From positions 186,001 to 250,000 of the forward strand of contig JAHQIW010007136.1 of the NCBI GenBank assembly GCA_019055375.1: 64,000 nt of DNA, given 5' to 3'. Shown in pieces: positions 1 through 64,000 of the stretch; positions within the stretch are counted from its first letter, which is position 1, and each line of letters starts with the position of its first letter. The stretch is from Parelaphostrongylus tenuis (lineage: Eukaryota; Nematoda; Chromadorea; Rhabditida; Metastrongylidae). The notes under the pieces are model-generated. The model was not told the DNA's origin. It ran no database searches and saw nothing but the letters and a program-made list of their open reading frames with translations. A program made the translations under genes and the position numbers.

Positions 1-94
1 CAGGAGAAAGGCCACTCATTCGATAGAAAGACCAACTTTCAGTGAAAACACAGCATATGAAAAAATGATAGTTTACGAATATCTCACACTTTTC

Positions 95-2766
95 CTATTC
101 GAAGCTTGCAAAAGACTGCAGTATCTCCTCAGAAATCGATGGCTGACGTTCGTGAATTCCGCCTTCCGTACGGCTGCTTTTGCCGGATTTAGCACTTAGC
201 GTTTTTTCTCTTTCTTTACAACCTTTCGAGTTCGAAATGTGACAAAACGGCTTTGAGGAAGGCGAAGTTGCTGTGACGTTAGCCATCGATTTTGAGAAAG
301 ATAAAGCAACCTGGCGGAAGCTTTGAGTAACAAAGATAGTTCGTGAGATTTTTTCCTTTTTCAGCTGACTAAAACACTTAAGGCGTCTTTCATATAAGTA
401 CAGGGTTTCTTCAGCTCCCCAATATTTAGTCTCGCTCGTTGGATTTTCTACAAGAAAATCAACAAGAGATATTTCAAAGAAAAAAACTGCCTTGCCAATG
501 AGATAAAAAATTACATCAAATTAACATCACATGCGCTATATAAACCAAAAGAAAGCAAACTAAACTTTCATTGGCTCTTTCGCGACGGCGCACTCACGTG
601 CTTTCCATCTTTGATCCCCAGCGTGGCAACGGTCTGCTCCATCTCCTCGGCATCTCTAACCCCAGCGTATGGACACCAATAATATCATTGTTATTACTTT
701 CCTATGTTGCGTTATACGTAATTATATCAGGCTGTCACAAGAACGGAAATGACAACAACATAATTGAGATAATACAATATTACATTTAATGCGCTCCTTC
801 GCCGGTGTTAGAGATGGAGAGCAGGTGGATCTATGGTCCCAAAAGGGTTAAATTCAAAATAGGGCACAACTTGCACTTCTCAGATCTACCGCTATGCCCG
901 GCACGCCTTTATAAAAACAATCCTATGAATTATAACATAGCTTCTCGCTACTGTGTTAAGACTGATTCTCTAGTTTACATTTCCAAATTTGAAAAAGACA
1001 ATTGAAAGTATATTTTGATTTCCTAAATTAGTAATTAAAGAATTAATTGGAGTGTAAAGTTTCTGATAATCAAATACTCCATAGCTCCATCCTTCTAGTG
1101 ACAAACTTTCTTTGTAACACCTCTTCAAAAGACAAAATATATCCAGAATGTTGAGTGATATGCAGGACTTTGAATCAGGGATGAGAGGCCAAACCTCCGT
1201 CTTAATCTGCCTGGAGGTGTGTGCTGATCACTGCGCTATTGCGTCCCTGTTTCGTTATCACTTCTTTCGTGACAAAGATTTTGCATATCACTCAACATTT
1301 TAGGAAACATCCTCTTAATCATATACACAAGTAAAGGAGGAAACTCTCGGCGTTAATCAATCCCTCAGAAATTCACCATGCATTCTTCAATTTTTAACCT
1401 CGTTTGAGGTGACTGGATGCATATCTGGGTTTTACAATGACTCGCGGTGGCCTCCCGCTGTATCGCCTAATTTGAGTCCGTCTGAGGACATATTAGGATA
1501 GGTTAAGAAGGCTGGAGATAAAAAAGTGAATTACAAAAACCAGCGAGAAAAATGATTATCATGAAATTAATCTCCTAAAACTAAATTTGGTTTTACAATT
1601 TCCGTCTGCTTCAGATTACTGCTCCTAAGTGAAGACAAAAGGAAAAGGAGATGATCACCTCTTCTGACTCAGGCTCATGAAGGTGCCAAATTCGAAAGCT
1701 CTCCCTGAGATTGCTGAGATCATCTTCTTCGGGTGATTCTTCTCCACCGACGGATAACTTCTGTAATTTAAAACATGATAATCACTTTGACTGGGATCAT
1801 GTAGTGAAGGATAACAGTTATATTGGTCAATATCTTACACATTTTCAAGTAGAAAGCTTAAGAAGAAAAAAAAAAACAAATTAGATCACTAAATTACGAT
1901 TAATAGGATACCGTTGTAATATGTTCTAGCCTACGGCCATAAAAATTCTTACAAAGAAAAACAACCAAAAACTGTTCCACTTAAAAATTTATCTGAGGAA
2001 TGGATGAGTATTACATGGATGTTTTAGTGCCTTATTCCCATAAATTTCAACATTTTTTTTAGAGATTTGAGCTTATTCACCCGTAACTGTTAATTGACCC
2101 AATGTTGATTCAGGCCTTTGAAAGAGGTGTAGAAACCTTCTTGATACACAACTCCACACGCCTTTTCGCTGGACACAATTTTTTTTACTACAGTTTTAAT
2201 AGTTATTCGAAATATTCAATAACGATGATTCTGAAACCAGTCTAGTTTTTGGGAAGCATTCATGGAGCACTGTAAAATCGAAAAATAGATCACATTAAAC
2301 ACTCAAGTTCTATAGGCATCGAAAACGTGGGTAGGTATATAGAACTACGGAAGAAACCCTAGAATTTTTTTTTTCTCAAAACAACAAAAAACCCTATCAA
2401 ATAACGAACATAGCGCGCATGGTAATCAACTGCGGTTTTCAAGAATTCGGCAACTCAGAGAAGTGATCAAAAAGTAGCGACTAACCAGTTGATTAGCGGA
2501 AATTCTTTGGCAAGGCTGTAATCCTTCTTCACTAGGAGATTCAGTAGACACAGCTTTACTAGTTGAAGATGACCTAACATTTAAACACGATTCTTCCTGG
2601 CTAACGCCGCCAGCTATTTGCAGCTAAAAACAATTGATTATCAAAAAACCCAAGTAGCAAAAAATTTAATTCAATAAAAGTCTCAACGATAGACACAAAT
2701 AGAAGTACAAAATCTTGAAAATCAACTCACTTCGCTTGCTGGGATGTTAAAAACCCCCATGTCCAT
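95..2766 (-). CDS. Four-exon gene, acidic Ser/Glu-rich protein of unknown function
   Basis: Predicted exons are 2731-2766, 2486-2623, 1659-1760 and 95-310. Each is a multiple of three, all junctions are phase 0 with GT/AG borders (GAA|gtgagt, tttttag|CTG, CTG|gttagt, tacag|AAG, GAG|gtgatc, gccag|GTT), and the chain gives about 163 residues ending in TAG. The start is the ATG at 2766, because the frame is closed just upstream; an acceptor (cttttag) ends at 2804, possibly a trans-splice site. The product has no signal peptide or membrane segment. It is rich in Ser and Glu (residues 13-92, including SPEEDD) with a basic Lys/Ser-rich stretch in the last exon, suggesting an intracellular, perhaps regulatory, protein. 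I do not recognise the family. The last exon is the least certain: part of it resembles repeat-like sequence near 5.1 kb. It could also be an alternative 3' part of the neighbouring zinc-finger locus. Confidence 0.5.
1140..1500 (-). repeat. Partial SINE copies
   Basis: The segment 1150-1300 is bracketed by inverted TTGAGTGATATGCA motifs, as in the repeat at 5209-5432. Next to it, 1345-1480 matches the tail of the tRNA-headed SINE (GATCAATCCCTCAGAAAT-like end, then the TGACTCGCGGTGG segment). Both lie in the last intron of the 95-2766 gene. Confidence 0.55.
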
Positions 2767-2803
2767 CACATATAATCAGACCACTGAAGGAGGAAACCCG
2801 TGT

Positions 2804-2805
2804 CT
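2804..2805 (-). promoter_or_regulatory. Possible spliced-leader acceptor upstream of the 2766 start
   Basis: On the minus strand a cttttag acceptor is followed by 37 nt of stop-containing leader and then the ATG at 2766. No in-frame ATG lies between. In nematodes such an acceptor before the first coding exon is commonly a trans-splice site; a cis-spliced 5' UTR exon is equally possible. Confidence 0.3.
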
Positions 2806-4400
2806 AAAAGTAGATGTTAGAACTATCTGCTATAAAGAAAAACACAGAAAAAATTAACAAAAAAAAGCGTTTGGAAGCAGAAAGATAGACTCACAATCAC
2901 CCGTGTCAACTAACTGGTCGTCCACCACCTTCACTCGAGTTTTACATTCAATTAAAATCTCAATTATAATTCTAAATATATGGGAACAATGAACAAAACT
3001 TCATAAACTGAACACGACAATGGAGTTGAGCGGCTCGGCTACCATAAATTGCATATATTCCAAAAGAAAAAGCAAGAATATTTACTTAAAAATCGACACA
3101 GTCTATCTGGATCACATATAGGTGAAAGGAAATCACAACCTTGAAATATGAGAGTACTCAACCATCACAACTGCAATTTATACCTTATTTATCTTGGAAA
3201 ACCCACACCGAAACATAACCCGGGATGTAATCCTAAACATAAAAGACATCCTAAAACTTTTGAGTGATGTGCAAAACATTCGACTCCAAGCAGAGTTGAA
3301 CTGGGCATCACGCATAGCAAGGGTGCGCGCTACCACTTACACCACGTAGCCAACCGCTTTGGTACCACTCAAATGGGTTTGATGTCGATATTGTTTGAAA
3401 ATCCGAGAACGTTAGATTGGTTGCTAAAAGCTTTGATAGTAACATCGAAGAAAGAGTGGCAGCAGTGCGGTGGACTCAGTGGCGTAGGGATGGCACGTGC
3501 CCTTGGCAAGAGTGAAACCCAAATTCAACTTCCACCTGGGATCGAATGTCTTCCAAGTCATTCAGCAGTCTGAGATATGTAGTTGTAACAGAATAATATA
3601 ACTAAAAAAACAGCATAACAAAGAATTCACAAGAAAAACAGTGCCATACACAAAAATGTCTTGAAAAGGATTCGCACTGGAATGTGAAAACGGAAAATGT
3701 CAGTTCATATCCAAAGTTCCTCCATCTCGACATTTCGAATATCTAGTGAAAATCCTGTATCCTCAAAAAGGGATCCCTATTCAACGACTCATTCTGGGAT
3801 AGAACTAAATCAACTTTATCTCATAATCCCATCTACGATTAAGCTTGTACTGAGTGGTTTCAGCCCTTAAAAAGTTGTTTCTGACTAAATCACAAATGAA
3901 ACAAAATCTACACCGAGAAGACCGAGCAAACTGGAGTGCGATAAGAAAATCTTTCAAAGCAAGAGAAAGCATAATTTGCCAAGAACAATCCGGATATCGC
4001 AATGATTCAATCCAATACTGGGTTCAACATACCAAAAAAAAACATTAATTTCGGGTACCGCGCTGATTTTTTGTCTACGAAGCAGCGCGGTCGACCACTG
4101 AGGGGGGGGGGGGGGGAGCGCACAAATGACAATGTTGTAGTTTCCTCATAAATTAGGTTTTTATAACCATTAAAAGGAGTTTCGTGGTCAGTAAAGAATA
4201 AAACAAGATACGAGAGAGAAAACTAAGAGAGTTCAGTAAGGTTATACGTCTTAGGATCAACGCTAGTGCTTTCTGAAGGACAGTAAAACAATCCTTTTTC
4301 AGAAGCGTTTGAGCATCTTGTTGAAAAAGTTCCTACGTATGCTTACAAATTGTATGCTGCTAATATAAATGTGCACATGTACATATGCATATATATGCCA

Positions 4401-4445
<45 letters not shown>

Positions 4446-4788
4446 TTAAATATATATGTACATATATATGCATATATATAGGAACATATAAATATATATA
4501 TCCACACATGTGTATATATATGCACATGCACACACATATATGTACACACACATGTGAATTATTTGTAGGGTATTGCCAAATAAATGGAATATGACAGCAA
4601 TAACAAAATAAGTTTCAGATTTGTAGGGGGGGGGGGGCACCCATTACAACCAATCTCAGTGGGCCGAGACGCGACGCGGCAATCAGTGGCACATACACGA
4701 CTCACACGGTACCCAAAGGGTCATAAACACGCCATCTATACCTTGCAACGGTAATATCAAAAAGAAAATTCCATTGAACAACATACAA
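2806..4788. other. Intergenic stretch with repeats
   Basis: I see no supported exon. The stretch holds a SINE-like piece (about 3260-3575, starting TTTGAGTGATGTGCAAAAC), a 15-base G run (4102-4116), a long AT microsatellite (4380-4560) and a 12-base G run (4626-4637). Short ORFs here are low-complexity or shadow frames. Confidence 0.6.
4385..4556. repeat. TA/CATATA microsatellite
   Basis: A run of (TA)n passes into ATGTACATATATATGCA-type imperfect repeats with partial dyad symmetry. The ORFs of alternating Tyr and Ile in several frames are artefacts of this repeat. Confidence 0.9.
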
Positions 4789-7700
4789 CTAGTCCAATTC
4801 AATATCCATTTGCCCATCGGGAAGAAGAGGTACTTCACTGAGGGGAACCTGAAGAACTTATCTAACATTCCCTACTCACAGAGTGAAAGACCGATAAACA
4901 ATTAAGTCTCAGATATAGAAGTAGAAATGAAAAATATCTCATGAACTGTTCTCCTATAACTTATTACACGACTTGTGGATTACCTAAAGTATTGATGTTT
5001 CCTGGACCACTTATAGTAAAAGTTTCCAATAACACTTAGAGAATTTCTTATCTCACACGAAGAGTTATAGGAAAAAAAATATGTTCGAGCTCCGAAAAAA
5101 GGCGAAGTCGCCGTAACATCAGCTATCGATTTTGAAGTATATATACAAACACAGTGCAAGATTTTGATGAAAGGACACCTCGTGGGAGAAAAATACTCAA
5201 TATATATCCGTTGATGTGGAGTGATGTGCAAAACCTTCGCGTAGAGCGGGACGCTCTACATCAGGTCGTTGACGGCTGGCGTCTGACAGATAGATGCACT
5301 GTAATGTAGAAAGAGCGATGTGCACAATGGGCGTCAGTAGTGTAACGGATAGAGCACGCATTCCCACAAAGAGTGAGGTTCTAGTCCCGCCTGACGCGAA
5401 AGTTTTGCACATCACTGTACATCAACGGGTATATAGTTGTAACATCTACCACCGCTAGAAGCGGGTCTTTGATACTTAGAAATATTAACAGCGAAGGAGT
5501 AAAATAATCCTAGAATCACATCGGTTTGGAAATTTTCAACAATAACAAAATCGAAACAAAATCTACCTCCTAGAACTGTGATATGTCCGATGAATACTAC
5601 AGGTCATATACTATCCTATAACAGGAATAATCATTAGAAATTTCCACACACACCTCTATTTCTCCTTCAATCCAATCAGTATCAGGCGTATACAGTTCTC
5701 GAATTGTATCCTCCATCCTTAAGGGTTCAGCTGAGTATTCGGGTTCCTAAATTCACATCTCTACGATCGGTGAAACCCCACTTTTTAAAAAAATTAACTC
5801 CTGAAACTTTCAGAACAAAGAAAGTAAACGAAAGATTTATCACACATTTTCAGAAACCTACATCAAAAGCTGCAAATAATTTTTAGCCATAAGGACCCAT
5901 TGTGTGCAAAGAAAAAAAGTTAAAGGGAAAAGCACGGAAGAAAACAGAAGCTTGAAAAAATTGTCAGATATACGACTATCTATCTAAGAATGGTGACTGA
6001 TACGTAAAACCTTCAAACCCAAGTGGGAGCTGAACCCGTGTCTCACCGCTTCCATAGGCGAATGCTACCACTAACACCAGCGAGACCGTAGTTTCGCTAC
6101 TACTCTTCAATATAATGCGCCGACTTTCGAACAAAGAATGCAGGCAGAGAAGTGGCCACGGTGGCGTAGTGGTAGCACGGGCCTCTGGTAAGGGTGAAAC
6201 TTAGATTCAGCCTCGCCCGGGTTCAAAAGTATTGCATATCACTCAGAATTCTTGGACATAAGATTATACCATCATGAAAGTGCTATAAGAGCAGTAACTA
6301 AAATAAAAGTGAAAGCAGAATGAAAGATTCTGTATACGCTGATTTATTCTCTGTTCTGGTATGACTCAAAAAACCAGGAGAACAATTACACGTTGGGCGA
6401 GAGTGATCGCGGCTTGTGCAAAGATGGAATTGTGTTTGATATTAGAATACATCGAAATGACCGAAAACACTGCAAAACCAGAATGTGAAATCGCAGTTAC
6501 TTAGCGCCCACTTATGATGAAGAGCTTGAAAGCAGAGAAAATGGTTACACCTGAGAACAATAGATAAAGAAACAAATTCACCTACTTTATCCATAATATA
6601 ACCTATAGATCCATAGATGAGATAACGAGAACTCACTTCGTAAACAAAGTGCCGTTGATTTAGTAACCGAGAAATTCGGCCCAAGCTTCATAGGCTCCTT
6701 CATAAAATCTTCACTGGGCGCTTCAGCACACAAATGTGGAGGAGAATCTCCAGAGTCCACTACTTTTATGGGCAACACGGGAGCACCTGCTATGGTCGTA
6801 ACTGGATTGTACGACCGTCTCCTGACGAACTGAACTCGACACGTCGATCCATTCATTCGATCACCATATCCTGCAAGACAAAATTACCTGTAGAACCTTT
6901 TTCCATGTTAAAAGTCTTTCTATACTCAAAGACAAGATTTTCAATAGATAGTATAGCATGTAAACCTTGGAGAACGGCCGCTAACTGTTAGCTTACCATA
7001 TTCGTCGTCCACCAAAAATCTATTCAGCTCCTCGTCAGGAAGAGAAAATGGGATACGATCCGACTGGCCAACATAGCTGAAAGATCAATGTGGACATGAA
7101 AGTAAGGAAAAACAAACAAGATTGATCCGAGCAGCTCTAACTCCATAGAACCCCAAAAAAAGGACAGCTCTTATTTCTGATGAAAATCAGAAACACAATT
7201 AATATTCCTCACTTATACCCTTTCCTAACGAAGGACCAAACTTTCCAAACGAATGAGACAAAGACGATCAAAGGTCAGACACTACCTCATCTAGATTATT
7301 GACTGAACGAATTTTCGGGTTCAAAAAAAATTGGCAAATACAAGCCAGTAAAAAGTCAAATCTCTAGGATCACTAGAGATGAGTTATCTAAATCAATCTA
7401 CAAAAAGAAGTGAAAACCCGTATTGCTCGCATCCTACATTCATAATATTCTTCCGAGGAATGGAAGAGAAACTATAGTAAGCTCAGAGTTCCAAATGACC
7501 TTCGTTTTTTCATAGACGGAAATCGAGAACAACACAGGACTAAACTCCACAACATAACTCCCGTAGTGTACACAAACATTACCTCTCTAATCTTTTATAT
7601 CTTCTAGTGACGCAATCTTAGATTATAAAACTCCTGGCACTGGCAAAATAGAAACTCACCAGTCGTAACTGTTGTGTTTAGCCAAATGTTCGCGAAAATG

Positions 7701-10588
7701 TCGAAAACATTTAGAGTGAAAATTGCATTGTGTGTATGGACAGCCAAATGTGGCCGATCTTCCGAAATGCCGAGACCTGAACTAATTTCCTGAAAATTCG
7801 AGAAAAAAATCTACAGCATAGCCACACATACTGATCAATCAATCACTAAATCCTCTCCCTCTTTGAATCAAAAATCACTTGAAATCTCTGTTAGATGGCG
7901 GATGTGGTTAGTCATGCGGTACACGAAGAGGCAAGGCGACGAGCAAGGTGCTGATTCAATTCTATCCCCCTCTCCCCAACACTTCTTTACTTATTAAACG
8001 AACTTCTTAGGGAAGGAATTGCAAGGCAAGTCGTCTTGACCAGCATTTTTATCGCATCCATGAAGATGATGGGATTCCCAAGCAGCAGTGAAGTGACACG
8101 TGAAATTCCTAAACACCTAAGTGGGGGATCAGCGCAAGGAAGTGAGTAGAATGCAAGGAGTGCTAAGACACACAATAAATTGTGATGCCAAGTCACGTAA
8201 GATTAAAAAAAGAATACTCTTTAAACAACAACAACAACCCACTGTACATGCTGCTGATAACTGGCCGGCTCCATATATGATTCGTAGCAGTATGGGCATT
8301 TGTATCCCCAGTCCCGCCTTGCCGTATGACTACGTAACTTATGCCGTCGTAACGTCATTTGGCTCGCTGAAAACAACATATTTGAATATAAGTATAATAA
8401 TACTCCCTAGATCATATCACAATGCGTCTGTGGCGCAGTGGTTAGAAGCGTTCCACAGCACACGTGGTCAATGGCTCGATGCCGGGCCCAAGGCTACGAA
8501 GTCTTCTATCCTTCCGGATTCAGCGAACTGGTACCACACTTGTTTGGGATGACAGCAGCACTAACTTGATACAACGGTACATCATCGCGAGTCATTGTAA
8601 ATGCCACATATACATTCAGTCATCTCAAACAATACTCAAGGACGTCAAATGATGTGATACGTCTGCTGAGGGTTTACCAGTACAGGGACCTTTATCCCTA
8701 TTTGGCTTTATGTTGATGAGTTGACTACGGTCGAAGAGAGATCATACAGCCGTCCTACCTCAGTGTAATTGTTGAGTTAAACTTTGAACAGCAACGCTAT
8801 CGATCAAATTACTGAAGTGAAACGCTAGATAAGGGCAACGCCACTACAAAAAAAGGGAAATGGAAATCAACTAAACCACATGAAAAAGTCGAAAAAAATT
8901 AACTACACTTCGAAATAAGGAAAGAGGTAGGAAAATGTCCACTTAAAATCGATTCACTTCCTTAACCTTTAAAACTACGGCGTGCAGAGAAAACTACACA
9001 GGTGTGTCCACGTATGCGGACCGCTTACGAAGAATGGCACCATCTCCAATAAAAAACTAGGCATTTATCTGGAAGATTCGAATTATAAAAAGACTTATTC
9101 TTCAGTGACAAAACTCTGGTGACGATAAATATTATTGCACGATATCATTGGAGCCTACGCAGCCAGCCGCTCTTCATAGTCGTCCAAACCGCTCATCGAC
9201 CGAAGATAGCCGCCGTCGGAAAGGACTAACATTTAAAATATCATTCACAACATCGCGAATAAACGCTTCTGGTTACGTATCTGCCCAAAACATTTAAAAA
9301 AAATCGCCTCCTCACATAGCAACCTATAGACAAAGACAGTGAAAACAATGAAGATTCCAATCCTTTCGATGAGCAGGCCGCTTTTGGCTGGAGGGTGATT
9401 CGGACGGTTACGAAGAGGCTGGTGGCGCGCGAATTAATAACATCGCATGATATTTTATGGCCACTATAATCTTGTCACTGAAGATCAAGCCCTTCGAAAG
9501 TTAGACTACGAAGTACCAGCTCTTCATTGAGGGTTTCGCCAATTTTCGCAACGTCTCCCAAGGGCGCAGACAAGTGTAGGTCGATATCGCCACACGCCGT
9601 AGCAAGAGTTTAAACTTGCCCCTAATGTAGACTTCCATTTCGTTTTTACTGAAAGCTCCAAAACACATAGGAAAATTAGGAAAACTAAGTGGTAGCAGAG
9701 CGGCGGCACGCGCTCTCAGTATGGGTGAAACGCGAGCTCAACCACGGGTTGGAGCCGAGTGTCTTGCATACCACTCTTAGATGGATATTTATATACCGTA
9801 GTAGAAATGGAATTCATTCAAGTAAGCAAACCTGCCGCATAGTCACAGTGATCACATGCGAACGGCCTGGCGTCATTATGAATGTTCATATGTTCATCAT
9901 ATGATCGCTTGGATGACAGACTTTTCCCACAAATCCTAGAAATTCTCATATTAACTGCACTTTAAGTGCTCTTTCACCCCTCCTTTTTACCGTTTAGTCT
10001 TTTTCATGGCAAAATAAGATGTGAAGTCCAACCACACGAATGCTGAGATAGGACCAAAACACAGGACCTAAGGTGACTTCAAACCCGCCATTGACTCCTT
10101 GCAGAGGCCCACGTACTATCCATTACACCATCTGAGACTTTTCACTTGTCTTTTCTATCGGTGCCATCACAATGAGCCATTGATGGGAATGATCTGTACA
10201 GCACAAATAAGCATGAGCTAGTTGAACTCAACCTTAGTCGAAATTACAATCTACCTACCATTTCTCTAAGAAACAAGAGAGCGATTGTTGATAGCCCCGA
10301 TAAAGTCAAAACATGGTCGAAAAGCAGAGCAAAGTCTTTGGATGATGTAGTGGGTGACACGTAAACTCACGGAAAGGGTAAACCCTGGTTTGAAGCCCGT
10401 CTAAGGCCCTAAGTTTTGTTCGCATCTCGGCATTCTTCTAGGCTTATATAACTACATCCTGGTTCAAAAAACAAAACCTAGCAGAAAAACTTCCTCACCC
10501 ACAGTGCCATCGATTTCGCTGGGCCGGTGGCACGAGGCTCACCAACTGCTTTTGATTTCCATTTGGTAGCACTTTCCCTCTTGCAGTC
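4789..10588 (-). CDS. C2H2 zinc-finger protein, multi-exon (5' end not found)
   Basis: Exons in transcript order: 10503-10588, 7660-7776, 6997-7076, 6637-6870, 5654-5730 (or from 5746), 4789-4848. Lengths and phases join cleanly: CT|gtgggt to ttcag|G gives an Ala-Leu-Ser junction, TG|gtgagt to ttcag|C gives Cys, G|gtaagc to gcag|GA gives Gly, GAG|gtgtgt to cttcag|GTT is phase 0. Exon 7660-7776 carries a C2H2 finger: Cys-x4-Cys-x12-His-x3-His, with CPYTQC and HLAKH as its ends. Such fingers usually bind DNA or RNA in the nucleus. Downstream exons are low-complexity, with a Pro/Ser/Asp stretch and an acidic tail ending MDIELD before TAG. The join into the 5.65 kb exon needs an internal acceptor (ctcag at 5731-5732) to keep phase; otherwise a small exon is missing. 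Only one finger is visible. No start codon was identified; it probably lies beyond 10588. Confidence 0.6.
5209..5432. mobile_element. Small element with 34-bp terminal inverted repeats and a tRNA-like core
   Basis: The left arm (GTTGATGTGGAGTGATGTGC onward, running into a CCTTCGCG end) is matched in inverse at 5399-5432 with three or four differences. The interior, 5325-5400, looks like a tRNA: GTAACGGATAGAGCACGC resembles a D-arm/A box and GGTTCTAGTCCCGCC a T-arm/B box. A related right half is at 38515-38645. It combines SINE-like and inverted-repeat features. Confidence 0.65.
5990..6255. repeat. tRNA-related SINE-like repeats, two halves
   Basis: 5990-6080 in one orientation and 6150-6245 (GGCGTAGTGGTAGCACGGGC, then GCCCGGGTTCAAAAGT and TTGCATATCACTC) in the other resemble pieces at 3480-3575 and 9685-9780. 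They lie inside an intron of the zinc-finger gene. Confidence 0.5.
7861..8200. repeat. Degenerate repeat in intron of the zinc-finger gene
   Basis: The stretch with GGATGTGGTTAGTCATGCGG and GGTGCTGATTCAATTC looks like a decayed tRNA-derived repeat. No exon signals with an open frame were found here. Confidence 0.35.
8415..8700 (+). mobile_element. tRNA-derived SINE, family A
   Basis: The tRNA-like head has an A-box-like GTGGCGCAGTGGTTAGAAGC and a B-box-like GGCTCGATGCC. A shared body follows: a tyrosine-rich GGTACCACACTTGT segment, CGCGAGTCATTGTAAATGCC, CATTCAGTCATCTCA, and an end with GGGACCTTTATCC. The same order recurs in at least six other copies in this window in both orientations. Confidence 0.75.
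9685..9780 (+). repeat. tRNA-like SINE fragment, family B
   Basis: GTGGTAGCAGAGCGGC...GGTGAAACGCGAGCTC...GGGTTGGAGCCGAGTGTCTTGCATACCACTC matches the layout of the repeats at 3480 and 6150. Confidence 0.45.
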
Positions 10589-10734
10589 CTATGAAAGGAT
10601 GGACCAGGAAGAAAATGGTGATCCTGAATAAGATGAAAACTGAGGTTTCTAAGCAAAAATCACAACATCAGTGGCCATTTTCAGCCCGGTGTAGCATCCG
10701 AGGAAAAAATCCCTTTGAAGAATGCTCGTCGTCG

Positions 10735-10998
10735 ACCAATTCATGAGGGGACGCCCATCCATTCGACACCATAACCGTCGTCAGAGGTGAATGAATGCGT
10801 AACTGCTGGTCTTTACAATCCGCGCTGGCCTAGCGATGTATCAAGTCAATGTTGCTATCCTCCCAGACAAGTCTGGTATCAGGTCGTAACCCAGGAGGGA
10901 TGGAAGCTTGGTGAGTCCTGATCGCGGCATGGAAAAGGGCCGTTTATTGGTCGACCACGTGGATGTAACAGAGCACCCTCTAACCACTGCCACCACAC
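10735..10998 (-). mobile_element. tRNA-derived SINE, family A
   Basis: Reverse-orientation copy. The tRNA-like head lies at the high-coordinate end (GTTAGAGGGTGCTCTG when read on the minus strand). The body includes the CTCACCAAGC segment and the tail ends near 10735. Confidence 0.7.
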
Positions 10999-11251
10999 AC
11001 TCATTCCGTTTACACTAAGTATTCACAACCAACTGACACGCGATCTGAGGAACGCAAAAAAAAAACTTCCGTCGAAAAGCAACGTAAACATCTACAAGTC
11101 TCTTTCAGAAAAAAAAGTCTTTGTTGCTTTGTTAAGCAAAATCCTCGGCAAAAACCGCCGTATAATAGTATAATATAGGGTCATAAATAAAAGCATAGTA
11201 GCATGACAGTTTCAGGACGATAGTAATCAAAAACATACTATTATTTAATAT

Positions 11252-11566
11252 TAAAAGCGCATGTAGCGCAGTGGTTAGAGGTGCTCTGTGTCGTACACGA
11301 GGTCAATGATTCGATCTGGCGTTCAGGGCTCACCAAGCCATCCATCCCTCCGGAGTCGGTATATTGGTACCACACAAGTCTCAGAGTTGTCTGGGACGAT
11401 GATCAGTACTAACTCGATAGAGCGAGAGGACACCGCGAGTCATTCTAAAGGCCAGATATGCATTCAGTCATCTCATAAAAAGCTAGAAATTAGAGACGAG
11501 TGCACAGCACATCCTTCAAGGACTGATCAACGCCAAGAGCTTTATCCTTTTATTTACTAGCTACCG
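11252..11566 (+). mobile_element. tRNA-derived SINE, family A (best copy)
   Basis: Begins GCGCATGTAGCGCAGTGG (A-box-like), has GGTCAATGATTCGATC (B-box-like), then about 230 bp of body ending GATCAACGCCAAGAGCTTTATCC. This is the least decayed family A copy here. Sequence similarity to its other copies across 300 bp supports it as a dispersed element; no LINE partner is visible. Confidence 0.8.
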
Positions 11567-11584
11567 GTTAAAGGTCATCTAAGC

Positions 11585-11660
11585 TGCGCCTGAAAGTTGA
11601 ATGCGGGTTCAAATCCCGCCCGACGTTTGCAGTTTTGCACACCACTCAACGTTACCGGAT
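11585..11660 (+). repeat. tRNA-like 3' half
   Basis: Contains a perfect T-arm-like hairpin (GCGGGTTCAAATCCCGC) followed by TTTTGCACACCACTCAACG, the same right end as the 5209-5432 element. I see no matching D-arm or acceptor stem, so this is not a functional tRNA gene. Confidence 0.5.
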
Positions 11661-12047
11661 GTATTAGTATACTTTATTTGCTTATTTGATATGTTTACTA
11701 CTTTTCAGAATTACCCCAGAGTCCAAGAAAAAACCATACCGAATCCATCTTTTAGGGTAAACTGGGTCATGGCATTCCAGTTGCGTCTGAAAATGGCTTC
11801 TATCGCTGTTGGACGCAGCACGCTGTTCATTAGATTCCACTGTCACAACGCAATGCGTTAAACGGTTAGAGACGCAAGGGCCGTGGGTTCACGGTCCCGT
11901 GAGAGTTAAGTAGATATGGGGAGAGAAGAGGAAAAATTACTGTTATAACATCACTACTACAAATGTGTTGATAGATATAAGATTTTTAATTAAAAACTAA
12001 CTTTTCTTGAATTTGGCCATTACAATCGACTACATGTTCTTTAATGA

Positions 12048-12603
12048 TTAACCGGTTGAGGACCAGAACCCAGAAGGCGTGCCTGGCCCCATCCCACTGG
12101 CCTCGCCTCAACCAAACATCCCTTGATAGATGATCGTGAAATTGACTGGGATGATAGTGGTATGAGGGCAGTGATTAGGATTATAGTGACAGCGATCATA
12201 GTGATGGCGGTAGTGATAGTGAGGATAGTGACAGTGATCATAGCTATAACGATAGTGATGGTGACAGCGCGTAGTGGTCGTGATAACGATGGTTATCATT
12301 GCCACTATCATAATCATGATAACAGTGATAAAGTAGATAGTGATGATGATAACGATAGTGACAATAATGATAATGACAATGATGATGATGATGATAACTA
12401 TCCGTTATCACTATCACTATCACTATCACTATCGCCATCACTATGATCATTATCAATATGATCCCAATCACTGCCATCCTACCGCTATCACCCCAATCAC
12501 TTTCACGACATCTCATCTATCAAAGGACGGACGTACTGGTTGGGGCGAGGCCACAGTGGTGGGGCTAGACACGCCATCTGGGTCCCGCTCCTCAACCGGT
12601 TAA
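12048..12603. mobile_element. TTAA-flanked foldback element with GATA-type minisatellite core
   Basis: Both ends are TTAACCGGTTGAGGA in inverse orientation, and similarity of the arms extends about 110 bp each (12052-12165 against 12490-12599). TTAA flanks on both sides and CCGG-type termini fit piggyBac-like target choice. Between the arms lies about 330 bp of imperfect GATAGTGATAGTGA repeats that switch to the complementary TATCACTATC at about 12400, so the whole element can fold on itself. No transposase is present; it is non-autonomous. Low-complexity ORFs (Ile/Thr, Asp/Asn) are by-products. Confidence 0.8.
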
Positions 12604-13013
12604 GCGAAAGCACGAAAATGATTCTGAAAAAAACTTATTTATTTTCTCGGCTGACAATTTCGACGCGTTTCGTCTTTATGAGAGCTGACTGATCCGAGCC
12701 AGTCCACAGTCGTTCATCCTCGTTGTCTTAGTCGCCTTCGTAGTCGTTCGAGACAGTTCTTCTTCGGAGGAGCACCATATTCAACAACAATCTTGTATAA
12801 AAAGAGATTGGCCGGCCGAGGTGCTCATCTGAGCAGTGCTTCCTCGATAGAAGATCTCAACCGAAGGATTACCAAAGCGAAAATAGGACGAACGACTGCG
12901 GAGTGGCTCGGATCAATCGGCTCTGATGACGTCGAAACGAGTCGAAACGTCAGCATAGGAAATAAATTTTTTTCCAACTCAGTGTTTTCGCTTAATCACC
13001 AGAAAGACGCATA

Positions 13014-13300
13014 TGGTGCCGCGAATAGAGGCGCCCTGCGTCGCATACAAAGTCGATGGTTCGACATCGAGCTCATGGCTCACCGTGCCTTCCACCCCTC
13101 CGAGGTCGGTAAATCGGTATACGACTTTCTGAGAGAATCAGCAGTACTGATTCGACAGAGTGGTAGCTCACTGCGAGCTACTGTAAAGACCAGATATGCA
13201 TTCAATCACCTCAAATGAAGCTGAAAACTGAAGAGAAATGCACGTCGTATCCCTCAGGATTGATCAACGCCGTTTTTTATCCTTCATGATAGAAATATTT
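13014..13300 (+). mobile_element. tRNA-derived SINE, family A
   Basis: Head is GGCGCCCTGCGTCGCATACA with GGTTCGACATC as B-box-like site. Body is collinear with 11252-11566, including GATATGCATTCAATCACCTC and the ending GATCAACGCC. Confidence 0.7.
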
Positions 13301-13724
13301 ATAAGTAACAATATAAACTAATACACAAATGGTTAATACTTAAAACATTATTTGATCCGTCTTTATAGCTGCTTTTTTCACTGTGTGGGTTCCAGTGCTT
13401 CTGATATCCATTAGTTTTTCGTCTTCTTCATGAACTCGCAGAATACTGGTTGAGCAAGTCTCCTTGCAGTCTCAAAGATAGCCAGGCTAATGCTGCAGCG
13501 TTCATTAGTGACCATCGGAAAGTGCTAGGAAGTTGTGGGATCAATTCCTCGTCGAGCCGCGTCAAGCAGTACAACCATTCGGTCCGGCCCCCGATTATAA
13601 TGGTATGTTAAGTATGTACAGCACTACATTTACAAGTACAAAGAAGTGTAGGGCAATATGCAATATGAATGTATACAACGCACCAGCGACAAAATATAAT
13701 ATATTGAAGATATGAGTTAAAAAG

Positions 13725-14055
13725 ACGCCCTCTAAATGGCTTACCACCTCATCGTGTCTGGGAGGTGTTTCTGGGTGTCGGACTGCGAGATAGAACGAGG
13801 GGTTCAACCCTCCTAGCAGAGTTAGTCAAGCTGAAACTAGTCCAACGCTTTCCTTAGAAAAACCCGCTGATAGTAACCATACCGGGATTGACTCGCCGTC
13901 TTCGGAGCTTCTAATCACAAGGTAATATTCCCCCTCTGATCCACAAGAGCCGCGACTGCTCTCATGTGGTGACGAGTCGCGTGAGGCCCTGGCTAGGCTT
14001 TTCGCCGAACTCCAAGAAACAAAACAGCTAAACCAGCACAGTCTCCCTGTTCTGG
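13725..14055. repeat. Dispersed repeat, family D (copy 1)
   Basis: About 330 bp is collinear with 17632-18095: CCTCATCGTGTCTGGGAGGTGTTTCTGGGTGTCGGAC at the start, CTCTGATCCACAAG in the middle, and a CAAGAAACAAAACAGCTAAACCAGCA end. I cannot assign it to a transposon class. Confidence 0.65.
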
Positions 14056-14154
14056 TGGCTTGCATTGAGTTAAGACGGGTTATCTAGAAAGTATTATATA
14101 GCAGGTGTTAAATATGACTCTACAGTTTTTTTCGCTGCAATAGTAGTAAAATAG

Positions 14155-14930
14155 AAAAAAGCCAGTTCTTATTTTTTGTTCAAAAAAGCGTCAAAAACGC
14201 TATTCATAAACATGTTTCTTATTCACAAAATATTTTATAAGATGGTTCTTACAGGAATTTAAAGACCACGACTTTTCTACCCAAAAACGCCATTTTTTCA
14301 AGTTTGCTGATTCGTAATTTGAATTTGGTAAATTGAGGTGGTAATCTGACGATGCAGTATTCGCAGAGTAAGGCGGGTACGGAAAGAGCTCCTAAGAACT
14401 CCCACCTAGCTCTCTTGTGATGTTTTCGATCTGTTTTACAACACGAATTAAACCATTAACAAGCAGCAAAATTGCAAAGTATGAATAATCAATGAAGCTT
14501 AGGCTAAGACAAAACTGCAGAAAGGACAACCAGAAAGTGGATTGTGACGCTCAAAGCTGGAGAGAACATCCTGGAGGATCAGTTGCGCTCGGATCTCCAC
14601 AAAGAAGCTCCTCTCTGCGCCCGCTTCAATAGCACTTTGTACCCAAGCGCCATTCTTTTATGAGCAGCACGGGAATTTGTTCCCATGACAGTTCCATTTC
14701 AAAGCACGTATGGGCAAGCTATGTATCAAAATGCTCACAAAAGATGCGCAATTGAACGATACCATCATCAAGTAATTTGAGATATTTTTGGCTAATAAAT
14801 CTGCAAAGTGAAGTTCCCACAAGTAGCGCTTTTGGGCAAAAAAGTCATCATCTGAAAGTCCTATAAAACCACCATATGAAATATTTTGTAGATTAAAAAA
14901 AAAACGCTACCTATATGTTTGACGGCGATA
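14155..14930 (+). mobile_element. Decayed mariner-like element
   Basis: Inverted ends: TTCTACCCAAAAACGCCATT near 14275 pairs with the TTTGGGCAAAAAAGTCATCA region near 14832, and the KATATTTTATAAGATGGT motif at 14230 is matched in inverse at 14868-14885. Inside, about 14516-14620 gives mariner helix-turn-helix-like protein (AERTTRKW...LKAGENILEDQLRSD). The catalytic part is gone. A sister copy lies at 45945-46760. Confidence 0.6.
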
Positions 14931-15369
14931 AACAAATATTCAACCTCAATAGCTGTATAGGGAAATTTTCTTAGGAGTTTTAGTAACAATTCGAACTTCA
15001 ATCTCTCGCTAGAGCCATACGAGGCCGGTCTTCGAAAATACCTCCTTACAACACTGTAGCATACAAAATAAATTAAGTTCACACGCTCCGCGGGCTTTCA
15101 TTTTTCGCACGCGTGTAGTCCGGAAAAGTACGAAAAGCATATGAACGCGTAGACAAAGTCTCGTAGAATCTTAGTCAATCGATTTATATGGAGTTCCTTT
15201 CAAAGCGAAGAAAATATCCCAGTTGAGAAGAAGACGCAATCCCACATTCCTAATCCATCACGGCATTGATCGATCGCCTCGCCCCTCCCCCCAGTCCTGA
15301 GCTGGCCGGTAAACTAGACCGCCGAATATGTGATGCTCGATCGTATTATCCCTGCCACACTGCAGTCAA

Positions 15370-15450
15370 ATGGTCTTTCCAGAAGATAAGCACAGCATTA
15401 TGATCACTGAAGATTACGCTATCGAATGATTACTAATAGTCTGAAGAAAG
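15370..15450 (+). repeat. Dispersed repeat end, family M
   Basis: AGATAAGCACAGCATTATGATCA...TTACGCTATCGAATGATTACTAATAGTC recurs at about 38190-38270, 52535-52600 and 61550-61610. The flanks 15130-15360 also resemble parts of 33120-33310 and 61390-61520, so a larger decayed element is likely. Confidence 0.5.
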
Positions 15451-15965
15451 AGCTTTGTCCTTTGAGCTGCAAAAAAACCAATTTTCTCTTGCTTCTAGAG
15501 CGCAATCAAAAACACTTCTCGAAGAAGCAAACACTATTTTTAGTTCTTCGACAGTTGTGCTATCGAAAAAATACCAGCTGTCTAGGAAAAGAGTTTGTGC
15601 ACCGAAATATAAGCAAAGTAAAAAGAAAAAACGTGGGTCATGTGAAACTAACTTTATTTTGGATTTTACAATGTTACAGAAAGAGTGTTTTGAAAATCCG
15701 ATTACGTATAGCTCTAGCTAGAGAATTAAGCATTCGAATGAATACTAACAATTTTCTGAAAATCTCTTCTCGAGCTAAAAAGATCGATTTTTCATCCTGT
15801 GCCCATTTGTCTAACGGAAAACCATCAAAAACATGTAAATGAACAGGGTTTTTAACGCATTTCAAGACACAAAGAGAATGTGCATATCTTTATTTTACCT
15901 ATTATTAGAGCAAAAAAACAACAACGGAGCCATATTTGTAGAACTGATACGTGACCAGTACAACA

Positions 15966-16262
15966 AGGTACTGTTCGGTTGCGAGGGGGACTAATAGAAA
16001 ACCGATCTCATTCGCTGGAGAGGAACTTTTCATAGGAGTGTCAGTGACCATTTGAAACCTCAGACATCAGGCTACAGCCCCACGTCGCCGGTTTTTCAAA
16101 ATTCACTTTTATAACGATATAAAATTCTTTTTGAAACCGGCTAAGTGGGGTTGTAGCCTGAAGTCTCAGCTTTCGAACTGCTACCCTCCCATGAAAAGTT
16201 TCTCTAGAGCGAATGAGATCGGCTTTTTATGCATTAGCCCCCTCATAACCGAATTGTACCTA
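15966..16262. mobile_element. MITE-like element with about 130-bp inverted arms
   Basis: The two halves are near-perfect inverted repeats: GGTACTGTTCGGTTGCGAGG at the left faces CCTCATAACCGAATTGTACC at the right, and the arms continue inward past AAAACCGATCTCATTCGCT and ACTTTTCATAGGAGTGTCAG to a short AT-rich centre near 16110. There is no coding capacity. Single arms recur at 37785-37880, 38760-38885 and 61080-61190. Confidence 0.85.
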
Positions 16263-16287
16263 AATCAAAGTACAAAACATAAATAAA

Positions 16288-16590
16288 AGGATAAAGGATA
16301 AGCCCTTGGCGCTGATCAATCCCTGAGAAATGCAGCATTCAATCGTCTTCAATTTTCAACTCCTTATAAGATGACTGAACGCATATCTGGCCTTTACAAT
16401 GACTCGCGGTGGCTCCCGCTGTATCTAGTCAGCGCTGTTTTCTCCTTCCAGAAAAGTCTCCATCCACTTCGGTACCAATTCACCGACCCCGGAGGGATCG
16501 ATGTTTGGTGAGTCATGAGCGCGAGATCGAACCATTGACCTCGTGTGCGACGCAGAGCACCTCTAACAGCTGCGCCACATGCGCTTTAAA
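16288..16590 (-). mobile_element. tRNA-derived SINE, family A
   Basis: Read on the minus strand it starts GCGCATGTGGCGCAGCTG, has GGTTCGATCTCGCGC and the whole 300-bp body down to the CTTTATCC tail near 16290. Confidence 0.8.
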
Positions 16591-16904
16591 GAATATAGAT
16601 ATGTACTAAAAACGTACCATATCGGACTTGAGACGGCTTGTTGGTAGAGAAATCTGTCCTTGTCTATTCACATACATAAGTTTCATTTCCGTTGAAAAGC
16701 GACGACGGAGACACTGGAGCGAGAAGCGATTTTGACAAAATAACGTCCCGAACTCATTAAAAAGGCCCATTCAACTGGCAGCAGTTGACAATAAAAAGTA
16801 AAAAAGCTCAGTGACGTCGCGGAAAAGCCGATTAAAGTGGAAATTTTGGCAAAAAAAAGGAGGAGATCAAAAAGTTCGAAAGCGACTCTAGCTCGTTGAC
16901 AAGT

Positions 16905-17225
16905 GCTTTTTTCGAACGACACTCCATGAAACACAATAAAACCACGTCTTCGTAATTGAACAGAGAAAAGTCGTTCGGTGATGGATTCTGGCACGTATAA
17001 AAAAAGAGGATACAAAGTTAATTATGCGACTTTTACACACTCGAGGCTTGTTTTTGTCAAACAACACTCCGTTATTACAATAAAGTCACGCCCAGTCGAC
17101 TAGTCAACTGGCGTGTTGGTAGCGCATTGAAACCACGGCTAGCTAATAAAACAGAGAATTCATAAAGTTTATTATGCCCGAGGGCTATTTTTCTCGAACA
17201 ACACTCCGCAACGGCGCTAAAATAC
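16905..17225. repeat. Degenerate tandem repeat, period about 135-140 bp
   Basis: Three imperfect units share TTCGAACGACACTCC / TCAAACAACACTCCG / TCGAACAACACTCCG (near 16914, 17057, 17194), followed by ACCACG and AACAGAG(A)AA, and GTTAATTATGC or GTTTATTATGC. No function is evident. Confidence 0.45.
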
Positions 17226-17631
17226 GCGAGCAGCCGAGCGTAGTTAGGCGTGTTGTACGGTCGTCTCAGTGTTGTTCTACTCTCGATGTCCCGAGTGGCC
17301 CATTCCTACTAGCCCTTCAATCCTTTGTGGACCGGCGTTGATAAGCAGGCGACGTTGTGCCGTTGCTTTCCCACGAGACGCGACGCCGCCGTTACAGTAG
17401 CCGAGTGAACTTGACGTCGTGCGGGCAGATCTTGTGGGAAAGCAAGTGCAGGCAGCCACACATGTTTGCATAGAAAATGGGGCACTGCCCTTGCAGGCGC
17501 ATCTCGTGGGAGAGTGAAGGCGCGACGCCGCCTTGCTTTTAACGTTGGTCCTCAAAGAGCTACGGATGGGCATGTTCTACTGCTTAGAGCATGACCTGTA
17601 GGAGTTTAATCCCAGTGCATTCTGGATGCCT

Positions 17632-18095
17632 CCCAAGTGATTTACCGCCTCATCGTGTCTGGAAGGTGTTCCTGGGTGTCGGACCGCGAAGTACAGTGGG
17701 CGATTCAATCCTCCAGCAAGGCGCCCAAGCTGATAAGGAGTATGACGTTTCCATTCGAAAAGCCCAGCTAAGAGTACACCACACAAGGAATAACCCCCGT
17801 CTTGGTAGCTACTAGTGGCAAGGTAGTAACTTCCTCTGATCCACAAGTTTCAACTACTGCTTTAAAGCCTTGCGGTTCCATAGACCCAACCCCTTGCGCC
17901 TCTAACATTGATCTAACATTGGTTCGTACTGCATCTAACAATGGCACGCTGGGGGTTAGACGCAACCCGATTCAATGTTAGAGACGCTGCAGAGGGTTGG
18001 CTTCATGGAAGTAAGGACTAATGTGGTGACGAACTGAGAAAGTCTTGGCTAGGCTTACCGCTAGACTCCAAGGAACAGAACAGCCAAACCAGCAG
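17632..18095. repeat. Dispersed repeat, family D (copy 2) with nested insertion
   Basis: Collinear with 13725-14055 but interrupted by about 115 bp (17885-18000) that is itself an inverted repeat (CAACCCCTTGCGCCTCTAAC facing GTTAGAGACGCTGCAGAGGG). Confidence 0.6.
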
Positions 18096-18307
18096 TTTTC
18101 GCATGCTGGGCCCACACTAATAGTGAAGACGCGCTGTTCAAGTATCAAAGAAGGTTCTAGATGGTGTTCCCGGACGGGAGACTTCGTCGATGGCATTTCC
18201 CGTGCAGGCTTCAGGTGACAAGCGAATCTGGAAGAAATTAGAATTGGTGCCGGTTTATTTAAAATTTTAAGCATGATTACGATTCAGAAGACAAAGAATG
18301 ACTTGGC

Positions 18308-18570
18308 GGTGTTAATCATTCCCTGAGGGATGCGCTGTGCATTCGACCTTGTCAAACATCGTCAAAGGTGATTGAATGTGTATCTAGTCTTTACAGTGAT
18401 TTGAGGTGGCCCACCGATCTATCAAGCCAATGCTGCTATCCTTCCAGACAAGTCTGGTGACAAATAGCTACCGCGGAGGGACGGAGGGCTTGGTGAGCAC
18501 TGGGCGTGGAATCGGACCATCGACCACGTGTGATTCGCAAGGCACCTCTAAACCACTCCACCATACTCGC
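18308..18570 (-). mobile_element. tRNA-derived SINE, family A
   Basis: Minus-strand copy: tail side GGCGGTGTTAATCATTCCCTGAG at the low end, head side GTTTAGAGGTGCCTTGCG at the high end, with the CTCACCAAGC body segment between. Confidence 0.7.
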
Positions 18571-18949
18571 CTGTTAAATATGATAAAGAATGCAGTGCTT
18601 TCACAGAAGCGTAAAGCCTCTGAAATTTGCATTAATGGGCCCTGAGGTCGCTCTTAGTTCTTTTTTCAACGCAGTCCACCCGCTTTCCTGCAGAGTCACG
18701 CGTAGGATGTTACGCTATCGTGCTTAACCATGAGTGACTAGCGCAGTGTTTTGAAATTCGATTTATGGGAAAGCGAGATGACAAGCAATGCTCTCGTTTG
18801 ATCCCCTCAAAAACTCTCTTGCAATTGCAGTTTCCTTGGGGAACTCTTCATTCCTCTTATCGCCAAGATCGTAAACAGAATCGTCTCAATCATCATTCAA
18901 GGACATTCATTAACGCATTAGGAACCGCTATTTCCGCCCGGTTGCGCAC

Positions 18950-19370
18950 GCGGCAGCTATGCGACGGACAGCCTGCAGTGGCAAGTGCTTCCGTGTTGCC
19001 GTCCATCTGGAGGAAGGTTGCTGGTTCGATGCCCTAACACGACGCTTCACCGTACTTTTCTGTGTCTTATTCTTCTGTTTTCAGAAGAGTATGCTCATAT
19101 CACAAGCACACCATATAACACCATATCTCATTTAGTAACACCGAAACACAAGCGATCAATCTACTAAACTTTTATTTCTCACCTTTTATTCTACGTTTTG
19201 TATCAAAAGCAATGAAAGATCAGACAACTGATTTTTTTTTTGCTAAAATAATGACGGTAGAAAAGTACATTCAATATTAATCGACAAGCGTCGTGTTAGG
19301 GGATCGAACCAGCTCCCTTCTTTCCAGTGGACGATAACACGAGGTAATTGTCACTACCGGCTGCTCGCCG
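18950..19370. repeat. Inverted pair of tRNA-like repeats, family C
   Basis: 18975-19045 (+) ends GGTTGCTGGTTCGATGCCCTAACACGACGC, and 19283-19370 (-) has the same sequence with a B-box-like GGTTCGATCCCC. The arms flank about 240 bp of AT-rich DNA. Confidence 0.5.
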
Positions 19371-20723
19371 GCGAGCCGCCTTTTGAACCAGCTATCCTCA
19401 ATGTGTAGAAAAAAGATTCTCAAGCAGCAGCTGAAGCAACACGTGAGATGTGTGGAGGATGAAGCAAGGCGGCGAATCGAATTAAAGATCTGCTGGGATT
19501 CGCTCAGTAAACTGTGATTACAAAAGGGATGCAGAAAATAAGCAAATATGTCTATTTTTCTATAATCTTCTTAAGCTAAACACAAGGCTTTATGAGACAA
19601 TTTATTGAACAGGTGACGTTTCGGCAGTTTCGCCTTCATCAGAGCTTGGAAAGATCAGATTATCTACAACCCAGTCGGCCAAACACCTCCATTACTCTAT
19701 CAAAAAAAAAAAAAAAAAAAACACCAGACACAGATTTCAATCGCATCAAGCACAAAATCAACTTCCAATATACCACTTTTATGAGATTTCCACTGAGTTC
19801 TTCAAGTGAAGGCCACCGGGCAGAGACCAGGTGGACTTGTGACGTACCCTCGCATCTAAATAGTTGTCTTATATACCGTCTTTCCAAATGAATTTCGCTC
19901 TAGCCCTAAGTTTTTGACAACTTTCATGTGCGAACTTAGCTTCTCATAGGTGATAAGAGTCCAAGAAAATCAAGTTAAAATTACATCATGAACATTTAGT
20001 CGATTTGATGTTCATTAAGAGTCTCAATGTCTGACATGACTTTATTCCCACCCATACCTGGATCGGGGTAGATCGGGCGGATTGAGTCGATTTGAATTCA
20101 TAGCGGTATGCGGCGAAAATTTTCCATCGCTTAGATGTGGCTGCCATACGAAACCATTTTTCAAAATCGATGTGCAATTTTTTGACAAACACTATATTAC
20201 TTTTGCCGCACTGTTTGAGAGCTGTCCTCAAAATAACAAATGCTTTCACATGAATGAATGAACGTACGATGCTTGGGAAATTGTTCTAAACTGGGGAAGT
20301 GAGTTTTGACGAAAAAGGGCGACTGGGCAAATGAGTCGGATGTTGCCTGAGCAACGGGTGTTGCCTGAATGATAATGTTATCATATCGCTATGCCCTGTC
20401 TTTCCTCTCCACTGTAAATAGTACTGTAATAAGCTTAGGAAAATGTCGAGCGTCATTATTAGTAAATCCCTCAAAAATCCTTTTTTATGGCTTGAATCCT
20501 AGAATAAACAGTGAGGTCGACTCGTGATGCAAAAATGAACAGCCTTTTCACCTGAATCTCTGAGAGGAAATCTTATTACGCCGTTCCACGAGTTTTGGCA
20601 CCAAAGAAATAAGCACCAAACTTATCAACCAGATGCAATTAAAATTGTATGAAATTGAAATCATTATATCAAGCATCTTCTTGCAAACATTTTATTATAC
20701 ATCTTGCCTATAGATACTTCAAG

Positions 20724-20950
20724 ATGAAGCTGTTGTGGAAACAAATTCGCTTGCTACTCATGCACGAATGACGCGCAGGGGAAAATGCTAGCGAAGCGGC
20801 GTGCAAGATTAATGGAGCTTGGGGCGATGATACGGTTGCAGAAACAACGACTAGGAGGTGTTTCGCGAAGTTCAAAGCTGCAGAGAACACTCTGTAGGGT
20901 CAGTTCCGCTCGGGACGTCCACAGGAAGCTCCATTATTGCGTACCACTTC
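20724..20950 (+). pseudogene. Mariner transposase N-terminal fragment, broken
   Basis: The frame from ATG 20724 reads MKLLWKQIRLLLMHE, a stop, then RAGENASEAACKINGAWGD..., TTTRRCFAKFKAAENTL, another stop, and QFRSGRPQEA. This is the N-terminal helix-turn-helix region of mariner-family transposases, which bind the terminal repeats. At least two stop codons are present and the catalytic DD34D region does not follow. Similar N-terminal relics occur at 41899-42000 and, in reverse, at 46390-46480. Confidence 0.75.
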
Positions 20951-21319
20951 ACTATCGTTTTCCTCTATGTGCCATTCATGTATGAGCGGCAAGTGAGTTT
21001 ATCCTCATGGTAGCTCAATCGGAGCAGGTGTGGACAAGTTGCAAAATACAAAATATTCGCAAGAAAATGCGCAACTGAACTACACCAAGTTCAAGCATTT
21101 GATCTACTTTTGGTTTATAAACTCCATGTATATTGCTCTGGTGCTGAAGCTTATACGACAGCCTAATATCTCAAATATAAATTCACTTCTAAAACTGTTT
21201 TCAGCTTTTCTCGAGGTTTCTTACATTAGATTTATTGGTGGCTTACGAACAGTTTATAAGAAATTGCCATCATCAGAGCCTTCTTTCGTCCCCTATCATA
21301 CAGAACTCACGGCATGATA

Positions 21320-23040
21320 AATCATGCTTGCCAGTATACCTATAGCTGATGTCTTGCGGGTGGTGGAACAAGTCTGATGAAGGCGATTTCACCGAAACGG
21401 TTCGTAAGCCTTAACGAAATGTGTTATAGCCAATCTCGAGAATAGCTAGAAACATTCGTAAGGACTACATACATAGAATGTTTCTTCAATGCTTCAAAAA
21501 ATGATCGATCAAAAAAGTAATATAAACTTGTCGTTTACAATCCATAAGTGGACACCTTTCAACTGTATTCTAACATCCTTTTGCGAAGTGTCTTCCCTCG
21601 CTTTACCGTAGACATTTAGATAATTAAGGCTGTGCTGCCATGTAACTTTCGATGTGTACTGCATGCTATGCATGCTTGCTAGAAGGAGGTTGCGGCAGGA
21701 GTTGAATCAGTGTGGGTGAACTACATTACAACATATGCATCTCTATCTTCGTAGTCTATATCACTGCACATTGTCTGAAACTACTTCTATAACCAACTGA
21801 CAGGTCGTCAAAAGTCGACAACATTTCAAGAAAGAGCTGTCCTTCTTTCTAAAACTTGCGGTTAGGCATTCCTCCTTTCAAAGTCTCCAACTTGCTTTTC
21901 AGTGACCTATTCCTCAGAGCCGTTCAACTGCCTATGTGGAAGAGGCCACCGGTGTAATTTACACCCTCAGGGAAGGCTCATGGCGAGCTAATTTCTAGCT
22001 TAACGTTTCACAGAAATATTTTAAACATGTTTCTTTTCCGGTAAGAGGCCACGGCTATGGCCGAGAATTTACAGCACAGCTGCCTCCAATGAGCAAGTTC
22101 TGCTGTTACACTTGAACATTTCAACTCGCCACTTGAAGAAATTTTCCTCTATAAGAGTTTATTCTACTTTTTACAAAACCCATGAGCATAATTTATTGTG
22201 TCTATCCCAGCATTCCCTGCATTCTATTCACATCCTCGCATTTCTTCTCCCCACAGGACCTCCCGACGCTTCACCTATTCCTTCGGCTGCTGGTTGAGGA
22301 TCTCGTATTCTTGATAAAAGTCGTAGAATACTGATTGAGATAACTCTCCTTATAATCATGAACATAGTTGAGGTGAGGTATTTCCAGGCGTTTCAGTTTA
22401 ATAATTGCAAGAGAGTGCAGAGAGTGCTGAAGCAGGAGATTGAATCAGCTCCTTTCAGTCATCACATTCCTTCCTGATTAACTGCATCACTAGCCACTGC
22501 GCACGCACACTCTCATATTCATATTCTACCTTTTTTTTTGAAAGCTGGATATACCCTGGTCTGTATTTTGAGATCACTGTCACCAAGTGCCGTAAGGCGT
22601 TTCCCTGTTGACTTATAGGTATGTGATTCACTCGGCAGTACCTTTTTTATACAGCATGATTCTTAAAGGTGATTATTGACTGAAGAAATCTTGTTTCTCG
22701 GAAGGCATTCCCTAGCAATCGCTACTAGGTTAGCTGACACATATGGTCCTTCATAGTAAAACTCAATATCATCTACAAGTGATAATGCGGTTATGAAACG
22801 GTCTCGTTGTTGCCAACAGAATCTTTGTACTTTATTGTAATCCCATCGCTCAGCTGAATTCGACGGCCTCATAAATTAGGACATTTCTTCATCGACAACT
22901 CTATGAGCAATTATTACGACAGTAAAAGTTTGCTCTTGATTTTTTGTCCATATTTATTTCATGCGTTGTTGGATGACCACAAACAGGATGTGGAAATGCG
23001 CTCGCTGGTCGGAAGCATGAGGTGTTAGCAACATTATGCT
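21320..23040. other. Stretch without a supported gene
   Basis: Contains a CTGATGAAGGCGA...CCGAAACGG motif near 21376-21405 and tRNA-like fragments near 22430-22510. No exon chain with splice signals was found. Confidence 0.5.
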
Positions 23041-23051
23041 TCAATTATTTA

Positions 23052-26000
23052 TCAGAAAACAGAGCACATTCTCATAATATACGCCACTGTGAAATTTTCA
23101 ATACTTTGACTTTGATTCTTTGGCTTGGCGAAACCGATACGTCCCTCACCAAAGTCGTGGATGTTGCAGAAACTGCGACTCCAGGGAATACCAAGGCTCC
23201 AGTAAGCTCCGTAACCTGTGCCAGAAATTGGGACGATAGCCAGAACACACTGAAACCATCTACTTGTTTATTTTGAAACACAGATATACGAAAGTTCAGC
23301 GCGAAGTCAACGAAACAAAGTGCGTGCTGTTTTCCGGCTTTCATCAAGAGGACTAACGGGCAATGTTCAAGACAATTCAAATAAGACTTACACTCTGCTT
23401 AAAGCCTACAAATCTGACGTATCTTTGTAAAATAAAACCACATGTGGTTAAAAGGCACGTAAATGTGATGAGTCTGATATCCTAACCTGTCCACCTCCGA
23501 GTTCGATATCAATCACGAACTGCTCTGATGGTACACTGTATGTAACGCCATTGATGACGAACTTCAAATCTGGCTGGTCCACCATTGTCGAGCAGTTCAC
23601 GGTGTACATTTCGATGTCATAATCAAATAGGGCGCCGGTTTGGCTGACCACTTCGTTCATTACCCTATATGGCACTCCAATCCACGAGGTGGAAGTATCG
23701 GACACGGCCTATACATAGAAACTACTTTGATAAAAAAAAGAATTTTAAATACATCATTTCCTTCTTGCTCAGTTGATCTTAGTGCCATTTAATGTTTTTA
23801 CATGGCAAGTGAAACAGCGCATCATTTAGATGAACTTCACACCTACATCTTGATGATATGGCTTTGTCGAAAAAACTCCCAATAGAGAAGCCTTCTAAAG
23901 GGAACTGCCACCAGCCTTCTTGAGACAGGGTAACATAGTTGATTTCCGATTCACAGTTGGTGGTGTCTATGGCTCCAAAGGTGATCAGACCGCCACTGCC
24001 TCCAAGACTTCTGTTGAGCTGAAAGTAATTCCTCATAACATTTATTGTATTTCTACTAATCAAATTAGTGCAGTGGATAGGGAATATGAAATCTAAGTGT
24101 ATTTCACCATACTTCATTTATTCAAGCTCAAACCACTTTTCTCCTGAATCCTTCTAAGACATTAAATTTTTTACGAGTCAGTCACGACGTTTGAATACGT
24201 GAAAATGCTTTCCATTTTTCAGATAGAAGGCCTGAGTAGTCAAAACAGTATTGTACTGAGAAAGGCATGTATTCTGGAGCAATAGGAGAATGTTTTGCTA
24301 TGTTTATAAGTCGGTCAATTGCTCATATTCGTTCTGAGCCTATCAACGCTTTTTGATAACTGGCTACAGCTGTTAATGTGCAAGGCTATATTGAAGCTTA
24401 GATATGTATGAATCACCGAGTCATGTTGTTACTATCGTTATACTGAGCCGCTACCATCTTGACACTGCGAAGACTTTTCATCGCTTAAAAACCGATGCAA
24501 TGGTGTCACATGTGCATATATCAGCAATCTCGTTGAGAAAAATTATGCAGAAGTAAAAATCTTACTGACGCAGAGATGCAACTGTTCAAAGAGAACTTAA
24601 TTTTGTAATAAAACCCACATTCCTTTCAAACCAGATAGTAAAGATGGGCGCGTCAAGGCTTGGCAGGAGATTTTGCATAGGTGATCTGGCCTGGAAACAC
24701 TCATTTTCATTCGTTTCATTCCGAGGTTATATCCGAATTATTTCAGTTATTGTAATATGTGAATCCACCACGTCAGCTGATTGCGGAAATGAAAGCCCGA
24801 AAAATCCGTCAAACGGCAAGTAGCCAAAGGATTCAGAGATACTTGCGGCATTTACAAATCCCTGTTGTTCGATTGATAAACCTGCAAAGATAATATTAGC
24901 TGCTACGACCAAAATCTTTCTCCTATCAATTTTCGATATTTTTTATGCATGTGTCAAAAGTAGAAAGTTTATTCGACCATTAAGCTCTATAAGCAGTGAA
25001 GTAAAATTCAATTGATGTTAAATCCTAGAATTAGTGAAACGTATCGAATATGCTGCGCCAAAGATGGGACATACTGATAATCTTCCAAACACATAATATC
25101 ATACTTAATTACCAAGGACGATTTACATGCAGCTAAGATGTGGCGATTGAAAATAATCGTTTTATTAAGTCTTCACATAACTTTTTGAACTAAAACATAA
25201 GCCCCAAATTTAATAGCCAGAAGTAATCAGGAAAGCCTTCAGTATTAATTAAAAAGCTTAAATCTTGACAATTTCAAGAATGTGTTCAATTTGCATAAGT
25301 CTTTTCCTCATTGCGTCGTAGCAGCAAAGATAACATTATGCTTCATAATATTTCACACTCAGTTTGGTTTGCTCGCTCGGCTGGGGTTTGTGGGTGGCCT
25401 GCCGCATAGTTATTGATGATTATTCAATAGCCTAAATCATCAACTATCTTTTCTGACATTTCTCAGGATCTCGCATCGAGCGCTATTGAAGCTGAAAAAT
25501 CATCACTTTTCGCACTCGGAATAATTAGCGCGTTGCTTGAACATCATAGTTGATTTATTTCTGAGTTTGAAGCAAAAAAAAAGTTTGTGCCTATAAAACG
25601 ATAAAATGAAGTTTGGCTTGCGGCTTTGGCACAAAAGGCCTAGATCTTTTTAGAATGCCCAAATTTATAACTAACGGAAAAAAGCTCGCCTTACGAATGG
25701 TGCTGCGCGCAGCCTTTTCAACTATCTTTTCGAAAAGGATCTTGATTCGAGAAGCGCCTGATTTTTGCTATTGACCCAGAAATTATTTCTCCGTTTCGGA
25801 AAAATTTCACGGTCCTTTGTATCGAAATTATAGAAGAGACTTTGTTCCATCGTACATGCGTACAAAATTTTAATTGCTTTATATTCCCACCCAAAGATTT
25901 CAACTAAGCAAACAAAGTAAGCCGAGTGTGAAACGTAATATTATTTTTGTTGCTACAATGCACTGAGGAAAGTTTTATATGATTTCAAAACATTTTTTGA

Positions 26001-28008
26001 ATTCGGAGGGTATAAGCTTTGAACTGACTATTGCGAACCTTTTTATTATTTCTGGTTGATAAGTTTGATGTGTATTGCTCCAATGCCAAAACTTATGAAA
26101 GGACCTAACAGGTTGGGGGAAAAATTTCAAGAAAATGCTTGTAACTTTTTTGAGTGCCGGTTTTTATGTTTCTGGGCTCATCTGAAAGTCCGTCTTCTCG
26201 CGCGTTGACTGGTATATGGTTCATCTACTATTTCAAGATGGAGTCAACAAGCCAGCAAAGTTGGTTGTTGGTGATGCACGAATGGCTATTTGGTCAAATG
26301 CAACAGTGGCAAGTGAACGCATCAATTTGGCTTGGGGCGAAGTTTATTATATTAGTTTTATTAGCTTATATTATACTATATATTAGTTTTATATATTATT
26401 ACATTATATATATATGTATATTGGTTTATCTTTCTTCAGGTGTAATAGGTGCATAAATAAATGTTTTACAAGCATTTTCTCAGAACGTTTTCCCAGCCTA
26501 TTGTTATGATCAGCTTGAACTAGCGCTAGCACTTGTGTCTGTGAAATACGATGCAGCAAGACAGTCACCGGCAAAGGAGATGGTATCCTTCACAACGGGC
26601 CCTTTCAGCCATCCATAATCATTCACAAGGCGCACTGTATCTCTAAATGGGGTAACCGTTGACGATTTGCTAGCGTCAAATTTGCGTCTGGTATATTCGC
26701 TGCCAAGGTAGCCATCGCAAGCTTCTGCGTCACACTTTTCGTCGATCATCCAAACGATTGACATGCTGGTGTCGAGAAGCAGAGAAACGTTTTGCCCTAA
26801 AAGTGATTATATCATAGGTTTACCGAAAGTCTTCTTGATAGCTATGATCACTGGGAAGTGTGTGATGACTTGTAGAATAGAAGATAGTTTGAAGAGTAAG
26901 TCTTTAGATAATACATTCCAAACCAGGAGATAGGATTATTCTCTGAAAACAAATGTTCACGAGTTTTTGTTTAAGCCACGACTAATAAGTTTCTCCACCC
27001 TCTAATATTTACGTATATACAATATTTGTCAGCAGAACTGAGTTCAATGCCGACATGTGGCTGCCAGGCCAAACCGGTGAAGCTTGACTGATGACAGATT
27101 TATAGAATTGTATCGCAGAGTGATGGCAGCTCAGGAGCATAGAAAGTGCAACAGGCTAGCACGCTCGATTCCCGTCTGTGTTTAAGGTTTTGCATATCAG
27201 TCATCATTATTAAGCGGTGATCTCTTCCTCCTTATTCCCTTTGTAGAACAAATTTCACCGAACACTCTTCAATCTATTCGAAAACATTCCTTCTGAAAGT
27301 GCGCTGCACTATCAACTATCAGTTGATTTCTTCGAAGAACAGAAAACGACTGATATCTCTTTGATTACCATAACACTCAATAGAGACCTACCGGGTGTGC
27401 CGACGGTGACGGTTACGGTGTAAAATTCATCATAATAGTCCATAAGAGATTGTGATCCATTCTTGGACACTTGTGCCCGATGTAGGCTTCGTTCCTCCAG
27501 GTATTTGTGGTACAAGTTAGCCCTCAAATGCAGTATAGTTGTTTCTGCTTACCGTATTTCACATTCTTACTTCTCATTGTCACTGCAATATCTTTGTTTC
27601 GGTTGGTTCTCTAATTATCATTACTCAGAAGTTTTCAGCTGCGCAGCTGTCAGTCTACCATTCAACGAAGATGCGTAATCGCTTAAGGTCAGATGCAGCA
27701 CTACTGCACGTGTACACTGTGTAAGTGATCAGCGCTCACAAGAAGGTGAGGAGCAGTAGGAAGCGAATGGGTGGTGCAAAGCCATTCCCACTCGCAGTTC
27801 AGATTCTAAGGAAACATCGCAATATTGATTAAGGTAGATTCATGACATCTCCGATCCTCTTCAAGCCAGTCCTTGTTTCGATCTAAAGTTTCTATGAGAC
27901 TTACTTGGTCAAACGGGCTCTCAGCGATCCTGACGAACGCGTCTCTATCTTGTACGACATGGCATGAAGTACGATTGCTAGAGCGGCAATGATGAGAACT
28001 GTCTTCAT
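23052..28008 (-). CDS. Pepsin-like aspartic protease (A1 family), copy A, one apparent frameshift
   Basis: Eight exons: 27905-28008, 27392-27522, 26569-26796, 24769-24881, 24619-24690, 23847-24018, 23487-23708, 23052-23249. Phases are 2, 1, 1, 0, 0, 0, 0, the same as in the paralogue at 39-43 kb. With the reading frame kept, about 412 residues: signal peptide 1-16 (MKTVLIIAALAIVLHA), short propeptide, then two catalytic lobes. The first active-site motif is DTSMS at Asp87, the second DTSTS at about Asp277; the family norm is DTG. Cys pairs in the positions usual for pepsins (KCDAEAC; NCST) and the C-terminal IHDFGEGRIGFAK are present. Such secreted enzymes digest proteins in the nematode gut. 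A flap Tyr equivalent appears to be Asn. Exon 6 is 172 bp against 171 in the paralogue: an extra T in a T6 run (23870-23875) breaks the frame before the second catalytic Asp. That may be real decay, a weak alternative donor (GAA|gttcat), or an assembly error. Confidence 0.82.
25000..26460. repeat. Long intron of protease copy A with mariner-like debris
   Basis: The intron between exons 3 and 4 is much longer than in copy B (about 1.7 kb against 0.34 kb). It contains about 26040-26360 resembling mariner-associated sequence (QQSWLLVMHEWLFGQ frame), followed by AT-rich (TATATA) sequence to 26420. Insertion after the duplication is the simple explanation. Confidence 0.45.
27100..27210 (+). repeat. 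SINE-like fragment inside protease intron 2
   Basis: GCAACAGGCTAGCACGC...GATTCCCGTCTG...GGTTTTGCATATCAGTC has the layout of the 5209-type repeat right half. Confidence 0.4.
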
Positions 28009-28010
28009 TG

Positions 28011-28012
28011 CT
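28011..28012 (-). promoter_or_regulatory. Possible trans-splice acceptor of protease copy A
   Basis: Minus strand cttccag lies 2 nt before the start ATG (ccag|caATG). Copy B has the same layout (tttcag|taATG). A conserved acceptor this close to the start is typical of nematode spliced-leader addition. Confidence 0.5.
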
Positions 28013-28589
28013 GGAAGTCTTAGTTTCAATCACATAACAGAGTTCAAACATTGAAGAGTTGATTAAGAAGGTATAAAGATTCTAGTTCATGCCGTTCTTT
28101 TATGGTATTTGAACAGTACTGGATTTTACTGGGTTATATTATTGCGCATTACACAAAATCACCGCTTCTTTTCTCAAAAAGTCCCAGAAAATATCTGTAA
28201 GCAATTTTCTATCTTCATTTAATTATCTATCCTCAGTTTTGTTCAGATTCCTAGAGCCTTCGAACTGTTTGTCAAAGGGTCGTTTTAAAAAACGACTTTT
28301 TATCGAATTAAGATTTGCTCCATTTGAATTTTAGCCTACTAGATTAAGAGATGCATTCGATAACACATATAATGACACAAAGAATGGGCCAATTTATTAG
28401 TGCAGTGACTACCAAATTTTTGCAAAATAGGTGGTGACTGTAACCAGACTTTCAAATCATTTCTGTCAGACGGGCACAAGATATAAGTCAATGTTAGAAA
28501 AATTTGTTCGGTATACCGAAGGAGTTGACGGTATTACAAGAAGGCACAGAGATGAATAGACGATAAGATCAGCTACTTCTGTTTATATG

Positions 28590-29040
28590 CGCGTAAGCGC
28601 ACCTCTTACGTTATCACCGTCCAGTTGTAGAAGATGGCATTTCCGCTCTCGCTTGTGATCTGATAATTTTCCACTCTCCCGTAGGAACTGATAACACTTT
28701 GTCGCTTTATTTGCACACCGCGCAAAATTATTTGGTGGTAGCGAACCCTTACTGAAACAGTGAGGAGTAAAGTGTAAAGAGTAATGGCAATTTTACTAAG
28801 ATACTTAAGTGACCCATCTTCGCTAATCCCGTAGTATACGAACAATTTCGCTTGTCTGGGACGTTTTGCTGGTAATGCTTCTACATACCGAACACAAGTG
28901 TGGTTAAACTTCGGAAACCTTTGGTAGACTTGTCGTCTTCCTGTTAGGATTCTTCTAAGACAACAATGATTCTCTGCTAAAGTGCTCATAGATGAGCTTC
29001 GTATTTCTCGTTTTCTCCAAAAGGCCGTTATTCCACTAAA
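28590..29040 (-). pseudogene. Upstream duplicated segment (copy A of pair)
   Basis: Aligns with 43545-43880 in the same place relative to the second protease gene. The minus frame contains a hydrophobic stretch (IAITLYTLLLTVSV) that is similar in both copies (FVIALHTLFLTTTV), but the second copy has stops. It may be a relic of a membrane-protein exon; I do not recognise the family. Confidence 0.35.
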
Positions 29041-29217
29041 GAATGGGCCTGTCTACATATGACGCAGTGCCTTTCGTAAAACAATTTGTTAACGACAGTT
29101 AGGTAGTGACTATTGGTAGATAACTGTTAAGTTAGCAAAAACAAATATTTCAAAAATAAAAAATTTGAAATGATCGGGAAGATTTGTGATGTTACGACGA
29201 ATAAAAGAATAAAGCCT

Positions 29218-29400
29218 ACCACGTCAATTAGTTTCTCAGAAATACGTCAGGCATTGGTATAGGTGACTGAATGCATATGTGGCTCTCACGATGTTTGGTA
29301 TAACGCCTACTTACGCATGAAATAGATCAATATGGGAATGGTGGAAGGATTGATGGGCCTGGACCTTAGCTTTATTGTTAAGAAAAATTACCTTTGCATA
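29218..29400 (-). repeat. Degenerate SINE, family A
   Basis: GGTGACTGAATGCATATGTGGCTCTCACGATG and AAGGATTGATGGGCCTGG match the family A body at low similarity. Confidence 0.4.
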
Positions 29401-29919
29401 ACCCACTCTTACATGCAATGCAAAACCCAGTACTTCTCGTGCTCGTTTGGTCTCTGCCCATTCATCCTCTACTGCTGTCTTTAGCATTTCGCGTATGAGT
29501 TCCCTGAAAAATGTTTATGCCGATCGAGTTGATTCTCGCCGGAGTCCTGAGAAAGTCCGACCAAGCGTTAGTATTTGGGCTGAAGAAAGTGTGGCTTTCC
29601 ATAACAAGTCTGGTAACAAATTCCCGAGTCCAATTTGATTACAGACATGGCGTGTTCGTTGCAGAATCGCTCCAGTGTTGTGCTTGTGGTGATCGCCGTC
29701 AATAGCACTGTGCTACCCGCCGTTTCTCACAATAATATTGATAGAATATTCGAAAATTGAAGTAAATTGCTCATCGACTTGAATAACTGGATAGTAGAAA
29801 TCCATCTTATCAACTGTTTATGAATCTAGTTTTGAAAACAGTCGATGAGATGAATTTCTACATATTCACTAGCAGTCGTAATCATCCATCGACTAAAGAA
29901 ATGGTGATAATCAGTATCA

Positions 29920-30045
29920 TGTGCTAACACAATGAACCACGTCTTCCCATCTCTGCTATAGAGTAGGGAGGGCGAAACCTCCAAAACGTACGTATGACTC
30001 TGACGTAACAACCTCGTTGAGGCTTCAAGCATTCTCATAGACTAC
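29920..30045. repeat. Dispersed repeat, family E
   Basis: CTCTGCTATAGAGTAGGGAGGGCGAAACCTCCAAAACGTACGTATGACTCTGACGTAACAACCTCG recurs in varied form at 31840-31915, 32560-32690, 62110-62215 and 62360-62475. Confidence 0.55.
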
Positions 30046-30289
30046 AATAACTGAATAGTCCTGTTCCTACTTCATGACATTTAGCGACTTATATGTTCTG
30101 TTAGATCAGAGAACACTAAACAGTCCGACTACATTCAAATTCAAACTGTGCATAAATAACTAAATCCCATGAAGTTGTAAAATTCAGATGACTGAAGTGC
30201 TGAATCGACTAGTACTGTAAATCAGTCTTACAGTACCCATGATTATTTCTAATAAATATATAAATAGCCACGTATGCTTTCAATACTCA

Positions 30290-31100
30290 GCTCAGAAGCT
30301 GGTTGTAGTAAGTCACTTTGTCTTCTCATAACTACTGATTTAACATGCCTGACCTTCTGCTTTACACCTTTGCTGAAGTTTAGCGTGTTTATTACCTTTA
30401 CAATGCCTAATGTTGATCGTCTAGTCCTGATAAGAAGCTTTTTATGCGTGCCATTTGATTAAGCTGAATGCATCGAACAAAGATACCACGTAGCAATAAA
30501 ACAATTGTGATCGCGACTAGACTGTACCCAAAAAAATCGTAAAAAAACTCAAGTGCCTAGAATTCTGAAAAATGAAATATGCAAAACTTCCCATGTAACA
30601 TGGAAGGACCAGTTCACAATGTTTTCAGGATTATCCAAAGGACTATTACAGCTCTCTATCAACTATTATTGCAGCTTCTACATTGGAAAAGTTACTTCTG
30701 AAGCACTCTTTAGGCAACTTTCGATAAATGTCGTTGTGAGAAGATCATTACTAAATTCCTTATCAGATAAATCGCTTGAAAACTAGTTTTACATAGGTTT
30801 CCAAAAGATAAGACTTGAACGATTTTCCGAAAGAACATCGTAGAACTAATACATATGCGATTCTTGATGATGTATTATAAAGGCTTTCCAGTGGATGCTT
30901 TTCGAAGACCACGGAAAATTTGGATATTTAGATCACCCGCTCGCACAGGTCATGAACACCGTAATACATTTTTTCATTTATTTCTTCTTCTTTGCTGTGC
31001 AGTCTATAGACAGCAATCATCTTTTTCAAAATGAACAATGGATTTTCACAGTGATTAGCATAGAAAATCACAAAAGCACCTATATTAAGTGATTGACTTA
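30290..31100. repeat. Segmental-duplication arm matching 47120-47900
   Basis: 30335-30520 (GCGTGTTTATTACCTTTACA, GTCCTGATAAGAAGC, AGATACCACGTAGCAATAAAAC) aligns with 47150-47290. 30905-31050 aligns with 47745-47870. Copy B keeps a minus-strand frame (DDCLQIAHNKARDTNKKC...) that is broken by stops here, so any gene was lost in this copy. Confidence 0.6.
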
Positions 31101-31433
31101 CACCTTGTTAACTTGAAAGGTCTTTATTTCAGTGAACTTTCAACACTGTGTAGTTTTACGTGTAATTGTTTCAAAATTAAAGCGATAGTGATACGTAGTG
31201 AACGAACGAAATTTATTTCAGTAACAAGAGTGAGATTTGGCACATAATTTCAAAGTTCTTGATACAGTTGTTATCACGGTAGCTGATGAGTGATAAAGTC
31301 TAACAAGGATTGAGACGGTAATTACTGTGTGATGTGATGCTGGCCCTAATATTGTCCTACATGACTTTTTTTCATGAATTGGATAATTAACGTCGAATAT
31401 ATCCGTCTTCTAACAACGTGACTCAGAAGTCAA

Positions 31434-31634
31434 TCACATTCTCACAACAGTTAGTTCAATCTGTACACCATCTGATTTGAGTTTTTCCTTGCGAAGATTT
31501 GAGTCAGTCATAGGCTTTTCGCTCTCTTTTTTGGAAACAGTTGAACTTTTTCTATAGCCGAGGAAGAGAAACAAAATAATTACATCTCTTTGTCGATCTG
31601 GGATTGGTATCAGATGTCCAAGAGGATAAAAACA
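31434..31634 (-). pseudogene. Possible terminal exon relic of a membrane protein (copy A)
   Basis: The minus frame from FYPLGHLIPIPD to a TGA at 31434 aligns with 48865-49063 of the duplicated block (LYPLGLFITNP). It has one hydrophobic segment (VIILFLFLGY) then a basic tail, like the last helix and tail of a seven-transmembrane receptor, though I cannot name a family. The acceptor present in copy B (cacctcag) reads cttaa here, so the exon is probably dead. Confidence 0.3.
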
Positions 31635-32299
31635 TTAAGCTTATGCGATGGAAAGCCTTTTCAGGCCGCTGTGCAAACTAAAAATCGCTACTTGTACCTC
31701 CACAGTGTTTAGCCTATAACGTAGGTCAAGCACACTGTGTTGTAGTTTTGTAGGCAGAGAAGTAAAGGCTTTTAAAACATAAAGAACACCCAATTTCACG
31801 TTGTTTCACCTCTATCAGTTAGATAATCTGCGGGTCGTGTCGCTCTGACTGGGGGCGAGACCGCCCTAAGGTACGTAAGCCACTAGCGTATCAACCTGAA
31901 TATAGCTTAGTGTATTCTCTCTGACAATATTGAATGCTTATAAGGTGGTTTTATAAACCAATGGAGTGTATGACGCATTTCAAGACCATTTCATTAAGTA
32001 CCTTACGCGCATTAAAGCCCCTTTCCCATTTCATGAACCAAACGATAGGAACAAAACCTTGATTGAAAAGTTTCACCGTTTCGAAGCTGGTTGCTGACTA
32101 CTAAATCAGTTCTGATTTCAATGCGACACTATGACTGCGGCAAACGTAATGAATTATTGGAATCAAACGCATGGTGAATCTCTAATAGACTGAGAAATGA
32201 GCGCTGTAACGTTTCATGGAGTAGCGATCCCTCTATTCCAAATTATGGGAATATATGGGAGGCACTTGACGTGGCGTAAAACGAGAAAGGTCCAACAAA

Positions 32300-35200
32300 A
32301 AGTAAATCATTACTTGTAAACTAAATTGATATCCTATAAGATCACTGATATGTGGCAGAGTATTGAACTGGTTGTTATATATTGAGAATGCGTCAGTGAC
32401 CCACGCCCCACATCAAGCCCTGCATTGTAGCAAGCAGGGTGGTGTATGTTGTGAGGTGGCACAGTGTGCAATGGCACTGATCCATCACCACCTCTCAGTC
32501 GATGGATGTTGGCTTATAGAACAAAACTGATCCAAGACACCGACCGTCTTCAAAAGCTTCCCTCCTTGCTCCATGCAGGGCTCAACGTAGGGCGTAGGTC
32601 ACTGATGAGGAGGTCGATACTTCCAAAACACCGGTGTATGGCCCTGACGTATCAACCTCGGTTAGGCTTTGAACATTTTTTAGAAATTATTCTGGAAGTT
32701 TATTGCGAGGCTTTAAAAACAACCGATGTCATGGATCTATTAAGAATGCCCCAAAAATGGTTGAAAACCTCGTTTGGGGTCATACGGCAGGCCGTGAGAT
32801 CACGGTATGGGATTCGTCTATTGCATAACTAATTAGCAGAATCAATAGCAAATTTTCTGATTACGGATTTTGTATTGTTACTGGATCGCATCATTTAGTC
32901 GAGTTAAAGCAGACACAAAAGTCAATGTACATGATATTTCGAATAATCAAATGTATGCAATGACGCGATTTCGCTATCGACCATGGTGGATTCAATCAAA
33001 TGAAAACTAACAAAGTCTGCACTTTTTTTCGGAAAGATGTCCGCTCTTTTTTACATCCAATACTACCGAAATCTATAACGCAATCATGTTTTTATTAGGT
33101 CTTCCCATAACTCTAAACTTGACATCTGGGAAGACCGTTACTCTGCAGTGTACGAGGTAAAAGAAGATTGGGTTTCACGAATTCTGCGCGGTTGTTTATC
33201 GACAATCTACGGCCGGGGGGTCTGGTGGTCGCAAACTCGATGCAGCGGCCTGCCACGACCGATCGATAGCTTATGTGGATTGCGATTTTTGTCATTCGAT
33301 TGAAGAATTTCTTCTCCGCTTTGAAAGAAACTTCAGATCAAACGTATGACTCTGATATCAGATGATTTTCTTTACACGTTCATGTGCTTTTCGTGCTATC
33401 AGCGACATAATATTGGAATTGCGCGGCCAATGTATAGCAAGTTTATTCCGACTTCTTTTTTGGTTAGCCAGAAAAAATAAAGGAACCATCCCTTCGCTGC
33501 ACGGAAACTTTCCATTGCGCTTTTAATAATCATTCAAAAGCCCTAGTTTCTGGGTACCATGCTACTTTAGAAAACCTTTTCAATGACGATGCAGCAGAAA
33601 GAAAACATGTGTGCTTTGCATACGCATGCTTCTCGCAGTACAGCGCTATTTCCTCAACTTATGAGTTATCATCGCAAGTTTCGTTGATTCCAACGCAGTG
33701 CTTATTTTGTGTGAATGCCACTTCACTGCAGTGCAGCAGGAAAAACAAGATTAAATTTTACATACGCAGCGCTTTTTGTTGGCTAGTGGGTGTGCAGAGT
33801 CGGAGGCTGCAGTGGATCCCATACGCCGACCGATCGACCGCGTTTGACTCCACACACATGTAGAGTGGAATTTTTGATATTTTATCTTAATTGAAAAATT
33901 TTCTTCGTTACAAGAAAACTCTTTATGAAATTGTATGACTTCGAACTACAAGATTGCTCAATACGCTCATATGCTTTTCGTGCTTCCGGCGAAATAATAG
34001 TGAAAACAGGCAGCTCATGTGAAACATAAATGCTTCAGTGCTATAAAAGGCTTTTCAAAACACTGTCGCGTAGCGCAACAATCGCGGATTTCAGTTTATG
34101 AACGATTACTAACACTCTATATGAAAATTTCTTGCCCAGTAAAAGAGGCCGCTCCTTCGTTTGTTTTCGGATAACGGAAAAGAACCTTTTTCGGATACAT
34201 TTCGCTGCAGTCTTCGAAAATGACAATAGACTAAGGTATCGCTCTGACAGCATTAACTCCAGAACTTTACACGCTTCAAACGGTCAAAAAATAAATAAAT
34301 ATTTGCTTATGAGTAAGAAAAGGACCACTTAGCATGCATTATGCCTCTACTTCTTGGTTTGTGCTTACAGTCAGTCAAACACGCCGGACCAAAGAGGTGG
34401 AGCAATGATCGAGTGACTGTGGTGCATATCGCGGCGCGCGTGGAGCCAAACTCCAACCCCCGTCCAACACCTTCGGCAGTTAACAACGAACACTCCATTG
34501 AAAGCCACAGCTAGGCTATCTTCGGGATTGCAAGGAGGCGCGCTCAGCCAATATTCTTCGACCTTCAGGAGAAGCACGAAAGAGCAAGTTGAATGCTAGA
34601 AGTACTAGGGTCTGCACGTGAAAATAATATCCCGTATCAGAAGACTGAATGAGGAAAAAATTCAAAAAAGCATGAATCAGGTGAAAATACGTATGGTCAT
34701 TCAGCCTCTTGCCATGTTAGCCGGTTTCAGTGAGTTATGATCAACGCATTCAAGAGGTGTTGATGCTCCTGTGAATGCATAAACTAGACAAGAAGCTTTT
34801 AGTTGCAATCAATAGCTTCCTTTCGAGAAAAAATGCATAAAAGCCCTGTTATAAACTTTATCGGATTATTAGGACGTTGAGTGATATGTAAATTCGGAGC
34901 TTTAAGCGGGACTTGAACATGAGCTTAACGAAAATTGACGAATATTCCAATTATGTGTGTATGGGTAGGGGCGTCAGAGCGATGAAGGACATAGCTTCTA
35001 TGAGTAAGAGGAAACAGTCGCGCGAAGCTACAAGAAAATAGAGGATTTGGCGTCCCTTTTCTTAACTTTACCATATTTTCTACATCAACGCATCTGTTGA
35101 AAGTCGCTCACCATTTGAGCAGGATGAAAGCGAACCTGTAATCAGAAAGGTCGATCCGGGAATAATCCGTACCCTTCAGGTCAAAGAAAAAACTGAAAAT

Positions 35201-35680
35201 TTTATTTGAACACACAATAAGATGCTCAGATCTTATATGAAGGTCTTCAAATAAAAAGGAAGCTTAGCGACTTTCTGAAGCGAACAGAACCGAGTGGCCT
35301 ACTTTTGCATGACACAGTAACAAATGGAGATACTACTGGCGCATGTTAGATAATTGGGACGATCAACATGAGGGAGGGTGATAGAGGTGGTGCAGGTAGT
35401 TGAAACTTTACCAACTTGTTTGACGACGAAATAAACAGTGAAAGCATTGCACCACATGTATTTCTTTTTCGCGGTCTATTATGATTACCACAGTTTTTTT
35501 GAAGTACTTTCTGTAATCAGCTCATGGTTTGTCAAGAAGGATATCATTGAGAAAATCTGTTAAGAAATGCTACTCCATTGTTTTCCAAAAACCTTTTTAG
35601 ATGAGTTTCTTTCGCGGAAAGAGACCTGATCATAGAATAGAGTGCACCACACAAGAGCTGTCTCCAATCTGCAAGACTAT
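32300..35680. other. Repeat-rich stretch, no supported gene
   Basis: Holds a family E repeat (32560-32690), family M-like pieces (33120-33310, 33770-33870, 34040-34260), a repeat with GGCAGTTAACAACG (34370-34570, also at 40100-40260 and 56400-56560) and a tRNA-like scrap at 34875-34930. The 122-residue plus frame at 32464-32832 has no family match or splice context and spans a repeat. Confidence 0.5.
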
Positions 35681-35781
35681 TTCTCCTATACCTTTCCTTC
35701 GAGTGCTTTATTGAGACCACGCTCAAATTTCAATAGATCCTTTCATTATTATTTGAGCCAACATGTCATGTGGTCTGGTAA

Positions 35782-35844
35782 AGGCTCTTGTACAGCCCGA
35801 GACACGTGTTTCGTCCTTACAGACTCATCAGCCGGGCAGAACCC
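35782..35844 (-). ncRNA. Type I hammerhead ribozyme, GUC cleavage site
   Basis: Minus-strand reading: outer stem GGGUUCU pairs with AGAGCCU; stem I GCCCGG pairs with UCGGGC; core CUGAUGA; stem II GUCU-GUAA-GGAC with a GUAA tetraloop; core GAAA; short palindromic stem III ACACGUGU; then C17, giving a canonical GUC site. All invariant hammerhead core positions are present. A 6-nt bulge (UGUACA) lies in stem I opposite the place where loop-loop contacts form in natural hammerheads. The palindromic stem III resembles minimal animal type I hammerheads thought to act as dimers. Confidence 0.85.
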
Positions 35845-36047
35845 GTCGTCTGTCGATCTTTTCATAGTCAGTTCTCTCGGGAGCGTCAACACTCCTTATA
35901 TATAGTTATCGACGACCTACTTACACTCTACGTCAGGTGAAACATTCACCTAACACTGAGTGTTTTCCGCACTCGATTGCTAGCTGGCTGGTATTTTTAT
36001 CATATTTATCTTTCCTTCGAGTGCTTTATTAAGACCACGCTCAAATT

Positions 36048-36200
36048 TCAATAGATCCTTTCATTATTATTTGAGCCAACATGTCATGTGGTGAGAATTT
36101 TCAATAGATCCTTTCATTATTATTTGAGCCAACATGTCATGTGGTGAGAATTTCAATAGATCCTTTCATTATTATTTGAGCCAACATGTCATGTCAGAGA
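36048..36200 (+). repeat. Three tandem copies of a 52-53 bp arm segment
   Basis: TCAATAGATCCTTTCATTAT...CATGTCATGTGGTGAGAATT starts at 36048, 36101 and 36153. It is a local amplification of the outer arm of HA-1. Confidence 0.9.
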
Positions 36201-36228
36201 ACTGACTATGAAAAGATCGACAGACGAC

Positions 36229-36291
36229 GGGTTCTGCCCGGCTGATGAGTCTGTAAGGACGAAACACGTGTTTCGGGCTGTACAAGAGCCT
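36229..36291 (+). ncRNA. Type I hammerhead ribozyme, GUU cleavage site
   Basis: Same 63-nt layout as the inverted partner: GGGUUCU outer stem, GCCCGG stem I, CUGAUGA, GUCU-GUAA-GGAC, GAAA, ACACGUGU, then U17 (GUU, an allowed NUH site) and UCGGGC. Only the base at the cleavage position differs between the two arms. Confidence 0.82.
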
Positions 36292-36350
36292 TTACCAGAC
36301 CACATGACATGTTGGCTCAAATAATAATGAAAGGATCTATTCTCCTATAC

Positions 36351-38150
36351 TTGAACAAAATTCGAAATCCAGGAGAATTTTCCTGCATGAAATTATTTCA
36401 AAAAATTTCAAACAACCTGATATCACAATTTATTGAGCGGATTCTAGTACTTTTTGTGCTTGATTCGTATCCTCACATTCATCCTTCAGAAAAGTCTTCG
36501 AGCTGTTCACGTGCTGCATCGGCTTCTACTTTAGAGTTTCGACCTGTCTATGAATGCCGTAAATCTTAGCAGTGGCGACTCTCCTTGAAATCACGGAGGT
36601 GGCCAGGTCAAGGTGTTCATCGATTTATTGCAGGAGACTGCTGGAAGAGGTGATCGAAGCAACGTTCTAGTTATCACCATATATCCTGAAACACTGCACC
36701 ACCAACCACTGCTCTACTCCGCTTCTCTAATTAATCGCCATTTTCAATTTATCAGTTGGTAACCTTCCCGCTGTGTTTCTATTATGACTAGCGCAAAGTG
36801 ATTTTAGGCATCTCCTTGTTAAAAGATAGATAATTGAACTACGCCGTAATGCCCTTCCATAAAAGATGATTCTTGACTGGTTGTTGACTGAACATAGTCC
36901 TTTCATTTGAAAAGCAGTATATAATGGAGCAATCGATAGTAAGTTACCTAGCACATTACGTCATCGCTTAATAGGAAAATTCATTACGTATAAGTATGAA
37001 TTAGGTTATGAATGAGTTCGCTGTTGCCAACACAATAAAGCACTCATTTTGTTATGAAAAGATCGAGACCGATCTCATGACTAAAGTCTCCTTTCCTTTT
37101 CATTTGGTAAAAAGAAGTATTTCTTTTCTCCTGCGGTTTGGTGTTTAGGTGGATACTTGATCTTGGAATGTTCAGACGCATCATAAGAATTGAACATTTG
37201 AGATTGAGTGGGCTTACATGAAAGGCCATTCCAACAAGTTACGTAATTCATTGTAATCCCGCTCTTCAACTAAAATCGGGGTTTGAAAACTAAAACATTG
37301 CTTTGTTGGAGACCAGTGTACAACTACTGTGACAGCAAAAATAACTCAGCTGTTTTCAATATTTATCACATACGTTGTTTTATATCCCCAAGCGGAATGT
37401 AGTAATATGTTTGATTGCCGTATACAAGTAATATTCGCAACTTGTGCTACACAAAATGCTTTAATCGCAATCGCCTTTTTTCAACATCTGCTGGATGGGA
37501 GTTTACTTTCTCCTATATCGATTTGGTGTTCAAGTGGATATATGATCTTGTAATATTGGACGACACTAAGAGAATTGAGCATGTAAGATTAAATGGGCCT
37601 TCATAAAGCCAAACCAAGTGGACCATTGTGACAGCAATTATTTCCCATGGTTTTCGTTAATAATCTTTACATAAGATGCTTGATGACCATATGATTGAAA
37701 ATGCTTTCGTTGGTCGTATACTTGAAATGTTTTCAAGGTACTTTTCATTTGAATGGGGAACAAATGCCCTCATTAGCTGACTTAGAAATTTTCGTAAGAG
37801 TGTTAGCGACCATTCGAAAGCTGAGACTTGAGTATACAACCCCAGGTGCCGGCTTTTTTAAAAAATTCCGTTTATAACGTTGTGAAATCCAGATCAAAAA
37901 TCATGCTAAATTCGCATTTTGCCTTCATTTTTATTACATGCATTTTTCACTGGAAGCCAAAAAGCAAACTAATGAGTAGAAAAATTTTCGTGGTATCTTG
38001 GTTAATTGTTTTATCCAGTGCTTCCTTCGAAGCGGAGGAATAATTCTCAATTGAATAATAAACTTTCAATCGTCTCGCCTCGTTCCGTCCCTTACCACGC
38101 CATTGTCACGACCGTGGCCTTGTTGAATGCCTGTATACAACTTGCCAAAA
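36351..38150. other. No supported gene; local direct duplication
   Basis: 37100-37260 and 37480-37620 are diverged direct repeats (TTTCTCCTGCGGTTTGGTGTTTAGGTGG against TTTCTCCTATATCGATTTGGTGTTCAAGTGG). 37785-37880 is a single arm of the 15966-16262 element. No exon chain is visible. Confidence 0.5.
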
Positions 38151-38514
38151 ATGTGAAACTAAGTCTTATATTGCCTGCCAAGCCGTATTTCCAGAAAATA
38201 AGCACATGGCTAATCAAGAAACATTACGCTATTGGATAATGAGTCTCTAATAGTCTATAGAAAGAGCTCTGTCCGGTGAGGTTTAAAGCACAAATCAAAA
38301 GACCGAGAGAGATCAAAAGACCGGGAGAGATCAAAAGAGCTTTTTGAAAAGCAAACACACTTTTGAACTCTTCAGTGCTTGTGCTAAAGTTTGAGTATTA
38401 GCACTCTAGAAGAGGAGTTTTGTGCAGTGAGATATAAGCGAGATAATAGAAAAAACACGCAGTCTTAAGAAGCATGATTTTGAGCGATAAATAGATAGAT
38501 AAATAGAAAATAAA

Positions 38515-38690
38515 AAGAGCGATGTGCAAAATGGGGTCAGTAGTGTGACGGATAGAGCACGCATTCCTGGAAAGAGTGAGGTGCGGGTTCTAGTCCCGTC
38601 TGCCGCGAAAGTTTTGCACATCACTCTACATCAATGGGTATCTATTTGAGACATTATAACACCGCTAGAAGCGGTTAAATAATCAGTATT
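38515..38690 (+). repeat. SINE-like right half with hairpin tail
   Basis: GTGTGACGGATAGAGCACGC, GGTGCGGGTTCTAGTCCCG and GAAAGTTTTGCACATCACTC match 5325-5432. It is followed by ATGGGTATCTATTTGAGACA and a hairpin ACCGCTAGAAGCGGT-type tail. Confidence 0.6.
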
Positions 38691-40099
38691 TCGTTTGATC
38701 TTTGAACATGATTCTATTTAGAATGTTGCAGCATTTCATAAGGGTGTTTTGAAAACAGGCGACGTGTGGGGTGTAGACTCAAGTCTCAGCTTTTGAACGA
38801 TTACTAACTTTCCTATTAAATTTCTTCTTCAGCGAATGAGATCGGTTTTTCATTTGTCCCCTCATAACTGAAAAGTAACGTTTTCAAGCAAATGCTTCAA
38901 TCATTTATCAGCAAACACGACATATTATCATCACATACGCAAATGTGTCAGGTTTCAATCTCTCGAATATTTTGATTTGGCAAGACCGATACGTTTTCCG
39001 ACCGAAGTCGTGGATGTTGCAAAACGTACGGATCCAGGGAACACCAAGACTCCACTTAGCTCCATTACCTGTACCACCAATTCCGACGATGGCCAGAACA
39101 CACTGAAATCATTAATCTCTATATTCAAGTCATGCGAATGTGAAAATTTCAAAGCATCAAAATGAAGCACATGCTGTTTTCCGACTCCTGTCAATGGGTG
39201 AATGACTATGTTTAGAGCAACTCTGAATGAGTCTTACAGTATGCTTGAAATGTATAGATTTTAAACATCCTTACCCAAACGAAACGTCATATAGTTTGAT
39301 GAATACCTACATGAGTTGAGACCAATGCACTCACCCTTCCATCCTCGAGTCCGAAGTCAATCACATACTCCTCGGGTGGTACAAAGTATGTAACTCCATT
39401 GATGATGAACTCCAAATTTGGTTGTACCATCATTGTCGAGCAGTTCACAGTGTACACCTCGATGTCATAATCATATAGGGCACCTGTCTGGTCAACCACT
39501 TCGTTCATTACATTATCTGGCACTCCAATCCACGGGTTGGAAGTGTCGGAGACAGCCTATATTCTGATAATAAGAAAGCAAATTTCAAGATTCGCCAGTT
39601 CCTTTTTGCTCCGTATACATCGGTGCCGTTCAAAATATTATATTGCAAGTTTAGCGTTTTATTTGAATGTGCTACATACTTACATCTTGACACTTGGTCT
39701 TCTTTGAAAAGTTTCCGATAGAGAAGCCTTCCAAAGGGAATTGCCAAGAACCTTTTTTAGACAGAGCAACATAGTTGATCTCCGATTCACAGTTGGTGGT
39801 GTCTATGGCTCCATAGGTAATCAAACCGCTATTGCCTCCAGCACTTCTGTTCAACTAAAAGTATTTCCTCAAAACATCCAAATCGACTCTAATAAGGCGA
39901 ATTAGTAAGCATCCAAAATCAAACTTATGTTCCAACCTATCTCGTTCGGGCACAAATCCCACTTCAGCATCAATCTTTTTGTGATTGAGTCGCGAGCCAT
40001 GGTTACGCGAAAATGTATTGGATTTTCAGCCCAGAAAATATGAGCCGTAAAGTCAATATTCTCTTCAAATCGTATACTCTTGCAGTGATAGGCGAGATT

Positions 40100-40265
40100 G
40101 AGGCGCACTGTGGCTTGGTGGTTGTGATGCTGGTCGCTGTGCACGTCGAGCCGAGCTATCCCCTCCGCTACTCTTTCCGGCAGTCAACAACAGCGCCCTG
40201 TGGAAACCACAGCGAGGCTTTCCTCGACATTGGAGGGAGGCGCGTTTAACCAGTATTTACGGTAT
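40100..40265 (+). repeat. Dispersed repeat, family F, in protease B intron
   Basis: GGCAGTCAACAACAGCGCCC, CACAGCGAGGC and GGAGGGAGGCGCG are shared with 34370-34570 and 56400-56560. It explains why the intron between exons 5 and 6 of copy B is larger than in copy A. Confidence 0.55.
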
Positions 40266-41898
40266 TCAATTAGACGAATAAACGAATTTAATGCTATAAG
40301 TACTGGGATTCACAAGTGTAAAAACACTCCGCAGACGAATCAGTAAAGTGTCATTAGGTGAGACTACCGCTTTAATCTATTAATCGATCTATCCATCATG
40401 CCTCAAACTATCGACGATTATCGATAGTCGGCTACACCTTTCAACGTGTGAAACTATTCTGAAGCTTGGACAAATATCGGTAACCGAATATTATTGTCAA
40501 ACTATTCTTACTAGAGTCGCTACCAACCTTAGCAGTGTGGATATTTTTCATCGTTTGAAACCATGCAAAACATCCCACTTCTTGCTTAGACAAATGGTAG
40601 ACGGGTTAGAAAATATGCACAGAAATGACTATCTCACGGACTTCAGAAGGTCACTGTTCAAATAGAGCAAATTTCTTTAGTATAAACGCACCTTTCTATC
40701 AAGCCAGATAGTGAAGAGGGGCGCGTCAAGCCTTCGCAGGAGGTGCTGCATTGGTGATTTGGCCTAAAACAGAACTATGTTTGATTTTCTTACTTTCAAT
40801 TCTTTGATAAACTATCACAAATATCCCAGTTTATGTAGTATCTGAATACCACGTCAGATGATTGCGGCCATGAAAGCCCGAGATACCCGTCAAGAGGCAA
40901 GAAAGCATAGAGTTCAGAGACGTTTGCGGCATTCACGAATCCCTGTCGTTTGATTCGTAGACCTGAATAATGTATATCAACTACTGCACTTCAAATTTTT
41001 GTTGAATCAAATTCTAAAACTCCATATGTCAAATTCAGAATTTTGAAACTAACAAACTAATTTGACTAGTTAGGTCTATATTGCAGCAAATTATAGACTT
41101 TGTAAGTGCCGGACTGTAGAGGCATGGCGAATGTTATGAAAGTTGCACCTGGGCGTCACATATCAGTTTTCAACAACATGCCACAGTCCCTGAATTCCAG
41201 AATGGCACAGCTACAAGAAAGTGCAACCACTGAGAATCCTTTCATGATTTGCTTACACTCGCACTTGCTGTGTGTTTGTGAAATACGATGCGTCAAAGCA
41301 ATTACCGGCAAATGAGATAGTATCTTTCACAACTGGTCCTTCCAGCGATCCGTAAAGGTAGTCAAGTTCCGTCGTGTTCTTGAATGGTGCGACCGTTGAC
41401 GATTTGGTTGGGATCGAATTTACGCCTGGTATAGGCGCTACCGAGAGAGCCATTGCAACCTGCTGTGTCACACTTGGCGTCGATCACCCATAGGTTTGAC
41501 GTGCTGGTGTCGAGCAATAGAGAAACGTTCTGTCCTAGAAGTAAATATGTTAAACGTGTGTGAAAACCATTGTCATTATGATCAGCGAAAGGTGTTATGA
41601 TGACCTGGCAATACAAACTGGAAGAGTGAATGAGTAAGCTTTTTTATATTACGTTACAGACCAAGAAACAAGATTATACTTTGAAAAGCGAACATTCGCA
41701 AAACGATTTTTTTTACTAAATCACAGTCACGCATAAACATCCCGGTTTGATGTAAAACGTTACTTTCTTTTCGTTCAAACAATGGCGGATTTCTCATCTC
41801 TTTTATTTTTTCCACCAGGTCATTCCACATATTTGGCACTCAAGCAATGAACGCCAAGTCTAGTAATCAGAAGTAATTAAAATCGCTCTTCCCTTTTG

Positions 41899-42000
41899 AT
41901 GAAGCTGTCATCGAAACAAATCTTGATGCTACTCATACACGAATGGTTAGTAGGGGAAAATGCTAGTGAAGCAGCGCGCAAGATCAATGGAGCTTTCCAC
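41899..42000 (+). pseudogene. Mariner transposase N-terminal fragment
   Basis: The frame reads MKLSSKQILMLLIHEW then GENASEAARKINGAF, an intact piece of the mariner DNA-binding domain, then stops matching. It lies in an intron of protease copy B, on the opposite strand. Confidence 0.75.
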
Positions 42001-43544
42001 CGATGACGGCAGTGTGGCCGAACCTCCAGACTGCATTTTTCAGCTTTCAGTTTCGCGATCCACTTCCTAGTCGTCCGTCCTGTAACCGTATCATCGTCTC
42101 AAGCTCAATAGTCAAGCTTGCTGCTTAACCAGTATTATCCCTGCCCGCCCTCCGGGCACGAGGAGTAAGGGAGTTTGTTCTCAAAACAGCTCCATTTCAA
42201 ATATTTACTTCTGATTAATAAATTTGAAGCTTATTCCTCTGGTGTCAAAATTTACGGAACGAACTAATATAGGTGGCTCCATCAAATGCTTTTCAGTCGT
42301 TTCAGTAACATTCCTTATGAAGGCGCACTGAAATAAGATCTAATGTTTTCTCGCAAAAATGAAGAAGTTCACGGACGCCCATATGAAGATCACATCAGTC
42401 AATAGACACTCACCGGGTGTGCCAACCTTGACGTTTACTGTGTAAAATGAGTCATAGTAGCTCATGATCGGCTGCGATCCATTCTTGCGTACGTGGGTTC
42501 GGTGTAGGCTTCGTTGCTCCAGGTATTCGTCGTATAAGTTAGCCCTCAAATACAAGATACAATAAGAAAAACTATGTTTACCGTATTTCACAATTTTTAT
42601 TTCTCCATGTCTCTGCAGTATCTTCGTTTTCAGTTGATCTTCTATTATTCAATACCCACAAGTTTTTAGATATATCACCTTTGTTTGTATTCGATGAGAA
42701 AGGGTGGAGAGTAGAACGACGCGACTAGGTGGTGCAAAAGATTGCCATTGGCAACTCAAAATTTCAGAAAACACTACGAAATTGCTATGGGCTCAGACCA
42801 TCTCTGATTCCTCTTTGAAAGACTGTCTCTTTTTCCATAAGAGATTTTTTCAGTAAATCGTACTTGATCAAACGGGCTTTGAGCGATCCCGACGAACGAA
42901 CTTCCATCTTGTACGACTTCGCATGAAGTGCGATCACTAGAGCGGCCATGGCGAGAATTGTCTTCATTACTGAAAGTCGCAGTCCTAATTAAATAGCATA
43001 GCTTAAACTTGCAAAACTGTTATAAGATTACTGTATTTCTATTTCATATCCTTTTCCATGTCATTTTTATCAGTAATAGCCTTTACTGTGCTTTGTTACA
43101 AGGCACTGCACAAGTATCACTACATTCTTCTAGCAATTCTTGTAGATAATATCTATAAGCAACTTCCTATCTGTCTTACTTAACAACATTCAGCTCGAAT
43201 CCAGATTATTGAAGTCTTAAATTGTTTTTTATAAAGTTATTCTGTAAAAGTAACTTTTCTTCAAGTTCACAGGATTACTGCGCTCTTCAAATTTTGGCTT
43301 ACTAAGCTTATTGTCAAGCATTACATTACATCATGCAAATGAAGTAGATCAGATGAGGGCACTTACTACCACATCTTTTGAAATGTGTGCTAATTATTAT
43401 TGGAATTTGAAGAAATTCTGCTAGAAAGGCTCAAGATTGAAGCAACTCGTGGGAAACTTTTCTGGATGCAACAATTATGAACAAGAAGGAATTGAATAGA
43501 TTACAAGAAAGGAGATAGATGAATGAGCGATGTAATCAGTGTGC

Positions 43545-43880
43545 TTGTATTTATGGACGAGTATGCAAACTTTCTACTTTATTGCTTTGTTGTTGTAGCG
43601 AATGGCATTTGATTCGTCGAACGCAAGCTGATATTTTTCCGTTCAGCAGTAGAAGCTGATAACGCCTTGTTTTATTGGCACAACGTGCAAAATTTCTGGT
43701 GCTATCTAACGCATACGGTTGTTGTGAGGAATAGTGTATGAAGAGCAATGACGAACATAAATACCTTAGATGGGGCGTTTTAACGGCTGTTGTGGTATAC
43801 CGAACAACTTCCATTTGTGCAATATACTTTAAGATTCTTAATAAGAGCGCAGGTGTTGTCAAAACTATGGAAACTGCGTA
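43545..43880 (-). pseudogene. Upstream duplicated segment (copy B of pair)
   Basis: Counterpart of 28590-29040, with GCACAACGTGCAAAATTTCTGGTG matching GCACACCGCGCAAAATTATTTGGTG. Stops interrupt the frame that is open in the other copy. Confidence 0.35.
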
Positions 43881-43889
43881 TTATACCCA

Positions 43890-44060
43890 GTGGTGAAGGG
43901 TGATATGCAAAAACTGTTGCGTCAGGTGGAATTCTAATTCACAATTCACGCTACCATGGCGCGCGTCCTGAACCGCCGCACTACCAACACTCATCACTTT
44001 TCATTACTGAGTATAAATATCATAACATTATACCACCGCTAATGGCGGTCAAATAAAAAA
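43890..44060 (-). repeat. SINE-like repeat, family B, with hairpin tail
   Basis: Starts GGGTGATATGCAAAAACTG, includes a reversed tRNA-like middle, and ends ACCACCGCTAATGGCGGTCAAATAAA, the same hairpin tail as near 5450, 38655 and 54545. Confidence 0.5.
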
Positions 44061-44899
44061 ACCGTGTGATACTAGGTTGGTGCAAATTAAATTGCGGTTT
44101 CAGACCCTTATGAGACCACAATCACTTTTGTGATTAGATGCAAACAGTGAGAATTTTAGAATGGTAGACGTGATGTTTTTCTGCACTATTCCATGTAGTC
44201 TTGAGAGGACCAGCTTCGATAACTGCCTTCCCCATCACTTCTGGTACGAATGAGACAAAAGCAATCACAGTTTATAAATTTCTGAAATGCGTCCCTTTAA
44301 AAAACTTTCTAGACTAGAACTGCATTGCATATCTGTTGATAAATTCTAATCCAAATGCATCGATGATGTTACGCCTTCTCTCTGCTGCTTTACGACTTGT
44401 TTTCAAGTTGCGGTCTGCAACCGCAAATACATTTGCACCTGTCAACATCCTTTTCGTAATCTAAAATAGGTATATAAAAACAGCAGAAAATGCACCATTA
44501 GCAGAAAATCACAAAAAAAAACGTTTTTTAGCATGACATAAATATTATCGCAATTAGTTAGGAATCTTTTCAAAATCGGCGGTGTATTTCAGTAGTCTGT
44601 AAACCGCAATTACTTTTTTATCAACCTGACAGTTTTGCCTTCCTTTCGCTAAAACTCTTCCAAGACAGCAACGAATGTCGCTCTAAGTTCTCGTATATGA
44701 GCTACCGATTACTCGTTTCCTCCCATCTCTGTCTTATAGTTCACCGTAGTCCCACTGAAGAATGGAGGTTTATAAACATGACGCATGGCCTTTTTAAAAT
44801 TATCTACTGACATTTATTAGAGAAATGAACAATTGATGGAGAAACGATGATGTAAGCAAAATTGAATCGATCAAAAAGATATAAAAATTAGGATGAAGA

Positions 44900-45190
44900 G
44901 CACAGCTTATCGCTTTAATCTCTGAGGGGCATGTCAAGCATCCAATTACATCAAGTATCATTATAAATGCTCAGATGCATATCGGGCTTTCACAATGACT
45001 CGTAGTGGTATCAAATCAATGTTGCTATCCTCCCTAGAAACAAAATGTTAGTGCCGAGGAAATGGAAGGTCTCATGAGCTTGGGACCAATGAGGCTCTTT
45101 TACACTACCCGTCTTCACATTCAGTGTCAATCCTAGCACATTTCGTATTTTAGACCCCTTTTGCATTTTCTCTACACTGCGGTCTCCAGC
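44900..45190 (-). repeat. Degenerate SINE, family A
   Basis: CAATGACTCGTAGTGG, CAATGTTGCTATCCTCC and GGAAGGTCTCATGAGC keep the order of the family A body on the minus strand; the head is eroded. Confidence 0.5.
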
Positions 45191-45246
45191 CTTCTGCATG
45201 TGAGTCTAACCCTGACGTCAGATTTGTACCTCGTTCTTACTACTGT

Positions 45247-45868
45247 TTAACACGTTAACAACGATGTTGAAAGCCTGGGCGGCACGCGGCGCAGGCCTGC
45301 GGTGAACACGGCGACTACAATGACGTTGTGATAGGTTTCTAATGAAATATGGATTTTTATAGTTACTAAAGAGAGTTTTGCCGCCAGTAAATGGTTAAAT
45401 ATGATAGAAGAGACATCAATGAAGCTATCTGTAGCAAAAACATTGACGATACTTTTTCCTTGAATCTCAAATCTCGAGGAGAAGGGCAGATACTCACTGA
45501 CGAACTCTGCTTGCAAAACGTTAGCTTTTTGCGCTAGTAGAAAAATAAGAGTCACTAAATGAAGCAAGCTCAGCGGGGGAACAGGAATAAACTATCAGAT
45601 GACTGCTTTACCCGGGAAACATAGATGATTTTTCAATTTATGGGCACTCTCTTAACTATACAACTCTTTGCAGAAGTCTCTTCTGCTGTATTCTATCATT
45701 TTATCACGACAATATCCCCTCAGAACCTCAGAATACCAAACATATTCCCATATTACCATTGCAAAGCGTGATAATGAGGACTCTCCCCTCTCCGCGCCGC
45801 GCCGAACTGCACCACACGCTGGTTACGGCTTGAGCTAATAACAGCTCAGATCGTTGTAAACGTGTTAA
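45247..45868. mobile_element. TTAA-flanked non-autonomous DNA element, copy 1
   Basis: TTAA at both ends (45247-45250, 45865-45868), with 15-bp terminal inverted repeats CACGTTAACAACGAT and CACGTTTACAACGAT. Sub-terminal GC-rich segments (GGCACGCGGCGC and CGCGCCGCGCCG) are also inverted. It is collinear over its length with 60183-60867. A minus-strand frame (45247-45567) looks protein-like but is explained by shared descent of the element. TTAA targets suggest piggyBac-type mobilisation. Confidence 0.75.
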
Positions 45869-45944
45869 TACCTGTCAAGCTGATTCTCACGGGGATTCGG
45901 AAATATGCGTACGAATATTACTCCGCCGTTTTTCTTTGCAGTAA

Positions 45945-46760
45945 AAACAAAAGAATGCAAATCCTTTTTTTGTTTGAAGACGCATTAAGGATGCTGTTTA
46001 TTTGTATGTTTTCTATTCGCAAAATAACTTACATATTAATTTTTTAAGACTTTGAACAAAACGACTTTTGCACCCACAAACGCCTTTTTTTCAAAATTTC
46101 CTGATTCGTAGCTGGAATGTGGTGATTTCAAGTAATAATCTGACAGTGCAGTGTCGGGAGAGTAATACCTGTAAGGTAAAGCCTTCTAAAACATCTCAAT
46201 TCAACTCTTTTATGACATTTTCACTAGGTATTTTCAACATGAAGTCGAACATTATCATTAAAGAAATTTCTAAGGTTCGCGCCGTATTGATTTTTCAATA
46301 TAGTTATTGCAGGTGTATGACCTCGTTATCGTTCAGTTGCGCATTTTCTTTTGTACGTTTTGGTATACAACATGCCTGTAGTTACTTTTAGATGAAGCTC
46401 GCTCCAAGCTCCATCAATCTTATGCGCCGCTTCACCATCACTTCCCTCTAAGCATCATTTGTGCATGATTAGGTAGCGATATTCTTCCTACGATAGCTCC
46501 ATCTCAAAGCAGGAATGGGCAAGTTATAGTAAATTGCACGCAAGGAAATGCACTATTGAGAGATATTGAAATCAAGCAACTTTATTTACTTTTGGTTAAC
46601 AAATCTCTAAAGTGAATTTTCCGCAAGTCGCCTTCTCCAGATACAAAAATCGTCATCTTTAATGTCCTGTAAAACCATCTCATAAAATATTTTGCTTATA
46701 CGAGACAGAAATAAATAGCGTTTTTCGACGCATTTTCAAACAAAAGAATTTGAACGTCTT
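45945..46760. mobile_element. Decayed mariner-like element
   Basis: Collinear with 14155-14930: CACCCACAAACGCCTTTTTTTC and GATTCGTAG at the left, TCCTGTAAAACCATCTCATAAAATATTTTGC at the right. 46390-46480 holds an inverted mariner N-terminal relic. Confidence 0.55.
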
Positions 46761-47621
46761 TATTTTTACTAATATTACAGCAAAAAAAATAATAAGCTGC
46801 GAATGTACGGTTGCAGACCGAACAGTTAAACGAAAACAGTCGTTCTGTTTACAAGACGTAAACTTTTTTTAGGCACTTCTGATAAATAATTACCAACACT
46901 AGAGGGATTAGAGGCTTGATGAGTCCGTTGATAAATCGACCCACCATCAAGATTCCGATGAGAGGCGTCATAAACAGTGAGCAAAACGCCGTTGATCATA
47001 ACATTATGATAAAATTTTCTAAAAAGTGAAGAAATTCTGCTCATACGTGTGAATATCTAAAAGGTTCTATTTCTGGATCATGATCTTCAACTATCTATGT
47101 GTATTGTATTACCATAGAGCATCAGATCTTTCGATCACATTTACATTTGGCGTGTTTACTATCTTCACACTGCATAATACTGAACATCCAGTCTTGATAA
47201 GAAGTTCATTATGCATTCCATTCCATAAATGTGAATGCATTGAATAGAGAAAAAGATGCCACGGTAGCAATAAAACGTTTCTGATAACGACGATACTGTG
47301 TTCCAAAAACTAAAGAACAATAAAAGCAAAACAACAACAACACTGCACTGAAAAGCTTCAACTGCCTTGAATTCTGGCGATTAAGAACTTCAAAAATTTT
47401 CCTTATCATTTAAGGACTAGGCCACGATGCTATTAGGAGTTTTCAGGAACCTATTGCGGCTCTTCTTCAAGTATTATTCTAAATTCTCCATAAAAAAAAT
47501 CAATTCTGGAGCATTCATTGGGCTGCTGTGTCAATGTCATCTCTGAGAATCCATTAGCAAATTTCGTTCCGGAAAAAAAAACCTGAAGATGACATTGTCA
47601 AAGGTTTTCAAACAAATTGTA

Positions 47622-47978
47622 TCAAACCACTTTTCTGAAAGAGCACTGTAGAAATAAGTAACATTCAACAACACATGTAATTTCTGTCTCTCCGAAATCC
47701 ACTATAAAAGGTATTCTAGGGATGATCGAAAACCAGATATTATCTGAATATTCGGTAGGCTCGGTCACACAGGTAATGAACGCCTCAACACATTTTTTAT
47801 TCGTATCTCTTGCTTTATTATGTGCAATCTGTAGACAGTCATCAATTTTTAAAGTGGCCTGAATAGAAGATTTGGAAACATCTACATCAAATAAATGACT
47901 TTCACCTCGCAGAGAAAAATGGTCTTCAGTTGTCACCACTGCGAGAATACATATGTGCATTTGATTCTTAAAATTCAA
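47622..47978 (-). CDS. Uncertain coding exon in the duplicated block
   Basis: A 118-residue frame with a Cys-containing middle (KIDDCLQIAHNKARDTNKKC then FITCVTEP). The duplicated counterpart near 30900-31060 carries stops. I do not recognise a domain and no clear splice borders fit, so this may be a relic. Confidence 0.2.
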   Translation of the reverse strand: MNFKNQMHICILAVVTTEDHFSLRGESHLFDVDVSKSSIQATLKIDDCLQIAHNKARDTNKKCVEAFITCVTEPTEYSDNIWFSIIPRIPFIVDFGETEITCVVECYLFLQCSFRKVV

Positions 47979-48124
47979 GGTTTATAAATAATTAAAAAAA
48001 ATATATATAGACTTAGTAAATATCGTTTCCGTACTACTGAGTTGATATTGAGCGCTATTTCTTTGAAGTTTTGACTTAGTTCCATTCATTATTATTTGAG
48101 CCAACATGTCATGTGGTCTGGTAA

Positions 48125-48187
48125 GGGCTCTTGTACAGCCCGAGACACGTGTTTCGTCCTTACAGACTCATCAGCCGGGCAGAATCC
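48125..48187 (-). ncRNA. Type I hammerhead ribozyme, GUC cleavage site
   Basis: GGAUUCU outer stem against AGAGCCC, stem I GCCCGG/UCGGGC, CUGAUGA, GUCU-GUAA-GGAC, GAAA, ACACGUGU, C17. The core is intact and nearly identical to 35782-35844. Confidence 0.85.
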
Positions 48188-48343
48188 GTCGTCTTTCGAT
48201 ATTTTTATAGTCAGTTCTCTCGGAGGCTCTGTGTCAGGTGAAAATTTTTCTTGACATAGAAGGGAAAACGTTCATATTCAATGACTCTCTGTAAGAGAGC
48301 AGAGCTCCCAAGAGAACTGACTACAAGAATATCAAAAGACGAC

Positions 48344-48406
48344 GGGTTCTGCCCGACTGACGAGTTTGTAAGGACGAAACACGTGTATCGGGCTGTACAA
48401 GAGCCC
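48344..48406 (+). ncRNA. Type I hammerhead ribozyme, GUA cleavage site
   Basis: GGGUUCU/AGAGCCC outer stem (7 pairs), stem I GCCCGA/UCGGGC (the G-U pair of the other arm becomes A-U), core CUGACGA (N7 = C, permitted), stem II GUUU-GUAA-GGAC, GAAA, ACACGUGU, A17. Confidence 0.8.
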
Positions 48407-48864
48407 TTACCAGACCACATGACAAGTTGGCTCAAATAATAATGAAAGGATCTATTAAAATTTAAACATGGTCTTAATAAAGCACCCGAAATAAAGGTAT
48501 AATTTTGACTCAGTTGTTTTCCACATTGCTCATAAGAACTGTGATGAACCATAACAAAGTTCAAAGTGGTATCTGCGATGTAATGCGGCGGTGGCATCGA
48601 TAATTTCCTCCTATGTTGGAATGAAGAATGTTTGATAAAGTATTACAAAGATCAGGTTGGTATCTGCAATGTGTTGATGTGCTAGCTTCGATCATAGCTT
48701 TCAGAGCCAAATTGAAGAATTTGTGATAAAATATCACGAAAATCAGAATCATATCTGTGACATGATTTGGCGATTACCTTGATCATGCCCTCCTATGCTC
48801 AGAACATTCCCTCCACAAAGTTTTATTCAGGATTAGAGGAAATTATGATTGAATAAGTGAACCC

Positions 48865-49063
48865 CTAGCACCGTGTCTCAGACATAGATTCATCACACTC
48901 TCCATCAGCGCATTTTCCTATTAAGATCTTATTGAGTCGTACTCCCTTTTGTTTTCTCTTCAAGACAGTCAAAGCCTTATTTAGCAGAGGAAGAAAGCAG
49001 AAGTAAGCAAAGTGTTTCGTCACACTGGGATTGGTGATAAATAGTCCGAGAGGATATAAACAC
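48865..49063 (-). CDS. Possible last exon of a membrane protein (copy B)
   Basis: Acceptor cacctcag|TGT leads into 65 codons, LYPLGLFITNP, a hydrophobic run (HFAYFCFLPLLN), then a basic tail (LKRKQKG) and TAG at 48865. The shape is that of the last helix and cytoplasmic tail of a seven-helix receptor, abundant in nematodes, but I cannot confirm this and found no upstream exons. Confidence 0.3.
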
Positions 49064-50099
49064 TGAGGTGACACAAAAAAGCTCCCACAAATTTTTAGGT
49101 AGACTAAAAATGATTTCTTTCACTTCCCATTGCTTTTATCCTATAATATAAGGCATGTACACTAAAGAGTTAGTGCAATAACTATACCCCTACAGAACCT
49201 TTTTTTGAGCATCTTGGGCACTTTTCAAGTCGTCTCTCTATGTACGTCAAAGTTGATTATCTCATCAATACTGTTTCTTTGATGGAATCAAATGCATGGT
49301 GAGTTTTCAGAAGATTGATGAGAACCGAGCTGTCAATAGCTTTATGGAGTAGACCTTCCACTACTCGAAACAGCGGTTTTTAATGAAAAGCATCCTGCTG
49401 TCGCGAAATCGTGAGAGTTTCAACGACAAGTAAATTACGACACGCAAACTCTTTGATTGCTATCCCATCGATTTTGGATATTATTGGACCAGTTATCATT
49501 GAAAACACCCAAAAGAGGGTCGAAAACGGCGTTCGAGTCGCATATTGGCTTGTGAGATTATGTGTAGGGCGCCAGTGACCAATGCAATCATTAGCAAACT
49601 TTAGTTGTAGATGTTGCCCGTACATGCTATTGGATTGTTTTACATGGTCGAGTCAGAGTAGATAAGCAAAGTCTACGCACATCATATCTTGAATGCGCGT
49701 ATGTTTACAATGAAGCAGTTCAGCTATAGACCATAGTGGAGCTGTTCAAATGCGTACCAATAAAGTGAGTCTCATAATCGTACAATATTGAAATATACAT
49801 CGTCATTATAGTTGTTAACCATTTCACTCCTCTTGATCAGAATAACTGGCGCACAAGGGCGTCTGCAACATAATGGAGAATCGTAGTCTGTATTTTCATA
49901 ACTATATATGCTAGCTGCGGATAAACTCAGCTGATTGAAGTAAAAAGGCCACAAGAAATTCAGGATTGTTCAAGGCAACGAAATCGTTGTCGTTGGTTCC
50001 GAGCTTGGCTTCCCTTATGAACCTTATTGGGTCGCTCCATCATTTTTTTCGCACTATTCTTTCATACAATCTTCTTTTCTATTTCGATTTGAGCTCAAG

Positions 50100-50870
50100 A
50101 AGTGGGATATGTTGACGAATGTTCTAGTATCTTTGGACAGAGACCGTAAAGGCATGAAAACTATGGAGCTCAAAGGTGTAAAGAGACTTTGGCCATTAAT
50201 GCCTCTTTGGACATCCAGCGCATTGACGGATCACGACCTCGCTGCACTCGTGCCCATATGCAAAAGTCCTGTTCTGAGAACACACAAGAAGAAATTTCTC
50301 AAGTCGTTCATCAGTTGAGATAAGTCCTGGGTCTACTACGAGAACAACACGCACCACGTTAACAGGCTGTCGGGCGGCAAGGATCTGCCAGCTCAACCAA
50401 AGCCCATTATGTGCTCGAAATATTTTGCTCTCCGTGTTCTGGGAAGTAAGGAACGCTGTTTTTTTGGACTGTTCGACATCAAGCAGACAATCAAAGCCAA
50501 AGTTCGAAGTGGAAACAACTTTGATAGTTGGCCGCAGCGCTGCAAGATAAGTCTGAAACGGCTTAGTGTCGTCCTTTTCCAGAATACCTCTTGACCTCAC
50601 AAAGTCGACTTGCTATTTTAGGGAGAGACTGCACTAGCCCAAGATACCACAGCTGCCTATAGCCCAGATATTTCTCCACTTTATTATCGTCTCTTCCGTG
50701 CTGTAGAATGCCATCTGCGCGAAAGGGATCAGAAAACTCAAATCAGCTCAAAAGTGCCTCACCGGCTTCTCTGCTTACCAACCTCATTTATCTGCCAAAT
50801 AATATTCAATATTGGACCTGGAAATGTTGCATATCAAGGACCATCAAGGTGATCATATCATTGATTAATT
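50100..50870 (+). pseudogene. Mariner transposase, C-terminal two thirds, broken
   Basis: Reading across frames: RTHKKKFLKSFIS, a stop, DKSWVYYENN (mariner GDEKWV-type first catalytic Asp region), SKYFALRVLGSKERCFFGLFD, then YSPDISPLYYRLFRAVECHL, which matches the YSPDLAPSDYHLF block with the last catalytic Asp replaced. Several stops and shifts are present. This enzyme family cuts and pastes DNA at TA sites; this copy is dead. Confidence 0.8.
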
Positions 50871-52059
50871 GATTTTTTCAAAAAAAAAAGCATTTGAATG
50901 ATAAAAGCGTTGTGACGTAAAGAGAATTATGGAATTATTGAAGTGCTTGAAAGGGCTAGCCAATGGGCGAGAAGAGACACAAAAAGTTTGCAAATGAAGA
51001 AGCTCCAAATTTCAACTTGTTCACTCATTTCAGGATCAGTGACGTGTATGATGCGCTGGCACGTTATCGCGCCAAAAGAATGACCTCTTTAAGTGAACCA
51101 TTGTGCGCTTCAATCATTAATGTTTATACAGCAATCAGCGAAAACCTGGCCGCTACGTAAGCGGGATGAAAGATCACTTGGCGTTATTGAATGCTCAGTC
51201 GGAAGGTCGACACTAGAAGTGCTCCGTGTCTCGCAAATGAGGGAAGGGATCCGAACTCCTTCTAAGAGATCCACATAATTTCTATAAAAAGCATTAAAAT
51301 GAATGCAGCAAAAGCACAAATGGGAGTGACATTTGCATACGGCATAATTTGATGAAAACAATAGCTTAGCGACCTTTCTGGTAGTTTGTAAGGTACAGTC
51401 TCACTTACGCACTCACTCTAGGTGGCAGGTCTTCAATAAATAAGCAAGCGACCTAAGACATCTAAGCGGTGAGTGTGTTTTTATATTAACGTCTTTACTA
51501 TGCGATCAAAAAATCGTTTCTGACTTTTCTGCTGAGGTTATGAATGCTTTTAACTGAATGATTTGCAAATCAATTTGACCTTTCCAGGCTCTGAAGATGG
51601 CTAACCTCGTCGAAACATAAGCCCCCACGATTGTTGTACTATTCATGCTGTATTTATGCTTCACTGTATTTGCACTGCATCACCAGTATTCAGTAAATAC
51701 TATATTTAACACCTCGAAATTGCTGAACACAAAAACTACTAGTCCATGAACGTTCCAAGAGCTCCAGCCTGGCTAGTCTTGAAACTGCAAGAAGATTTGC
51801 TTCACCAAAGCTATATGACGTTTATTATAAAGGCAAAATCCTGAAGCAGCGATGAACGTGGAGATACAAATGGAGTGCAAGAAGTACAGCAATCCGCAAA
51901 ATAAAATGTGAAGATGAATCGTATAGAACAAAAACTTCACTGTATTTCATTTTCATTTGCTATGATGGGCCGTGTGCTTCGTGTGATATTAATGAATAGA
52001 ATGAATACCAAAGTACCCTCTATATAGGATGTATATTTGCGAAAGCGTGAACTGCCATT

Positions 52060-52800
52060 CGGAAAGTGAGGCTTTGAGGCTACAGCTACACCTAGGCTGT
52101 TTTCAGAAAAGATTTTTTCTGACGTTGCTGCAGGACGACATCTCTTGGCTTTAGACACGCATATTTCTCGCCGGACAGAGCCCTTTCTTTGTACCATTAG
52201 TAGTCATTCGATAGCATAATTGAATTTGGTACCAGCGCCGTGCTTATATCCTAAAAAGACCGCCTCTCTGGAACACAGCAGGTAAAATAAGCTCCGGCGC
52301 AGCTGATAATAAGTCAAATTTCCCTTGTGAGCAACAAGGTCCTGCGCGAATCATGTGGCGCTGAGCTTCCGCAATCAGCGAGCGGTAATATGAATGCCTA
52401 GTGAAGTAATGCGTCGGCAGTCACGTGGCCGCTACCCCCACAGCGACGTGAACTGCTTCTCAATCGTCCGTTCTCTCATGTCTAAATCAACTCATTTTAC
52501 CTGCTGCTTAGGAGGAATACAGTCTCTCCAGGATATAAGCACAGCATTGGCATCAGGAAGCACTACGCTTTTTTATGATTACTGATAGTTCAGAGAAAGT
52601 GCTCCATCTGGCTAGAAACATGAGTTATTTGATATGGAGATCACACCATACGAAAGTGTTTAGAAGAACTTGCGAAGTGGGCCTGTGGAAAGAAATTCTG
52701 GTTTTCGAATGGTTACCGTCACTCGAAAAGTTCCTCTGCAGCGAATCACGTCCTTTCCTCATTTGTTTCATCCTTATCAGAAAGACGCATTGACTTTCCA
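52060..52800. repeat. Decayed dispersed repeat, family M
   Basis: Contains CCAGGATATAAGCACAGCATTGG, TTATGATTACTGATAG and GTTCCTCTGCAGCGAATCACG, shared with 15370-15450, 38190-38270 and 61550. No coding capacity is visible. Confidence 0.45.
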
Positions 52801-52834
52801 TATCTCCTCTCTTTCCTTAGTTAAAGTCACTGTC

Positions 52835-52984
52835 TGAAGAATATTTTTGAGAAAACACGACCCTCACACACCTGATGAACCAACATCAGGATGAAATACG
52901 CGTGATTCGAAGCTGCATAGAGGAGCAGCAAATGGGTAGTCGTCGCTAATTACCGTTCTGATCAGCAAATGTTGATTGATGATC

Positions 52985-53026
<42 letters not shown>

Positions 53027-53060
53027 TAATTTTGATATTTACATGTATATATGATTTGAC
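52835..53060. repeat. Dispersed repeat, family G (copy 1) ending in (TA)n
   Basis: About 150 bp (TTTTTGAGAAAACACGAC..., GGATGAAATACGCGTGAT, GAGGAGCAGCAAATGGGTAG, CAGCAAATGTTGATT) are about 90% identical to 55705-55850, and both copies run into a TA microsatellite (52988-53022 here). Confidence 0.8.
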
Positions 53061-53914
53061 ATGATTTTTCTGAGTCTTTCAAGAGGTCTTCTACGGACCT
53101 TTATGCGGTTATGAATTCATTTGTACTGTGACTTCTAAGATCCAGTTGTGTTAGATTGAATAGAAAAAATAAATTATGCAACGCACGTCCTTTTCGTTTG
53201 AGAGTCTAACCGATATACATTGTCGTCACTTTTCTTTTCTTCGTCCGCACACAGTACTTGACTGCGTCACGGATCATGTTCTCAAGGAGCACCAGCGCAT
53301 TAGGAGTATCTTTTTAGTTTGCTCCTAAGACGGGCCTTACCCACCACGACGAGTGAGAGAAAGATAATCTAAATGGCAGTAACAATTTGAATTAGTATGT
53401 GATATCGTTCATAACCCACTTCTTAGACAAAGGAGTCGTATTCGGAATTGTTATCTCTCCTCGCACTGATCGTGAATCTATAAGGGTGCCATTAAAGTCC
53501 GCATTTCTCTTCGTCGGCGCGATGTGAGCAAAGCGAAATCTATTCACTCCCGGAATTCAAGAAACGTAATAGTTTTTTTCTTTGCTTCTTATTGACTATC
53601 AAATCATGTTACTTTAGCGAACGATTCGATCAAATTTATTGACGATTCGATCACGTTAAATCTTCGAATTGTATTTTCCGTGTTATGAATAGGAATGCTC
53701 TTTCGAATGCACGTGTAGTTGCAGTTGTACTGGACGAACTATCATCCCGTTGCCGTAGCATTACGTTTGTGAGGTTTATGTAAAAATATAAAGGAATGAA
53801 AGCGCATAAAAGAAGAACTCGGAAACCGGCGTCCGTTGCCCCCTTCACCAGAACCGCGGTATTTTTGAATGTTGTTCACTTAGCTCGCCCTTTTCTATTC
53901 AGTTGTGAAGCAGC

Positions 53915-54112
53915 GATATATATCATGTTGACATTCCAGCTAATAAATGTAGAAATTCTGTATTCATGGAAATCCACAAAAGTCAGTAATAAAAGATGAA
54001 ATTGATGGAAAGAGATATATATCATGTTGACATTCCAACTAATACATGTAGAAATTCTGTATTCATGGAGATCCACAAGAGTCAGTAATAAAAGATGAAA
54101 TTGATGGAAAGA
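53915..54112. repeat. Two tandem 99-bp units
   Basis: Units 53915-54013 and 54014-54112 start GATATATATCATGTTGACAT and differ at only about six positions. The length is 33 codons and one minus frame stays open through both, but nothing marks it as coding. Confidence 0.9.
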
Positions 54113-54529
54113 GATTGAACCAGAGACCATGAGTTTTTTGTATGGCGTCTCCGTTCAATACGTTGTGCTTTAATCGGTCTAATACTCTAATACATGCTAT
54201 AAATGTTCATTATGTGGTTCAAAACAGAGTGTTAAAAGCAAAGCAATTTTGTTACTAGTGTTGCCTAATTGTCAAACCTCGTCGAATACCAAATCTTTCA
54301 CCAACATTACCTAGAACTGAACATTTGGGAAAAATGTGATGGGGCATGCGGTTAAACAGAAAGGCTGCGTTCTGTTACTTTCCTTTCATTCGTTGGCTTT
54401 ACTTGCTGATGGTTCATGTATTCAGAATACAAACGCTATTTTGTCACTAATGAAAGGACTGTGTATTGATCTTTACATAAATAAACACGGCTGTGAAAAC
54501 CATTGAACCCACTGATGTAGAGCAATGGG

Positions 54530-54575
54530 TATATATTTGAAACATCATACCACCGCTAAAAGTGGTTAAATAAAA
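54530..54575 (+). repeat. SINE tail with hairpin
   Basis: ATGGGTATATATTTGAAACA then ACCACCGCTAAAAGTGGTTAAATAAA, as at the end of the repeats at 5432 and 38640. Confidence 0.5.
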
Positions 54576-54789
54576 ACAAATATCATTGAACCCACTAATT
54601 TAGAGACATGACGATAATTCGATGTTTTGCATCAAGCACAACTTATTTCCCTCATAATTAATAGATACTCTAATTTGGAGATATACATTGCATAATACAC
54701 AAGTCGACTATGGCAAATGCAGTCAAACATAATCTACGCTAGATCTGTTCAATAGTCTCATTGTCTTCCAAAAACTCCGCTTTGGCGTT

Positions 54790-55075
54790 GTTGCCTAAGC
54801 GGGATCACTGCATTTGCCGGATTGGTCACAGCTGCCGGCATTTCAACGGAAGTTTCCGCATTCGCCGGATTGGTGACAGTTGCCTACATTTTAATGCAGT
54901 CTTCCTTATTGTCGAAATGGTGACTGCCGGCATTTCAATTGTCCCATTAGTTTCCTTTGCCATCGTCGTCATGGTTGGAGCGTTTTTTAGTTTGGTTGAG
55001 CCAGTTTCATTTGGTCTCCTATCACCACTTGTCCCATCAGTTCTTTAGCTTCTTATCGGCAGTTGGCACTGAAAT
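54790..55075. other. Short internal repeats, no gene supported
   Basis: GCATTTGCCGGATTGGTCAC and GCATTCGCCGGATTGGTGAC are about 50 bp apart, with CTGCCGGCATTTCAA also repeated. A 95-residue plus frame spans them without recognisable domain or splice signals. Confidence 0.4.
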
Positions 55076-55704
55076 ATAATTCTATAATCAAATATGAACG
55101 CGTTTTGCGCATTTTGAAACGTCTATGACAAATTTTCGAAACATCATAGCATGATAAACGAGCATAAAATTATGGTTAGTTCTCTTATAAATCCAAGGAC
55201 ATTGCTAATTTTTGAAATGTCATAAACAGTATTAATTTTATCAGCAGAGTCTTCTGTGTTGGGAGTTCAATCGTTTTCTTTAGACCAAAGATAAACTCAT
55301 GTTACGGTACATTGCACTGAGCCACCTTTTTCTTCATTAACACAGCAGATCGCAAAAAAATGCCTCACACAAAAACTGTGGAGCTCTTCTTATCCTCCTT
55401 GCAAATGAAAGACATGCAGGAGTTTCATGGTTTGGCAATGACGATTCGAAAGCCCATTCGCAGACGGCCTGGCCATGCGATTTCGATGAACAGTGGAATC
55501 ATGACGCTCGCTTCATTTGGAAAAATTATCCTTGTAGTGTATAGTTGTCAGGATACATATAATGGTTTCTCGAGAACACTCGGAGATTTTGCAAAGGATG
55601 GAAGAATTAACAATAATGTATAAGATATACTATAGCCAAATACGAAATATTATCGTGGCTCCCAGAAGCATGTTAATCGCTAAGATATATATGCTTAATT
55701 AGCA

Positions 55705-55983
55705 TATTTTTGAGAAAACACGACCTCACACACCTGATGATCCGACAGCAGGATGAAATACGCGTGATGCGAAACTGCATAGAGGAGCAGCAAATGGGTA
55801 GTCGTCGCTGATTACCGTTCTGATCAGCAAATGTTGATTTGATGATCTTAATATACATATATATATATATATATATAGTTTTAATATTTACATATATATA
55901 TTATGCATGTCAAAAGTGCGACTACCTCTAAACCTTGATTTTGAAAATTTGATGATTTTAATATATATATATATATATGTATA

Positions 55984-56022
<39 letters not shown>

Positions 56023-56025
56023 AAA
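55705..56025. repeat. Dispersed repeat, family G (copy 2) with (TA)n tracts
   Basis: Second copy of 52835-53000, followed by TA tracts at 55852-55878 and 55960-56020 and a duplicated AAAGTGCGACTACCT segment. Confidence 0.8.
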
Positions 56026-56399
56026 AGTGCGACTACCTTTAGACCTCGGCATGATTTAGAAATGCGTAATCTCTCACAAACAGTCCTTTTTTTTATTCAA
56101 AACTTGCGCGAGGTTGGTACTTCCTTTCCTTCAAAACTCAAGGGCTGAAGTTTCGAAGGCAACTCCTTCGTCAGAGCCTAGACGTATATATCATGCCGTA
56201 TCTGATCACTCGCTTAATATTTCGCGTGTATCAGAAATTCAATAGAATAAAGACCAACAGTCTCGCCAGAAACCTCACCTTAGTTAGTTTTATGAAAGCG
56301 GTCACCGACCTAATGTGACAAAATTTGCAAAACGAACCACACTCAGACTAGAAGATGAGTTTGAGATAAGGTGTCATATTACTTGTTAAGTTAAGACTC

Positions 56400-56570
56400 T
56401 CTCCCCTCCTATGCGTGAAGGCGCATGGTGACGAGCTCCACGCCTCAACTCCCTGCGGCAGTCAACAATAGCGTCCTATGGAGTGCCACAGCCACATCAA
56501 CCTCGAAATTGTAAGGATACACGCTCAATCACTGTGCTGCACCGTTCAAGAAAGACGAAAAACGAATTGA
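56400..56570 (+). repeat. Dispersed repeat, family F
   Basis: GGCAGTCAACAATAGCGTCC, CCACAGCCAC and GGATACACGCTCAATCACTG match 40100-40265 and 34370-34570. Confidence 0.5.
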
Positions 56571-56699
56571 ATGCCAATAGTATTGTGATCCGCACAGTGG
56601 AAAAACACTGTGAAGGCGCCTCAAAAAAGTGCCTAGATAAAGGTTGAGAAAAAGTAACACTTACTGAAAACCTGAAGTTTACAAAATTTAGCTGAAAAC

Positions 56700-57420
56700 T
56701 ACAAGATATTCGTCAATATAAGGGCCATCACTATCCACGATTTCCTGCCAACGATCTACAAGCTTCCGCTTCTGTTCGAAATCAACAGATTCTGCAACAA
56801 CTGGCGACAAACTCGAACGCGGCGATTGGCTTTAGCTATGTCAATATGTGCGGATCTTGGAAAAGTTTCTTTTTGGCATCGATGAGCTGTTGGAAATGCT
56901 GCTAGACTGTCTTTTGATCGACGCTACGTTCTGTTGCCAATTCACTAGCGCTTGATGCGGTTCCGCATACAAAGCTGCTTGCGGATCTGCATCGTCCAAC
57001 TACGTTGGCCGGCTCGAACGTGGCGCTTCCACATAAGAGTGGCGAGTAGTTGGAAATTTTCATTCAGTGTGAACCACACGATTTAATCCATTGTGTTGAA
57101 ATGTGGCAAATCTGACGACTAATTGTACCCGCACTAAAGGTCTAGAAACTGCTTTTGATAAATAGCATCGTTTAGAGGACGAAATGCGCAAGAGCTTAGC
57201 CGTGTTTAAACTTAAGTCCTTGGACTTAAAAGTGTTGACTAATCCAAGGCTCAGTTTTTCCCTTGAAACGTGCTGGTGATAGCTGGCAGCGTTGACTTTG
57301 ATGTTTCTGTTGTTGGAGACCATCGCCGTCTTTCCGGTGACGCAAATGCCGGCCCAGACTATCACAGAGAGCGGAAGATGACAGTGGAAGATGGTTTTTG
57401 CTACTGCAGACATCTGCTGA
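56700..57420 (-). pseudogene. Tc1/mariner-type transposase fragment, broken
   Basis: The minus frame 57060-57413 reads LSVIVWAGICVTGKTAMVSN then NIKVNAASYHQHV, a block typical of Tc1-like transposases (VMVWGGIC...GKT...VN...YQEHV) that surrounds the second catalytic Asp. Downstream (57050-56700) the frame is broken by stops, but the order of conserved pieces continues. It belongs to a different lineage from the mariner relics at 20.7, 41.9 and 50.1 kb. Confidence 0.75.
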
Positions 57421-57891
57421 CCCTCCTTAAAAGTTGACGCCGACTATGGCGATTGATTTCTGAGGGAAGCCTTCAGAAATCGATGTGCAGTGTGAATTGT
57501 GCAGTGGTGTGGAATTATCGCTGGTGGTTTAGCGTTTTTTCACTGTTTTGTAGTGTTTTTTTAGGTTTCTTGCATTGCTTTGATACATACGATTTTGTCT
57601 ACCTGCTCATATTCTTTTGGCACATTTATAGCTCTTCTGTATGAAGCAGAGCTCTAGTTAACATGCAGTCATACTGTTTTTGGCATTCAGTCAAATGTAA
57701 TAAGTTCTACAAGGAACTTTATTATGTAGACGCTTAGGTCTTAAATAATTTTGACTATATCCAGCGCACAAAAATCGTTATAATTATTATTTATCATAAC
57801 TTTCGTTTCGAGTGTTTTCTTAAGACCACAGCTCAAATTTCAATATGCCTTGCAATCATATTTGACCCACTCATGTCAGAGGTCTGCAAAC

Positions 57892-57966
57892 AGGGCTGAC
57901 TTATAGAGTCCGATACACGTGTTTCGATCTTGCGATCTCGTCAGTCGGGCTTCATAAGTCAGCCCT
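57892..57966 (-). ncRNA. Type I hammerhead ribozyme, subfamily 2, GUA site
   Basis: Outer stem of 13 pairs, AGGGCUGACUUAU with AUAAGUCAGCCCU; stem I GCCCGA/UCGGAC (one mismatch); CUGACGA; stem II GAUC-GCAA-GAUC, fully paired with a GCAA tetraloop; GAAA; ACACGUGU; A17. Stem II differs at several positions from HA-1 yet remains paired. Confidence 0.82.
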
Positions 57967-58218
57967 CTTTGGCAGACCACTGACATGCGTGGCTCAAATA
58001 TGTTTGCAAGGCGTATTGAAATTTGAGCTGTGGTCTCAAGAGAACCCTCGAAACGAAAGCTGTGATATATTGAATATACTAGCCGCGAGGAATCGAGTGT
58101 ACAACATTCTGTGTTTGGTGAGTTTTTCACTGGACATAGAGTGTAAAACGTTCGTCGTCGCTAAATCTTAATGTGGGAACTGAAGCTCTCACAGAGATTA
58201 GCAAAAGACGAGAAAGAG

Positions 58219-58282
58219 TAACTGCCCGACTGACGAGATCGCAAGATCGAAACACTTGTATCGGGGTCTATAAGTCAGCCCT
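58219..58282 (+). ncRNA. Hammerhead ribozyme, subfamily 2, partly decayed
   Basis: Core CUGACGA, stem II GAUC-GCAA-GAUC and GAAA are intact. Stem III is ACACUUGU, A17 follows. Stem I has GCCCGA/UCGGGG and the outer stem is lost on the 5' side. Confidence 0.65.
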
Positions 58283-58398
58283 ATTTGATAGACCACTGAC
58301 ATGCGTGGCTTAAATATGATTGCAAGGCATATTATTTATCAAATAGCAATGAATATCTTCAATTTTATTTGAGCCCATAGGTCATGTGGTCGGGTATA

Positions 58399-58460
58399 AG
58401 GCTCTTGCACAGCCCGCTACGCGTGTTTCGACCTTACAGTCTCGTCAGTCGAGCTGAACA
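58399..58460 (-). ncRNA. Hammerhead ribozyme relic
   Basis: CUGACGA, GACU-GUAA-GGUC and GAAA are kept. Stem III is ACACGCGU and stem I GCUCGA/GCGGGC has a mismatch next to the core. Cleavage is doubtful. Confidence 0.55.
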
Positions 58461-58681
58461 CGTCGTCTTTCAATCTTTTTTAGCCAATCCCCTGTGAGAG
58501 TTCCAGTCCCTACACTAAGAGGTGTCGAAGATGAAAGCTTTACACTGCAAAACAAGTGAGAATATCACAGAAAACTCACAGTGTCGTACATTCGATTGCT
58601 CTTTAAGTGGTATTTTTACCATATTATACCTTTATTTCGAGTTCATTTTTATTTAAGCCAACATGTCATTTGGTCTAGTAA

Positions 58682-58744
58682 GGGCTCTTGTACAGCACGA
58701 TACATGTGTTTCCACTTTATAGTCTCGTCAGCCAGGCAGAGCAC
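58682..58744 (-). ncRNA. Hammerhead ribozyme relic, same orientation 283 bp away
   Basis: CUGACGA and GAAA present, but stem II reads GACUAUAAAGUG, replacing the closing G-C pair by G-G, and stem I has a mismatch. It lies in direct orientation with 58399-58460. Confidence 0.45.
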
Positions 58745-58961
58745 GTCGTCAATGGTCGAAATTTGAGCGTGGTCTCAATAAAACATTTGAAATGAAGGTA
58801 TAATATGAAGAAAATACCAGCCAAGGAGCAATCGAATGTACAACACTGTGGGTTCGGTGATATTCTCACTTCTGTTGCAGTGTAAAGCGTTCGTCTTCCA
58901 TACCTCTTAGTGTGGGAACTGGAGTACCCACGGAGGATTGGCTTAAAAAAATGAAAGACGA

Positions 58962-59024
58962 GGGGTTTTGCCCGACTGACGAGACTGCAAGATGAAAACA
59001 GTGTATCGGGCTGTACAAGAGCCC
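58962..59024 (+). ncRNA. Hammerhead ribozyme relic
   Basis: GCCCGA/UCGGGC stem I and CUGACGA kept; stem II and the second core part read GACUGCAAGAUGAAAAC, shifted from the expected GUCGAAAC, and stem III is damaged. Confidence 0.45.
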
Positions 59025-59292
59025 TTTACCGGATTACATGACATGTTGGCTCAAATAAAAACAAAATGATCTATCGAAATATGAGCGTGGTCTTAGAAAA
59101 ATACTCGAAGCTAAAGGTATGATATTTTTCATGTATTTATGTTTTTTTTAACTATCGTCTATAGCATTGAGTGGTGAGCAAAAACGCGGCCTCAGGCAGA
59201 AATCGAACCCGCTTTACATCCTATCCAGGAACGTGTGCTCTAAGGGAGTAGAGCTCTCGAGAGAACTGACTATAAAATTATCGAAAGACGAC

Positions 59293-59355
59293 GGGTTCTG
59301 CCCGTCTGACGAGTCTGCAAAGACGAAACACGTGTATCGGGCTATACAAGAGCGC
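59293..59355 (+). ncRNA. Type I hammerhead ribozyme, GUA site
   Basis: GGGUUCU/AGAGCGC outer stem, GCCCGU/UCGGGC stem I (one U-U mismatch at the core), CUGACGA, stem II GUCU-GCAA-AGAC fully paired, GAAA, ACACGUGU, A17. Compared with HA-1 the stem II wobble G is now A, restoring a Watson-Crick pair. Confidence 0.75.
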
Positions 59356-59637
59356 TTACCAGACCACATGACAAGTTGGCTCAAATAATAATGAAAGAAT
59401 GCAATAGTCAAACGTATGCTATTCACCTAAGTGATTACTCACTTATGCTATGTAAGAACTTGTAAGGAATAAATTATTTTACGTCTATGAACATACGAAT
59501 GTCAACAGTGCTTTCCCACCTCACCAGACTGATCTTTTTGTGCCAATTTCATGATCGAACATAAACGTATGTATACCGATAAGCAAGTTCACAATAAAAG
59601 ACTGGTAATATTAAGCAGAAAAAAATCGGATATGGAC

Positions 59638-60041
59638 AAACCTTTACGGTTGAGTACTGTTGGCTCAAATTTTTGTTCTTCAACAAGAAGATGCAGAGCA
59701 GCATTGATGACAGATCTTCTGTCGTCGTCGATTACTAGGTACGACACTGAAGAAGAAGAGCTTTTTTCCTGCTTCTCATTACCGCTTAACTGAAGATATT
59801 CTTTCTTGACGGCGTGTCGAACCTGTTTCGTGAGGAAGTAACCATGAAAATCACCAACTGAACCAGAATTCGGATTTATGATTATCAATGTCGTATTAAT
59901 CTGCATGTTTCGCCCGCTGGTATTACTTGACACATCAGAGTTACATGGTTCGAGGGATGTTTTATTTTGGTAGGTCCATGAATCTTCTTCAGGTGTTCTA
60001 ACAGTAGCGCAATTTCGTGATGACTTTCTCAACGAACACAT
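59638..60041 (-). CDS. Coding exon, hydrophilic protein of unknown function
   Basis: The longest open frame of the window (150 codons from ATG 60041 to a stop at 59589). A donor-like G|gtttgt at 59637 would end the exon after FEPTVLNRKG. The start follows an acceptor (gttgcag) by 17 nt with a stop in between, so this could be a first exon with a trans-splice site. The product is Ser/Asn-rich with a Ser run (KSSSSSVS) and YLVIDDDRRSVINAALHLLV near the end. I recognise no domain. It may be downstream of, or part of, the coiled-coil gene at 62.6-62.9 kb; the phases do not join directly. Confidence 0.4.
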
Positions 60042-60182
60042 AAGTAATTACTTGAAACTGCAACACTAGCTCTTGAGAAATGTTGATTTGAAACGAAATT
60101 GGTTTCTCTTGTATTAATAATAGCGATCATTGACATTACAGTCTTGGTAAACTTTACCCTTTTCGAGTGAATAGTTCTAATA

Positions 60183-60867
60183 TTAAAAAGTTGACAACGA
60201 CATTGAATTTCTGCGCAGCACGCGGCGCCGTCGCGCTGCGAGAGCTTCGGCTACAATGACGCTGCGATAGATTTCCAGTGAAATGTGAATTCTTATGGTC
60301 ACGAAAAGAGATTTCACCGCCAATAGGTGGTTAAATATAGTAGAAGAGGCACTGATAAAGCTATTTGTAGCAGACGCAACGGCAATACTTTCTTCTAAAA
60401 CCTCGAATGTCGAAGGAAGAGCAGGTACCTATTAATACAAACTGTGCTTGCAAAACGTTAGCTTATCTCATCAGCAGAAAGTAAATTACGTGCCATCTTA
60501 TAACGCAAGCTTAGTGGGAGACGAAACATTTCTCCAGCTATTGAAAGACTGCAAAAACATGGATGCAAAATGAAGAAACGAAGTTATATAACAGCTGGAA
60601 ATATGTTTCCTTTCACAACATTGTGCTTTTCCTGTCAAAACATAAATAATAATTTGATGTATGGGTATTCCCTTAACTATAAAACCTTTTATGGAAGCCT
60701 TTTCTGCTATATTTCTTTATTCAATCGCGATCGTATTCCTTCAGTACCTCAGATTACCCAACAAATTCCCATATTTCCACTGCATGGTGTGATAAAAAAA
60801 GGCTCCCTCCGCCGCCGCGGCGTGCAGTCTAAGCTAATAACACCTCAGATCGCTGTCAACGTGTTAA
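60183..60867. mobile_element. TTAA-flanked non-autonomous DNA element, copy 2
   Basis: TTAA at 60183-60186 and 60864-60867, inner termini AAAGTTGACAACGAC and CACGTTGACAGCGAT (11 of 15 matching in inverse), sub-terminal GCACGCGGCGCCG and CCGCCGCCGCGG. It aligns with 45247-45868 through the whole length with indels. Confidence 0.7.
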
Positions 60868-61079
60868 ATCTCCTGCTCCCATCATTGATCACAGCAGGTC
60901 GTCTTCAATCGCATCAAGACGCTCACCTCGACCATTAAAGTCTAGAAATCTATAGTACAAAACTCATAAGTTACGCTTGTTCAACAATCTCAAACTCAAA
61001 TCAGCTGACACTACAAAGAATTCTTCCATTTCATGTCTAGTTCAAAGTTTTTTCTAGTAGGGCTCTTTTCGAGTTATTC

Positions 61080-61800
61080 GAAAGTAATGAGAAAGCGATC
61101 TTCCTCATTGAACAAGAACTTTTCATAGGAGTGTTAGCAATCATTCGGAAGCTTAAATCTCTGGCTACTGCGCTAAGTGCTCCCTTTATGGCAAGTTTTT
61201 TTCATAAATCTGTAGTACTCAGGATAAAATTATGTTCCACATCCGCAGCGCACTTAAACAGTTGCTTCGCAGGCAGAGCGAAAAGCACATGAGCATGTAG
61301 AGGATTTAGTGTACCATTAGAATTGTACATTTCATTGGAAGTTTCTTTGGAAGCGGAAAAAAATTTTTAGTCAAACATCAAGAAATGCTCTCCACATGTG
61401 ACGTTCCAACGCATTTCGATCGAGCTATCGGTCGCGGAGCGCCAAGTCGAATCTACGGCCACCAGAAACTCAGACCGTACATTGGCCGATAAACAAATGC
61501 ACCGAATATGTGAAACGCGATGCTATTCTGTAGTGAAATGTCTTCCAAGAAAACAAGCAAAGCGTTGGGATCGCGGAAACTTACGCGATCGAATAGTTAC
61601 TTATAGCTCGTGAAAAGAGTTTCGTGAAATAAGATATGCCTGTGTGGAACATAAATCTTTCCTTTCTGCTGCAGCGTTATAGTACGGCTCTCTCAAAAAC
61701 CGATACGTAGCGCAATAGCCAGAGGTTTAAGCTTGTGAATATTTACTTAGAGGGCAATGAAAAGTTTTTGTGCAGAGTAAGGGGTTGTTTCATTATTTTT
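61080..61800. repeat. Decayed dispersed repeats, family M
   Basis: GAACTTTTCATAGGAGTGTTAGCAATCATT matches one arm of 15966-16262; 61550-61615 matches the family M end. Fills the interval between coding exons on the minus strand. Confidence 0.45.
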
Positions 61801-62109
61801 CTCCAGATAACTAAAAAGAACTCAATAAAGCTCCCAGATTTATATCCACGATATTAAAATAAGAACGAGACATCTAAAATGTTCAGCTCTAGAACAATGT
61901 ACAACATGACCGCAGAGTTACCATCGTCGAATGCAAGAAGTGAAATCGAATAATTGTAATCGCAAATCTCCTAATTAATATGACACGCTATTAGTAGGAA
62001 TATACCAATCGACTATTCCTAAACCTTGCTATGAACATTTACATATTCTGTGAGAATGTTTAGTGTCTTTTTGAGGTTGCTGAATCAGTAGCGCGCATAC
62101 GTTTAGGCA

Positions 62110-62475
62110 ACACTTCATCAGTGCTGCACGCCCTAAACTGAGCAGTGCTTTATAGCAAGGAAGGATGAGGAGCGTTATCACTGACGTACCAACCTCGAAA
62201 AGGCTTTTAACATCTTCAATAACTATGTTGCATGTTAGAAGCAAGTTTCAAGAATTACCCGATTTATGCCTAGATAATTGTTGCCAGACGTACACAATCA
62301 ACTAAAAAATAATGGTGATATCACACGATGACGTGCCATCACCAAAACATCCTTCCATCCCTGCTGTAAAGTAGTGTTCAGCGTGGCGCGTGTGGCCACT
62401 GATGAAGCAGGCGGTATCGCCGAAGCTACGTATGCCTCTGACATATCAATCTTGAAAAGACTCTAAACATTAATA
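62110..62475. repeat. Dispersed repeat, family E (two pieces)
   Basis: CGTTATCACTGACGTACCAACCTCGAAAAGGC near 62175, and CCACTGATGAAGCAGGCGGTATCGCCGAAGC near 62398 with CTCTGACATATCAATC after it, as in the copies at 29920 and 32560. Confidence 0.5.
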
Positions 62476-62607
62476 GGCGGCCTTATAATAGGACAAATTC
62501 TTCAAAAGATCACGATTCCCGTGAAAATGTCAACTGAAAAGTATCCGTTTACACTTCAGGGAAATTAATTTCCGTTGAGAAGACTCTCAAAGCGCTTAGA
62601 CACTAAC

Positions 62608-62914
62608 CTTCAATGATCTACTCCGTTTTAGTTTCTCGTTTTCCTCCTGCAGATCAAAAAGAGTCCTTTGCTCACTTTCCAAAAGCATCTCACGTTTGTC
62701 AAGTGTGATTTTCATCTTAATGCAATCATGGCAAAGAAGTCTGTTTGAGAGCTAAATTCTCAAATTTTTCTTATACTCACGAAGGTGTTACCTGTTCTAG
62801 TTCGAGCACTGCATTATCCATTATCGTTTTCTGAACTCTTATCTCATCAGATAGCAATTTAGCAGTGCAGCTTTCTGAAATTTCTTCCAAACTGCTGACA
62901 CTGTGAGTAGCACG
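62608..62914 (-). CDS. Two exons of a coiled-coil protein
   Basis: Exons 62792-62914 (41 codons) and 62608-62715 (36 codons) join in phase 0: tttttag|CGT, CAG|gtaaca, ttaag|ATG, AAG|gttagt. The protein is charged with heptad-like spacing (LEEISES, LLSDEIRVQKTIMDNAVLELEQ, then LDKREMLLESEQ and LFDLQEENEKLKRSRSLK), as in a coiled coil. Function cannot be told from this piece. The 5' end lies toward 63-64 kb and the 3' continuation toward 60 kb; neither is resolved. A short ATG exon (MSKRGIV, about 63713-63733) is possible but its phase does not fit directly. Confidence 0.6.
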
Positions 62915-64000
62915 CTAAAAATGTCTAATTCAAAATTGAATCACTGTGAAGTATTTCCAGAAATGAAGATGACTCCAGACTACATTTTTGTGATAGTGTT
63001 TATTGGCCTTGAAACTACCCTCTATCTACATAAACGGGAAGACAACAAAATATCACGGTCCGTTTATACCACACTTGTCTAAGCATCCAACCCGAAATCG
63101 CCATAAAAATCATTGGACGAACAAAAAAAGCGATTGTTCTGAAGTCTATCAATATTCCTGATGTGGCTAGTGTAGTGGTAAAGATGAACCAAAGTCAACG
63201 TAAAGTGCTGGCTCAAATTTCTCCGTACTTATTGAGCCAACCAACCTCTCTGGAGTCTAGTATCAGAGTTGTATACGAAGAGCCTTCTCTAATTCACATA
63301 GTGTGACTAGTGCTTGTGATAGAATGTTAGATATCCCCTGGACAGGACCATTTGGCCATCTTTTGGTCAAGCAGCATTTGAACTCACTCGTAAAGCTATA
63401 TTTCATTTTAGGCTATAAGCGTGTATAGTGATGCGCATTTTATATGCAGACACTGAACTCCGAATTACAGTACATGACATACTTTGCTCAATAACGATGC
63501 TAGCTTCAATGAAAAGTCACGTGATTGTATATTCTTTGATGTCCTATTTGACATCGTCATATTTATGGTCTTTGAGAGAAGAACTGGTGGTGCGGCAGTG
63601 TGCAGTGCATATGATATCTTATTGCAGCATCTTACTTCTTGTAGATTAATCACTTTTACCAATACTATAGTTAAGTAGATTTTTTTGCTGTATGGATTAC
63701 TTACACAATTCCACGTTTAGACATCTTTTGAATGTAGGATGTGATAAACCAGATTGGGGAAAAAGATGCTCAACACCGCAATAAAAATAAAATTTTATGC
63801 TTGTTCTACGCAGTATCAATTAGTGCAAATATATGGAAATATCTAAGAAGTACTTCCATAAGAGATTTACATGACAACGCTAGTTATAGTTTATGAAATT
63901 TCAATTTGCTCCTCGAATATATCAAACGATGACGAAGAACAAAACTAAGAATCGAATTTTGAGACGCTATTGTTGGAGGCAAGAACTTTTGATAACAGAT
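62915..64000. other. Stretch without a supported exon
   Basis: A tRNA-like repeat scrap lies near 63165-63240 (CTAGTGTAGTGGTAAAGATG). Plus-strand frames at 63428-63678 overlap each other and minus frames, without splice signals or recognisable domains. Confidence 0.4.

Follow-up and report, generated by a model that had tools for sequence, protein, structure and literature searches.

The window, by which we mean the whole 64,000-nucleotide stretch of nematode DNA analysed here, was found to contain ten hammerhead motifs, and the elements that carry them are likely to be one family of short non-autonomous retroelements, namely an animal retrozyme with an insertion anatomy like that of Penelope-like elements (PLEs). 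The motifs, the unit length, the inverted arms, the direct duplications at the element boundaries (TSDs), and the two classes of ends were all observed directly, and our confidence in the general class is high. The family looks like a new one of a known kind, and its main interest is the PLE-type scar on a retrozyme-type unit.

Hammerhead motifs in the window

Six hammerheads had been placed at 57795-59400 in the preliminary description. Six hammerhead-like cores, on both strands, are indeed present there, although two of them are broken, and four others, 35809(-), 36242(+), 48152(-), and 48357(+), at loci of 35.7-36.3 and 48.1-48.5 kb, bring the number in the window to ten. A type I core with three paired stems was present in eight of the ten motifs (four of the six in the cluster). 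In 58709(-), the core is broken by a G-G mismatch where stem II begins; in 58976(+), the invariant G12 is lost, stem II is mismatched at two positions, and loop III carries a 1-nt deletion. All three stem II sequences given in the preliminary description were found, and they are paired.

A strict type I descriptor, which consisted of CUGANGA, a paired stem II, GAAA, stem III, an NUH site, and a stem I of at least 4 bp, gave eight motifs in the window, four of them in the cluster, compared with none in 300 first-order Markov windows. The features identified are listed below, where T, Y, and Y' are segments of the repeated unit and the end positions (+) are numbered from the first base after the cleavage site.

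35681-35691: left TSD of element 36, TTCTCCTATAC; exact 11-bp match to 36340-36350
35692-36339: element 36, 648 bp, delimited by TSD boundaries and inverted repeats; long end at +109 on an antisense arm that exceeds one 318-bp unit, then a tandem filler (53 bp x 2.9) and a sense arm with its short end at +67
35795-35837, minus strand: hammerhead 35809(-), GUC site; Rfam 34.9 bits
36236-36278, plus strand: hammerhead 36242(+), GUU site; Rfam 31.0 bits, strict descriptor passed
36340-36350: right TSD of element 36
48069-48081: left TSD of element 48, 13 bp; 12/13 match to 48503-48515
48082-48502: element 48, 421 bp; short end at +62 on the antisense arm, a centre resembling a hairpin, long end at +115 on the sense arm
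48138-48180, minus strand: hammerhead 48152(-); Rfam 34.9 bits
48351-48393, plus strand: hammerhead 48357(+); strict descriptor passed
48503-48515: right TSD of element 48
57785-57796: left TSD of element I, TATTATTTATCA; exact 12-bp match to 58330-58341
57797-58329: element I, 533 bp; long end at +117 on the antisense arm, then short end at +69 on the T-Y-Y'-hammerhead-T sense arm
57908-57950, minus strand: hammerhead 57922(-), core 57922-57944, GUA site; strict descriptor passed, Rfam 29.7 bits
58224-58266, plus strand: hammerhead 58230(+), core 58230-58252; strict descriptor passed
58330-58341: right TSD of element I
58358-59124: element II; short end, two antisense hammerheads, sense T-Y-Y'-hammerhead-T, long end; ends by homology only
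58412-58454, minus strand: hammerhead 58426(-), core 58426-58448; strict descriptor passed
58695-58737, minus strand: defective hammerhead 58709(-), core 58709-58731; G-G at the stem II base
58970-59011, plus strand: defective hammerhead 58976(+), core 58976-58998; G12 lost
59169-59242: tRNA-like SINE piece adjoining element III, by sequence likeness
59238-59400, plus strand: element III, partial single arm with a hammerhead and a short end; 90% identity to 48289-48451
59300-59342, plus strand: hammerhead 59306(+), core 59306-59328; strict descriptor passed, Rfam 27.1 bits

Against Rfam Hammerhead_1 (RF00163), for which the gathering score is 34, two of the ten motifs scored above the threshold, 35795-35837(-) and 48138-48180(-), with 34.9 bits and an E value of 5.5e-05 each. 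Both lie outside the cluster, and none of the six cluster copies passed; the refuting outcome named earlier, the lack of a significant covariance-model score, thus applies in part, to the cluster copies, while sister copies in the window do pass. In a permissive scan, the scores were 31.0 bits for 36236-36278(+), 29.7 for 57908-57950(-), and 27.1 for 59300-59342(+), and 58420-58464(-) was a weak Hammerhead_3 match of 21.7 bits, with the three remaining cluster copies absent among the matches listed, from which five lower-scoring overlapping matches of the same clan are omitted. A model built from the ten copies gave ten matches of at least 57.7 bits over the whole window, followed by a next best of 11.5; because these ten matches hold by construction, the result indicates only that the window has no further recognisable copy. 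The idea that the motifs resemble hammerheads by chance could draw on a loose consensus scan with two mismatches allowed, in which 31 matches against 25 expected amounted to no enrichment and which was dropped as evidence. It was rejected on the strict descriptor count of eight against none in 300 random windows, and the two above-threshold Rfam matches also speak against it; we regard its probability as negligible.

The consensus of the motif is GCCCGA-CUGANGA-stem II-GAA-stem III-H/UCGGGC, where the slash marks the predicted cleavage site. Stem I is about 6 bp long, stem II is 4 bp long with a GNAA loop in nine of the ten copies, and stem III consists of 2 bp (A-U and C-G) with a palindromic ACGU cap. 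Judging from the sequence, cleavage is expected after GUA, GUC, or GUU. In excerpts of PMC7229834 and PMC7761336, a 2-bp stem III with a tetraloop is likened to invertebrate hammerheads, the dimer-acting amphibian form has a stem III of 1 bp and a palindromic tetraloop, and minimal hammerhead variants are the PLE type.

Among nine distinct rows of the alignment, stem II pair 15-24 was A-U in five and U-A in four, and pair 16-23 was C-G in five, U-A in two, U-G in one, and unpaired in one. Paired cells accounted for 92.6% overall, compared with at most 47.2% when the partner was slid. In a control of 500 shuffles, the observed percentage of paired cells was reached by 3, the cells changed on both sides by 6, and the covariation score by 3; at least as many double-change pairs arose in 375, and at least as many pair types in 322. 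In 58426(-) and 59306(+), the pair of stem I that adjoins the core is mismatched. The covariation had been put forward as a mark of selection, and some paired substitutions are present; however, the doubly changed pairs are two, both in stem II, each of which seems to have changed about once on the tree of copies, and the paired change is therefore weak and thin, having few independent changes behind it.

Anatomy of the elements

That type I hammerheads on both strands lie within inverted-repeat elements was confirmed by self-comparison, in which the inverted repeats proved to be real. Read in the ribozyme sense, the unit runs from T (3' of the cleavage site) through Y, Y', and the hammerhead to T again, and Y and Y' are able to form a hairpin, as judged by eye and in a predicted fold. 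The distance from T to T was exactly 318 bp both in element 36 (minus strand; 35689-35774 versus 36007-36092) and in element II (plus strand; 58756-58791 versus 59074-59109). Four insertions consist of an antisense stretch followed by a sense stretch, with the T ends outward and the arms head to head, and this arrangement is bounded by TSDs in elements 36, 48, and I and assigned by homology in element II.

The TSDs were exact in element 36 (11 bp) and element I (12 bp) and contained one mismatch in element 48 (12 of 13 bp). For random zone pairs of the same size from the same window, a common word of at least 11 turned up in 0.07-0.27% of 1500 trials, and 8 of 1500 trials gave a 13-mer with no more than one mismatch. 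A convincing TSD was also sought for elements II and III and was not found, the best candidate for element II matching at 8 of 11 bases. In the left repeat of element 36, TATAC is possibly element sequence, and the boundary may move by a few bases.

The outer ends fell into a short class, at +67 in element 36, +62 in element 48, and +69 in element I, and a long class, at +109, +115, and +117, respectively. Each of the three TSD-bounded elements had one short and one long end, and element II was alike by homology; since such a pattern in four of four elements has a chance of 1 in 16 with random ends, it is suggestive only. Long terminal inverted repeats flanked by short direct duplications would also be expected of a fold-back or MITE-like DNA transposon in which hammerheads lie in the terminal inverted repeats by happenstance. 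This was rejected owing to the asymmetric ends and variable TSD, in that the end positions of the two arms lie 42-53 nt apart in every bounded element and the duplications are 11, 12, or 13 bp long; furthermore, the arms of elements 36 and II hold more than one 318-bp unit, and transposase cut-and-paste would not make such arms. We consider a transposon of this kind very improbable.

Neither a 3' tail of A nor one of simple repeat was found at the six TSD-bounded ends. This bears on the possibility that the same retrozyme family was moved by a LINE-type RT, with the inversion produced by twin priming or by fold-back during target-primed reverse transcription. TSDs of 11-13 bp are compatible with such a route, past activity of such machinery is suggested by the tRNA-like SINE copies in the window, and a PLE coding sequence was not found in the window ORFs scanned. 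However, apart from the missing tails, the two discrete internal end sites, one per arm, and the constant head-to-head inversion follow the published PLE pattern (excerpts of PMC3846280 and PMC11167929), and LINE-type movement thus appears unlikely.

Direct tandem units are few, being partial in elements 36 and II, and the units are otherwise inverted; element II includes two hammerheads on the same strand 283 bp apart. The arms of element 36 were 97% alike over 140 nt in the tree alignment and 99% alike over 146 nt in the self-comparison. For element 48, an origin of the arms from two templates was considered, as they fell into different tree groups, and was set aside because the support of 0.75-0.88 is too weak for the claim. 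By eye, the Y/Y' hairpin marks the middle of element 48. Also by eye, the sense T of element I begins right at the base after the predicted cleavage site, with six bases common to stem I (57945-57950), a junction that fits a cDNA halted at the 5' end of a cleaved RNA and is equally explained by six-base microhomology.

Coding content and related sequences

The 150 longest ORFs of the window (at least 71 aa, a set that leaves out 72 ORFs of 65-71 aa) gave no match to RT or GIY-YIG, and for this reason the family was filed as PLE-like and of the retrozyme class, not as an autonomous PLE. The matches in these 150 ORFs were to aspartyl protease in five, together with single weak matches to four other families. 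The protease is represented by three minus-strand exons (23451-23708, 23782-24117, and 26513-26806), one of which had 'Parasite pepsinogen' as its best PDB match (6row, E 1.1e-07), ahead of chains of gastricsin and cathepsin D-like type; this lends indirect support to an animal host, plausibly a parasitic nematode. In Pfam, 10 of the 14 ORFs of at least 120 aa gave weak sub-threshold matches only, and a protein search confirmed no relative of the neighbouring ORF at 57063-57443, which lies outside the element. Searches of viral contigs with two element patterns and of genome contigs with one gave no match; because these collections hold few animal sequences, this result does not address the distribution of the element.

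Predicted RNA folds

When elements 36, 48, and I were folded in full to their predicted energy minimum, 40-43 of the 43 sense-ribozyme bases paired with the antisense arm in all six transcripts of the two strands. As the ribozyme would be masked in this way, the inverted copies are probably inserted products and sources of dsRNA rather than active ribozyme loci, although folding on the fly in the cell may be unlike the predicted folds. We infer that the working sources would be copies in direct tandem at other sites of the genome.

A shorter transcript of element I, 57789-58070(-), was predicted to form a 282-nt hairpin of -181.9 kcal/mol with the 57922(-) ribozyme at its apex, in which stem II is formed and stem III is unformed. 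This apical position and the intact core in four of the six cluster motifs would suit a cluster of working ribozymes that is maintained at the locus in a regulatory role. Such a role is nevertheless highly improbable, considering that two of the six motifs are broken, that the copies look like mobile insertions lying side by side, and that the masking of the sense ribozyme is predicted for every whole-element transcript of elements 36, 48, and I. Folded alone, the eight intact copies had the hammerhead 2.6-7.9 kcal/mol above the predicted minimum, in energies that take account of secondary structure only and leave core and tertiary contacts uncounted. The predicted circles had 54% and 57% of their bases self-paired (z -3.8 and -2.0), which is moderate only. 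RNA dimer energies were not used as evidence because near-palindromic sequences dimerise anyway.

Proposed mechanism

Returning to a retrozyme with PLE-like insertion, we infer the enzyme, the joining step, cleavage, and circularisation as follows. A transcript of tandem units would be cut by its hammerheads at NUH/UCGGGC into monomers of about 318 nt, each with one minimal type I hammerhead, and these may be circularised. A PLE-type RT/endonuclease encoded elsewhere would then make a staggered cut of 11-13 bp, and cDNA synthesis would begin within the RNA, at either about +65 or about +115 counted from the ribozyme cut, and proceed as antisense copying around the unit, at times past a second ribozyme. 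A second, opposite cDNA could join head to head, coming either from the other cut strand or from fold-back at the palindromic middle. The Y/Y' centre of element 48 suits the two-cDNA and fold-back routes alike, and the two-cDNA route would predict arms derived from different RNAs in some copies.

The chances of the PLE-driven route overall appear to us evenly balanced. In its most specific form, the elements would be gene-less nematode retrozymes bearing a PLE insertion scar, with arms that represent two opposite-strand cDNAs, at times from different templates, and this form is put forward as a tentative and somewhat doubtful one. If true, it would be direct evidence from a genome that animal retrozymes are moved by PLE enzymes and that these enzymes copy the two cut strands in vivo. 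It would also place hammerhead retroelements in a nematode, a group unnamed in the hammerhead and retrozyme papers that were searched for the word.

Comparison with known systems

The preliminary description had presented this inverted-repeat nematode family as not known to be described. For the kind of element, such a claim finds no support, since head-to-head pLTRs, a tail, and TSDs of about 10 bp are known in PLEs (excerpts of PMC3846280) and hammerheads are known in PLEs and in short animal repeats (excerpts of PMC11167929 and PMC7229834). The family itself may be undescribed in a nematode host. No nematode hammerhead retroelement was evident among the papers listed by searches of open-access literature on nematodes, hammerheads, PLEs, and retrozymes, a scope outside which most subscription papers fall; PLEs are annotated in one nematode paper, the main text of which does not contain the word 'hammerhead' (PMC7960049).

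Among PLEs, Pen2a_Av of Adineta vaga has direct and inverted pLTRs, with a 31-bp tail at one inverted pLTR and a 9-bp TSD, and another insertion has a 10-bp TSD, the cases ranging from 8 to 10 bp and some copies having no TSD; most inversions are head to head and show palindromes where the units meet, self-priming has been proposed for them, and the origin of the inverted copies is left open (excerpts of PMC3846280). A purified PLE protein was reported to cut and extend both strands and to initiate cDNA within the RNA at two sites, between which the tail lies; the PLE hammerhead cleaved only with the protein present, and hammerhead mutants were without effect on insertion in vitro (excerpts of PMC11167929). 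The elements described here share with Pen2a_Av, Poseidon_Ac, and other such PLEs the head-to-head inverted terminal units and a TSD of about 10 bp, a short extension carried by a single inverted unit of the pair, and the insertion of one element beside or into another (excerpts of PMC3846280 and PMC11167929), as well as a hammerhead in the terminal unit (excerpts of PMC11167929). The PLE features present are head-to-head inverted arms with TSDs of 11, 13 (one mismatch), and 12 bp in elements 36, 48, and I, and a tail on one arm, that is, two end classes of +62 to +69 and +109 to +117. They are unlike PLEs in that the whole unit is 318 bp long, that no RT or GIY-YIG ORF was seen among the 150 longest of the window, and that the extension is 42-53 nt, compared with 30-40 in published cases.

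The schistosome W-elements (excerpts of PMC8490949) and Sm-alpha and Sj-alpha repeats (also excerpts of PMC6155905) are likewise short worm repeats with hammerheads, although they belong to another phylum and are likened here by description, not by sequence. The animal non-LTR retrozymes, as excerpted from PMC7229834, have no ORF, measure 170-400 nt, carry type I hammerheads, and have TSDs, if any, of more than 4 bp; PLEs are named there as a strong candidate for their machinery, with the question left open. As the combination of a retrozyme unit with PLE-type ends makes this question and that of the inverted PLE copies testable by counts of ends and arms across one genome, the family could be informative for both. 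It resembles these retrozymes in being gene-less, in unit size (318 bp in two separate copies), in having one type I hammerhead per unit, in a TSD of more than 4 bp, and in low GC. In the main text of PMC7229834, the word 'inverted' does not appear, and the retrozymes described there are direct tandem repeats, whereas those reported here are mostly inverted pairs with PLE-like ends.

Hammerhead elements

In the first approximately 20 nt past the cleavage site of each hammerhead copy, a 5-bp hairpin (UCGGGCU...AGCCC) could be formed, for example, at window 48388-48406 (+), and minimum-energy folding of the first 24 nt returned this hairpin as the optimal structure in 6 of the 10 copies and weaker or different hairpins in the other 4. 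The hairpin is predicted to be able to compete with stem I, the hammerhead helix of about 6 bp, and its formation after cleavage might hinder the reversal of cleavage.

In element 36, the inverted junction at which the antisense and sense arms meet head to head holds a 53-bp direct repeat (window 36044-36194; 2.9 copies, 98% alike), which is composed of the short end (the arm end at about +65) of T, the unit part downstream of the cleavage site. It is possible that these repeats are a trace of template slippage or repeated priming.

Other repeats and coding features

A palindrome of about 230 bp (window 16000-16230; self-complementarity, 78%) has relatives at 37.8, 38.8, 52.7, and 61.1 kb and elsewhere in the window, and together they are a MITE-like family, for which the similarity search within the window indicated no match to the hammerhead elements. 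A 99-bp segment is duplicated in tandem at 53915-54115 (96% alike). The tRNA-derived SINE-like repeats and protease exons were as follows:

38511-38674, +, SINE-like repeat, including tRNA-Ser (GGA) by ARAGORN at 38534-38607, also called as tRNA by Rfam
5307-5464, +, SINE-like repeat, by similarity to the 38511-38674 copy (85% identity)
59169-59242, -, SINE-like repeat, by similarity to the same copy (70% identity)
23451-26806, -, aspartyl protease exons (Pfam PF00026)

For one of these exons, the top PDB match was "Parasite pepsinogen".
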